In this document: positions 1-64,000 of the stretch, piece by piece | How the letters are laid out: each line of letters starts with the position of its first letter | How positions within the stretch are numbered: position 1 is the first letter of the stretch | NCBI GenBank assembly: GCA_025765615.1 | Contig: JAIVFJ010000102.1 | Span: 124,001-188,000 of the forward strand | Reading direction: 5' to 3' | DNA length: 64,000 bases | Source of the DNA: Zopfochytrium polystomum | Lineage: Eukaryota > Chytridiomycota > Chytridiomycetes > Chytridiales > Chytridiaceae | The notes under the pieces: generated by a model | Database searches by the model: none | What the model was told of the DNA's origin: nothing | Seen by the model: the letters and a program-made list of their open reading frames with translations, nothing else | Translations under genes and position numbers: made by a program

Positions 1-1669
1 GGTTCGCGAAACTTTCCCGCCCGCATCATCCCGAACAATTCGTTTAGCATGTCGGCCTTTGCGTCTTGCGAGCACGCCGCAAACCACCGCGTCATCCAGA
101 AACCGCGGATGTGAAGGTCGGTAAAAATTAGCAGAGACGTCGGAATCGCGAGTGGCTCCTTGGACATGCCACCGTAAGTGACGTGAAACCCTCCGCTTCT
201 GAAGTGATATGAGACAAACATTCATAAAGTTGCTCGACGTTTATCGATAAATTTGAAAAGAATGACTGTTGTAGGTATTCGTGCTTACCCCAGAATTCTG
301 GCAACGTTTGTAGCACTTTTTCCTCCGACGCAATTCAAGCCCAACTTTGGTTGGCCCTGCCCGCAGAGGGCTTTGATAGCCTTGGTCGTTGCGGGCAAGC
401 GAATCTGTTCTTCCGTGAAAACCAGGTCCGCTCCTAGCGCTTTCAGCGACGCTACTGTCTCATCAAGGTTCGGCCGGTCGCGGATGATATTGATGGACTT
501 CAAGCCACGAACACGCGCAATTTGAATGACCGCCTGTCCGACGGCTGAGGTCGCCCCGTTTTGAACAACAGCGTCACCTATTTGTTTCAAAAATTGAGTG
601 AGACTCAACTTGATGGAAATATGCGCGTACACACAGATGCGCACCTTCCTTGAGGTCCACGAAGTCCGAAAGCATTCTGAATGCTGAATAGGAAGCAAAT
701 CTTAAACCGGCGCGTGAATTTCGATTCGCCACCCACCGGTGCAGGGATTTACTGTGACGGTGGCCACAGAGATGTCGGAGACCCCTTCTGCGTTGACTTT
801 TAAAAACGCCTTCTCATCGGCGACAGCATACTGCCTCCATGTTCCTTAGTTTGCACCCCCAGCTCGAGTCAGTCACTGCTTCGAGGCGGCAAGTACCCAC
901 CGAATCCGGTAGTGTAGGGCAGTACGCGGTCTCCAACTCGAAGGCTTGTAACAGCGGAGCCTACCTCAATGACTTGGGCTAAGCCTTCGTTTCCACCAAT
1001 TGCTGTTCCGTCGATGAAGGTGGGCTTGATTGGGTAAGACCCTGCAACAGATCGAAGAAAATTAGTTGGAGATTTCATGAAGTTGCGGTAGTCGACGAAT
1101 TGATGAAGAGCACCTTGAATTTGGTTAATGTCGGCGGGGTTGATTGGCGACGCAAGAAACTTGACTTTGACGTAGCTCGGCTCGACAGGCTCCAACGGCC
1201 GACTTTCTACCCTGGTGAAGAATTTTCATGAACGCGAGGACCGCGTCGCTAAGGGCACGCAATGACGAGGCACCGGGGAAGCAGCAGCATGCAAGAGCAG
1301 TGGCGGCAGTAGGAGAAGCGTTGGAGGCAGGGTGGGGTTCCTCGCACACCTTAACACGCTAGCAGGAGGACCGTACGCGGAAAAGACGACCGCCAACGTG
1401 GAGGATGGGCTGGTCGCCGATGAAGTCGTCCTTGCGAACGGCATGCCGTTGCCTGCGCGTCCGCGGTGGCGGCGCAGACAGCCAGGGAATGCGGACGCCA
1501 GATGAGCTTGATGGGCGATGCCGGCAGCCGCCGACAAAGACGGTCGCGTGACGGACACAAAGCGTCGCCGCCCCCACAGACCTCGGCATGCGCAGGCGAC
1601 GGCCAAGGCCGACGACGAGGCCGAGGGCGGCGGGAAGGAGGAAACGGCAGAGATCAGCGGCAGCAACAT
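1..1669 (-). CDS. ETR1: Mitochondrial enoyl thioester (enoyl-ACP) reductase, 3' end cut by window
   Basis: NADPH-dependent trans-2-enoyl thioester reductase of mitochondrial fatty acid synthesis (ETR1/MECR branch of the MDR superfamily). Seven exons join in phase: 1669..1350, 1211..1114, 1041..901, 844..737, 683..645, 577..289 and 198..1, with introns of 53-138 bp. Diagnostic stretches in order are YGPPASVLR, ASPINPADINQIQG, IGGNEGLAQV, NPCTAFRML, the nucleotide-binding loop NGATSAVGQAVIQIA, LNCVGGKSATNVARIL and VTYGGMSKEPLAIP. The first exon encodes a long Ala/Ser/Arg-rich leader with an RRRF motif, as expected for a mitochondrial presequence. I chose the ATG at 1669 because the reading frame above it (to 1741) begins only with GTG. 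The last residues seen are in the region GMMRAGKFRE, so the C-terminus lies outside the window. It is divergent to the glycosyltransferase at 2225. Confidence 0.93.
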
Positions 1670-2224
1670 GAGGCGGGGTGGGTGGGGATCCTGCTGCTGC
1701 TGCTGCAGCTGTGATGTGGGATGGGCAGATCGAAACGGCACTTGTGGTGGCGAAGAAAGGAAAGAAAATCGACCTTTTCAACTCCATGCAATCTTCTGTT
1801 TTTCGTTGAAGCGAGAGCGTCCTCTCCCCCTTTGCTCGTTCTCTAGGATGACGATGGCTAAGGCGACTTTACTCCAACAAAAAGCCTTTACATCCCCTCG
1901 CGAGCGTAGAGCCACGCTGCTTACCCGCGCGCGAACAACAAGGAAATCAGACAAAAGAGAGAGAACAGAACGAGCAGCCACACTCTCGAACGATTCGACA
2001 TCCCATCCCAATGCCCTCTTCCCCGTGGGGTCTCCTCGCACGCCCCGCCGGCCGTCGAGGTGGCCCGCGAGCGACCCGCTGACGGCCCGCCGACGCGTAA
2101 AGCGCAGGCACCTGCCTCGCGCAGCCAGACCACCACTATCCCGCGACTAATTGTCACATCGCAACAGCAGGACCCCGCGCCTCGACAATTCCAAACCAGC
2201 CCTGCCTGGCTGAAGCCGTCACGG
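1670..2224. promoter_or_regulatory. Divergent intergenic region between ETR1 and the GT2/GT4 gene
   Basis: About 555 bp separate the two predicted start codons. It holds a CTG/CAG-rich tract near 1690-1710 and purine-rich stretches. No clear TATA box was seen. Both 5'UTRs must lie here, so it probably works as a bidirectional promoter (inference from layout only). Confidence 0.4.
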
Positions 2225-5200
2225 ATGGGTGCGGGAAAGAAAGGCATCGCCGTCCAGCCGGCGCCGACGATAAGGAGCAGCAAGCAATGTCAGGAGCGAC
2301 TGCCGCTCGAGAGGAAAGCACGTCGCTTCAACTCCACGGTGGCCGCCTTCGCAGCCTTAACTGCACTTGCCTTGATCTTATCGATACGAATACCGTCCCT
2401 TCGCTGGCCTTCTTGGTCCTATTTTGGTCCAGGAGCGAACTCGCTATCGTTTGTAGCATTGTGCAACGACTCGAGGGACGCTGTGTCGCTTCTCCAGTCC
2501 ATCGCGATTCAGTCGTACGATGGACTCAAAGCGCCGCTGCATGTGGTCGTGGGATTGAACGCTTCGGCGTGCGACCGCTTTCGAGCCGAAATTGCCTCAA
2601 ACACTTCTCTGGTGGCATCGCAACGCCTCCTGCTCCACTGCCATCAGCTCGAGTGGGACGACTCCGGCGCAGACCACGACGGCTCGCTGCACCCCAGCGA
2701 CTTTGTCAGCCTTCGTGAAAGGATTCTGTCGCACCACCACGGCAGGGACACAAATCGGACTGGGGCGGCGGCTTTGGATCGAACCATCGTGTTTTTGGAC
2801 GGCTGCGAGAGGTTTCGGCACGGTGCGAGCTTAGCTGCAGCGATGGAGGTGTGGCGCATGGCCCAGAACAGCGGGTACGAGGCCCTGTTTCTTGGCATGG
2901 AATCAGGCTTCGAGTACGATGCGTACTCTGTGGCGGTGATGGCCACTAAGAAACACAATGATGCAGAGAAGGGCGCGAAACAATGGAAGGATCCACCCAA
3001 TACGGCCATGGTTGTTTCCGAACGCTGGTGGAGGCGCTTCACGAGCGCGGAGGGCCGAGCTTCCCGAAGTGATGCTCACCGACCCTCCGACGCGATGATG
3101 CGCGCCTCGTGGGAGATCGCGATCGCACGGCGCACATTGAAGAAAACGATGAAAGAAGAGGAAGACGGCCTCGCGAAATGTGCCGACCGGCGGGAAGAGT
3201 TCTGGGTACAGATGGGTCTTTCTGGAGTTCGCGGCGTGGGCGTTGGAATGGAGATTCTTGAAAACGCGCCGGCCAGAAAAGCAAAGAGTGCATCCGAGTG
3301 CGCCGTGGACGTGCGTCATATCCGACGGCACTCACCGAGCCTGTTGCCCGCGTTGTCGGCGTTGAAGCGAAACTGGGCTCCAGCTGTCTCGGTCATCATT
3401 CCTTTCTACAATGTTCCGTCACCGGACTGGTTTTTGGAGACGTTAGCCTCACTCTATTACCAGTCGTTTGCAGACTTTGAGATTATCATTGTGGACGATG
3501 GGAGTGCTTGGTGGCGCTGCTGGGGGGCGTGGAGACTGTTGCAGATACTTGAAGCATCGGTGCTGGAGGCGGACGGGTGGTGGGATGGCACTCTTAATGG
3601 CCAACCTATCAGTTTTCCCTCGCGTTTGTTGCGAGGAAAATCTCCGGCCAACACTTCCTACACTTCCAACACTTCCAACACATGGTACCAAGCTATACCA
3701 CTGCGAGTGATTAGGCACACTAGCAACAGAGGGCTAGCAGAGGCACGAAATTCAGGCGTTGCCGCTGCGCGCGGCGACCACGTTTTCTTTCTGGACCCCG
3801 ACGATTTATTGGCCCCAACAGCACTGGAAAAGCTGGCCCTGTTTGCAAGAATCCAAGGTCGACCCGACAGTCGCTTTCCCAACCGGATGAGGACCTTTTT
3901 TTATCCAGGAATTGTGCATTTGTACAAGTCTTCGACCAAAAGTGAGAGCACAGCGGATCGCTGGACTGAGCTGCATGATCCGGTTTACTGGGACTTTAAT
4001 GCTCGTGATCTGGTCACCGAAAACAGGCTCACCTCCGCCGCGCTTATTTCGAGAGCTGCGTTCCTTCACGTGGGCGGAATGTGCCCGCGCTCTCTTGGCG
4101 TCAAGTACTTTGAAGATTACGAGTTTTGGTTGCGGATGGTATCGTACTTTGGTCACTCCGGAAAGCTCCTAAAAGAACCTCTGTTTTTCTATCGGCGGCA
4201 CACGTTGGGCGAGAGTTGGAGAATATTGCAAAATTCTCAAAAGTCAGGGGAGTCCTCTGGAACGCCTCCCAAATGGAGGGAAGAGCTTAAGCGGCATAAC
4301 CCAGTGGCTTTTGGAGAAGTCTCACAGTGGCACGCCCAGCAGATGGTCGAGGCAAGGGATTGGGGCGACCCTGCGCTGAACAATTTCATGCCTTGTGTAC
4401 GAACGTTTCGGTTGGAAGAGCCAGATGCCGTTCCAGAGGTCCGATTTTGGGCGAGGGCCGATAAGAGACGCGGAGAGTACGCAGCGACGATCGGGTTGGC
4501 ATCCGCCAGACAGTCGGACGCAACCTCACTGTTTTCTCGACAACGACGGGCTGCCGATATTTTCCCTTTCAATCCCAGGCACCAGGCGGTTCCCTCATCG
4601 TCCCGAAGTACCCAACGCAGATCCTTCGCGTACTTTATTCCGTGGATGGTCATGGGTGGGGCCGACTTGTACGACCTTCAAGTCCTTTCATCAATGCGAG
4701 GATTGGGATCCGCAAAGCCAAACTCGACGATCGACGTCCACACCAGCCTCCTTGTCGCACGTCATATCGAACCGCACCATCCATGGGAAGTTTCGTTTTT
4801 CGAAAAGGTCGACGAGATATTTTACCTGCAGCTGATGACCAACGATACGGGGGCCGCCATGGCCGAACTGGTGGACTACCTGGTAGAGTCGCGCTTTGTG
4901 GACACTGTGTTGAACTCGCGCACCATTCCCGGCTACGACGCGGTGGAGCGATGGGGCTTGCGGCGAAAGGAGAAGTCGATTTCGAGAGCGCACGCTGCGG
5001 AAGACGCCGCCGCCGCCGAACTCTTCCCCGGGCCCGCCCTTGGTGCGTTGGACATTTTGCACCTGCACCACGGACCCAACGACAACACGAACTGGGAGCA
5101 CCGCTCCGCGCGCTGCTCGAAATGGCTGGCCCGGCGCGTTGTCGTCTCTGAAGACCTCAAGCAGCATATGGCGCACGTGCTCGGGTACGGCGACGACGTG

Positions 5201-6241
5201 CTCGGGGTGCCGAATCGCGCGGGACGCGTGGCGCTGAGCGCGGCCGACGCTGCGAAAATCGCCGTCATTGCCCCGCCCGTGTTGGTGGAGGACGCTGCTG
5301 CTGCTGCCGGCGGCGGCTCGCCCGGCGAGCTCGAGAGGACGGCGGCAAGCATCGAAGCCCGCTGCCGTGGCGTTCCGGCGTCTGCGCGCCGCCCGCGGAT
5401 CCTCTTTGTCGGCCGCCTCGACGAGCAGAAGCACCCCGAGCTGTGGGTGGACGTTGCCAAGCGCGCGTCGCAGCTCTGGAGCGCCGACGAGTCCTTTCCC
5501 AGCGGCGGCGGCGCAGCGCCCGCACCCGAGTGGGTCATCATCGGGGACGGCCCGTTGCGCCCTCAGCTCGAAAGGCGGCTGGCCCTGCACGGCGGGCCTA
5601 GCGCTTCGTCCTCCTCGCCCTCGCCGCCGCGCGCGGCCGCCCTGGCCCCCGCCGTCCACGACCTCGGCGCGCTCCCGCACGCGGCGCTGGTCGCGACGGT
5701 ACTGTCCCCGCGCACGCGCGCCGACCGGTTCGCGGCGGGCGGCAGCGTGACGGTGCTGACGTCGCGGCGGGAAGGGTCGCCGATCGCGGCGATGGAGAGC
5801 GCGGCGGCGGGGCACCCCGTCGTGTCGATGGAGTGCGGCGCGGTCGGCGACGTGCTCGTCGGGGGGCGGCGGCGGCGGCGGGGGTGGCTAGGGCCCGTTT
5901 CGCGGCACTCGGTGCCCGTGGCGGCGGCGGCGGCGGTGGGGGCGGAAGGGGGGAGTTTGGCGGCGGTGGAGGTGCGGCGGTCTGCGCTGGCGTCGGTGGT
6001 GGGTGTCGACTGCGGGGCGGTCGGCGGCGATTCGGCCCTCCTGCGCGCCGCGGCCGTGGAGGCGATGGCGAAGGAGGTTGTGCGGTTCTGGCGCGAAGCC
6101 GGGCGGGACGCGTGCGGGGCGGCCGCGCGGCGGTGGGTGCGCGGAGAGGCGTTCCGGCGCGAGTTTGGCGGCGCGGCGTTCCGCGAAAAGTGGGCGGCGC
6201 TGCTTCGCGAGGTGGCGGCTGGGGGCGGTGACGGCGAGTAA
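2225..6241 (+). CDS. Membrane-anchored two-domain glycosyltransferase (GT2-like + GT4-like)
   Basis: Single-exon protein of 1338 aa. I take the ATG at 2225, since the frame upstream starts only with GTG. A short basic N-terminus is followed by one hydrophobic segment (about residues 37-55), giving a type II, probably Golgi, anchor. From about residue 385 there is a GT2-type fold: VSVIIPFYN, IIIVDDGS (about 420), NRGLAEARNSG and the metal-binding FLDPDD motif (about 522), then EDYEFWLRM, typical of the GT2 acceptor side. From about 880 a second GT-B domain begins (YFIPWMVMGGADLYDL); it contains ILFVGRLDEQKHPE (about 1058), GDGPL and the E-x7-E motif EGSPIAAME (about 1182) of GT4 retaining enzymes. 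Two activities in one chain are known from polysaccharide synthases, but substrate and linkage cannot be read from the sequence. The last 150 residues are Gly/Arg/Ala-rich and less conserved-looking. Confidence 0.85.
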   Translation: MGAGKKGIAVQPAPTIRSSKQCQERLPLERKARRFNSTVAAFAALTALALILSIRIPSLRWPSWSYFGPGANSLSFVALCNDSRDAVSLLQSIAIQSYDGLKAPLHVVVGLNASACDRFRAEIASNTSLVASQRLLLHCHQLEWDDSGADHDGSLHPSDFVSLRERILSHHHGRDTNRTGAAALDRTIVFLDGCERFRHGASLAAAMEVWRMAQNSGYEALFLGMESGFEYDAYSVAVMATKKHNDAEKGAKQWKDPPNTAMVVSERWWRRFTSAEGRASRSDAHRPSDAMMRASWEIAIARRTLKKTMKEEEDGLAKCADRREEFWVQMGLSGVRGVGVGMEILENAPARKAKSASECAVDVRHIRRHSPSLLPALSALKRNWAPAVSVIIPFYNVPSPDWFLETLASLYYQSFADFEIIIVDDGSAWWRCWGAWRLLQILEASVLEADGWWDGTLNGQPISFPSRLLRGKSPANTSYTSNTSNTWYQAIPLRVIRHTSNRGLAEARNSGVAAARGDHVFFLDPDDLLAPTALEKLALFARIQGRPDSRFPNRMRTFFYPGIVHLYKSSTKSESTADRWTELHDPVYWDFNARDLVTENRLTSAALISRAAFLHVGGMCPRSLGVKYFEDYEFWLRMVSYFGHSGKLLKEPLFFYRRHTLGESWRILQNSQKSGESSGTPPKWREELKRHNPVAFGEVSQWHAQQMVEARDWGDPALNNFMPCVRTFRLEEPDAVPEVRFWARADKRRGEYAATIGLASARQSDATSLFSRQRRAADIFPFNPRHQAVPSSSRSTQRRSFAYFIPWMVMGGADLYDLQVLSSMRGLGSAKPNSTIDVHTSLLVARHIEPHHPWEVSFFEKVDEIFYLQLMTNDTGAAMAELVDYLVESRFVDTVLNSRTIPGYDAVERWGLRRKEKSISRAHAAEDAAAAELFPGPALGALDILHLHHGPNDNTNWEHRSARCSKWLARRVVVSEDLKQHMAHVLGYGDDVLGVPNRAGRVALSAADAAKIAVIAPPVLVEDAAAAAGGGSPGELERTAASIEARCRGVPASARRPRILFVGRLDEQKHPELWVDVAKRASQLWSADESFPSGGGAAPAPEWVIIGDGPLRPQLERRLALHGGPSASSSSPSPPRAAALAPAVHDLGALPHAALVATVLSPRTRADRFAAGGSVTVLTSRREGSPIAAMESAAAGHPVVSMECGAVGDVLVGGRRRRRGWLGPVSRHSVPVAAAAAVGAEGGSLAAVEVRRSALASVVGVDCGAVGGDSALLRAAAVEAMAKEVVRFWREAGRDACGAAARRWVRGEAFRREFGGAAFREKWAALLREVAAGGGDGE

Positions 6242-7012
6242 AACAGGAGACGCGGGCTTGCGGTGGAAGGGTTGGGTTCCCTGACTTTTACGAGGTCGAC
6301 GAAAATACAGCTTTTTATTCTCCTGCTAAACACTTTCTTACTCGAGACCAACAGTGCCCGTTCGCTGTCAAGAGATGCTCTTGCTGTCCTGCAGTGTGCA
6401 TTTCCTTGCTTAGAGAAATCGAGGGACGCTGCAGAGGGGACACAGGGACCCAGCCCCTACTAACTGACTTAATCCCCCTCCAATTCTCAACCTCCTGCAG
6501 ACGCAAAAAAAACCCCCAAGCAGTGTCATTCCTTGTCTCTTTTTTTCTTGACAGTAGCATGCAAAAGTAGCCGTTTACAGAAGAACAGACTTGGTAAAGA
6601 TTTGGAAGGCGAGATGAGCGGGGCAGGTGGGTGGGGTGGTTGGAGGTGCTTGAAGAGTGAATCAGAGGCGAGTAAAAACTGCTAAACAAGAAATGCAACG
6701 GATGTCTGTGGGTGGTTGAGGGGGTGACTGTGCGTATGTGTGGATATGGGGGTTTGAATGTGGACAGGCATGTGGATGCTAGTGTAAAGTTTGGGTGCGC
6801 CAGAACCGGAAAAAAAAAAAAAAAAAAATTAGGAGGGGAAGAAGAACAGTGAAAAAAGTTCTGCAAGCGAAAGAAACACCGCTCTTACTAACTCTGTGCC
6901 GCCCTCTAACACCAAAAACTCAACCGCTCCACACGTTTTCCTTCCATCATGCGAACGACTCCAAAAAAAAAAAAAAAAAAAATAAAAACAAAGAAAACAC
7001 CACCACCTGCTC
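6242..7012. other. Intergenic region between convergent 3' ends
   Basis: No gene is supported. It contains A-runs at about 6810-6828 and 6963-6981 and GT-rich 3' sequence. Short frames here are shadows or untranslated sequence of the two convergent genes. Confidence 0.4.
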
Positions 7013-9639
7013 CTACACATCCACGCGCCGCCCCGCGATCCCCGACAAGAACGAACACCACCCGAGCCTGCGCCTCCCAAACGGCTTCACCGACACGCCG
7101 CCCTCGTGCGGCTCGGTCCACCCCCACCACTTTGTCCACCAGCCGCCACCGCCAGCGCCAGCCGCCGCAGCAGCTTCTGCCGCCGCCGCCCGCCGCCGCC
7201 GTCCGTTGCACGAGGTCGCCGCGGCCGCCGCCGCGACTGCCGCGGCGCGCGCGGGGGCCGGGTGGAGCGGGTGCTGGGCGAAGGTGGAGCGCGGGGTGCC
7301 AAAGACGGGGGAGACGACGGGGAGGGCGGGGCCGACGCGTGCGGCGGGGACGGGGCGCGAGACGACGGCGGCGGTGGAGGCGGACGGGGGTTCCGCGGTG
7401 GCGGAGACGGTGGCGGCGGCGGCGGCGGCAGCGGTGACGCTGCAGGCCGAGTCGACGACGGACTCACAGGGGGACGCGCGGCCGGCTCGGCCGGTGGTGT
7501 CGATCCAGCAGATGAGCGACTGCGGAGACGGCGGGGTCGTTGGGGGCGTGGAGACGGAGGCTGTTTGCGCGGCTACTACTGCTGCGGCGGCGGCGTCAAG
7601 GTCAGTGGCGGCGGCGGCGGCCGCCGACAGAGATTGGAATTCCTTGGCGGATTCGGGGAGATTGGCGTTGGGAGTGCGGAAGCAGTCTTCCTCGATGGCG
7701 GCACGCAGAGCAAATTCGAGCGTCATCCGACGGCGCGGCGCCGCGCGGCTGGGGGTACGGTCGCCGTCGGCCGGGTTGGGCGTGTCGTCAAAGTCCAAGA
7801 CGCCTGACGGCGCGACCGTCGCCGCCGTCGCTGCCTCGTAAAAGTCAGTCCGGCGGGGCAGCGAGTCGCTGTCGTTGCTGCCGGGGTGGGGCGCCCACGC
7901 TGCCTGGCCGCAGGACGTTTCCGGAATGTCGCAGAACGCGTCCGAGGTCCCGGTGCCGCTGACAGTTTTCGACCTGACCGAAAGGACGCGCGACAGCTGA
8001 GAAAATGGCGATGCTGCGAGTCGCTCGGGATCGGCTTCAACGGCAGCACCGTCGCACGATTCAAGCAAATTCAAGACCGAGCCTCCGGTGCGAGCGGTTG
8101 CCGCGCCAGACACCGGAATCGGGTCTGAAGGGAGGTGGAATGGAGATAATTGGGCGACACAGAGCTCGCCAAAACTAGTATACGCTGTGTGAGTCGGGTC
8201 CAGCAGTGCGCTCCGCGGCGGGGTTGGAGCCTCCGGCTCGATCTCTGCCACCAGGGTTGAAGCAGAGGGGGCTTTTTCCTCTGTGCAGCGGACTTCGTCT
8301 CCGAGAGCCTCATCACGCAAGTTATTATCGCCGCAGCTCGGTTCAGGGATATCGGGCTGGTCGGCGACAACTGCGGAGGAATCGCCTTCCACAAGAGGAG
8401 CTGCGGAAGAGGCCGGGGACGGCTCTCGCGACGCAGGGGGGGAACTTCCGCTTTCGCTTCGCGGAATGCCAAGCCGGCTGCTCAAGGCCTCTTTGACTGG
8501 GAAACTAAAGTACTGGGTATCGCAAGCTAGCAGTTCTCCGTCTGCGTCGTCATGGACTTCCGCGACCGTCGCTGCCCGCCGCCGCCGCCGTCTGGTACGG
8601 CGCGTCCGTGTCGACGGCGGCTGTCAACGCGGTGCACCCATCTCGACAAGCCTCGGGAGCCTGCTTCTTCTCCTCCTCCTCCTCCTCCTCGCGGGACGTC
8701 TCGAGGGCCGCCTTTGTATGTGGGTATCCGGCGGCGGCGGCGTCGTCTTGCTCGCGACGCTTGGTGGTTTCTTCCTTGTGCTGGTCGTTCTGGAGATGTC
8801 GGTTGTCGGGCGCGGGTGGCACAGCGTGCGTGGAGATCGAAAAAGCAAGCGACTTCAGCTGCCGGATCAGCCGGGAAAGAAAAAGCCCTTACCTCGATCA
8901 TGGCCGAGGCAGTGCCGCTGTTGCAACGCTCTTCTTGGTGCAAACGGTCGTCTTCGGCAGAGCAAAGGTTCTGGTGGGCCGCGGCGGCGGCGGCGGGGGC
9001 AGCGGGGGCGGCGGCAGAGGCTCGATCGGTCAGCACCTCCCTCGCATGCAGGTCTTGGTCGTGGTTGGAGGGAGTTTGCTGAAGCAACAGTCCCGCGGGC
9101 GCAGTCTTATTCTTCTCGCCGGGTAGGTGGTCTTTGAGCGGCACAGCGCGGACGGTATTCTGCTGCTGGTCCGGCTGCGAGACGAGGGTCGGGTGGGATG
9201 GCTCCACTGTCGGCACTACGTTTTGGTGCAATTCGTTCGCAGACCCTTGAGGCTGCGGCTGCTGTTGCTGTTGCTGTTTCTCATGCTGAGCACGCTTCAG
9301 AAGGTCCTTGAACTGCTGCTGCCTGCTTCGGTCCCTCTCGGAGGTCTTCCTCTTCTTCTTGCCATTGCTGCTGCTGCTGCTGCTGCTGCTTGTGTTGTTG
9401 TTGTGAATACCGTTGTTGTTGTTGTTGTTGTTGTTGTTGTGGCTGTTGTTGTTGTGACTGGTGGTGTGGTTGCTTTCGCTGCTGCTGCTGCCGCTGTTGT
9501 TTTTCTTATTGTTGCTGTTGCTGTTGCTGGCGGCGACGGCGGCGGCGGCGGTGGTAGCGGTAGCGGTGGTGGTAGTGCTGCTGTTGGCGCTGTTGGTGTT
9601 GCGCGAGCCCCTCCCGGTTCCGCCTCGCTTCTTTGCCAT
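7013..9639 (-). CDS. Low-complexity protein of unknown function, 825 aa
   Basis: Not recognised. Three exons join in phase: 9639..8893, 8789..8638 and 8591..7013, with introns of 103 and 46 bp (the second in the size class of other introns here). The start is a true ATG at 9639. The N-terminus is Lys/Asn/Ser/Thr-rich with long Asn and Ser runs made of trinucleotide repeats. It is followed by a basic helical stretch (KKKRKTSERDRSRQQQFKD), a Gln run, an acidic/Ser/Pro-rich middle and an Ala-rich C-terminus. The end is unusual, with several tryptophans in WWTKWWGWTEPHEG and then a basic Arg-rich patch. The basic motifs suggest nuclear localisation (inference). Without the 46-bp intron the frame would hit a stop at 8550, so this splice decides the model. 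Confidence 0.6.
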
Positions 9640-10609
9640 TGTTGTTGTTGAAGGAATGTGAGTTATTGTTGTACTTTTTTTTTCTTCTTTTTTTTTTTTC
9701 TCTCTCTTTCGTTCCCGCCACCGCCTTTGTCAGGTACAGGGAACAGCGAGTGAGTAAACGAGTCGAGCGAAGCAAGGACGACGACGACGACGACGACGAC
9801 GCAACGACGACGGTAGACGAGGACGACGAGAGGGGTTCCGTGTGGGCCAGCGAATGTAGGGAGGGAGGGAGGGAGGGAGGGAGCGAACGGACGATCGGTT
9901 GCGGGAGAGCGAGGGTGTGTTGGGCGAGTGTGAGTGGACGTTAGAGTGTAAGGAGTGCGAGTTGTAGTGCGGTGAGTGAGTGAGCGAGTGAGTGAGTGAG
10001 TGAATGAGTGGGGCGGGGGGGGAAGGGGCGCGTCGGGAAGGTCTTTTTTTTGTTTGTTTGTTCGTGTTTGGGTGGCGGGACGGACAATTCTGCGAGACGG
10101 GAGAGCAAACACGGCTCACCCCGCTGTTGCCAGCCCCGACATTTCCTGCGCTTTGGCGGCAGCCCCAAACGGTTAACGCTGCGCGAACTCCAGAGGAATC
10201 TTGCCCAGCAGCTGCGAGCGATTTGCAGAGTTTGGGAGAGTCTCTGCTGGGCACTCACTCACTCGGACAGTATGCGAGTGCAAAAATGGAGAGGCCAAGA
10301 GCAACAACAAAACGCAATCACAACAGCGACGACAGACAGCTTGCGCTCTCTCTGGGCTGCTGCACCCTTTGTTTGATCGGGTTTTGACTCAGTTCGTTTC
10401 TTTTCCCCCATTCTGTTCCTGACCTGGTACATACATACAATACATACATGCATTGCCTTACTAGTGCAGTATCTACAGGTTGGACCATTCAATCATGCTA
10501 TGCAATCCCAGAACTGGATGGGCTGCGTAGTATCCAACCTAGAACCCAATTAACCTCCGACGACGCCGTTTATGTCATAAGCGCCAAATAATATTCCATA
10601 CGAACGACC
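9640..10609. repeat. Divergent intergenic region packed with microsatellites
   Basis: About 970 bp between two divergent starts. It contains a T-rich run at about 9675-9705, (ACG)n at about 9777-9812, (GGGA)n at about 9858-9884 and (GAGT)n at about 9969-10006, plus TACA repeats near 10430-10450. No conserved protein reading frame is supported here. Confidence 0.6.
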
Positions 10610-10763
10610 ATGTCAGACGATCCGACACCAGGTTCGCAGCCCACACGCACCCTCCAAACTGAGTGCCCGCGTCGGGGAGAACCGACAGGATCGACGACGA
10701 TGACGAACGACAGGACGACGAAGCGTTCTTTCCGCTTCTTATTTGTTTGTCCACGCCTGTTAA

Positions 10764-10823
<60 letters not shown>

Positions 10824-11772
10824 CAAACACTCAGGCGGGGCGGGCATCGTGCGGACAGCATGCCCGAGCCACCCACCGTTGCTTGGCTATCCCATTTTGT
10901 CGTTGTCGTCGTCGTCTTTTTACTCCAAGGCCGCTCGGCTCGCCTGACTCGACGTCTAACCCCCGCCCCCCGTCCCATCCCCGAACATCACACAAGGACG
11001 CCCGCAAAACGAACCATGGCAGCACCAACAGCAGCCGCCGCCGCAACAACACCAACAGCAACAGCAACAACAGCAACAACAACAGCCACGTCCGCCAAAG
11101 CCCCGCTCGCAAGCAGCGGCGGCGGCGGGTCCGCCACCCACGATCGCGTCGCTGCACGCCGTGCTCGCGCAGCAGCAAGCGGCGCTCGAGGCGCTGTCCG
11201 TGTCATCGCACCACCATAGCGGGGGGGGCCTTGCGGCGTCGCTAGACGACGGCGACGACGACGACGGGATGACGGGGGACCGCGACGGCGGCGACGGCGA
11301 CGGCGGCGAGGGGGGGGGCAACGCGGAGGACGTGGCGGCGCTGCTGAAGCAGATGGAGGCGACGGACAAGGCGCTGGACCTGCTCGAGACGTCGACGGAC
11401 GCGATCCTGGCGCAGCTCGACTCGCTGCTGCAGGACGCCGGGATGGACGTTGACGACGACGACGACCCGGGGGAGAACGGGGACAACGTTGAAAGCGGGG
11501 ACGGCGGCAGTCGCGGAGAGGAGAACGGAGCGGCGGCTTTGTCGTCGTCGTCGTCGTCGTCGGGACGCCCGTTGACGTCAGTGCCGGCAGGAACACCGGC
11601 CGGCGCTGCTGGCGGAGGAGCGCGGCAGCAGCAGCAGCGTCCCCCGCCGCCGCCGGCGGCAAAGAGCGATCGGGCTGCTGCGGGATTTGGAAAGCCGCCG
11701 CAGCCGTCGCCGCCCGTGCAGGGGCCGTCGGCGAGGGCTACTGGCGGGAGGACTGGTTCGTCGTCGTCGTAG
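10610..11772 (+). CDS. Gln-rich protein with acidic middle and coiled coil, 265 aa, unknown
   Basis: Not recognised. The model joins a 22-nt first exon 10610..10631 to 10997..11772, phase 1. This is needed because the long open frame ending at 11772 has no usable ATG of its own. The product starts MSDDPTPG, continues into a pure Gln tract encoded by CAA/CAG, then Pro-rich and Asp/Gly-rich segments. The only ordered-looking part is LLKQMEATDKALDLLETSTD (about residues 120-140), a helical heptad-like segment. The tail is Ser/Pro-rich. The intron holds a 56-bp GT microsatellite. The first exon is inferred from splice phase only; an alternative is initiation from an exon further upstream. Confidence 0.5.
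10768..10823. repeat. (GT)28 microsatellite
   Basis: Uninterrupted GT dinucleotide tract of 56 bp, inside the predicted first intron of the 10610 gene. It translates as Cys-Val runs in one frame, which is an artefact. Confidence 0.95.
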
Positions 11773-12149
11773 TCCGTCCTTATCTGGCGACGAGGGACGA
11801 CGGCGATGAAGAAACGAATGATGATGATGAGGAGGAGGAGGAGGAGGAAGGGGAACAGTGCTGATAGTGGGGATATTTGTTTTCTACGGCGACGGGTTAA
11901 AGGGGAAAAAAAACAAAAAAAAGCAGATTAAACGAGAGAGGAGGTGCTCCAACAACAAAATACCAGTGGAGAGAAACGTAGCACACGCACAAGGGAGCAT
12001 AGAAGTCAGTGTGTGTGCCATTGCAGAGCAGTCACGCAGCCAGCCAGCCCCACAAAAAAAAGCTGCAGCGAGCAACAAAAAAAAAAAAAAAAAAAAAAAA
12101 AAGAGAGAGGGGAACGACGACGACCGACGACCGACGAACGAACGAACGA
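11773..12149. other. Intergenic region between convergent genes, with A-tract
   Basis: Contains (GGA)n near 11830-11850, an A-rich segment near 11905-11925 and an A run of about 26 at 12076-12101. No supported gene. Confidence 0.5.
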
Positions 12150-12804
12150 CTAACGACGAACGACGTAGCGCAAGGAAGCACACGACGGCGCCAAACCAGG
12201 CAAAAATTTCATTTTCACCGCCGAAAAAACGCGCGCCCACCACGACGACGACGCCGACGCGCCCCACCACTCCCGCGCGCGCGACGCCATGGCGGACGCG
12301 ACGCGCACGGGCAGCAGCGCGTCGCGCCGCAGGGCGTCGGCGAAGCGGGCGGCGGCGACGCGGGCGACGCCGCGGTCTGCGGTCACGCCGCGGGCCCATG
12401 CGGCGAGGAAGCGCGCGTGCGGGGCAAAGAGGCGGGTGATTGTGGATGACGTTGTGGCGGTGGTTGGAGGAGGAAAAGGGTGGTGTCTTGATGTTGCTGT
12501 TGTCGTTGTGGTTGTTGGGGACGAGGGAGCAGCAGCCATTAGGGCGGCGGCGGCGAGGGCGGCTGCGGCGGGGTCTGGTGGGAGGGAGGACGGGGCGGCT
12601 GCAGCGGGGTCGAGGAGCACGGCGACGGGCGAAGGCGGCGGGGGCGGAGGCGGGGGCGGAGGGGTTGGTGTTTGGGGCGGGGTTTGGGGAGGCTGCGGCG
12701 ACGGCGGGGGCGAGGGAGACGACGGCGGCGGCGGTTGAGGCGGAGAGAAGGCCGATGAGGAAGGAGAGGAGGAGGAGGAGGAGGAGGGGGTGGAGGGCGA
12801 GAAG

Positions 12805-12842
<38 letters not shown>

Positions 12843-12980
12843 GGATAAGGATGAGAATGACGATGATGAGGTCGCGGGGTGCGATAACGACGAGGTGGAT
12901 GAGGGGGATGACACTGATGATCGCTCTCGTAGTTGCTGTCGTTCTTGCAGTTGTTCATGGGGGGCAGGAGCAGCGGCCAT
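12150..12980 (-). CDS. Hypothetical low-complexity protein, 276 aa
   Basis: Not recognised. The single-exon frame starts at a true ATG (12980) and has long Ser, Pro, Ala and Thr runs in its first 190 residues, coming from GGA, GAC and GCC triplet repeats. The last 90 residues look more protein-like: LFAPHARFLAAWARG, then an Arg/Ala-rich amphipathic helix (VARVAAARFADALRRDALL) and REWWGAS. The opposite strand is also open over much of this region, as usual in GC-rich repeats, so strand choice rests on the ordered C-terminal segment. Moderate to low confidence. Confidence 0.42.
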
Positions 12981-13381
12981 TTTTGTGCGCGCGCTACACG
13001 CTGTTCTTGCTGTTTGCTTGCTGGGGGGGGCTGACGTTCGAATATCTATCGTCAAAGGGCTAACTACAACGCGACAGGTCTCGCGGGCGGGCGGGCGAGC
13101 GCGCTGCGCGCGTTGTGTCGGACGGTTCCGTCAACGCCTGTGTGAGTGAAACAAACGAAAAAAAAAAAAAAGGGGGAGTCTTTCCTTTTCTTTTCTTCTT
13201 TTCTTTTTTTTTTCTTCTTCTTTTCTCTCCTTTTTTTCGCGACGGCCGATGCGTTGCTGCTGCGACTGCTGCTGCTGCCCACACGAACCTCACTCACTCA
13301 CTCACTCACTCACTCATCGCCCATAACACACGCCTCCCAAGCCAGCGAGTTCGGTAGACGCGCTGCAATAATGTATATACA
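12981..13381. other. Intergenic region with tetranucleotide and T-rich repeats
   Basis: Contains a TCTT-rich tract at about 13180-13235, (TCAC)n at about 13289-13316 and TATA/CATA repeats near 13370-13410. No supported gene. Confidence 0.5.
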
Positions 13382-14175
13382 TTATACACATACATACATA
13401 CATACACACATTTTATTACCTTGCGCTTGAGTTTCACTGCTTGAAAGTGGTCCGAGGAGCTTTTTTTGTGCCCGCACGCTTGGAGTAAGGGTGGGTGGGA
13501 TGGTGAGGAAAGTAGAAATGTTAGCGTCTCTCAAACAACCACACTCTGCACTTGCAGCAAAAATCACGACGAGCGTACTTTAAGGTGTTCCAACATCGGT
13601 CATCATCCCCCATCACAAACCCGGAAAGGGCTCGTGCAGGAGTCCTCGTCCGCCCTCGATGTTCGTGGTGAAGGCAGTAGCACTCCATCCCAGCGGTATA
13701 ACTCCTTCTGGTAGGAAACGACAAGACATCTTGAAGCGATGACACACCAGCGCACCGTCGTGCTCCGCGTGTAGAAACGTCTGCACACACATAACCATGA
13801 CCGGCTCTGTTTCAAGGTCTGCGCACTAAACATGTGCGGCACGCAGAGGACGGCAAAGTCTTGGACGCGCGACGGGCAAATGTTCACGGAATCCAGTGTA
13901 AAGTTGTCAACGTTGGCTTCGCCGAGGCTCCTGTCGACTGCCGCGTCTGTTTCTGGCAGGGAGCGAAGCAGCTCGGACACTCTGGTGCCTGCTGCCGGCT
14001 GGCTGGCTGTCGTCGGCTGTGAGCGTGTCTTGCATGGATGGGGGCTCGCGGCTCGTAGGGCACTGGCTGAGGGGATCGCTAGCTTCTGCACGTGTCTGTT
14101 TGAACGAATCAAGGTGGGCTTTTTCTTTCCTTGAACTTTTGGAACCAGTTGGCAATCGTCGGTCTGCCCAGCACC

Positions 14176-14209
<34 letters not shown>

Positions 14210-14214
14210 TGCAT
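13382..14214 (-). CDS. Hypothetical three-exon gene, 231 aa, divergent to DCS1
   Basis: Not recognised. The exons 14214..13888, 13825..13621 and 13545..13382 keep phase (introns 62 and 75 bp). The middle part reads like ordinary protein: SELLRSLPETDAAVDRS, VMVMCVQTFLHAEHDGALVC and GVIPLGWSATAFTTNI. The predicted N-terminus MHLLACLLACLLAG resembles a signal peptide but is encoded by a TTGC tetranucleotide repeat, and its ATG is only 8 bp from the DCS1 ATG on the other strand. The true start may therefore be elsewhere. An alternative to the first intron is a one-base frameshift near 13820, because the unspliced sequence also reads well up to FAVLCVPHMFSA. Confidence 0.35.
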
Positions 14215-14222
14215 CGATTGAA

Positions 14223-14518
14223 ATGGAACCGACGCCGCCCTTCTTTGGCGACCACGACGTCCTCTGCACGCTCGGCGAGTCGCCCGCCGAAAAGTCGGTC
14301 TCGCTGCTGCTGTTCGACAGGCGCGCCGCCGCACAGCAGCAGCAGCAGCAAGCCACGACAACCAGCGGCGCGGCTGGCCCCCTTGACCACCTTCTGGACC
14401 GCATCCGGGCCTGGAACGGCGGTGGCGCTGGTGGCGTGGAGGACCTGCTGACTGCTGTTGAGGCAGTCATGGCCGCCACTGCGGCGAGGGCGTCGCTGTC
14501 GTCGTCGTCGTCCGCGGG

Positions 14519-14558
<40 letters not shown>

Positions 14559-15554
14559 CCGCCGGTGAACACGGCCGCGGCGCAGGCCACTTGCTTTTCG
14601 ATCGTGACGCTGGCCAAGACGGCGTTCAACGTCGCGACGCAGGCGGACGCGCGCGCGCTCCTGGACCGGGTCAAGCCGACCGAGACTCTGGGCGTCACAG
14701 ACGTCTACGGCCGGTACCGCGCGCGGCTGTGGTCGTCGTCTGTGGTCGAGCACGAGCAAACGCAGCACCACCCTTCAACAACAACAACAACACCACCCGC
14801 CGACGATCTCTACATCAAGACGATCCACCCCTGCACGCTCGCGCACATCCGCAGCGCGCTGCCGTCTACGACGCACATTCTGCGCGAGACGGCGGCCACG
14901 TACCGATCGGTGGTGGAGCCGTACATCGCGTCGATCCCGGCGTCGCGCACGGCGTGGGTGCGCGACATCCTGTCGGGCAAGGCGGAGGCGGACGATGCGC
15001 TGTTCAGCGACGTGGGAGCGAACGGCGAGAACGGCGCCGCCTCTGCAAACGACGACGGGGGGTTCGTGGTCGTGCCGGACATCAAGTGGGACCAGCGGAC
15101 GGCGCGCGGGCTGTACGTGCAGGTGATTGTCGGGGAGGCGGCGGTCGTGCGCCGCGGCGGCGCGCGGTGCCTGCGGGACCTGCGGGCGCACCACCTGCCG
15201 CTGCTACGCAGGATCCGCGCGACGGTGATGGACGTGGTGCCGAAGCGGTACCCGTCGATGGTCGCGGCGCCGACACAGCTGCGGCTGCTGGTGCACTACC
15301 TGCCGAGCTACTACCACCTGCACGTGCACGTGGTGCACGCGGACTACGACGGGTCGGGCGGCGGGGGCGGCGCAGGCGGCGGCGGGGGCCTTCTCGCGGG
15401 AAGAGCGCACTTGCTGGACGACGTGATTGCGCACTTGGAGATGGACGGCGACTGGTACGCCAAAGCGGACCTGTTTGTGGCGGTGCCCGAGTCGCACGAC
15501 CTGTTTCGCCCACTGATGGAAGCGGAGCGGGGCACCTACCGCACTCCGTCCTGA
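14223..15554 (+). CDS. DCS1: Scavenger mRNA decapping enzyme DcpS
   Basis: HIT-family pyrophosphatase that hydrolyses m7GpppN cap remnants after 3'-5' mRNA decay. Single exon, 443 aa, longer than the usual 340-350 because of Gln runs (CAG repeats), a Thr/His insert and a Gly-rich loop. The N-terminal domain shows SLLLFDRRAA. The linker and cap-pocket region has IHPCTLAHI and TAWVRDILSGKAE. Further on come DIKWDQR and LYVQVIV, matching the DcpS signature around the cap-binding tryptophan. The HIT triad is complete in HYLPSYYHLHVHVVH (about residues 357-371), where the central histidine is the nucleophile. The C-terminal RAHLLDDVIAHLEMDGDWYA is also typical. The ATG at 14223 gives the conserved N-terminus directly; the open frame above it is repeat-derived. 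Confidence 0.95.
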
Positions 15555-16482
15555 CGCGACGCTCAAGTTTTTTTTTCTTCTTTTTTTTTTCTCGGCAATC
15601 TCTGCTCCCAACTCGCTTGCGTTGCATCATGTTTTCGATTTTCCTGTCGTTGGAAAGGAGGGAGATGGTTTGGGGGTTGCTGGCTGTGTTTTTTTTTTTT
15701 TTTTTTTCTCTTTTTTTTCTGTCCATCCCTGTTTCAGCAATGATTTACAAGGAAAGCAGCTTTTGCGCCAAATGTTACATGTAATGTTGGCATGCAGACG
15801 GAGCAAGGCTGGCTTGGCTGGGTGGCACAAGACTGTTCTAATGAGAAAGAAAATGCGACGACTATATGGTGCGTGTTTATACTTGTATATATAAACACTA
15901 TGAAGTACAGGCTTAGTTTGTTGAAAGCTTTTTTGAAGTCTATGGTGTTACGCTAATTGTTGTAAAATTATAAAGGTCAAGTGTCAATGAAGGTTAGTCT
16001 TAGAAAGAGTATACAATGCGAGAAGTTCCTAATAAAGGGTGTAATGTAGGTGTCGTTGATAAAACTAGTTCAACAATTAAACGTGTAGGGTTATAACTTA
16101 TCACACCACAATTAATTACGCTTATTTTACGAGTTTCATCCTTCAAATCACTCTAAATTTTCCTCTATGTTGCGCTCACAACTGCAAGCATTGATTTGAA
16201 AGGCACCGAAGAAGCAAGACATAGAAGGAGAAAGGAAAGTTAAAAAAAAAAAAAAAAAAAAAAAAATAAGGGTGAAAAAGTTCAAGGAGGAGGCCTTCTT
16301 GGCTCACTCACGCCTCCGCCGCAGCCGCCGTCCACCGCCGCCTTCTTGTTCCGTACCTTATCACACACACACACACACACTTACACACATACCCTCTCTC
16401 TCGCCCTCTCCCACCTCTCTCTCTCTCTCTCAGTTACTCTCTTTCTCTTCTCTCTCTCGTCTCCCTAGCGAGGCGGTTCACA
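15555..16482. other. Intergenic region, AT-rich, ending in pyrimidine-rich leader
   Basis: T-runs follow DCS1 (15570-15590, 15690-15710). The section 15850-16240 is AT-rich and without conserved frames. An A run lies at about 16242-16265, and CA and CT microsatellites (16366-16460) lie just before the next ATG. Confidence 0.5.
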
Positions 16483-19400
16483 ATGTCGTATGCTGGTGGT
16501 GGTGGTGGTGGTGGGCCTCCCTCCTCGAAGCGACACTCTCCCGCTGCTCCTCTCACTCCGGTCGTCAAGCAATATGGCCACTTCCCGCTTCACCACCAGC
16601 ACCACCACCATCACCACCAGCAGCAGGACCACCAGATCGCTGCCCTCATGTCCTCAAAGAACCCTTTCCCCCCAATCTTCCCTTCGCTGCCCCCGACCCC
16701 GCCTCCCGCGCAGCAGCGACCGTCCTTCTCCGCCGTTTTTCGCTCAAGGTGGTGCCGGATGATCGTCACCCTGGCCCTGCTCGGCCAGATCGCCCTGGCT
16801 CTCTTTTGGATCTCGTCGATCGGCTCCCTGAGCTTTAGCGAAAAGTACCTCCACCCGACCTCCCAGGACGCTGTTCAGCAGGAGGAGGTCCCCGTATCCA
16901 CGAGAACGATAATCGAGGTGGAGCCGGCGATCGCTATCGCTGCCGCCGACGAGAGCCTGCCACCCCTCGTCTCTCCCAGGCCTGTCCCTGTCCAAGAGGT
17001 TCCCCAGGCTGCGGATGTGGCACCCGCCGCCGACTCGCCCACCGCCGCAGTGGCCGATCCGTCGGGATCGGCGAACGAGTCGACGCCCACGGAGGCGGCG
17101 AAGCTTCCAGCGACCGAAAATGCCACCACCACCGCTTCCCATCTGTTCTGGCCCGCAGTGAGCCCCCTGCCGCTGTCCGAATTCAACTTTTCCTATCCAC
17201 CGCCGCCAATTCGGCCAGTGAAAGGCTTGCGGATGTCAAATTTACCCGAAACGTCGCCGCATTTCGGTTACATGCTTCAAGACGGGCCACTCATGTTGAA
17301 AAGGACGTTTGATCGTCCGCCGGCTGTCCACAATATCGCGTTTGATACATCTCTTAGAGGAGAGTTTCTCCACCTTGCGGCGTACGCAGACGACGTCGCG
17401 GCCGGTGTCGACGAAGGCGTTCCATACTGCCCAACGATGCCAGACTGCAACTTTTACTTTTCAAACGAGTTTGACCGCATGGCGGAAGAGGCAGATGCCC
17501 TAGTCACTGATAAGACATCTGTGAGTTTTGATGGACTGCACTGTTATGTTTCTCTTTTATTTCTGTAGACCGTGCTGTCTCACGCTCAGCTCTACTCTTT
17601 AGGGAATTCTTGTCCACAATGCATCGCTTCATTTCACAAAAGTCGGCATCGTCCCCTACCCGCACAAGCAACTGGAAGAGTACGAATGGTTTGGGACTGA
17701 CGCCCACGCATCGCATCTTCCCATGCTTTCCCGACACCAAGCCTACTCTCGTCCCATCCATATACCTCTGTATTCAATCGCAGAGTCGCAACTTGACTTC
17801 ACATTGGCCGTCAATTTTTCGAGCAAGTTACCCGTCGTGCTATTTGTTATACCCCCAGAATCCAGCTGCGACATTGACCCCGCGCGTCGCGAAGCCATGG
17901 TGGATCTGGCGCGTCAACTGAGACGAGAAAGCGCCATGCCAGTGAAATTTATTGTCCCAAATCAACTGCCAACCAAAGTCCGGCGCGGAGGTGAATCATA
18001 TGTCGAGTTCTTGGACGATTCTAGCGCGGAGGAACTGAAAATGGAGTCAGTGGAGGCTTTTCGAGGCATTGGGCGGGAAAATATTGTTGAGTCAGCTGAT
18101 TGGGTCCGCCCACCACCCCAGCCTCGCGACCCCGTTTTGGGCACCTGCGACATTCTCACGCCCATTCTTGCTGACCGCCCACACGAGCAACCTGTCCGCG
18201 AAGTGCCAAACTTGAAAAAGCTCGGGAAGCATTCCTCGCACTACTCGCGGCGATTGCTAATGACTGCGTTGGCCGAACTTGATACTCTTTGCCCCTCTCC
18301 AAAGCCTGCTTCCGACCCCAGTAAGGCAACGCCATGGTCAAGGTACGACCCAGTGGAGTACGACCGTTACACGAGGTGTCTGCTGACCCATTCAATCGCG
18401 CTTGTGGTCATCGAGCCTGTCCCGGAGCCTCGCCTCATTTCGGACTGGGTGTGGAAGGCTCAAGTTTTGGGGACGCAAACATTCCACTTTGGTGCCAAGT
18501 CATTTGAAAATAACGAGTTTGAACTGTCCGAGTTCTTCCCGGGGGGCTCGGCGTTGTCCATGGAGCACAACCTGTTCCGCCACCGAAAAAGTTCCGGGGA
18601 CACCCTACTGCGGCACATATCCGATATCATCAAGAACGGGCCCGACTACGTCCGAAACCGTTTTATGTTGAAGACGAGCTACCAAGATGCTGACAGGGCG
18701 CCGCAGTTCCCCTCGCAGCTAATGACTTATATGGCGACCGGAGGCAAACTGTCGTTTCCTTGCCGACTGTGCGCGCATGTCAAGATCAAAAAATCTAATG
18801 TGCAGTGCATGTTGAATGTTGTCAAACATGTAGTTGACAAGGGTGTGGAGCGACGGAAGCGGTTGGAAAATGAACGTGTTCAACGTGACAACGTCGTTGC
18901 CCGGCAGGACGCGTCTCAGCAGGCTGTGAAACCCTTGGACAAACGATCAAGTTCTGCCATTGTCGAAGTCGGGTCGCCTTCAACGTCGCTCAAGCCGGAA
19001 GTTGTATCTGGGGCCTTGAATGCGGCTCAACTTCCCGCGGGGACCGCTCCGATTGTCCGCCGCCAAGGAGAAGCTCAGTACCCTTGGGTACCCCCCAGCA
19101 AACTCGCCAACGAGTCATGGGGTCCCGTTTCAACAGCAGAGTTTCTTCACCCCTCGGAGCGCGTCTATGGAATGGCGCCAGAGTTTGCCGGTGTGCTTGA
19201 CAGGATATATGTCATGCACTATTCGCGTAGTCCTATCCGTCGCTCTCATGTCGCAAAAGTGCTAAGAGGAATCGGCTCGGAGGGCCAACTTGTCATGGAC
19301 ATGGATCGTGAGGACTTGACCCACGCTGCCGAGCGGTGCATGGACTGGTCGTTGAGCCCAGCGACGGCGATGGACCCGCTAAGGGTTTACAAAAACGGAG

Positions 19401-19909
19401 AACACAAGCCAAAGCAGCTAAAATCGGGCGAGATTTCGCTGAACTACAAGAACGTGATCTCTTGGTACCTCATGCTCCTGCACAATGAAAACTTCGCGAT
19501 GCTGGTGGAGGACGACGCAGCCCTGGAGCTTGGAGTCGACGCGCGCAGCTTCAGTGACACACTACGGTTCCTGCCTCCCAACTACTCTATTGTGCACGTC
19601 GGCACGTGCTCCGGTTCCGTCAAGGGAAAGCTGGGTCAAGAGCGAAAAGTGGAGGTGACGCTGGGCTCCCGATGCACCGGCGCGTACACGATCTCGAAGC
19701 AAGGCGTCATTATGCTGTTCAAGAATTTCCCGCTGCGAGTCGCGATTGACCTGCAAATGATCGACGTCACGTTTTGGCACAAGCAGCACTTTGGCATCAC
19801 GCGACACCCGGACTACCGTAATTTCTTTGTCACTCCGGCGCTGCTGCGGCCGTCAGAGACGATGAATGACATTGGCTCCACCGGGATCCGCGCCGATTTT
19901 GGAGGCTGA
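16483..19909 (+). CDS. Membrane-anchored double glycosyltransferase (GT10-like + GT25-like)
   Basis: Two exons, 16483..17520 and 17603..19909, phase 0, 1114 aa. A His/Pro-rich cytosolic N-terminus is followed by one membrane segment (about residues 92-116, MIVTLALLGQIALALFW) and a Pro/Ala-rich stem: a Golgi type II layout. The centre (about residues 385-690) resembles fucosyltransferase-type GT-B proteins: CLLTHSIALVVIEPV, LISDWVWKAQVLGTQTFHFG and a C-terminal acceptor-like segment. This assignment is tentative. From about residue 875 the chain is GT25-like (LPS/procollagen galactosyltransferase family): LDRIYVMHYSRSPIRR, GEISLNYKNVISWYLML, LVEDDAALELG (about 978, the EDD motif), HVGTCSG and RCTGAYTISKQG. 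It probably adds sugars to surface glycans or glycoproteins; substrate unknown. Confidence 0.85.
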
Positions 19910-20909
19910 GGGAGCCGAGAATTACCCCGCCTCGCCGGCTAAATTATCAACGGCCACGCTGTGAACACTCCCGCTCTCCGAGTTTCTCTCCTTCCAAGCC
20001 TTTGGTTCTCCCTCATTCAAAACGTAATCTCCCCTTCTGCCGCTCAACCCCAATCTCCCTTCTCCAACCGCGATCGTAGAACGTAAGCCTGACCTCCTCA
20101 CCCGTTCCAACTGTTCCCCCTGCTTGCACTTATAAACCCTCTCTAAACTTTGGAGCATGTCTCTTGTGTGTTTCAAAACTCCCTAATCTTATTTGTTCTG
20201 AACTGCGTCTGCATTGTTTTTGGCTTCCTGTTTCTTCCCTACTCTTTCTTTCCCTTTCCCTCTTTGATCTTTTCTTTCTGTTCGTCGCGTTGGATTGTGT
20301 GTTTGTTTGAAGGGAGGCGAGGGTTTCGAAGAGGCGCCTGTTAGTGGCACAACGCAGAACTTGGGTTTTGTTTTTCGTTCGCGTTGGTTCATCGCTCGTA
20401 CGCCCGTTGTTTTTCGGGCGGTGGGATTTGCATAATGGCCTTTGACCGCCGCCAGAGCACGGTTCTGCCCTCCTGTCCCCCGCCAAACCGTCGTTCCACG
20501 GTTCCGCCCTTGCTTTCGCCTTTGGCAGCCTTTGTTTTTTTTTTTCGGGACTTCCACTATCCCCGCTATTGGTTTGCTTGCTTGCTTTTTTTTTTCTTCT
20601 CCTGCTTGTGTAGTTTCTGTTCCTCCCTCGTCTTGCTTGTTGTTGCTCCCCTTCTCCTTGACGGTGTTTGGTTAGCTCTCTTCCTTCTTCCACTTTGTTG
20701 TCCTCCCTGCAGGCAACTACACTCTTAAAGGACACGATTACTTGCTGTCTATCCCTCCTGCCAGTGCGCATTGGTTTTAGTGTTGGAAGAACGGCGGCCT
20801 TGGTGAGAGAGGGAGAGGGGGCGAGTGTGGATCCAGTCCATATATAGAATGCAAACGTCAATGAGGAAAAAATTTTTTGCAGTTCAATCAACATTCCACC
20901 CACAGCAAT
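19910..20909. promoter_or_regulatory. Intergenic region upstream of GDI1, pyrimidine-rich
   Basis: About 1 kb of C/T-rich sequence with T runs (20527-20545, 20588-20600) and no supported gene. A TATA-like element (CATATATAG) lies near 20838-20846, about 65 bp before the inferred GDI1 ATG, so the promoter of GDI1 probably sits here. Confidence 0.4.
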
Positions 20910-23318
20910 ATGGTGCGGCCTTTCTTGCCCCTTGCCTTCTCGTCGTCGTGCGTGCCCTTCCCTGCATTGCCCCTCTGCGCGGCATCATCGCCTTCCCTTC
21001 CCTTGTTCCTCGCCACCCTGTCCGTTGCTTCCCAGGGGGTCCCGGCTGCCTTGAGCATCGTATTCGATGATCACGCCGATGCGTGCGTGTTCTCTCTCCC
21101 CCTTCAATGAACATTCCCGGCCGTCCGTCGTTTCGTGGCACGATCCCTTCCCCTCCCTTCCCCACCAGCCCGCACCCCCTTTCTAGCCCTTGACCCACAC
21201 CCTTCAACGGCCTTCTTGGTTCTGAATAAACTGCAACGCAAGAATCGCACAGTTGCGATGCGTGTCGGATGCTAGAATCAATCGCGCCTCTTCACCTACC
21301 AATGTTATTCTCATCTTATGGGCTCCCCACAACCCAACTTATCTGGGCCATCGCCTCCCACCCCCCATCACTACTGATGTGTCGCTAACATAATCTTTGT
21401 TGCCTCCCACTCCTCCCACCCTCACACACTCTCACAGGATGAAGAATATGATGTCATCGTTCTGGGCACTGGCCTCACGGGTGAGGAAAATGTCTGCGTA
21501 ACCTGCCGTCGACCACGCGTCTTGGCCGAAAGGGGCAGCGGCACATCCCCCCCTCTCCTCCAACCGCTGATCCTGCTTCCTTTTTCCGTTTTGCAGAGTG
21601 CATTCTCTCTGGCCTGCTCTCTGTAGAGGGCAAAAAGGTCCTCCACATGGACCGCAATGACTACTATGGTGGCGCGTCCGCTTCTCTGAATCTGACTCAG
21701 GTATGAAACCCTTTCTTTTTTCCCCCCGATTACTTACCGCCATTGGCTTCTTGCTCTGACACCTTTCCTCGTCCAAACCTGGGCGCGGTTAGCTGTACAC
21801 CAAATTCCGCAGCGGCATGCAACCCCCCCCACAATTTGGCCGCGACCGCGACTACAACGTGGACCTGATCCCAAAGTTTGCGATGGCCTCTGGCGAGTTC
21901 ACCAACATTCTGTACCACACCGACGTCACTCGCTACCTGGAGTTCCGCCAGGTGGCCGGCTCGTTCGTGTACCGCGACGGCAAGATTTCAAAGGTCCCGT
22001 CTAACCAGCAGGAGGCGCTGATGAGCCCGTTGATGGGCTTGTTTGAAAAGAGGCGCCTCAAGAGCTTCTTTGAGTTCATCCAGAACTACAACTTTGACAA
22101 CCCAGCCACTCACCAAGGTCCGTTGGTTTGTGCTTTTCATTCCTTGGTGGTTCTGACCTGCTGACCTCTCGATGCAATTACTGGCCACCATTGCCCCCAA
22201 CCAACTTTGTTTCCGCCCTTTATTTTGAAACCCAGGCATCGATGTGAACAAGGACCCTATGACTGTCATTTACAAAAAGTTTGGTCTTGAGCCTGGCACG
22301 CAGGACTTTGTCGGCCACGCCCTGGCGCTGCACCTGGACGACTCGTACATGAATCAACCCGCCCGCGACACCTATGAGCGCATTTGCTTGTACATGAACT
22401 CAATGGTCAGGTACGGCAAGTCGCCGTACATTTACCCCATGTACGGTCTTGGAGAACTCCCCCAAGGTTTCGCGCGGTCGGTTTTTGCCTGCGTTTTTTT
22501 TTTCTGTACGGCTTGGTCCTTTTGTTCTGAACGACCCAACACAGTCTCTCTGCCATTTACGGAGGAACGTACATGCTCAGCAAGCCTATTGAGGAGATTG
22601 TGTACGAAAACGGAAAGTTTGCTGGAGTCAAGTCTGAGGGCGAGGTATGTTACCTTCCCTCTCCTCCGTCTTTTGCAATGGACAGACCTTACCACGCAAA
22701 CGCTTTTGCTGAAGTCTCTTGTCTGGACAGGTTGCCAAGGCGAAGCTCGTAATTGGAGACCCGTCGTACTTCCCCGACAAGGTCAAGAAGGTTGGACGCG
22801 TCGTTCGCGTCATCTGCCTCCTCAACCATCCGATTCCAAACACTGCCGACGCGGACTCGTGCCAAATCGTCATTCCGCAGAACCAGGTCAACAGGAAGCA
22901 CGGTAGGGTCACCAAACTCGTCTTTCTTTCTTTTTTCGTTTTGGTCCTCTTCTGAAGTATTCTGGACTTTTTTCCAGACATTTACGTGGCGTCGGTGTCG
23001 AGCGCACACTCTGTTTGCGGCAAGGGATACTGGACGGCGATTGTTGCGACAATTGCCGAGACTGAAAACCCGGAGAAGGAGGTTGAGGCAGGCATCGCGC
23101 TGCTCGGACAGATTTCGGAGCGATTCGTGTCGATCGAGGACCTGTACGAGCCCACGACCGACGGCGTCGCGGAGCAGGTGTTTGTGACCAAGAGCTACGA
23201 CGCGACCAGCCACTTTGAGACGGTTTGCGCGGACGTCAAGGACGTGTACAAGCGCGTGACGGGCAAGGACCTGAAGGTCGAAGGCAAGGTGAAGAAGATG
23301 GGCGAGGAGGACGAGTGA
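20910..23318 (+). CDS. GDI1: Rab GDP-dissociation inhibitor
   Basis: Extracts and recycles GDP-bound, prenylated Rab GTPases between membranes and cytosol. Eight exons give exactly 442 aa, the normal size: 20910..20912, 21438..21480, 21597..21700, 21793..22117, 22236..22476, 22545..22644, 22731..22902 and 22978..23318. Conserved blocks are [19 protein letters not shown] (nucleotide-binding-like fold), [15 protein letters not shown] (sequence-conserved region 1), [68 protein letters not shown] and [16 protein letters not shown]. The first coding exon consists of the ATG alone; I inferred it at 20910 because exon 2 begins exactly at Asp2 after a good acceptor. The remaining splice sites are supported by family alignment from memory. 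Confidence 0.95.
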
Positions 23319-24855
23319 AGGACTTGCGCGCGCGGGACGGCGGGGAACAACAACAAAAAATCACAAAAAAAAAAAAAACAGCAGCAGCAACCAACCTGAA
23401 CAAAGACCGTCAATGCCTGCCAGGAGTTTGAATCTTGAAACATTTAACCCCCCTTAGTTCGCCCATGCACATATATGTACGTGTGCCAAGTGCTGTCGCA
23501 CCTTAGCTTTGAGTTCATTTTCTTCAGCGGGTGAAACCACTTCAAACTTGGGTTGGCAAGGTTTTTGGGCTGTTGCTGTAAACCCTTGGGCCGATATTGA
23601 TGGTTGGACCAACGGAAAAAAAAAAAAAAAAAAGCGACACCAGCCGTCAACGACAGCGGCCCGTAGGCACAGGACTTTCTTTGTGCTTGCCTATGCGTTT
23701 CGCGTCAGAAACAGCAATGGTCCGCCGTTTTCAAAACATGATCACCTTGTTTGCTGCAGCGTGAAACGTCAAATTCATCTGTTCCCACAATAAAAAAAAA
23801 AAAACTTAAAAATAAAAAAAAAACTTGTGCAAAGATACTTTTTGGCCTTGGACAGAAATGTGCCAATGCAACGTTCAGGGCTAAAGAAAGATAAAGACTG
23901 TCCAGGTGCTAAGAATGGCTGGCACGATTTTGCTAAGATTTTGGAAGAAATAACAATATCAAAACATTGACACTCCACGTTTCAAGAAATTATCCCACTT
24001 TATTTCTCAAGAGTTCCAGTGCTTTGATCGTCGTACTCTCTATTCTTCCGCCCAGCCAAAATCCCCGCTGCTAGTGGCAGCGGCCAAGAATCGGGGCGGC
24101 ACGCTCCCACTAACGATAGCCGTGTGCTGTTCGACTATCTCTCGCCTAAACGGCGAGACAGGCAGTCTCTGCTGTACCTTTGCCACAAGGAAAGCGTGCA
24201 CTGCCCAGTGGACGTCAAGAAGCTTGGGGTCAGCGGGAAGCGGACACGGGGACTCAGGACGTACTGTCGGTTGCAGGTGCCGCCGTGCGGGTCGTTGTCG
24301 AGCAGGTGCCGGGGGGAGGCAGGGGAAACTCGATGGCGTTGGGCGCATTGTTGGGGGTGAAGGGGAGGCTGCTGACTGGTCACACCAAAGGATACTGTCT
24401 GCAAATTCTCCATGCGTAGTGAAAGTCGGACGTTTGCGTGGCTTTGGGAAGAAGAATAGAGTCGTAGCGCTGGTGGTCGCAGATCCAACATCGTCTGAAG
24501 AAGACAGCAAATACGCATTAGCATCTAAAACTCATCTGCCACATTTTCGATAATAGTCCTTTCACTGAAGCATCCATCCCACAGGTTACAGTCATTAAGC
24601 AATCTATAATCATACTATTAGTTCTGGGCCTTCCGGGTTGAGCAGTTGCACTACTGTGCACGAAAGAGATCCCACCTTGCCCAAAGCAGTTGGACTGAAC
24701 GCACTTCATTTTCAGTAGCACATATTAAAATATAACAAAGAGAGAGGGGAAGACAGACAGCGAAAGCCAGCCTCAACCTCGCACCGCCACTTCTTGATCA
24801 GGCTCGTTCCTCCTACACCAAGTCTAGCTCACCCTCAGAAGATCGATCGTACAGT
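23319..24855. other. Intergenic region, no convincing gene
   Basis: Contains A-runs at about 23361-23374, 23617-23634 and 23792-23823. Frames of 60-160 codons exist on both strands between 24040 and 24720, but none shows a recognisable domain and they contradict each other. A short unassigned minus-strand exon around 24520-24720 cannot be excluded. The last 100 bp are purine-rich leader for the next gene. Confidence 0.4.
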
Positions 24856-27000
24856 ATGTCGCTGCAGCCGCAGATCACGTCGGTGCTCCCGGGAAGCGAG
24901 GTGCATGCCCGGCTGCTGCTCGTCGAGGGAGTTGTCTCGCTCTCGCTGTCCCCGACGCCTGAGCTGCCGCTCGACGGACTTCTGCTCATCACGCCGCACC
25001 CGGCGCTGGCCATGCCGCCGCTGCGCGTGTCGTTCCGCGCGAACCGCTTCAAGGCCTTGCTGCCTCTGTACCCAGGCCCCAACGACGTCGAACTGCTTGT
25101 GCTGCACCTCGACCGGAGCCCGCACCCAAACAGCCCGCCCGCTCCGCCACCCTCGTTCCGCACCTTCTTCCACGTCGTCTACGCCCCGCAGCCCGCCGTC
25201 CCCCCGCTCAAGCTGGCCATCGTGCTGGGATCCGACAGCACGGGCGCGTTCGACGACGTGCCGCCCGACGCCGCCGGCCCCGGCGAGTGGCGCCGCCACC
25301 CAAACGACCTCGAGACCGCCTGCCGCCGGTTGCGGATGGCTGGCTATATGTGGGCTGCTTACACGCAGGACGAGATGCAAAAGGGCGGCTTTGGATTCCG
25401 GACTTTTCGGCTGGACGAAGGTATTATTGAACGTTGGGCAGGGGGTGCGGGAACGATGGCTTGGAATCAAGCCATCCTTTGTTAATTCGAGGAAAATCAC
25501 CTGCACGCGATCACGCTCACACTTCTACGCACTAACACACACACAAACACGCAAAACACAGCCATGCTGCCAGACAGTCTCTCGCAAAGCGACGTGGCGA
25601 ACGGCCGCCAAGTCGTGCGCCAGACGGCCGTGATCCACGTCCTCCGCTCCCGAAAGTACACGGTGGCCGAGATCCGCGACCCGAACCTCGCGCAGCAGGT
25701 GCAGGGCGCGAAAAAGGCCGGGTCGCTGTTCGACATTGCCATCGAGACCATTCAAGAGAACGGTCTCGGCGGCGGCGAGGGCGGCACGCAGTACGTGGCG
25801 GCGCTGTTTGCCGACGCGCACGCGCGGCAGCCGGACGGCGCGATCGTCGGGCACGCGGCGCTGGGCGGCGGCACGGGCAACCTGCAGCTTGCGATCTTTG
25901 GGTCTCACACGCTGTTTTCGTGGCCGACACACCTCGAGGAGCTCGAGGGCTGCCTGACAGACGCGCGGCCGGTCGACCGGCGCTTCTGCGGCGTCGACGC
26001 CGAGGGCAGTCGCTACTTTGCGGCCGCCAACGTCGGCATCGGCGCGATGATGCACGAGGTCGGCCACCTGTTTGGATGCCCGCACCAGGCGTCGGGCGTC
26101 ATGCTGCGCGACTACCCGCGGCTGCACCGCTCCTTCACGGTGCTCGACCCGCCGGACGCCGACGCCGTCGTCGGCCGCGGCGTCTGCCACTGGCACCGCC
26201 TCGACCTCCTCCGCTTCGCCGGCCACCCGTCGTTCGCCCTTCCCGCCGTCGACGGCCCGCACCCAGTTCCCGCCGGTGGCGTCTCGTGCCTCGGCACGGC
26301 CGAGGGCGTGCAGCTGCGCTGCCCCGCCGGCGTCCGCGTCGTCGAAATTCACGTCGAAGGCAGCGGCCACGAGTTCCCCTCCGCCTGGCTCGAGATCGAC
26401 ACCCCGGCGCCCGTCGTCGTCGTCCCCGAGGCCGCCCTGCGCGAGCGCGTTGGCAGCGGCGGCGGGGGCGGTCGGCGGCTGCGGCTCAACGTCATTGGCC
26501 GCAACGGCAGCAGCTGCACGGTCGACGACGTCAGCGCGCTGCTGGCGCACGAGACGGTTCCCGGCGTCGGCCCCGTGTGGCGGTCTGCGCTGGCCGGGCT
26601 GCAGACGGAGGGCGGGACGCGGCAGACGCTGATCCTGCCCCCCGCGCTGCGGGCGGTGCAAGTCCGTGGCGGGTCTGCGCTGGACGCCATCGAGTTTTTC
26701 CCGCTCGACGGCCCCGCGCCGTTGCGGTTTGGCGGCACCGGCGGCGGGCCGTGCGGTGGCGGCGAGTTTGCTCTCGCGCCGGGCGAGCACATTGTCGGGT
26801 TCCGCGTGCGCAGCGGGCTGTGGATGGACGCGGTCGAGGTCGTGCTGAACTCGGGCCGCTCGACGGGCATGCTCGGCAACGCGGGCGGCGGCGGGCCCAG
26901 CGAGTTCCTGTGCCCCGAGGGGTACCGCGTGTGCGGCGTGTACGGCGACGTCGGGTCGTGGGTGCTGCGCTTTGGCATGCTCTACACGAGGGCGGCGTGA
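24856..27000 (+). CDS. Putative zinc metallopeptidase with jacalin-like C-terminal domain
   Basis: Member of the fungal 'putative peptidase' family that includes yeast YIL108W. Two exons, 24856..25420 and 25562..27000, phase 1, 667 aa. The N-terminal beta-rich domain starts MSLQPQITSVLPGSEV. The catalytic motif is HEVGHLFGCPHQ (about residues 352-363): His, Glu, His and the third His of an HExxHxxGxxH zinc site, preceded by ANVGIGAMM. Conserved flanks are YVAALFADAHAR and FGSHTLFSWP. The segment RSFTVLDPPDA follows the zinc site. The last 140 residues form a beta-prism, jacalin-like domain (FFPLDG, FALAPGEHIVGFRVRSG, CPEGYRVCGVYGDVG), as in fission yeast relatives. No signal peptide, so it is expected in the cytosol. 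The substrate is unknown. Confidence 0.9.
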
Positions 27001-27694
27001 TGGGTGCCCGGTCGCGCGTGACGAGCGAGCGAGGCAAAAAAAAAAAAAAGAAGGGAGGCTGGAGGTTGGGGGTCGGGGTTGTGGGGGGTGCGCGGACGGG
27101 TCGAAGATATCTAGAGAGACGGACACACTAGACTCACCTAACCCTTGCTCCCTCCCCGCTGTCCTCCCCTTCTTCTTTCAAGTCTGGAGAGTACTGCTAC
27201 CAAAAAACACAAATGGAAAAAGAATGTGTGGTTTTAAATGTGTACAAGCGACACTATCCAAACGAAAATCATTCCTACTATTTGCGTTACCTTCTCGTTC
27301 GACGCGCTCTGGACCGGGTCGCTGCGTAGTTGGGTGCAGGATTGTGGAAGGTGGAAGGGGAAGAAGTTTTTTTTTTTTTTTAGCAGGGCCAATCACACCA
27401 CGCAGCCATCCACCTCCTGCCTGCGAGTTAGCCCCCAAGTGCAATGGCAATGATGCCTCCTTTTTATTTATTATCGGGCCGAACGAGCATTCAGCTTTCT
27501 GCGTTGCCGAAAGCAGAAAACCCCCTTAAAACGAAACAAAAACAAGCAGAACGCAAAGGAAAGTGAAAAACCATTCCGACTTTTGGCACTACTTTTGCTG
27601 CTTTGCTACAATTTTTCAACCAAAAGCCCACCCCCCCCCCCTACCCGCCACATCCATTACGTCCCCCGAATCCTTTTCCCCCGAACAACAACCA
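27001..27694. other. Intergenic region between convergent 3' ends
   Basis: Contains A and T runs (27037-27049, 27367-27381) and untranslated sequence. No supported gene. Confidence 0.45.
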
Positions 27695-30600
27695 TTACTG
27701 CGGAAGCTCACCCTCTTCCGCGCCATCGTCATCCGCGCTGGTGGCCGCCGCCAGCGCATCCATCGACCCTGCCCCGCCCGGCTGCTGCTGCTGCTGCTGC
27801 TGCGTTGGCCGCACCGGTGGGGGCGGTGGCGGCGGTGGCGACGACGGCAGCGGTGGCGGCGGCGGAGGTGGAGACGGCAGCGCGGACAGCGATGGCGGCG
27901 GCGGCGGCGGGGGTGGTGACGGGGTGGGCGGCGGTTCCGTCGGTCCTCCCGCAGTTTCACCAGCGCCGCCACCACCAGCTGCAGCGGACGCAGACGAAGA
28001 CGCAGCGTCGGCTGGTGGGGCGGCAGGCGCAATGGGCGCGGACGCCACAGGAGCAGCAGGCTCCTCGGCGTTCAAACGACCGCCGCCGCCGCCACCAGAG
28101 TCGGTCACCGCCACCGTCGCCGCCGCCGCCGCAACCGGCAAACGGACGACAGCGTCCTCCGGCGTATCAGCAGTGGCAGCAGCGTTCGACGACGCCGTCC
28201 GGGGAGCCGGCGTGTCCGCCGCCCTTGGCGACGTCGCACCCGCGTACGCAACCGCCAGCTGATCGGGCGACCGCCGTCGCTCCGCAACAGCCCCCGCCGT
28301 CGTCGATGCAGCCGCAGCAGCCGCAGCCGCAGCGAGCGCCGCGACAGCTCCTCCCGCAGCCGAGGTATTAGCCGCGACGGCCGCCGTCGTCGTCGCGTGA
28401 AGCGCGGGAGGCGGTTGCCCCAAGGTCGTCGGCGTCGTCGTGGTCGTCGTCTCGGCAACGGGCGCGGCCAACACAGGTCCGGGGTGATCCAACTCGCCCT
28501 CCTCGCTCTCATTGGTCTCGGCGGCGCTTGGCGCGGTAAATTCTGGCGGTTGCCGCGGCTGTGAGTGCGCAAGAGCCTTTCCGAAGGCGGAAGCCACGCT
28601 CCCACTTTCCGCCCACGGCGCCCTGGCGCTTTCGCTTGGCAGGGTGCCGCTGCTGCTGGTGCTGCTGCTGCGCGCTTCATTGCCGAATGCGTGGGCTTCG
28701 ACCATTTTCTCGTCCGGCGCGTGGGCGCCGTCCGCGACGAGTTGAGGTGGCTGCATAGTTTTCGCAGAATTATAGGCTGCCGCTGAATAGTCTTCCAGCC
28801 TCGGTTTCTTTCTATCGTCTCGCATGCCGTCCGGGTCACTTGGCGTGGGATTGGAGTGAGATCGGAAGCGTTTCAATCCAGATAGTACGTGGGCCGATGA
28901 AGTCAGTGCGTCATCGCTTTCTGTCGCGGGTTGGCCGAAAGCCATCTGGATGGGGGCCGAGTCTGCGCGCGCCGGAGCTTGTCCCGTGGATTCCCCGAGG
29001 CGATTTGTCGACCCGTCCGTTCGTGCAAAGTCCGTCGACGTTGAAAGCGAGCTGCTTGACGTCCCGGTGACAATTGGCAATCGCGCAAACACTTTGGCCT
29101 CCGGTGACTCTGGAAGAGCTCCACTCCGTCCTACACTGCTCTCCAACAGGGGCATGGCACTTCGTTTAGACAGCTCAAATTCTTGAGGCGCTTGTGGATC
29201 AAATGCCCGTGTGGAAGCTGGGTGGGCGAAAGGGATCAAACAACAATGTAAGTGGTTAGTCTTTCGGCCAAAGCAGTGGCAGGTGACTATTATAAACAAC
29301 CTTCGTCGTTTGCACCCGTGCGATTTCCTGGAGGCGCACCACCGATATGGTAAAGCTGTGAAGCAGCCGAGTTTGCTGGCAATTGGGGAGGGTGCGTGGG
29401 GGTTAACGGTGGTGCCACAGTGTTCAGTAGAGGATTGCTGGGAGGGCGTGCGGCTTTGGACTGCGCGAGTACTTGTGCGTCAAGGACAGCAGTGGCAGTG
29501 CTTATTCCAGATGATGCTGCGGACGAAAACGATGTTCCTTGGAGAAGGGTCGCCTCAGGTGAATGGTCTGGCCCATCGGCCGGAAGTGAGTCAACGCGAG
29601 GCTCCTTTTTCAGTCGATTCGTCTGCTGTGGCGCCGGTGGCGCCGCTGTGTGCTGATGGGTGTGCTGCTGACGAGGGAAAACTGGGTTCACAACCGCGGG
29701 TGCCATTGAGAAGTTTGGAAGCAACGACGCGGCGGTTGACGGGACCAACGTTGCAGAAACCGCAGTGACCAATCGCGACAACGAAGCACTGAGAGATTCT
29801 TCCGGAAGTTCCGACTTTTGGATGAGAATCTGCACAAACAGTGAGCAAGTCAAAAAATTTGGCAACTCAAGCAGTGGGATGAAGACGTCCAACGGCAACC
29901 TACATCGCCAACTGCTTCCTCAAAACTTTGCTTTAAACCCCGCTTTCCTCGCAGAGACTCAAACGCCTCACGGAGAGATTCAATCTTTACGTGAAGAAGA
30001 TCGCGAAGGGCCAATTTAGCCGATGCCAACCGCATTAGCTCTTGATCAAGCACAGTGACTGCACTAAGCACTCCTGTCCGCCAAAAGTTGAGCAGAAAAG
30101 CACCGAATTCAGTGTCAATGCTTTGGCGGCGATGTGAACTTCCCGCTGCTACTGCATCCGCCATTGCAGCGTGGTACGCGTCCGTCGATTCAGACAGAGC
30201 GTTCACGAGGATTTGATGGCTTGATCGAATGGCATCGGGATCGACATAGGGCTGCTCAAGGACGCAAGCAAACACTTCATCTGCTTCGAGACTTACGTCA
30301 TTCGAAGATGGATTTGTGGATCCAAAGCCAGATCCGGGAAGCGAAGCACTATTAGACGAGGCTGAGCCTGCAATCACCGCACGATAGGCTTTCATGCAGT
30401 GAAGTGGGGCAACGAGCGGAGCGCCGATAGCGGGGTCGGCCACCTCCGGAAAAAAACGAGATGGCCTGTTTGAGCTGGTGTGAGACAAAATAACTCCAAC
30501 TGCGCCAGGGTGCCGAAACTGCAGTTCGTATTGCCGGACGAGATCTTGGCTCGAGGGAATCGGCTGCTTCATCGGATTGTTACTTGAACAAAAAAAAAAA

Positions 30601-32525
30601 AAACGCGCACCTGCGTCAACCAATGGCTCGTACGCAAGCGGAGACTGCACCAACCTCTTGTACCACCCAACCAGCTCAAGCCCAAGCTGATGAAATTTTG
30701 AACATGCAGCGACGTACGAGTCCGAATTTTCCATAATCTCACCAGTTAAAAAGCCTGGCATCGATCTACCAACTCTGGTTAGTTTACAAGTCAAAGAGCT
30801 TGCGAATGTGAAATGAACCTTGAACAGGGAAAGAAGTGTGTCACGTGGCAGACGACAATGTCCGTGGGTTTATTCCGCCCATAACCAGGTAGGAAGTCCC
30901 GAACACGACGCTGAAGTCCGCCGAGGTATCCAATCACTTCAAACGATGGATCTGAAAACATGTGATCGAGCAAGCCAGTCGCGACCGACTGATCCAGAAC
31001 CATTTTTGGTGGAATTTGCCTATTGCGTCGAAAACTCAGTTAGAATAATTCATAGAAATACACAGGGCTTGGAAACTTACAAATGTTCTGCTCCATCCGA
31101 GACTCTTTGAGAACTGTTCGCGCTTGAAAGAGAAAGGAGTCCCTGGCCACCCCCCGCTGATGTCCCGGTACCGGCTCCGCCGCCAGCACGACCTTGCGAA
31201 ACAGCTTGAGACGTCGATCCAGCTGGATTCGAAGAGGAGGATAAAGAACCCTGCGTCGCTTGCTGCTGATAGGACGAATGACCACCGCCGTAGGGCCTGT
31301 ATGAGGGTGCTGTCGGTCCACCACCGGCGAACATACTCCCGTAGCGTGGCGCGCCATTTCCATTCCCGACGTACCCAATCAGTGCATGAGTCGAGAGTGC
31401 TGGCGAAGGAAGCTGGGAAGTTCTGTTGTTTGCCTCCAAGTTTGTCGGTGCGCCAAAATTTTGAAAAATGGGCTGAGGCCGGAGATGGACGGCGGTATCT
31501 CGTGCATCCACGACCATCGGTTCTCGATAAGTCGATCCTTGAAACGGTAACGCTGAGACTGGCTCCCTCCCATTTGATCCAGGAACTTCGGCTGATGATG
31601 CAGATGCAGATGCCGCCTGAAGAAGAACATACATGGACTGCGGTATTGCCGGCGGCACAGGCGAGTCCACTCGGTGGCTGGAAGTCCCGCCTACTGGCGC
31701 TCTTCCAAATGGAACAGATTGCCTGGATCCACGTCTGTACATCGGGGAGGTTGAGGGCGTTTCAACCGGAAGTCCAAGTGGTGTCGATGGCGCAGAAGGC
31801 ATTGGTGCCTGGTGAACTGAGAAAAGCGACGCAGATCGACTTCGCGGGTGCGGGCTGGGGCTCGGCTTTGATGGGTTGATGTCTAATTGCGATTAGGGCT
31901 CAGAATTGGTCAGACAGGGAGGGAACTCACCTTCATCGTGCTTCGGGTCGAGCAAAGGAGCTCCAGGAGGCACATTGAGCAGGAGCAGCGATTGGGCAGC
32001 GGCATCGGGCGCGGTAACAGAGGGAGGCGTGAGCGGTGGAAGGCTGGCGTGTGCAGCCCGCCCGTCTCCCGCGGAGGGTTTCGTCAGATCTGCAGGGACG
32101 GCCAAGGACTGCATCGACGGCGATGGGAGAAAACTGGCTGGGGCGGAGGTGGGAGAGCGCCCATATTGAGGGGGTGGGTGGGCGGTGGCGGTCACGTCAA
32201 TATTGCCGCCACCGATGCCAACGTCTGTTGCGCTCGCAGAGATGCGCTTGCTTCGTGTTGTTGTTTCCTTCGGCAATGATGGCGGTGGTGACACGGCCGA
32301 CGCTGCCGCCGCACTGTCAGCTACAACAGCTGCGGAGGAGGAGGTGGTCGGCAGAGCAGTTGTTGGGTCGTCGTCGATCGCGAGAGTTAGGTCAGAAGGA
32401 CGGCGCGCTGGGCTGCCAGGTATCGCCCCCCCGACCCTAGCACCATCCCCGTCTCCAAAGATAGCTGAGGGTTGGGGAGGGAGGGCGGCAAACGGCGGCA
32501 GCGGCGGCGAGTGTCCGCCCAACAT
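27695..32525 (-). CDS. MPN-domain protein with degenerate JAMM site, 1482 aa
   Basis: Seven exons keep phase throughout: 32525..31931, 31882..31081, 31019..30819, 30774..30655, 30582..29904, 29829..29301 and 29217..27695 (introns 44-83 bp). Residues 1-460 are Ser/Pro-rich and disordered. The MPN fold follows: VLDQSVATGLLDHMFSD, FEVIGYLGG, IVVCHVTHFFPC, GLELVGWYKSNN, PIPSSQDLVRQYE and GAVGVILSHT. It most resembles MPND/MYSM1/BRCC36-type deubiquitinases. The metal motif, normally GWYHSHP with two His ligands, reads GWYKSNN (residues 569-575); only the Ser and the downstream Ser/Asp remain. It should therefore be catalytically dead and act as a scaffold. A coiled coil follows (about 740-800), then a long disordered tail with two EEGEL motifs. 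The promoter region is shared with the gene at 34132. Confidence 0.8.
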
Positions 32526-34131
32526 TGTTCTTGACCAACTGGTCGGACAAGAGCTGTCTGTCTACCTGTCTGTCTGTCCGTCTGCCTTCGTGGTCCACCC
32601 CGCCACTTGTGAAACAATTCAATTATTATTGGTAATCCCACAACCATTCATTTTACCTCCTTCAGGGGCAGCTTCATTCATTCGACATCCGAACTCCGGC
32701 CCAGCTGTTCGCCCCCTCGATGCCCAGTACGGATATGACCTATCGTCAAGACTCCGAATAGCAGTGAAACGTTCACTGCCACCGGGCTGTCCAGATAGCG
32801 AGAGTTCCCCTATGCCGCCGCCGCCGCGCGCCAATCCGAAGCCGCACTAGGAAGAAGAAGAAGCCAGACGGTGTGCGAGATACAAATGCGCGATCCACAC
32901 GAATGCGAAATCGTATTCCCGCTTTTGGCGCTGTCAGTTCTGGTTCGTGTGCCCCCTCCCCGGTCTGACGCCGGGGTGGGAGAAGCAAGGATTGGTTCGC
33001 CCGTCATCGTGGGCGTGGTTCCGCCCTCACGGCAGAGCCGGCAAATGTGCCTTATTTCCGCGGCTTGGCTTTCATTTGGGATGTCTCTCTTGTGGGAGAG
33101 CGTTCAGTCTTCTCTTCTGGCTGGTTGTCTCTCAATTCTCCTCAAATGATGGGAGAAAAGGTCGCATAAAGAAGGAAAGAAGGAAGGAAGGACGCAAGCA
33201 CGCCCGTGCGTGTTTAGTTAGTTTAGTAGGAAGGGAAGGAAGGAAGGAAGGAAGGAAGGGGGAGAGGTGGCGAGGCTGTGTGAGGCTTGTGTGGTCTGAG
33301 AAGTTTCTGGGTTGTGACGGCCGGGCCAAGATTTGTCTCTGTCTTCTGTCTCTCTGTCTCACTCTCTCTCTCTCTCTCTCTCTCTCACAGTTTCAGTCGC
33401 TCTCTGTCTCACTCTCTCTCTCCCTCTCTCTGTCTCTCTTCGGTCTCTCTCTCTCTCTTTGGGTTTGGGCAATTTCCCCCTCCTCCGTGTCCGCGCGTGG
33501 GATCGTCCGCCTCCGCCTTGGCAGCGCTGCCGCCTGCCGCCGCTCATTGAAGAGAGAGAGAGAGATTGAGAGAGAGAGTGAGACAGAGGGAGAGAGAGAG
33601 AGAGAGTGTGTGTGTGTGTGTTGTTTGTTTGTTTTTTTTCAAACAAACAAATTATAACAATAGTATCCGTTGGCCAGCAACTATTGTGTTGTTGTTGTTG
33701 TTGTTGTTGTGGCTGCAGTGCGTGTTTGCATTGCATGGCCCTTCCCCCCACCTCGCTCCCCTCCTCCTGTTCCCCCCTCCTTGCGGCTGCTTCTTCTCTT
33801 CCGCCCATTGCTGCAATACCCTCACCGCCCCCAATCAATCTGCCATATCAAAATCACCATCAATCGCTGCAGCCATCGACCGAACGACTCCTCCATCGTT
33901 CGACGTTCGGCGACGACGACGAACAACGAAGAACAACGACGAACCAGAAGAGCCAACGATCGACTGGCGAACAATCGGCTTGCACTGAACACAGCAAATC
34001 GTCCCGCCCCACCAGATCGCCGCCGTCAGCAACGAAACCACCTCTCTCAAAAAGCATTCAACTGCCGAGCTGTCCGCCAGACGCCTCTCTCCGCCCGCTC
34101 TGGCACAACAACAACTGCAACAACAACAACA
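32526..34131. repeat. Divergent intergenic region with dense microsatellites
   Basis: Holds (GGAA)n at about 33175-33260, (CT)n at about 33350-33460, (GA)n at about 33551-33604, (GT)7 at about 33606-33620 and (GTT)n at about 33687-33712. Large frames here run into the 34132 gene without a convincing start, so I treat them as leader sequence. The (CT)/(GA) tracts could form hairpins or triplex structures (inference). Confidence 0.5.
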
Positions 34132-36390
34132 ATGTTTCAAGATCGCCCCAACGATCACCTTCCAGGCGACGTCGTGTGGAATCGCCCTGTCAGTCCTCCT
34201 CCGTCCTTCTTCCCCAATGCTTCCGCCGGCTCCTACCCAATGGTCGTCGACCACGGTTGCAGCAAATCCCGAAACAACTTCCTGCTCCCCCCCACATGCC
34301 AGGCCAGCGGTGGTTACGCCAGGTGCCAGTCGCCCCTGCTAGTTCCTGGCGCCGGTCCGTCCCCGGCTCCTTCACCGTTACGCTTCTCTCCTCCAGTGTC
34401 CGCCTTAACAAGCGTTTCGTCGACCCCGACTTCGACATGGTCAACCCCATCCCTTTCCCCAAGCGCCGCCGCATCGACCACCCCTTGTACTTCTCACTTG
34501 GGCCTTCTCCCTCACTCCCGCTTCCGTTCAACCACATCCGTACACAAGCTTGCCCCACAGTTGGCGACCGCCGCTCGGCGATCGTCCTCACCTCGCCCTG
34601 CGCCGACGTCGTCCTTCGCCACACCGCCTCTCTCTTTCAACGCCGCCTCCGCGGGAGTTCCGGCGTCCTTCCCAACCCACTTGGTTACGCTTTGTACTGC
34701 GGGCGACCTCGCCAGAAGCAGTAACAGCACCAGCAGCAAGAGCAGCGGGTGCATCAGCGCACAGCAACAGGAGCACCACCACCACCACCACCACCACCAC
34801 CACCACCAACGCACCCCACTCCTCCACAATCACCAAGCCACCAACCCAACCAGTGGTCACTTTCTGGGCGATGGAAGACTGGGCTGGGGACAGACACCGA
34901 GACAATCACTGTGCGGCTTTGGGGGCGGCGGCGGCGCCAGCCGCCCGCCCTACCCGCAAGACACCGCCACCGCCACTGCCACTGCCACTGCCACTGCCAT
35001 CGCCACTCCCGCTGCGCCCGCCACAGCGAACCTCGGCTCTTGCCACCCACTTCTGCCCGGCCGCGGTTTCGGCTCAGCCCCGGCCTCGGCTCCTGCCCCA
35101 CACCTGCACAACAACAACGAGCTGCGGCAACGACTCCACCGTGCGCGCGTGGAGCGCGAAAAGCAGCAGGCTGCGCTGATCCGACTCCACGTCCAACTCG
35201 TCATCCGAATGCTTTACCACATCACCGCTCCTTTCCGCCTGTTCCACTCGCATTCTGCAGGAACCTACTTGCGTGCCCTCGCAAACGGCGCCGCGTCGGT
35301 GACTCTGAACAATCCACCGCAGCTCGTCCCCCTAGTCGTGGGCGCCGCACCGAGTCAAGCAACAGGCGCAATCGTAACAGACTCTGCGGGATGGCAGCAG
35401 CCTCCGCAGCGGCCTTCGGCAGCTCCTGATGTTGCCTCGAGTGCCGTTGCCCACTTGCTGCACAGAGACCGCCAGGAGCTAGCGAGGCTCAAAACGCTCA
35501 CTCTTTACATGATGTCGATTCCACTTCGCCACCAAACGCATCTTAATTTTAATACGAACAGCCAGCGCGTCGGTCTCAATCAGAGAATGAACGCTGTTGC
35601 TGTTGACAAGAACGCCAGCATCAATTCTTCTAATTCAAAGCATATCAGCATATCGTCCCAGAATAGCGCTGCCGCCGCCGCCGCCACTCGTGCCCCGCAC
35701 GCCCAACAGCAGCAGCCGTTGCCCCCTCACCACATTTACCTGTCCCTGCTTTTCGTCGCCCGGATCGTTGGAGCAGTACTGAAGCAGTCGATCCCTCCTC
35801 TGCGCCCATCTCTGTTGTCGTCGGCATCACCATCCGCACCCCCTTCCGCATCCCCCGCATCCTCCGCCCACTCCTCCGCCTTCTCTTACCATCAGCAACC
35901 TCCGCACTCACTTTCCCTGCATTCGCACTCACCCTCGCACTCCCACCTTTCTCCTCTTCCTCCTCCTCTTGCAAATCCCCCTCCTAGCCCTCCTTCCTGC
36001 GGCCAGCTTCCGCCGGACCTGGCGTCTCCGTCGCGCCTGCTTCTCGCGGGCTGCATCCTGGCAGAAGCGCAGCTGTGCGACGTGCAGACGAGCACGGCGA
36101 CGTGGGCCAAGTTGCTGACGGGGGGGAGCGGCGCGGGGAGCGGTGGCGGCGTTCCGAGCGAGTCAACCTCTGGGGAAGGCGGCAGTGGTGGGGGTGGCGG
36201 CGGCGGCGGCAGTAGCAGCACTCCGGACGAGGCAACAGCAACAGCAGCCACGGCGGCGGCGGGGTCGACGACGACGCGAATGGCGGTGGCGGCGATCAAG
36301 CGGTCTGCCTTGGAGCTATTGGAGCACGACTCATGGGTCGGCACTGACGAGTACCTGGGATGGTTGGGGCGGGTCAAGGAGTTTTCGTGA
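34132..36390 (+). CDS. Probable fungal (PREG1/Pho80-type) cyclin, 752 aa
   Basis: A long Ser/Pro/Ala-rich protein with a probable cyclin-like fold at the C-terminus. I chose the ATG at 34132 (MFQDRPNDHLPGDVVW), since upstream the frame is repeat-like. Short homopolymers include eleven His encoded by CAC repeats. Cyclin-like pieces are HHIYLSLLFVARIV (about residue 535), then, after a His/Ser/Pro insertion, SRLLLAGCILAEAQLCD, TWAKLLTG and, after a Gly/Ser insertion, AIKRSALELLEHDSWVGTDEY. The last part resembles 'ALE.EFL..L.F.L.V...EY' in Pho80-like cyclins, which pair with Pho85-type CDKs. The insertions make the match weaker than usual, so it could be a diverged cyclin-fold regulator. Confidence 0.55.
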   Translation: MFQDRPNDHLPGDVVWNRPVSPPPSFFPNASAGSYPMVVDHGCSKSRNNFLLPPTCQASGGYARCQSPLLVPGAGPSPAPSPLRFSPPVSALTSVSSTPTSTWSTPSLSPSAAASTTPCTSHLGLLPHSRFRSTTSVHKLAPQLATAARRSSSPRPAPTSSFATPPLSFNAASAGVPASFPTHLVTLCTAGDLARSSNSTSSKSSGCISAQQQEHHHHHHHHHHHQRTPLLHNHQATNPTSGHFLGDGRLGWGQTPRQSLCGFGGGGGASRPPYPQDTATATATATATAIATPAAPATANLGSCHPLLPGRGFGSAPASAPAPHLHNNNELRQRLHRARVEREKQQAALIRLHVQLVIRMLYHITAPFRLFHSHSAGTYLRALANGAASVTLNNPPQLVPLVVGAAPSQATGAIVTDSAGWQQPPQRPSAAPDVASSAVAHLLHRDRQELARLKTLTLYMMSIPLRHQTHLNFNTNSQRVGLNQRMNAVAVDKNASINSSNSKHISISSQNSAAAAAATRAPHAQQQQPLPPHHIYLSLLFVARIVGAVLKQSIPPLRPSLLSSASPSAPPSASPASSAHSSAFSYHQQPPHSLSLHSHSPSHSHLSPLPPPLANPPPSPPSCGQLPPDLASPSRLLLAGCILAEAQLCDVQTSTATWAKLLTGGSGAGSGGGVPSESTSGEGGSGGGGGGGGSSSTPDEATATAATAAAGSTTTRMAVAAIKRSALELLEHDSWVGTDEYLGWLGRVKEFS

Positions 36391-36746
36391 AGACTGTTGT
36401 GTGTGTGCGTGTGTTCTCAATCTTTTTTCTTTTTTTTTTTCCTCTTTCTCCCATCACTTATTGTATCCAGCAGTCAGTTGCCGCTCTCCTTGCTTGTTCC
36501 TCTGTTTTTTTTTCTCTCTTTTTCCGCTAATGATGACGATTGGAGTGGGAGAAAAATATAGACATTTTGGTCCCAGCTGTTTGGGACGAGGACTGTGTTT
36601 TGGTGGCTGTCCTGTGCCACGCACGTGACTTCTGTGTTTGGAAAAGAGGAAGAATCAAAAAACACACAAAAACATAATAAGAAAGAAAGGAACGGACGCG
36701 AAAAAAAACCGCCAGAAAATTTTACAGAACCCAGCATCAACCGAGC

Positions 36747-36790
<44 letters not shown>

Positions 36791-36794
36791 GGCG
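36391..36794. other. Intergenic region with (CA) microsatellite before the next ATG
   Basis: T runs follow the stop codon at 36390. A (CA) tract covers about 36751-36787 and ends 8 bp before the ATG at 36795. No supported gene. Confidence 0.5.
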
Positions 36795-39700
36795 ATGGAC
36801 GGTCCCGTCCGACACCGTGGACCCCATCTCCACAGCAGCAATGGCGACGCCGACGGCGACGACGACGAAAGCACGGACCAGACTGCGGCGGCGGCGGCAC
36901 CACTTTCGAGGCACCGCGAGGAGCGGCGTCAAGTCTCGGCCGTGTCGGCTGCCGCCGCCACCGCCTCGGCATGCAGCGGCGGCGGACAAAGATCCAATCC
37001 ATCCCTCCTCGCCCCCCACCACTACAACCACAACCTCAACCACAAGCACGACCGACAAGCAGACGACCCTCATAATGGCACCGTCGCTGCAGCGGCGGCG
37101 AGACAAGGACGAGGAGGAGGAGGAGGAGGACTCGCGGCGGCGGCGGCGGCGGCGCGCGAGCGGAAGAGGCGGCAGGCGGTGCTGCCTCGGCAGCGGCGGA
37201 ACGAGTACACTCGCATGATGGACGAGGACGACGACGAAGAAGAAGTAGGAGAACAACAAGGAAAAGATGATGACGAAGAAGAAGAGGAAGACGATGAGGA
37301 AGACGAGGACGACGCCTTAATGCAGCAGGCGGAGGAGGAGCACGAAGCGGCGACGCTTGACGGTGGACTGCGGACGGAAGAGAACGACGTCGAACATGGG
37401 CAGAAGGAGCGTGAGCAGCAGGAGGAGCAGAGCCTGACTGGAGCTGCGCGCAAGGCGGCGGCGGCGGTTGCGGGGGTTGCGGCGGCCATGTCGCAAGCGG
37501 CGGCGGCGTCTTGCGCGTTGTTTCACGGCGGCGGCGACGGCGGCGACGGCGGTGGCGGCGGGTGCGCCGTCGTCGGCGGCAACAGCAGCGCCGCCTGCAA
37601 AGTCGGACCCGAGCCAATAAAGCCAAAGCCAAAGCCAAAGCCAAAGCCAAAGCAACAACAACAACGGTGGCGGCGGCGGCGGCGGCAACAACAAGAACAA
37701 GAACAACAACAACAACAACAACAACAACATCGGCAAAAAGAACACGTGCCAAAAAAGCAACAAATCTTGACAAGGCACATCACCACGGCAATCGCCGCCG
37801 CCACCGCCGCCGCCGCCGCCGCCGCAGCTGCCGCCATCGCCAGCAGCAACGGCAGCACGGCCACATCAACATCAACAACCATCATGACAGACAGACGACG
37901 ACCAGGACGCGGAGGAGAACGAAGAGGAGGAGACGACCTCATTGACGACGACAATGACGAAGACCGTGACGACGACGACGACATTGACCACGACCACTAC
38001 CTCGACGATGACTTCAACGACGATGACCACGACCACCCGCCATCACCATCACGCCCTTCCTCACCGTCGCCTCCCGCGCGGCCCGCCTCTGCCGCCGCCG
38101 TGGCCGTCTCGGCTGCCAAAAATGGGCAGAGGAGAGGCCTTCACCGTCCGTCCCTCAACAACAACAAGAACATCAGGGCACCCTCCTCCTTGTCGTCGTC
38201 TCTTGCCGCCGTCCCACCAGACCCCGTCCTGCAGTCGCCCGCGAGAGGCGGAGCACTGTGCTCTTCTGCGCCGCGGCACGGCCACGCCCCAATGTCTCCG
38301 CAAATCCACGTAGCTCGCCGAGAACTGGGACATCGCGACCAACAACCATCCTCGCAAGCACGCCAGGATCCACACCAGCATGTGGCGGCCCTTGGAACTG
38401 CTGCGCGAAAGCGATCTCTTCCGGTGACATCGACGTTCTTGTCCGAGTACACTGACGACGGTGCAGACAGCGTCCCTCCCAAGAAGCTTCGTAGGGAGGA
38501 GATGATTTTTAAGCGACCGCAAAGTGGGCCTGTTCCTCGGCCGCTGGCTCGACCACCCAAAGTTATCGTTTCCCCAGCCGTTTCGTCACCGGCACCCTTC
38601 CCACGCCAACTTTTATCGTCTCGCCCCAGCTTGATCCCGAGACCGACTTTGAAGCACCCAATCCATTTGCAGTCGAACTTTCTTGCGCCGAGTGGCGGCC
38701 CAAGCTCTGCGAGTTCTTTGCCCTCTGGCTCGTCGTCAAAGTCCCGATTGCACAATCACTTTCCGAGGCATTCCGATCGCCAACGATATCTTGCAGTAGA
38801 TTCCGAGCTGCCGAGGGAAGAGGCAGCACCGCCAGCCTCCTCCATGAGGAGAAACGGGAAGGAACGACTTTTCGACCCGGTTGATCCTGCGGGTGATGCT
38901 CTTGCTGAAGATGCGTCCCCAGACGCCAAAACGATAGATGAACTGCGGTCACAGGTTCGAGTTGTTTTCGGCTCCCAAAACCTGAACTTTTCTCACGTTT
39001 CTTTCCTTTGGCATGCAGCTTGCCCGCATGATTCAGCAGCAGTTTGGTATGATGCAGCGGCAGTTTGGCATGGTCGAACAGCAAGTTGGAATGGTAGAGC
39101 AACAAGCACGACTTATTCTTCACACGCTCGGCTTGGCCGGTGCGCAAGTTGCGCCAATCGACGATGCGGCTGACCCCACCGGCTTGCCCCCGTCCCTTAC
39201 AGGGGTGTGGACCCCAACAGCGTCCGGAGGCAATTCTCCGACCCACGGCGGTCGTTCGCAATTTCGGCCTCACATTCCTGACGATGCCATGGCAGCTGCG
39301 GCCGCTGCAGTCACCGCCTCTGCTGCGAGCTCGATGGCCGTCGGGCGGCTGGTGGAGGTTCTGGCAACGCGCACCCCGCCCCGGCGTCGCCAGATGCTGA
39401 GGGGCCGGTCGGTTGGGACCTCCCCACCCCCTCCCCCCCCGCCGGCCACTCCGACTCGCGTCCGTTCTGTTTCCGTGAACCGTTATTCCACTGCTTCCAG
39501 AGCGGGCAATCTTGCTGGAAATGCGCCGCCCCGAAGCCAAGACGACCATGAAGCTCGAAGATACGCCTCTAATGAACCACTGGATATCCCGAGACCAAGC
39601 CGAGCCAGCAGAACGGCTTATAGACCACCGTCTTATGAAGAAGAAGAATCGAAAGATGACGTGACATCAACAATGCCGTTCACGCAGGAGTTTCCATTAA

Positions 39701-41853
39701 GAGAAGAGCGAGAGCCTGAACACGAGACGCCAGCAATGCCCTTCACGCAGGAGTTTCCATTAAGAGAAGATCAAGAGCCTGAACGTGATTACAGGGACGA
39801 CGAGATGGAGTATGAAAGCGATCATTTTGGCAGCGAACCAAAAGAGGAGGCACAGCCGGAGCCGGACGGTGCACCTGTTCCTGACCGCGGCAATCAAGAA
39901 GACGGCGGCGATCGGGATGACTTTGGGGTTGAACATCGCGGTCCAGAAGACTGGGACGAGAATTATGAGGACACGGGCAATGACTATGTCCCTACAACTC
40001 TTGGGTCTCAAAGAGAAGACGGGAACAGCAAGGAGGATGGTGTACCCGCGAATGGTTTTGTTAAAGATGATGACGACCGCACCGTCGTTGACAGTCCTTT
40101 CAGAGCTGCCGATAGCCTCTCACCAGCCAAAGCGACCCCTAAGAAGAATCGACGAAGAACTTTACCACCCTGGTCTTCGCTTCGCCCGCAGCACAATGAT
40201 CTGCGAGTCAATCGTTTGACTCTTGCCGTTCGTGAAGAGGGGGAAGTGGTCGGAGGAGAAATGGACGACGAAGAAGATGACTCTGAGGTGAACGACAAGA
40301 CCATGGTGAATGGAGCATTCGGTTGGACCAACGACGATGCCAAGGTGAAGAAGGCAGGGCATGTTTTGGATGGCCTGCCCATCGACGGTTCGATCGTAGG
40401 CGATGAGGATTTACCATACTCGAGGTGGAACGAAGACGAAGAGGAGGAGGAACAGGATGAGGATGAGGGAGACAAGGTGGTGGTGGTCGAGAAGGAGGAG
40501 GAGGAGGAGGAGGAAACCAACGGCGGTGACGTCGTCAACGACTCTGAAGGGGAACCGTGGGGTCGCATATGCCAACGGGAAGACGAGGTGGACGAAGACG
40601 AGGGCTTCCAGGAGCCGTCCGATGAATGGGAGAAACAATCATCTCAAGGGACCCGTATGGACCGCTCGGACGACTGCGCCTCACAGGCTGAGATGGACGA
40701 TGAGCAAGCGGTCACCCACCGCGACATTGTTGGAACAGACGAGAATGAAGAAATGGCGGACGGAAGGTGCCGTATGTTTTTGGTCCACACAGAATTCGCC
40801 GACCCACTCGGCCTTGACGACGGCGACGACGACGAGCACGACGAGGAACAGCAGCAACAGCAGCAATTTGACAGATCCGTCACGCGAACACCAGTGAGGA
40901 TCGACGCGAGTGAACTGCTGCAGTCCTCTCCGCTTTGTCGAAAAGCGGCCGGAACTCCGTGGGATGGTGCTGCGTTTCCGCAGTTGAGCGACACGCCCAC
41001 AGTGCTCTCCAAGGCGCCGTCGCTGTCAGCGTGCGTTACGCCCAAGCGACGCGCCGCGGGAGGCAGCCGCAGCGGCAGTGGTAGCCATCGCAGGATCGTG
41101 ATAAAGGTGACTCCGGATGTGCGCCTCCGACGCGGCGACATGCTCGTGGTCACGTCCCAGTTCAGGTCCAACCCCCGCGATGACGACAGCGAACTTGACG
41201 GCGGTGCGGAAGCGGGGGAAGGGGAGGAGGAGGAAGGTGATGAGGACGATGATGAGGAGAACTGGCAGGGGAGTCCGATGCACCGGAGCAGGGCCGCTGC
41301 CTCTGCTCGAAGCGAGTCGTCGCCCCTGGCCTCTCCCAGTCGTCGTCGTGGGCGTCGTGGTTTGCGCAAAACAACAACTGCCCCTGGTGCAGGTGGCGCA
41401 CTGACGACGACGACCGACGCTCGCGCACTGTGCGGCGGATCCTTTAGCCGGGCCATGCTCCTGACCATCGACAACGTGGAGATGATCTTTCGAAACTTCG
41501 CGTCCCTGTCGGTGGTGGTGGAGGCGGAGCGCGTCGGGCGCGTCCGGATCCAAGCGCCGTCGTCGTCGGCGCCGGCGGCCGCCTCCGCCGGCTCGTCCCG
41601 AAGGCTACGAGAGGCCGCCGAAGCCGGGTACGCCGCCGCAGAGGATGAGGGGAAAGCGACGCTGTCCGGCCGCGTGAGGCGTGCATCGACGACGGCCGGA
41701 GGAAGCAGAGCAATGGTGGTGGTGGCGGCGACGGCGGGAGGGGAAGACGAGGAGGTGGGCGGGGTTGCGCGGGCAGTGCGAGATGCGGTGAGGGGGGAGA
41801 CGGTCGTGGTTGGAGAGAATGCCGAGCAGCTAGTCAAGGCGCTATTTGGTTGA
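36795..41853 (+). CDS. Large acidic, disordered protein of unknown function, 1664 aa
   Basis: Not recognised. Two exons, 36795..38954 and 39019..41853, phase 0, with a 64-bp intron. The first 600 residues are low complexity: Ala, Gln, Asp/Glu runs and a KP dipeptide repeat. At the splice junction lies a repeated helical stretch in which FGM/VGM units recur every 7 residues (QQFGMMQRQFGMVEQQVGM), a likely coiled coil. A 21-residue unit beginning MPFTQEFPLRE occurs twice, 63 bp apart (39673 and 39736). Long Glu/Asp tracts follow. The final 250 residues look more ordered: RRIVIKVTPDVRLRRGDMLVV and LLTIDNVEMIFRNFASLSVVVEAE. Several S/T-P sites suggest CDK phosphorylation (inference). Probably nuclear, function unknown. 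Confidence 0.62.
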
Positions 41854-42660
41854 CCCCCTTTTACCCCTTCGACCCTTCGCCCCCGAACCACCACCCCGCT
41901 CATGCCTATCCCTTCCTCTTCCTTTGGTTTTTTTTAGGTGCTCCTCACCCGCAGTCCTTATTGTTATTTTTATCGTCGTACTACGTGCACCCGCCTTACC
42001 TTGTTTTGGAATTTTTTTTTTTGGCTTTCTCTCTTTTTTTGGGGGCGGTTGGGGGGTTGGGGAGGGGGTTCTTTTTTTCTACTTGTTTCTTCTCTCGGCC
42101 ATGTTGGTATCCGTATATTCTTCATGATTTTGGCAGCAAGGGATCGAGGAGGAGGAGTGCAGTGAAGTTCTTTCAACATGACTGATTAGGGTCCCTGGAC
42201 GTGTGGCTATAACTCTTGGCGAAAATTTTTTTTTTGTTAGGGTTGGCTGGTGAATTGGGAGAGGGTTTGACCCTTGGACCCCGAGAACAATACTGATATT
42301 GAAATCTCAGATTGCAGCGTGGCGTTTTGAGGAAGAAAAGTCATACCCGCAAAAGATAGCAAACGCGATATCGAAAATTGTCATTTCAAATATGATATCC
42401 TGACTTTGAAACCCTGCCAGTTATGCAAAAAAGCTGATCATGGCCTGAATTTTGCAAGCAGCTTCTCAAATATGCTTCTCACTCAATTTGATTTCGTGGC
42501 AGATTGCTCACTTTTGGTGTAGAAAACAACCCACAAAGAGGAACAACCACAAAATTGAGCAACAAACGGAAACCACTGCCACAGATGAAAATCTGTCATA
42601 AAGAGCTTGGTAAAACGGCGTTCGATGTCAGTGTGCAAAGGTGGTATCTAAACATGCGCT
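41854..42660. other. Intergenic region, GC content drops
   Basis: Pyrimidine-rich 3'UTR-like sequence to about 42180, then AT-richer sequence to 42660 without supported frames. Base composition changes here compared with the upstream genes. Confidence 0.4.
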
Positions 42661-42666
42661 TGTAGA

Positions 42667-43219
42667 CCGAAAAAGACGTGAAGAATGACAAACTTCAAAA
42701 AGAAGTAACGAAGGTTGAGCGAGCTCTGGAGAGGTATAATGCTCTCGTAAGCTCCTTGGAGAAGGCCTTCGAGACCTTTAAGGCTTCAAAGGATGTCAAA
42801 GTTTTCAAGCTGGAGTCACCTTGCAGTAAATGAGAAGCTTCAAGAGGTTGATCACGTTTACAAAAGGTCTCAGATTGTGGACAACGCCTTTTCAAAAACT
42901 TGTTCAAGAGCTTCACAAGATCCAAGGATCTGAAGTTGAAGGTGGAGAAGATGAAGGAGCTTCAAGAGACTGTGGTCACCACCTTTTTGACGGATTCGGC
43001 CAGCGGCGTTGATGAGAAGAAGAAGAAGGCTGTTCAGGACTCTGTTGCCTCTCTGGAGAAGACGATTCGCAGCATTGATGGGTCCGTTGCCAACAAGGTC
43101 CACACCTCTAGTAAACAAACAAATCGAAGAACTCACGCGCATGCCTCTCCTCTTTCTTCAAACCAAGAGGTTTCGGCTTACGAGTTCTCAGATGCTGGTG
43201 GGGTGAAGTTCCTTGTGTG
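42667..43219 (+). pseudogene. Coiled-coil coding remnant or unresolved spliced gene
   Basis: Three consecutive stretches encode Lys/Glu-rich helices but in different frames: KNDKLQKEVTKVERALERYN (to a stop near 42834), NEKLQEVDHVYKRSQIVDN, and LKLKVEKMKELQETVV...KKKAVQDSVASLEKTIRS (to 43219). No intron pair I could find restores a single frame. It is either a decayed coiled-coil gene or one with unusual splicing. No family recognised. Confidence 0.3.
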
Positions 43220-43578
43220 AGTCGATCGTTAAAGAGAGTGTCTAGGAGATAATTGGAGAGTGATCTGCGTAAGCAAGAAAGACAAATACTGGACAAGGGA
43301 AACTAAGGTCTTTTTAAAACTGCACCCCTTCGCATGAACTTAACGAAACGCTTAGATGAGGCTACAACATGTTGAGACATCCAAATTTTTGAGCAGCAAC
43401 TCCAAATATCAGTTCAGAAATCCCATTCCTGGACAGCTTGAGATCTGCGCAGTATCTTCTCAAGGAAACAACGAGCTTTGGCAAGTCCATGGTAGGACAT
43501 TGTGTGCTTTTTTAGTTCAGAGCGCAAGGGGCTGATTTCATTATGTACAGAGGGTATATTTTTCGAAGATGCAGAGCA

Positions 43579-44699
43579 TCAATCCGCCTGAGCTGTCACA
43601 GCCGCAGTTTTCTTCAAACCCAGTTGTTGCGCTGACTGCAACGCTCGAAGTTCATCTTCAGCGTAGACCCGCATGATCTCAAAAAAAAATAAGAAAAAAA
43701 AAAATGTGGTTTGCTTAGACTTACGGCGGAGACCGCCTTAGCGCGTCATGAACCTTCGGGTCAAGAAAAGTTATTTACCTGTGCCATTTGATGAATATCT
43801 GAGTCCTCATTATTGAACATGATGGCATTCGCGAACATCAGAAGAATGTCTCTTTTCAATTCGCTAAACGTGCAGGTCTCCTATCTTGGAGTCAGCCAAT
43901 GAAAACGGTAATTCTACCACCTCATCCCGAACGCGGTTCTTTACTGTGGTTAGCGTCATCGGTCTCTTGATGAATTCCTGATAATTCGGCTTGTCGTCCT
44001 TCAAGGCTCGCAAAAATACATTGCCGTAACGGTGATCCGTCAACTTGCCCCATAATAAGTTGCAAGTGCGTCGGAATCCTCGTTTTTTATCCACGCTTCG
44101 AGACTGCTTTTTCTTGGAATCTTTCCCACCATCTTTGAAGGCGTTAAATTAGAGAGTAGGGGAATGAGAGCATGTTGGACTTGTTGGACTTCTTACCCGA
44201 AGACTCTCCTCCGGAAAGGTCATCCATCTCAGCTTCTTCCTTCGCTTGAATATCAGAGCTCAGATCTGCAGTGTCCTCGGTGTCCTTTGATACATCCTGC
44301 ATGTCTGTATCCTTCTCCCGGTCCTGTTCCTCAAATTGGTCAGCTCACGGCCTTCAAGGAACCGGGACTGAAATTATAGAAAGAAAAACCAACATCTTCC
44401 TCCGTGCCGACGACGTCCACGTCTTCTTCGATATCAGAAATCGGGACATGAGCGGCAGGCGATGGTCCACTTTCAACCAGCTTCTCATCCCATTTGCCTG
44501 ACCTGATGTCGCCAATCTCTCGAACAAGACGCCTGATAGCAAAAAGAGATCCTCAGGAATCGCTTGGAGATAACAGCGAAAGCGCCTGGCATCGCGATCT
44601 GCTCGTACCTGAATTCGACCTCCTGTAATTTCTCTCTCAATATCTTAACTGTAGTTTTTGACAAAAGTGAACCACCACAGGTGAAATTGAGATTTTTGG
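43579..44699 (-). CDS. BRD8-like bromodomain protein (NuA4-type), 5' end unresolved
   Basis: Exons 44699..44609, 44532..44394, 44329..44197, 44132..43907, 43863..43779 and 43677..43579 join in phase (introns 43-101 bp). The N-terminal part seen is helical: VKILREKLQEVEFRRLVREIG then DIRSGKWDEKL, like the segment before the linker in BRD8 proteins. An acidic linker follows. The bromodomain is clear: LLWGKLTDHRYGNVFLRALK, EFIKRPMTLTTVKNRV, LLMFANAIMFNNEDSDIHQMAQ. It contains the acetyl-lysine-contacting Asn (NN) and the RPM motif. It most resembles BRD8 and fission yeast Bdc1, subunits of the NuA4/TIP60 histone acetyltransferase. The first exon begins in mid-codon, so at least one exon further upstream (44750-44900) is missing from this model. 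Confidence 0.75.
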
Positions 44700-44991
44700 C
44701 TGAAAAAACTCGAAACAAAACAAAACAAAACACTTATGGGTGGAACGGACACCCGGCCGATTGCTATTTTCCATCACTGTCGGTGCTTCACTATGAAGCG
44801 TTGCGCTGCCGCAAGGGCTTTGACTCCAACGTTGGAGGCAGCGTTACCATCACGATCAGCCCTTCCGAGAGTTTTTGTTTAATGTATGAACTTCGGATTT
44901 TCCTTGTTTAATTTGGATTCGCCTGCAGGGTCACAGCTATCACCTTTTTTAAGCGGTTTTACATCACGAATACAATAATGGACTACGACCC

Positions 44992-45867
44992 CAACCTCAT
45001 CCTTCTCACCTGCCGCTTCCTATGTAGCAGCAAAAGTCGAAAATTCGCACATGCCCCTCATGGATTTCCTGGCCAAAGTGCCAAAGGCTCCACCTCCGGA
45101 AACCATTCTTGAGTGAATGAATTTTCACTTCATGGTACCCCCGCTAAAATGGCCCTTACATGGACCCTTCCTCTATATGCAGGCAAGGATTTTAGTCCGT
45201 TGGAGAAGCCGCTAATTTGAGTTTAGGCATATCTTCTTTCCAAACATACGAATCCCAAATCACAGGAACTCAAGGATGACCTCGCCAAACTCGCGAATTC
45301 GTACAAGTCAGCGCAGGAGCTTGCCCAGGCGTCTTTACACACGGATCTCATGCTGACGCACTGCCTTCTCAGATCGCTATGGGGTGCTTTTTGCAGGCGG
45401 CCAGAAAGCACGACTTTGCGGAAGAAGTTGAAAAGTATGCAACGTTTAGATTGGAAGCTGGAGGTGTTATTAGCGGCGGCAGTGGTGGTGGTGATAGCGC
45501 CACAGACGCGGATGTAGATGGCGACACTGATACCAAGGGAGTTGTCGAAGAATGAAGCTCCTCTTTGCGGAGGTAGAGGAGATTGTCTCGCAGGCAATAG
45601 CGACTGCCACGGCTGCTGCAAATAACAAGGATGAGGCCAGAAGGATTGACATTAAGCTTCAACGTTGTAGAAATCCTGAGTTCACAAAGGACGGACCCCT
45701 GTAAGTTTTTTTACAATGGGTTCCTACGTTTATCTGACAAGCGGACATAGGTTTTTGAAAAGAAAGAGGGTGGAAGAAGAGCAGAAGGAGGAGGCTAAAA
45801 GGCTTAAGAAAATAAAGAAGGAGGCGGAGGGTTTGCAGGAACCTTCGCGCGTCGTCGTTCAACAATG
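44992..45867 (+). pseudogene. Coiled-coil protein gene with frame breaks
   Basis: Segments in order: a piece ending AKVPKAPPPETILE (stop about 45118), LKDDLAKLANSYKSAQELAQ (about 45264-45370), IAMGCFLQAARKHDFAEEVE (from about 45371, one frame over), LFAEVEEIVSQAIATATAAA (from about 45553, another frame) and, after a good 50-bp intron (GTAAGT at about 45702), a basic Lys-rich last exon ending at 45867. The last splice is convincing, but the middle joins are not. Either a pseudogene or indels in the assembly. No family recognised. Confidence 0.35.
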
Positions 45868-45911
45868 ATTTCCCAGTCATCGATTTATCACTTTTCCTTA
45901 ATATGTATTTC

Positions 45912-46096
45912 TTTCTTAGGATGGATGGATGGATGGATGGATTGTTGGGCATCCTCCTCCGTCGGTCGGTCGGGAGTGGGAGTGGGAGTGGGCGCTTCTT
46001 TCTTTCTTTTGCAGTTATCAATCAATTAAGAGGAAAGAGGTATCGTTGTGACACAAAGCTACAGTTCCCCATCCCATCCCATCCCATCCCATCCCC
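45912..46096. repeat. ATGG, GTGGGA and CCATC tandem repeats in leader
   Basis: Short tandem arrays: (ATGG)n at about 45920-45940, a GGGAGT array at about 45970-45990 and (CATCC)n at about 46067-46095, ending at the next ATG. Confidence 0.7.
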
Positions 46097-48257
46097 ATGG
46101 CCAAAGAGGAGGACTACTACAGCGACGACGCTACACCCAAGGCAAAACTCGCCCCCCACAAGGGCAAGAACAAGAACGACCGCGATCAAAACCTACACGG
46201 TCAAGATAACGACCACGACCAGGACCACGAAGACGCCATGCTCGATCTTCTGGTGGTCGGTGGCGGCCCGCATGCTCTCAGCCTTCTGTGCCACCTCCTC
46301 GAAAGGTCACCGTACTCCTTGGTGACCGATGAGTCCCATCAGAGGATTCATCACATCGCCAAGAAGAGAGGCAATGCTAGGACCTCCCTCTCGCCGAAAC
46401 AGGCGTCGGATGGCCCCCTACATCGATGCTGCTCGGTTCTCGATGCGGAGGCAGTCAAAAGGAGGATATTAGTGGTCGATGGGTCCGGAAACGAGTGGAT
46501 GTCCAAGTGGAACAAGAGCTTTGAAGCTTACCAAATTGAGTTCTTGCGGTCTCCCATGTACTTTCACCCTGATCCGTGAGTGTCTGCTTTTCTCTTTTCT
46601 TTACATATTAATTCGTAACTAGTTTCCACGTTGATGCTCTGAGGGCCTTTACCGAGGCAGGTAATCGTGAAAAGGAGCTCCAAGACATCACCGCCTCTTT
46701 TGAAGCTGGTTGCAAGGCGTGCAAGAAAACGAAAACAAGGTATATATATGTCCAGCTCATGAACATCCTTCCGACTGCTAAAACCAACAAAAGATCCCAC
46801 TTTTCTGCCAATGACAGAAACCAGTTCTACACCCCAAAGCAACGCCTTTTTAGTGACTTTTGCATGTCCTTGGTGGACCGGTACTTCCTCCACGACATCC
46901 TGAAGCAAGGTTGGGTAACCGACATCGATCCAGTTGTTTGCAACAAAAGCCGTCATTTCAAGGTTACCTTTACGACTCCAGATGGAATGACAACAGTTGT
47001 TCGGGCTCGCACCGTCGTTGCAGCCCTAGGCAACTCAAATATTCCCAACATTCCGCCCTGGGCTAGGATGATCCCTGCGGGATCTTATCCACCAAAGAGG
47101 TTGGCCCACGCGCTTGATTTTGTTGACTGCCTGCTTGCCGGTGCAGACCATTGCTCGATCCACTGCGAAGATCCCAAGGGCGACATTCTTCCCGCAGACT
47201 TGCAAGCTGCTCTAGCTGAACCGCGAAGCAGCAGCAGCAGCCAAGAGCAGCCTGTGGCTGGCAAAAGAAAACTCAAAGCTTTAATTATCGGAGGCGGTTT
47301 GACCAGCGCTCAATTGGTCGATCTTGCGGTCAAGAGGGGATTTGATGAGGTGAGCTTCAAGAAGAGCGTTGCTTTACCAAGTTATCTTACATCCCTTTAG
47401 GTTGTTCTTATTACAAGGTCAAAGTTGCGAACCATGCAGTTTGATCTTTCCTTTGACTGGATTGGACGCAACAGTGCCATTGCCTTTTCCAGGTTCTGGA
47501 GGAGTGACTCGCCGGAAGGTATTTCCAAGTTTTTATTGATGCCCAACTTGAGAATCATTATTTTAAGCACATCTTTCCATCTTTGAAGTCCGTCGCGAGA
47601 TGCTAAGGAAAGCAAAGAACGGAGGCAGCATCACGCCTGAATACATGAAGATCCTCAAAGCCTACGTAGCAGCTGGCAAGCTCGTTGTCAAAGAAAACCT
47701 CCAGGTCAAGCAGGCTGATTGGTTGGACGATAAGACTGAGAATCCTCTGCAAAGACCGTGTTGGCGCGTCAATTTTGGGAAGACGAGCGATACCCTCTTC
47801 TTTGACCTCATCTGGATGGGAACTGGTGCTACATTGGACGTCAAAAGGGAGCCTTGTCTTACCTCGATGCTTCGAAAAAGCCCTATTGAGGTTGTGGGAG
47901 GGCTACCAGTTCTGACTAGAGGTACGCCGTGGAAACGAAACGTTGGTAATGAAACTAACCAAAAAAAAAAAAAAAAAAAAAACAGACTTACGTTGGAACG
48001 ATCTTGAATTCTACATGATGAGTGGATACTGTGGCCTATCCCTTGGCCCTACTGCAGGAAATATCATTGGAGGTAAATTGGCGGCCGAGAGAATCGCCAT
48101 GGTTCTCTGGAACAAGTGGAGACGTGAACTGGCAACTTCAGGAGATGAAGCTCAACCCATGGAAGAGGCTCAAGAAGACGAAAAACCAGATTTGACTACC
48201 TTGGCTAGCATGACCGGAAGTTTCGTGAACTTTTGGAGTGTGTTGACGGAATTGTAA
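46097..48257 (+). CDS. FAD/NAD(P)-dependent monooxygenase-like oxidoreductase
   Basis: Five exons in phase: 46097..46575, 46623..47349, 47401..47518, 47589..47921 and 47986..48257, 642 aa. After a charged N-terminus the FAD-binding motif LLVVGGGPHALSLLCHLLE appears (about residues 51-70). The stretch FLRSPMYFHPDPFHVDALRAF is characteristic of the FAD-NAD(P)-binding family related to L-ornithine/lysine N-hydroxylases and OSGIN. ARTVVAALGNSNIPNIP is the ATG-like motif. LKALIIGGGLTSAQLVDLAV is the second, NAD(P)-binding Rossmann motif. LIWMGTGATLDV and MMSGYCGLSLGPTAGNIIGG close the fold. The substrate is unknown. The start is chosen as the first ATG after CATCC repeats. The final intron ends in a 20-A tract followed by CAG. 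Confidence 0.85.
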
Positions 48258-48342
48258 ACTTATTTCTCAAAATAAAAGTTCTATTTCTGAGTGAACAGTT
48301 ATAATAAAAAAAAAAAAAAAAATAAAAAAAAAAGACACCGTC

Positions 48343-49047
48343 ATGAATTGGCATAGTCGAATCCTTCTCCTCGGAGCCCTCCTCATCCTCTCCATCATCG
48401 TTCCTCTCTTCCCCCGCTGAGAACGATAACGGCTTTGTATCGGACAAGATGAACGTAGTAGGCTTAGAAGAGGAAGGCTAGGAGAAGATCGACTTCACCG
48501 AGTCCAACTTTGTCCGTTACTTTTTCGTGTCCAATTGAGCACGGCCCAGTTGCTGCAACCCCTTTTTCGCAAGTCTCCTTTTCTTTTGGCCCTTCTGATG
48601 TTTTTCCTTCTCCGACGAAAAGGGCCGAATTGGGACGAGCCGCGTGGAAAGCTGCTGCACACAATGGCGGGCAAATTCCCCTACGACCCGACGCCAGAAC
48701 AAAAGAATTCATTGCGCGATTACATATACCTCTTTGCTCAGCTGTACCCGAGTAGTGTTCTTAATTAGGCTCCAGTAAAAAAAAAAAAAACTCAGCGCAA
48801 GACCATTCTAAAACACAATCCCCCAGTGGTCGACAATCGAAAGGCAGTCTCGGAGTGGGCCTGCAAGGTTCACAACATCGTTAACGAGCGTCTGAAGAAG
48901 CCCCAGTTTGACTGCGAGAAGGTGCTGAGGAGTTCTACAAGTGCGGATGCTCTGATGATGAGATCGCGTCGCTTTCATTGCCGGCTAAAAAGCCATCAAA
49001 ACCTACTCCTGCCCCCCCTCCCAATACCCAAAAAGGCGAAAAACTAG
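48343..49047 (+). pseudogene. Decayed ERV/ALR-type sulfhydryl oxidase
   Basis: Recognisable pieces of an ERV-family FAD sulfhydryl oxidase in order: a signal-anchor-like start MNWHSRILLLGALLILSII ending at a stop near 48418; ELGRAAWK; LLHTMAGKFPYDPTPEQ with LRDYIYLFAQLYP; and VSEWACKVHNIVNERLKKP with FDCEK. An extra base in the A-run at 48648-48650 splits GRAAWK from LLHTMA. After LYP the expected redox CxxC is absent: the sequence reads SSVLN and then a stop. The WACKVHN FAD-binding part survives. The N-terminal anchor suggests an ER (ERV2-like) origin. Either a true pseudogene or several assembly errors. Confidence 0.72.
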
Positions 49048-49200
49048 ATGTACATATGTATCTTAAAAAGAGTTTGTTGATGTAAAGGGTATTTGCATGT
49101 GCTCTATAGAACGTGCTGGTCTAGCAAGGAAGAAATCAACAAGTACGTAATAATAGAAAAAGAAAAAGAAAAAAAAGAAAAAAAAAAAACCATAAAGAGC

Positions 49201-51320
49201 TCATTTGAATGCCCTCCCAAGCAGAAAAGCGCACACAAGGGCGACTCCCGTCCCGATCAACATGGGCGCGAGGAATCCGTCCACCTCTCGTCTTCTGCTC
49301 CTGGGCTGGTCCTTCGCCGGGGGGATCACCCCACTGTGCAAACCAGGTGGCAAAGGGGAGGTCCCGAACACGTTCGCCCGACCCAGGATGCTGATGCCGA
49401 TGCTGCTTCTGCTGCTGCGGGTGATAAACTGAAGATCCTTCGTTGAACACCGACCCAGCGTCGAATCCGCAGCGGACATGAGAAGATGCTGCTGCTGCTG
49501 AAGCTGAAGTTGGTGGGCGAGCAAGGCCCCACCACCAGAGTTGGGTGCAACCGTGTGCCCCACGATCGTGCCTGAGGAGTTAGAGGCGATGGATCCAGAG
49601 GCGTGACTGCTCCCACCCCCACCAACCCACAAGAACCTTCCCATGCCACTCGCACCCGAAGCCCCCGCGATCTGGGCATCCATGCAGATCATGAGCCTTG
49701 ACCATCCAAGCCCCCTGGCCAGAGTCAAGGCCTCGATCAGGTCCTCGTCGGATCCAAGGTGGACCGTGTCCCCCTCATCGTCAATGTACGAGAGGGCCAG
49801 ATCCTGGACCGGGTGCGCCGACTGCTGGGTGGTGGGGAACCTCGGATGATTCGGTCCCAGCTTCTGCAGCACCTGTTGCGTTAGGGCCTCGAGGGACGTT
49901 GGTGGTGCGACGACGAGTCTGTGGACGCGTCCGGTGTCGAGGTCCCTGAGCTTGAACGTGTACTGACGCAACATGCTAGGGTCATCCATGATCCCACTCG
50001 CTCCCAAAGCTGACCCTCCCGAGCCACCACCACCTCCACCACCTTGAGGTCCTCCTTGTCGGTTGAAGAATCCGCTGCCAGATCTCGACGGATTCATCCT
50101 ATTGCCGCCAGCGCCGGGTCCAAACGCCTGTCCGGTAGGTGAGAGGTCCAGCTGGTTCACCGCGACGCGCGAGGCAGAGTCCTCCGGCAAGATGGTGGAG
50201 TCATCGGGGACGGATTCTTGAGAAGGTGACGGCGAAGTCACATTCCTCAGTCCAGGATGGTTTCCAGCTGCCGGCCCCTACGCGCCCGGTCCAAAGCCTA
50301 TCGCGTAATGTTCCGGGGCGGTGGGTTGCATTGGCGACGACATAGCCGCGTGGCGCATGTTTGACGGCCTTCCAGGTGTCCCAACATTGGAACTCTTCCT
50401 GCGTCCACTCCCACTCACTTGTGACGAACCACGATAACCGTGACGTTGAGTGGGATCACCAGACAAGTCACTGTCCACGTCGGAGCCTTCGTGCGCAACA
50501 CCCCCCCCCCCCGGCTAAACCCTGAGTTCAAGGAGGAGGAGTCCCAGAATCGATTCCAGATCTGGCCTCCTTCGGGTCCAAACTCCGTTTGCAAATTCGT
50601 AAGCTATCAAAAGTGAGAACAGAGTCCATCAGTTTCAATGAGTCCATTTTCTACTGCCCATCAAAATCACTCATACCTGTCCAAGGGTAGTGTAGGTTAG
50701 CTTAAGAACATCCACCAAACCTTCAACGACCCCGTTTGAGTCCACGACAGGGAGATGCAAATATCTTCCCGCATACGAGATTTAAATATAAAAGGCGCAT
50801 ACCATCAATTCTTACCGTGCATCTTCCGTGAGCACTTGAAAACCGACATGAAGCAAAAATATACAAAAATACGCATTAATCTTCCCGACAAAGAAGCGCA
50901 AGAAACTCACATCTACGACAGGCGTCTCAGGTGTCACACAATCCGGATGCGGCGTCATTACTCTAACAGAAGGGCGTCAGGCCGAGAAGACTCAACTTCC
51001 AAACTAACCTATACACCGGTGTAGTTGCCGGATCCAAGGCAGCGGCCAGGACCCTCAGAACTAGATCTTTCGACGTGAATATACCAGCCAGGTCACCCAA
51101 CCCGGAGCTGTCCCCAGCTCCCATGGCCTCAGCCTCCATCGCCGCATCCAGAGGATTCCGGTCCTGAGGAGCAGTGGAGACAGACGATGGGGCATTGACC
51201 TGGGACGACGAAGGCGAAACAACAGCGGAATCAGAATCAAACACAAGAGCTGCAGTCTCTCTGCCCGCCCTCATACGTTTGGCAGCCTCCAGAACAGTGT
51301 CATGAAGCGCCACGACAATG
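49201..51320 (-). pseudogene. CBS + PB1 domain protein, 5'-truncated and disrupted
   Basis: Fungal CBS/PB1 protein (fission yeast Mug70-like). From the 5' side: LHDTVLEAAKRMRAGRETAA and LAGIFTSKDLVLRVLAAALDP (CBS), an intron, RVMTPHPDCVTPETPVVD, a small exon SRKMH, YLHLPVVDSNGVVEGLVDVLKL (second CBS), LTNLQTEFGPEGGQIWNRFWD, then a Ser/Pro-rich linker. The PB1 domain is YTFKLRDLDTG and YIDDEGDTVHLGSDEDLIEA, with the acidic OPCA motif. A C-terminal membrane anchor (APMLIGTGVALVCAFLLG) ends at 49201. Damage: a 12-base homopolymer at 50501-50512 shifts frame, an in-frame stop sits at 50278-50280, and the first CBS pair is missing, replaced by copia sequence from 51321 upward. Confidence 0.8.
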
Positions 51321-53041
51321 ATGCAGCCAAAAATTCCAAGGTGGCGTAGGTTGGGTTTTTGGCCTTGGTAATATTCAAATGGAATTCAACCAGTGCGAGT
51401 GTGTTGCACACGATTGCGCAGGAATGAAGCATGGCATAGTGCGTAGGACCAGAAGAACCATGGAAGCTGAGCTTCAATCAGGAGACAGGAAGCAATGTGG
51501 GTGATGACCTTGATGGCATTTTCTGCAACACCAATCACCCTCCTTGACGTAAGGGACAGAAGGCTGAAAGACAATGGGAGGTTGGTGGGTGATACAGTAG
51601 GCCTCAAATTGCTGACTGTTAAGACCAAGGTTGTCTGCCTGTACAAATAGTGTTCGACAAGTGGGGAAGAGTTGCTCTTCAAAATCAATGCGATCAATTA
51701 TCCGTTGAGTGACGCCTGCGGTGTGAGTGACAGTGTAGCCTGTGGCGTAGTTGACAATAACTTCAAAGTAGTTGGAACTGTCCAGAGAACGTGTACTGAT
51801 CTTTCCAGTTTTGTCAGTGCATTGCATCTGCAGCAGGGCAAAATCAAAACGAGGTTTGGCCATGAGCTGTTGCTGGCGCATCTTTGCCATATCACAAATG
51901 AGGCAAGGCTTGTGTGTTGTTGGTGGTGGAGGAGGAGCACTGTCGACATCACCAGACTTGAGAGTGTTGCGTACTTGCTCTTGGTGGATGTGGCCAAAAC
52001 ATCGGTGCCATAGGTCGCATGCAGTTGCTGGTGATGTGTAGGCAATGGGCTCAACTGAAATTTTCCTTTGCGCAGCTGGGTGCTGGACTGGGATGAGATA
52101 GTAAAGGCCGTCATGTTGTTCGCTAATCTTGATGCTGTGTTGAGATGTGAGTGTAGCAAGAAGAAAGACTGAATCTTGAGTGAATAGCATCCCAGCAGTT
52201 TAATCTTGGAGGACATGTGACACAGAGAGGAGTGGTTCCTTGAGTGATGGGACATTAAGCAGATTGCAGAGCACCACATCAAAACTAGGAAAAGTGAGAA
52301 TGACAGATCCAATTCCTTTGGTGCGGCATTCATGGTCATCTGCTAGGCCGGCATGGTGTTTTGTTTCAAATTGTTGCTACTTGACAGTTGCTTCGACAGC
52401 CACAACTGGTCCTGCATTAGCTTGCTCAGCGACAGTCAGTACATAGAGATAGTTTGGTGAGAGTGTTTCACCAGCCTTCAGCTCTGGTGTGCTGTGCCCA
52501 CCATTTCGACAGTGCAACCAGAAATACCATCCATCCCACTAACCTTGGGTAGGTGTGTGACGTACATATGGTAGGCCTCCTTGTTGCAGAAAGGTCTCTC
52601 AAGAGGGAATAGGTCCGTCCACATTAGGTCCTGAATTCCCTTTTCACCAATAACCTTGATCTGAAGGTTGCTAATAAAGTCTTTGAATTCTGTCAGCGTC
52701 TTGCCAGTGAACATGCCAACAAACGAGTTTAGGTTGGACAACATTGCGTTGCACATGGTGATGATTCTGTTGCGTGACTCTAGGAGTTGATTGATGCTGT
52801 ACTTGATGGAGAAATGGTCCAGGATAGAAGATGTGTGTTGCACACAATGCTTGTTGCAAGCTGATTGATGGACGGAAAATTCTGAAATCGGTATAACAGG
52901 TTGGCACTGTTGAATAGCAACTGTGCGCCGAATTTCAGGCCAAGGATCACAGTTTTGGTGGTGTTTTCCTATGGAGAGTGTAGTAGAGCAGAATAGAGAG
53001 AACTTAGAGCAATTTGGTGTCCAGCTGGGGTGACTTGTCAC
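51321..53041 (-). mobile_element. Truncated Ty1/copia retrotransposon (gag, protease, integrase part)
   Basis: On the minus strand in gag-pol order. A gag-like piece spans 53041-52478 (MFTGKTLTEFKDFISNLQIK). A protease-side segment at about 52330-52200 contains LCNLLNVPSLKEPLLSVSH, the hallmark preceding GAG-pre-integrase. The zinc-binding LWHRCFGHIHQEQVRNTLK with CLICDMAK (about 52030-51880) is the HHCC domain. The integrase core follows (PRFDFALLQMQ, HQPPIVFQPS) and continues to LPWFFWSYALCHASFLRNRV, then GQKPNLRHLGIFGC at about 51325-51360. Several stops and frame changes show decay. Reverse transcriptase and RNase H, which should follow, are absent: the element stops at the CBS/PB1 pseudogene. 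Confidence 0.85.
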
Positions 53042-53088
53042 ACAAGAAAGGACAAAATTGTGGTTAGAGGTAGTGGTAGTTCGACTTT

Positions 53089-53222
53089 TCTCTCAAAAGG
53101 TATAAAAGGGGGTTGGGGGACCTGTCCCATCCCTCAAGTGAATTATTGTTTCCAATACAATCATCACTCCTCTCAGTTCCTTGTCTGGCTTGTCCTGTCC
53201 TTGTCCTACCATGTTCCTGACA
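53089..53222 (+). repeat. LTR fragment of the Ty3-type family
   Basis: About 134 bp nearly identical to the end of the LTR at 62569-62700: both contain TCTCAAAAGGTATAAAAGGG, the phrase TCCCATCCCTCAAGTGAATT and the end GTTCCTGACA. The upstream half with the GAA/TTC array is missing here. It lies just beyond the gag end of the copia relic, indicating nested or successive insertions. Confidence 0.8.
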
Positions 53223-54466
53223 GATATGTTTCAAGACAAATCCCTTGTACTCTGTGTTCTACATAGTAAAAACACTTGCTTTTTTGGCAGGAACTTCCTT
53301 TCATTATGAAGAAGAAATGTGGAGGGTTCAATTGGGGTGTTAGCTAATATTTTTCGGGAGGCTGCCAATGTGCTGAAAATGGGGACAAAGACATCAAATA
53401 TGCTATGTGCTCCCAGGGCCCTTAGGGTTAAATTGCAAACCCAACCTGAATTGGAAAAAAGTCACAGTTAGGATAGCTGGCAAACTCCACAACCTGGTGC
53501 TGGAACACAATAAGGTCCGGTAGGACAAGGCTAGAAGGATTTCTGCGTGCAGGGTCAAGTTTCAATCTGGATTTCAGTGGGAGTTAACATGGTAAAATCG
53601 CGATTTCGCAGGTTAGACAAGGTTGAGCCCAGGTTAGGGTTTGCAGAATTTTGTGGGGGTTTTTTGGGATTCAGGTTTAGGATTTCAGTTGGAGGATTTC
53701 TTTCAGGATAGGATTTAAGGTAACGAAGAAAAATGAAAAAACAAAAAATCCACCTCATTTTGAAGTGATAACAACATTAAAAATTTTCAGGCAAACACTG
53801 TAATATCTTGCTGTAAACGTGAACAACATGTGTTTGTTTCACTGAAGACTGGAGGGCAAGAACAGACTGTCCCAAGGCTTTTCAGTGAATAACACTCATT
53901 TTGCCAAAAGAAATGGTCCGGGGTATGTGGCTACTGGCTGGGCCCTCACACGCCAGGACGATCAGTCGCTTGTCTTTGTGCAGTAAACGAGGATGGACTC
54001 GTCAAACAGATGTGGAAGGTGACGGCCGTCAGACACAGAAACTGAAATGAAAACTCGTCACTCAGGCCACATCTGGGCATGAAGATCGAGATGTGTGTTT
54101 GTGGGTGGTCCTTCGCCCTGTTGGTTTTGGGTCTTTTGGTGTAAGCAGTGTGCAGGAGCTTTGACCTGATACTGCTCTGCAAGGATGACTTGCAGCACTT
54201 TGCAAGTGATGGTCCTTGTAAAAGTTTTGTAAAGACAAAACACAAGACTGACAGAAGCCAAGCTCAAACTCCCACCACCACCACCTTCAGCAGTGTACAC
54301 CACAGCAGCCCAAGGCGTTTTTTGTCTCCAAGGTCGGTGGCACATTTCTTTTTTTTTTTCTTTTTTTTTTTTTTTTCTTTTGGCGGCTTTGATTTTTGTC
54401 TCTCCTTGTAAATAACAGCACGTGTGGGCGCGAGACTTTCGTGTGGCGCGCCGCGCGTGTTCGTCG
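53223..54466. other. Intergenic region with degenerate sequence and T-tract
   Basis: AT-richer sequence to about 53900 without conserved frames, probably old transposon debris. A T-rich tract occupies 54348-54380 shortly before the first exon of the next gene. Nothing else recognised. Confidence 0.35.
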
Positions 54467-57400
54467 ATGTTGATGCACGGCGGCGACCGCGACAGCAACG
54501 GCGACGGGGACCGCGACGGCGACGCCGTCACACCACCGCTGGCACCATCGTTGGCATCAAAGACCGCGACAAGTACGTCAGCGACAGCGACCGCGGCCTC
54601 GGCGGCCGCCGCCGCCACCACCACCACCACCTACTTTAGCGAGCGACAGGGCCTGTAAGTGAGTGGTTCGTGGTGGACGTTGGCGGTTGGGGGTGGTGGG
54701 GTTGCCGCAAATGCATACAAAGGACGGACCCCACCCGTTACCGCACCTTGTCGGGGCAATCGCACCATCCCCTTCCCCTCGGCCGGCAGGCACGCAAACA
54801 GACAGAGGGCAGGCACTCGTGAAACCGAGGCAGCACTCATTCCTTGCTGCCGAGTCTGCAAGAGATCGCTGGCAAATGCGCGCGCGCGCACGCACACACA
54901 CACACACACACACACATACACACGCACTTAACACGGGCTGTCCTATTTCCCTCGTTTTTTTTTTTGGTGATGCTCCCTGCTGTCCCCTCAGTTGCGAGTA
55001 CTGCCCACACTTCAAGGTGCTGCTGCTTCACCTTCCTTTTGTGTTTCTCCGTTACCCGCCCTCTCACCCTCTCTCGCGGTCCTAATTTGGGCCACCAGAG
55101 CTACCAGTCGGGTGTGTACACGCAGGATGGCGTGTGCAAGGGATTCATGATTGATAGGTTCGCTTATCCAGGCGACGGCATGAGGTGGGACACCTCTACC
55201 CTCAAGCTCTTTTTTTTTCTCTCTCTCTTAGTAGCATGCACTAAGCGGGTAACCTCCTGGCCGCCCCGGCCCCCTCCCCCCCCCCCTCTCCCGCCCTCGC
55301 AGTGCCGACGGTAAGATTGGATGCATTTTGTTCCTACCATCCGATAGAGCTCCCCACTGCTACTAGTATGCTTCTGTCTCATCTCTCTGTCTCTCCCTGG
55401 CTCTCTATCTCTCTCTCGCACTGTCTCTTTCTCTCTCTCTGTCTCTCACATTTGCTCTCGCTCTGGTGAAGGCAGTTACTTCGTGAGCCACGGTGGAGGA
55501 AAGGCTGGGGTGGGCGAGAGCGGCGAGTGGTCGCTGAAGAAGTCGCAGACCTGCAAGGACAAGGGCATTAGGGGTCTCATTGAGTCGTACAGGCTGGGGC
55601 GACCGGTGCTCGTCATTCAGGTGTTGCACACTTTGCATTCTGTTTTGCTGCAAGACACGCGACGCAAAACCACTTCTTTTTTTTTGGCTTCTTTACCAAG
55701 TAGATCTACTCATGTTCCGTTTCCTTCCCCCACATTGCAAGGGTCGAGAGTACCCATTTGCACCCGCAAAGGTATTCGACAGTGGCGCACCAGCGAATCC
55801 GCGGTACTGGATTCTGGGAACCTTTGTAGTTCGCTTTTATTGGCCGACGTTGGCATTCAGCCCCGACACTCACGATTGGCATGTTCGGTTTAATTTTCTG
55901 TTCCAGGTAGGGTTAGGGGGGCAAGCGCGCATGGACGCACATGAGTTACCCCTTTTTCTACCAAATCAAAACAATAAATGCAGCGTGATGGCATTTTCAA
56001 GTCATGCTTACCTGAACAAACGACAAATCTGCTCTTTCGATGCCCGTGCTGCCAGAGGCCGTCTCCGCAGCCGTACGTAAACGTAAATCTGTGTTTGCAT
56101 ATACAGTGTCCCTTGTTTTTTCGAAGACCCGACGGTCAAGTGTTCGACGTCCGCAACGCCGGCGGTTCTTTGGAACAAATCTATCGGCTCGACTTTTTGA
56201 CTCAGCGGAGCATCGCAATTGCTTTGCAGGAGGCCACCGAGTGCGACGACGATGAGTGCGATGCGTGCCACTCGGTTCCGTTCCCGCTCGATTCTGGCAC
56301 CCCCGCTTGCAGTCCAAACGTCCGCTCAGAGGACAAGCCGAGCGAATTCTTGCAGACATCTGCAGCGCGCTGCCCCGATTGCTGCTTTGTCACTGTCCGA
56401 AGACGTTTGGGGGGATGGCAATGTGCAAACAAATGCAAGGCGAGATTCTTAGTGGCTTCATTCTCCTCACTCGCCCCGAATACTTGAAAGAGAAACGACT
56501 TACATTGGACCGTCGCGTGGGGGTCGCGGGGGACTCTTATTTCCACAACTATAGGGAACAGTCAATTACTGCAGGCAGCTGGCTTGGGACGATGTTAGGG
56601 CACGTGCCGAGTCTCTGCGACCTTTGCAAAGCTCTGCTGCGAAAGGATTCCTGCGAATCTGCGTGCGGCGAGTTGGAGACCAGCTCTACTACGAGCGTCA
56701 GTCTCAGGAACTGCCAAGCTGGCTGTACGCCACACTGACTGGCCAATTGCGGTACGCACTAAACTGCAATGCGTTTTGGTGTGCTGCTGTGTGTGTGCGT
56801 TGGCGTGCGTGGGCGTGTGTGCGTATCAGCATTTAGATAGCCTTTGTGTGCGTTGGCGTGCGTGCGCGTGTGTGCGTATCAGCATTTAGATAGCCTTTAA
56901 CAAGACTGCCCAGGGCCGCGCCTCTAGACTTTGACACAAACACGACACCAGAAGGTTGTGTGGATGCTTGGCTCTGTGTCATGCCGTCAGGCGGTGGAAT
57001 AGTGTTTCATTTTCGAAACCCAAACGCCCTCGGTGTGGGTCACACAGACCAACCACCAAAATCCCCACCGGACGCACTTCTAAGGACTTTGTTCTTTGAA
57101 GAGGCCCTGCCACTCGCAAGGCAACGTTTGCGACATCACAAAGGTCCGTGCAGATTTATGGTATCCCCAACTCTGGACTTCGTTTGGAATTAGTGAAGCC
57201 GCAGTGTTCTTACTTTTCAAACATCTCGCCTTCCCTGCTTCTTTACAATGCAACTGTGTGCAAATTGGACGTTCCCGTGGCCGTCGATTGTTTTTTGGTT
57301 ATTTTCCCCCACACAATCGACAATTTGCTGAACATCCAACGAATTTCATCCGGTAGTCGACAAGTTTTTAAGCAAGCAGTTTTCATGCAATTTTGGTGCG

Positions 57401-60275
57401 GATTACCAGCACGCAAGTGACATGAAGGGCATACCATTTAAAGACGGTCCACCAGTTGCTCAAGATTTTTGCATGATGCTGAACAGAGCAGTCCCTTCGG
57501 CTAGATTTAACGAGCTACTTCTCTTGGCTTACATCGATGGTAGCTGCAATTCTGTCCTACCTTGCTCTTCGCTGACTAATTGCGTTGTGCATGCAACCTC
57601 CAAAATCTTAGGAAATAAAATGAACTACCACGCAGACGGTAAATTGTAGCTACCTTTAATTGATAGAAACCACTAACCCTCTGACTTCATTCTTGTTTCA
57701 TCTGCAATCACGCGCGAATGCGGGCCTCTAGACGAAGAGGGCCTGACAGGACCCGTCGCCACTTGGTCCTTTGGCTTTCCCGCAACTATGAGCTTCCGCG
57801 TTTCGAAACGTCCACGCCCCGACGCTCCTCCATATCACGGTCAAGACCCTACCCGCCAGGTCACCCGCGATGTGTTCCTCCGCCTCTCTGCATTAATGAC
57901 AGGTGAGGACTTTGATACGCCGCCACAGACGCCGCCGCAGCCGCCGCAGCCAGCACCGCCTTTGTCAACTGAACCGCACCGGTTCGCAAGCGGTGTCAGC
58001 GGCATGCCAAGCGACGGTCGTACCGCACAGTCAGACCTCGAGCTCGAGGCCGCCCTCACGATGCTGTGCCTGCGCCGCGACAACAAGCGCAGCAGCAGCC
58101 AAATACCGCAGACTCGTCGGACGCGGCCACTGTTGCAGGAGATTGTCCCTGCCGGTCCTGCCGACAACTCGCCGGCTCAGAGCGAGATGACGGAAGCGGC
58201 CGAAGTCGTGGAGCGCCGCCACGCAGTCATTTTCAAACTGGCACTCGCGCATGGGGACCTTATAGTGATGGTACTTTCTGCACGCGCATTTTCGCCTGCA
58301 ATGAATTCCTGATTGCTGTCAAGAGAAAGTCTTTAACACCCATCCCTACTCCCTTGTCCGTTGCTGTACCTAGGATGGCGAGAGCATTCAGCACTTCTAC
58401 GAGCACTCCATCGACTTTAAGAAAGGTGTCCGTTTCGTGGTGACGGCACGCCGCATCGGCTCCGATGCGGCCCCAGACTTTTTAGACCAGAGCCGCGCTG
58501 CGGCAGCGCCGACAGCGGCCAGAATGGTGGACCCCGGGGACGCATTTGTCGATTCTGCCTGCGGCAGCGACTGCGACCCGCTTCCACACGACGAAACCTC
58601 ACAGTCTCTCCCCACCACCGAAGACGTCCCCATGTGTGAAGACAGCGCCACAGAGCCAGCCGTTGGAGGCGACGAGAACGACTTGGAGCCACAGAGCTCC
58701 ACACCACCGCCGTGCGAAGAAGGTGCCCCCACTGGAGTGGACGTTCCCACGAAGACCGGCGTCTTCGAAGGCGCTGTGGTGGACGTCGGGCAGCGTGCCA
58801 CAAGTCCGACGCCAGACAAAGGACGCGTTTACTCCATACACCCTTTTTCAGACGTGCCCACCTTTTTAGACGCTAACGACCCTGCTGTCACGCGGGGAGA
58901 CAACAGAGCTCCGAATCCGGCGGATTTGGAGGATGCTGCGCAAAAGCAGAAAAATCCGAAGAGCCGGGCGCGACCAAAGACTCGTGGCGACGCCGCTGTT
59001 GTAGCCTTCGGGCGAAGCGCCAGACCCCCGCGGATGGCCACGCAAGAGCCGATACGGCAGACAACGGCCGTCGTCGCGACCCCTTTGACCAGCGCTCCCG
59101 CTGCGAAGAAGTCGGCGCGAAACAAGCCAGAGGGCGGTGCGCGGCGCCCACGAGGCGGCCCCGCAAGACAGCCGCCGCAACCTGCAAACCTCGCGACAAG
59201 CCTTATCGCCGAAGCCACCACGGACACCTCAACAGCGGCACGGCAAGTGGTGGTCAGTTCGGACGAAGGCCGCACCGGCACTGCCGATCCACAGTCGCAA
59301 CAAGCGGCGCTTCCACCACCGACGCGGACGCCGTCGGTGTTATCGCCGCCACCAACTCCACAGCCACAGCCTTCGAGCAAAATGCTCAAGCGCCTGCGCG
59401 ACGGCGAGCTCACCGCTCACCTCCAGGCGGTCGAGGAGAAGCGGTCGAGAACTGGCGAGTCGCGGGACGCAGTTCCAAAAGTCCCGCCGGCCGCCCGGAC
59501 GACGTGGAGGCGGGCAACCGGGCCAGGAGAGGCGGCGGTGCGGGAGAAGAAGCGGGACGGGCGCAGGGCGAAGCGCTTTAAAAGAAACGCGGAGGACGGT
59601 GTCTGGACGGACGCAAGCAAAGACGACGACTATGACGACGACAGCGACAACAGCAACAGCAGCGACAGCGACAACAGCAGCGAGGACGGCAGCACTCTCC
59701 ACACTGCCGCATCCGTGGCTCACCCATCACCGCCGCCGACGCCAGCCGTAACTCCTCGCCCGCAGATCGCCGCGCCGGACCGCCAGACGTCACCGCCGCC
59801 GTTGCCACCCTTACCGCCATCACCACCACCGGCGTCCCCACGTTTGCAGCACGACGAGCCAGACAGCCCCGCCTCCTCACCTCCGCCGTCGCCGCAGACG
59901 CCAGCCGGAGCGGTCCTTTGCTCGCAACACGTCGAACCGGACACGCAGGCCTTCACAACGCCGCCGTCGCGGCTGGCACCAGCCACGTCCCCGCCGTCGC
60001 CCCCATCGCCGTCCCCGCGCGACCGGATCGTCCCACCGCCGCCGCCCTCCGACCTTACGCCGGACTCGGCGCCGTCGCGCGGTGCGTCTCGGCGCAAGAC
60101 GGTGCTGCTGCCAAGAGTCCCGTTGTCTCTTTGCCGGCGCAGCGAGCGGATCGCGGCGATTTCGGCGAAGCGCGCGCTTTTTGCGCCGTACTGCGAGCGG
60201 GAGGACGAGGACTTTGCGCTGAGCGCGGCGCTGCTCAAGGAGGTGGGGCAGCTGCGCCGCGGGCAAGACGGATGA
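54467..60275 (+). CDS. SRA-like domain + Cys-rich zinc ribbon + AlkB-like 2OG-Fe(II) dioxygenase
   Basis: Fifteen exons keep phase from ATG to stop (1387 aa): 54467..54654, 54992..55016, 55099..55157, 55303..55310, 55472..55620, 55742..55906, 55984..56072, 56127..56451, 56555..56751, 56905..57143, 57194..57282, 57377..57539, 57612..57638, 57732..58270, 58374..60275. Residues about 63-198 look SRA/YDG-like: SYQSGVYTQDGVCKG, SYFVSHGGG, LIESYRLGRPVLVIQGRE, YWILGTFVV, WHVRFNFLF. Residues 200-340 are Cys-rich (RCPCCQRP, ECDACH, RCPDCC, WQCANKCK), like zinc ribbons. The AlkB-type domain has CNFGADYQHAS, RFNELLLLAYIDG, the iron ligands in NYHADDEEG (H572, D574), GPVATWSFGFPATMSFRV, then, after a disordered insert, HGDLIVM and FYEHSID (H765) with R774 for 2-oxoglutarate. 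The last 600 residues are acidic, Pro/Ser-rich and disordered. Likely role: recognising and oxidatively removing a DNA or RNA modification (inference). Confidence 0.8.
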
Positions 60276-60693
60276 CGACGGAGTGTTGGCAAAAAATGGA
60301 AGGCTGTTTTGGGGCAAACGACGGGGGCGTTTTCGCGGCGCGTCACGCCGCTCAACCCCCCGAAGCGAGCAGAGCGTGAGGATTCCATTGTGAATTTAGT
60401 AGACCCATGTAATCATCCATTATATTGCAGCTGTAGGAATCGGAATAAAGTATGTAGTTTCTGTCAAATTCGCTAGCTTGCACTCACATGGTGTCTTATC
60501 TTCAAATGGCGTTAGGTTACCACGCGAATAAAAATAATTATAAAAACCGCACCGGACCTTGGAAGGACCTTCTTATTATGAAAAATTATAGAGGAGATAT
60601 CATCCAGAACTCCCTCCTAACGCTTTCAGTACCGAGACAAAATGATGATTGGCTTCACAGGACGACTGGGATGGAAACAGTACTGTACATGTA
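60276..60693. other. 3' flank of the SRA/AlkB gene, AT-rich
   Basis: An AATAAA-like signal (GGAATAAAG) occurs near 60441-60449. Otherwise no feature is seen up to the inverted-repeat element. Confidence 0.35.
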
Positions 60694-61641
60694 CAGTGGG
60701 GTGACAAATGTTTTCGCGGAAACCTCCAAAATTGAAGTGCTGGTGGGCATATCCACATAAAACAACTCCACCAATTTTCAATGAATCGTTATGAAACTTC
60801 GTACACGCAGCGACAATCAGCAGAGGACAGTGCTGCATTAATCTGGTCACGTGGATATTGCTGGGGCATTGGCTATGCTTTGTTTATGTCAAAAAATGAG
60901 AAATGGGGGGAAAACTTTACAACACTTTCACAACACACTGGTGCAGTGAGCGGTTTCTGCAGTACATTGGCTGGTTACAGTTTTCTGCAATTCAATCAGA
61001 TGGCCAAATATTGCTGTTGCGAAAATAATGTCGTCGTGCGATCGATGAAGCCGTCGCGTGTGATGGATGAGAGCGACCAGTGTCTGTGGGCTGAAAGCGC
61101 AATACACTCTGGAAAATGTAAGTGGCGCTTAAACCATTTGGGTTAAATTGGGCTAAAACACTTAAATCATGTATTAGAACCTTTACAAGACACTTTCCTG
61201 ATAAGGAGCATTCTTCTGAACTAAAAAAACTGATACTACTCAGTTTGAGGTAATGTGTTTTGGGATAACTGATTTTCATCCACTTTAAAACGTCATGGTT
61301 TGCAGCCCCTTTGAACACAGTGGATCACTCCAAAAAATTTTCTTGGACAATTGATAATTTTGAACATATTCTTTCACCAACTCTTTACAACTTAAAGCTA
61401 TTGCGGCACCCTTGCAGTGTTTGGTTGCTAAAGAGAACAGTATTGTAATTATTTCTTGAGATTTGCACAGTTTTGTGTCCGAACCAGAAATTATAGTGAG
61501 CACCACGTTGCTCTACTTATAAGCAACATGTGTGCAAAATTTCATCCCATTCTGTTGAGTATTGACAGACTTTGGGTTGATGGAAATGATCAGGGAAGCT
61601 CAAACTTCAGGGATTGCACGAAAACATTTGTCACCCCACTG
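60694..61641. mobile_element. Non-autonomous Tc1/mariner-like element, 948 bp
   Basis: The left end CAGTGGGGTGACAAATG and the right end, its reverse complement CATTTGTCACCCCACTG, form terminal inverted repeats. The match extends inward to TTTTCG and outward to CATGTA. Both ends are flanked by TA (60692-60693 and 61642-61643), the target duplication of the Tc1/mariner superfamily, whose ends commonly begin CAGT. The interior is AT-rich and has no transposase-like frame, so it must have been mobilised in trans. Confidence 0.75.
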
Positions 61642-61643
61642 TA

Positions 61644-62347
61644 CATGACAGACAAGCCAACCCTGGGGAATCAAGCTGAGGAGGGGACTGGGCGGTCCTG
61701 CAACTTCAGAGTCACATTGAAAAACATCCCGAAAACAAAGGGGAAAGTGCGAAAGCGAAAGTAAATTGGGTTTCTCTTAATTCTTTAGTGGCCTGACTTT
61801 GTGTTCTTGTGACGCTGGACAGAGAGGGTGAATGCAAAATTTCCCCCTTGTCAATGTGTCCTCCTAACATATCAATCTCCGTCGGTTTGGTATTCTAAGT
61901 CCACTAATGCTGTGAAAAAATTAACAATATTACACCCAAGAACGAGATTCCAAAAGCGTCCCATATTTGGAACCAAAGCAACCTGTTCATTGCATACCTT
62001 ACTTGCAAGAAGTGGGTTTTGCAGGTCATTTTGTCAGGTTGATCTGTGAAGCTGTGGTAACAGCAGTTTGAAATTAGCCCTTTTTGTCCCACTGGTGGGA
62101 TTTTGTCAACAGAAACGTTTTCTCCAGGAATATTTTAAGCACTGAATTGATGTCAAACAAGATCAAGGAACGGATCTTTCCTGAAGGTCTTGCTGCGATG
62201 GTTGGAGAGCACTCATAATCTGTGTATACCAATTTCGATCTATTCCAGTCAATTTTGTCGTGTTTCAGTTGTAAAAGGACCGTGTACACCAGTTTGCATG
62301 TATAAGTAGCGGTGTAAACCAATTGAATTCTTCAAGCTGAAGCCAAG
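61644..62347. other. AT-rich interval between two mobile elements
   Basis: No conserved frame. Short frames of 60-100 codons are not supported by any motif. Possibly older transposon remnants. Confidence 0.3.
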
Positions 62348-62375
62348 TGTTATGAATCACCCTCTGGAAACCTCT

Positions 62376-62476
62376 GGAACCTTCTAGAACATTCCTTCAT
62401 GGAACCTTCTGGAACCTTCTGGAACCTTCTAGAACATTCCTTCATGGAACCTTGTGGAACCTTCTGGAACCTTCTT
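62376..62476 (+). promoter_or_regulatory. Array of heat-shock elements in the LTR
   Basis: Alternating GAA and TTC trinucleotides at exact 5-bp steps, the nGAAnnTTCn code bound by heat-shock factor. A run of eight alternating units spans 62402-62439 (GAACCTTCTGGAACCTTCTG and onward). A four-unit run lies before it (62377-62394) and further units after it (62447-62476, one with TTG in place of TTC). It sits about 110-200 bp upstream of the TATA box of the same LTR. Confidence 0.8.
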
Positions 62477-62584
62477 TGCTTTCCTGACTTGTCTTGTTGT
62501 CATTGGTATCATTGGTATCATTGTATTACTAATTGCTCTTTCTGGAACTTTCTTTGAGTCTTGACAAGGAAGACTCTCAAAAGG

Positions 62585-62590
62585 TATAAA
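62585..62590 (+). promoter_or_regulatory. TATA box of the LTR
   Basis: TATAAA within AGGTATAAAAGGGG, at the position expected for the U3 promoter, downstream of the heat-shock element array. The same box is kept in the LTR fragment at 53101. Confidence 0.75.
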
Positions 62591-62740
62591 AGGGGGATGG
62601 GGGACCTGTCCCATCCCTCAAGTGAATTATTGTTTCCAATACAATCATCACTCCTCTCAGTTCCTTGTCTGCCTTGTCCTGTCCTGCCCTGTTCCTGACA
62701 TCATAATTCACTTCACCCTCTCCCACTACTCTCTGCCATC

Positions 62741-63664
62741 ATGTCTGACCCAAACAACACCTTCCCTGATGCAACTGCCTTCCAAGCCTTGATGGACCAA
62801 TTACAAGCCCTCTCAAGACAGACACACCAACTTCAAGAACAAGTCCTTCACCAGCAGCACCAGCTTCAACAACAACTTCACCAACAAGAACATCAAGCTC
62901 TTCCCCTGCCTCAAGCCAACCAAGCAAGAGAGCCCAAGGTTCCCAGCCCTGACAAGTTCACTGGGCTGGCCAAAGACCTTAGGAACTTCATGGCCACTGT
63001 GGAGAATGTCATCCTTCTCCAACCTTCAAGATTTCCCAGTGAGCAAGTCAAGGTTCTTTTCACAAGCACCCTCCTGTCTGGTCAAGCTCAATCATGGTAC
63101 AGATCTCTCCCAAGCACACCCACCACCCTGCAAGAGCTCTGGGAGGGGCTGGAAGCTACCTTTGGTGACCCCTACGCATCTTGGACAGCAAGATCCAAGC
63201 TCAAGCATATCAAGCAAGGAAAGCAATCTTGTGTGGCCTACACCAACCAATTCAAGCAACTAGCCAGAGACTCTGGATACAATGATGCAGCTCTGATGGA
63301 GCTGTACCATGATGGTCTCCATGAGTCTATCCAAGACATGCTCTCCCAGTCTCTGCACATCCCTGAGACCTTGGAAGAGTACATTCTCCTTGCCATCAAG
63401 ATTGACAACAGACTCTACTCCAAGAGGCTGAAGCAAAGACAAGTAGGAACTACATCAAGACCTACCCCAGTTCCTCAAGCTCTCACAGTTCCTGAACCCA
63501 TGCAAGTGGATGCAGTTGAGACACTTCCTAAGGGTCCTCTGAGCCAAGAGGAGAAAACAAGGAGGGCCCAGCAGGGACTGTGTTTCTACTGTGGCTCCAA
63601 GGAGCATGCTGTCAAGGACTGCCCAAGGAAGAAGCACCCAAACTCCCAGGTCCAGGCTCACTGA
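62741..63664 (+). CDS. Gag polyprotein of the Ty3-type element
   Basis: 307 aa, intact. The N-terminus is Gln/His-rich and likely coiled coil. The capsid domain follows: PDKFTGLAKDLRNFMATVEN, LSGQAQSWYRSL, LWEGLEATFGDP and YTNQFKQLARDSGY, the retrotransposon Gag pattern of Ty3-like elements. One CCHC zinc knuckle, CFYCGSKEHAVKDC (about residues 280-293), binds RNA for packaging. The ATG at 62741 lies 41 bp after the LTR end. Confidence 0.95.
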   Translation: MSDPNNTFPDATAFQALMDQLQALSRQTHQLQEQVLHQQHQLQQQLHQQEHQALPLPQANQAREPKVPSPDKFTGLAKDLRNFMATVENVILLQPSRFPSEQVKVLFTSTLLSGQAQSWYRSLPSTPTTLQELWEGLEATFGDPYASWTARSKLKHIKQGKQSCVAYTNQFKQLARDSGYNDAALMELYHDGLHESIQDMLSQSLHIPETLEEYILLAIKIDNRLYSKRLKQRQVGTTSRPTPVPQALTVPEPMQVDAVETLPKGPLSQEEKTRRAQQGLCFYCGSKEHAVKDCPRKKHPNSQVQAH

Positions 63665-64000
63665 GGGGCAATTCCCTGGACCCTCCTCCAAGCTGCCCCT
63701 GTTTCATCACCACCACCAGCACCACAAACACCTCAGATTCCAAGCCCCACCAACTCACCATGGATGTCAAGATTCAACTCTCACCCAAGTCAACCATCAC
63801 AACCAAGGCCCTTATAGACTCTGGATCATCCTGCAACATCATTGATGCCACCCTTGCCAAGTCTTGTGCCATTCCTACGATCAAGAAATCCACACCCCTC
63901 AAGGTCCACTTTGCCAATCATGCTCTGTTCAAGGAAATCAGCCATGAAACCAAGCTAAACCTCCACATCCAAGACTTTCCACCATCCATGGTCAATCTGG
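63661..64000 (+). CDS. Pol polyprotein start (aspartic protease), cut by window
   Basis: Reading frame -1 relative to gag, open from the gag stop to the window end. After a Thr/Pro-rich linker it reads TMDVKIQL, then ALIDSGSSCNIID, the D-S-G active site of the retroviral-type aspartic protease, and LKVHFANHALF. Reverse transcriptase and integrase should follow outside the window. Expression probably needs -1 ribosomal frameshifting near the gag end; the shift site was not identified. Confidence 0.85.
   Translation, partial: MRGNSLDPPPSCPCFITTTSTTNTSDSKPHQLTMDVKIQLSPKSTITTKALIDSGSSCNIIDATLAKSCAIPTIKKSTPLKVHFANHALFKEISHETKLNLHIQDFPPSMVNL

Follow-up and report, generated by a model that had tools for sequence, protein, structure and literature searches.

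A chytrid gene annotated as two most likely encodes an SRA-type domain and an AlkB oxygenase domain in one protein

Gene structure at the locus

The window, the whole 64,000-nucleotide stretch of Zopfochytrium polystomum DNA analysed here, contains a spliced open reading frame that runs from the ATG at 54467 to a stop codon ending at 60275. Its 13 exons yield a predicted protein of 1388 aa with one terminal stop, and 12/12 introns are GT-AG, several with donors far from GTAAGT. The start and stop are those of the initial annotation, and a single open frame splices throughout; its 15 exons, by contrast, are not reproduced, 13 being enough with residues 365–480 unsupported by homology. The public annotation of this genome lists two proteins that are halves of the gene: DFJ73DRAFT_849959 (P0002, 287 aa), which covers the Cys-rich part and the greater portion of the N-terminal domain, and DFJ73DRAFT_892518 (P0001, 861 aa), comprising the AlkB domain and a Pro-rich tail.

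54467..54654, + strand: exon 1; low-complexity start, then the first SRA residues (..YFSERQGL; WAxSRQEVCE in homologs)
54632..55986, + strand (introns included): SRA domain, residues 56–208
54992..55016, + strand: exon 2; CEYCPHFK, with C64 in 23/24 homologs and one gap
55099..55184, + strand: exon 3; contains the invariant Asp97 (55174–55176) at the SRA pocket Asp position
55303..55310, + strand: exon 4; 8-nt microexon that keeps the frame and is also present in the public model P0002
55472..55620, + strand: exon 5; SHGGGK..RPVLVIQ, part of the SRA domain
55742..55906, + strand: exon 6; ..YWILGTFVVRFYW.., end of the SRA domain
55984..56451, + strand: exon 7; both Cys quartets, acceptor as in P0002, donor at 56452 leading to exon 8
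56041..56109, + strand: zinc-ribbon-like quartet 1; C227, C230, C244, C249
56371..56436, + strand: zinc-ribbon-like quartet 2; C337, C340, C354, C358
56555..56751, + strand: exon 8; linker without homology support
56914..57143, + strand: exon 9; linker, with homology beginning at residue 481 (57068)
57357..57539, + strand: exon 10; start of the AlkB domain (FLSKQFSCNFG..FNELLLLAYIDG)
57612..57638, + strand: exon 11; GNKMNYHAD with metal ligands H573 (57629–57631) and D575 (57635–57637)
57732..58270, + strand: exon 12; AlkB core with a Pro/Gln-rich insert
58374..60275, + strand: exon 13; H766 (58404–58406), R775 (58431–58433) and R781 (58449–58451), then a long Pro/Ser-rich tail reaching the stop

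Before any homolog was known, exons 1–6 and the beginning of exon 7 already spliced together in a single frame through GT-AG introns. P0002 or the homologs guided the choice of splice sites for exons 7–10, and the open frame across these exons is therefore no independent test. For exon 7 we adopted the P0002 acceptor, since it brings in the first Cys quartet, and of the two usable acceptors of exon 9, 56905 and 56914, the model uses the latter. The intron 56452–56554 connects exon 7 to the next frame; because it joins conserved frames, the frame 56256–56738, initially considered an exon, was dropped. Exons 11–13 match the public model P0001.

Intron 8 seemingly harbors a near-perfect tandem duplication of ~53 bases (56790–56900, judged by eye). 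Retrotransposon pieces flank the gene at 51477–52199 (− strand; GAG-pre-integrase, below cut-off) and at 62699–63661 (+ strand; Retrotrans_gag, over the cut-off).

Homologs and the single-chain reading

A protein search with a typed probe of the AlkB core retrieved 25 proteins, namely P0001 and 24 others, while protein searches with stitched window queries returned one protein each, either P0001 or P0002. Going by genus name, we take the 24 homologs to include 17 from Basidiomycota (two of them Amanita muscaria records) and 2 from Ascomycota. A profile of the N-terminal domain matches all 24 with E 2.5e-28 or better; it was built from 14 of them, so 10 of these matches are independent. In homolog P0022 the model starts inside the N-terminal domain, and the model of P0016 is without ribbons. 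The combination of SRA and AlkB, initially put forward as possibly new, is not unique to this gene, since 24 other proteins carry both in one chain. At the level of sequence, it is conserved across fungi, mushrooms included. An IMG/VR search for the N-terminal domain confirmed 0/24 pattern matches.

The same homologs bear on whether the locus holds two neighboring genes, DFJ73DRAFT_849959 and DFJ73DRAFT_892518, as the public gene models have it. A whole-length profile, made from an alignment of the 24 homologs that left out the window sequence, finds three colinear blocks in the spliced product (residues 59–208, 219–364, and 481–796) with E 7.6e-77, whereas the best of 500 shuffled copies reaches E 5.7 with this profile. 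The order of SRA-type domain, Cys-rich part, and AlkB domain in a single chain, as initially read, is thereby borne out. Moreover, block 219–364 reaches the donor at 56452, where the P0002 model instead continues to a stop codon; block 481–796 begins ~350 bases upstream of the P0001 start codon (57423). The intervening residues 365–480 (exon 8 and part of exon 9) fit two genes as well, having homology support from neither the 24-homolog profile nor a segment profile; the profile of the 364–505 segment does not match the window product, and neither does a profile of zinc ribbon 2 alone in two cuts. Since the blocks are colinear and both halves share one chain in 24 homologs, the split is most likely an annotation error and the chytrid gene annotated as two most likely one protein, as judged from these alignments. 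We therefore reject two separate genes on homology as very improbable.

A PF13532 search of the genome yielded matches at no fewer than seven other loci; this list is incomplete because it missed the window's own AlkB domain. As a paralog cross-check, upstream pieces of the window were compared with the stretches around those seven loci, with nothing better than E 0.004; this match, between one middle piece and locus L017 with the low-complexity filter off, is taken as chance. At one locus, L013:258–1596 (G000:C190), an AlkB ORF (PF13532, 3.8e-23) adjoins a TnpB/Cas12f-type zinc-ribbon ORF (PF07282, 8.1e-9), and L019 seemingly holds a second copy, sharing a peptide by eye.

The three modules

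Fold prediction of the N-terminal segment, the check proposed with the initial annotation, gives an SRA-like fold that matches SRA structures. Profile similarity agrees with this assignment: SUVH5 is matched at 7.2e-8, and hhalign against SRA gives 96.7% (96.3% without the window row). The domain is divergent enough that no single sequence reaches the curated PF02182 cut-off (4/8 sequences match, the best with 18.9 bits versus 30.7). At E≤10, PF02182 matches 8/15 domain slices (best E 4.6e-6) and 3/26 full proteins; the window sequence itself has no match to PF02182.

In a sequence-based alignment, D97 pairs with the Asp of the SUVH5 YND; it is invariant in 24/24 homologs. We take this position to be that of the flipped-base pocket Asp of SRA, and the naming of the pocket residues and their functions are likewise presumed. 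Also invariant (24/24) are two Gly in the loop that follows this Asp and the Trp next after the YDG position. At the first cage Tyr position the window has Tyr94 and the homologs have Ser, Ala, or His (S10 A9 H5, n=24); at the second the window has Ser108 (S20 A2 T1 C1 in homologs, n=24). YDG is replaced by ILG in the window, with Leu in 24/24 and Gly in 18/24 homologs. Consequently, neither the window nor any of the 24 homologs combines both cage tyrosines with YDG. With the YDG motif and one of the cage tyrosines gone from the family, the domain's initial description as a reader of modified cytosine is not supported as stated. By its residues, the SRA-type domain keeps part of the base pocket without the classic 5mC cage, and the invariant Asp and GG suggest that a base pocket is kept.

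The Cys-rich, ribbon-like part stands as initially described, since two Cys quartets are conserved. C227, C230, C244, and C249 are Cys in 22, 22, 21, and 22 of 24 homologs; C337, C340, C354, and C358, which lie within block 219–364, in 22, 22, 20, and 21. Both ribbons would bind a metal.

The AlkB core proves complete, as claimed. A provisional stitched piece of window exons scores 40.3 bits with PF13532 (curated cut-off 31.2), and at E≤10 25/26 proteins match in a set that includes the N-terminal fragment P0002. HxD...H and RxxxxxR correspond to H573, D575, H766, R775, and R781 (24/24 and 22/22 in homologs); the initially listed H572/D574/H765/R774 are the same residues H573/D575/H766/R775, offset by one. 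The active-site motif is thus intact. The AlkB jelly-roll fold is found, and the best PDB matches are ALKBH3/ALKBH2, both for the family profile and for the fold of homolog P0014, whose listed matches are AlkB entries. The Pro/Gln-rich insert in the chytrid core is longer than in the nine homologs compared, and the tail extends ~590 residues past the last homology block.

Proposed function and relation to known systems

We propose that this single fungal gene encodes a 2-oxoglutarate/Fe(II) oxygenase equipped with a divergent SRA domain of its own and a pair of zinc-ribbon-like modules, the AlkB part of the enzyme being nearest to ALKBH3/ALKBH2 among solved structures. The SRA domain and the ribbons would most likely anchor it to DNA, probably where a base is flipped or modified, and oxidation by the AlkB domain would remove an alkyl group from a base. 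Candidates for the mark read and for the mark removed are 5mC, 6mA, and 3mC/1mA. To this reading, an SRA- and ribbon-guided DNA oxygenase that dealkylates a base, we assign a probability of about 0.6. Within it, the step from fold to function, DNA as the substrate, base flipping, and demethylation are all inferred. 5mC and 6mA both occur in fungi. The genome contains 20 cytosine-5 methylase and 11 MT-A70 matches (exon-level matches, not genes), so both chemistries are possible there; three Tet_JBP matches all lie below the cut-off. Cytosine-5 methylase matches cluster at G000:C421:20558–23274 and G000:C638:6146–7845, with internal stops in places, and are perhaps tandem or decayed copies.

More tentatively, chytrids, mushrooms, and ascomycetes may share a self-contained family in which the SRA domain flips and reads one DNA mark and passes that base or its neighbor on to the AlkB domain to be removed by oxidation; given the altered cage, the mark in such a hypothetical combined reader and eraser is possibly not 5mC. 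The loss of the cage Tyr and YDG, together with ALKBH3/ALKBH2 as closest AlkB relatives, would suit an SRA domain that no longer reads a modified base and acts as a mere DNA-binding or structural module of an alkylation-damage repair enzyme like ALKBH2/ALKBH3. By analogy, in a published phylogeny of fungal AlkB proteins, human ALKBH3 and Arabidopsis ALKBH2 have Fusarium ALKBH2 (933 aa), ALKBH3, and ALKBH4 as neighbors (PMC10826363). The pocket Asp and GG, invariant in 24/24, nevertheless suggest a retained base pocket, and we consider a plain repair enzyme a possibility of the same modest order as the self-contained reader and eraser. That the protein is an RNA demethylase, with RNA as the ligand of its SRA-like domain, seems improbable to us: RNA erasers exist among AlkB enzymes, and the fungal CpALKBH (350 aa) offers an analogy, acting on m6A in RNA according to an excerpt of its report (PMC11708048), but many of the matched SRA structures are, by title, DNA complexes. 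As a conserved fungal pairing of SRA and AlkB oxygenase, the protein is a direct, testable candidate for mark-guided erasure. It has been hidden twice: its SRA part falls below the Pfam cut-off, and the chytrid gene is annotated as two.

The AlkB-family dealkylases ALKBH3 and ALKBH2 share the AlkB fold and HxD...H...RxxxxxR with the chytrid protein and, unlike it, presumably lack SRA and zinc-ribbon modules. The SRA domains of SUVH4/5/6 and UHRF1/2 resemble the chytrid domain in predicted fold, profile, and pocket Asp position. In contrast to these proteins, no SET or RING partner was found in the chytrid protein, which has an oxygenase instead, and its SRA domain lacks the YDG motif along with one of the cage Tyr. 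The modification-dependent restriction enzymes TagI, MspJI, LpnPI, and ScoMcrA likewise fuse an SRA-type domain to a catalytic domain, as fold matches indicate; there, however, it is a nuclease rather than an oxygenase. Among fungal oxygenases acting on DNA marks, an excerpt of a 2026 review describes Dmt1 (an AlkB protein from Mucor and relative of NMAD-1) and CcTet (Coprinopsis) as the first two DNA demethylases to be characterised in fungi and mentions an SRA domain for neither, whereas the chytrid protein has one (PMC13297926). Among the open-access titles listed, we found none that announces a fusion of SRA and AlkB. Both kinds of domain are known, as is the joining of SRA to other catalytic domains; the oxygenase as partner is apparently new.
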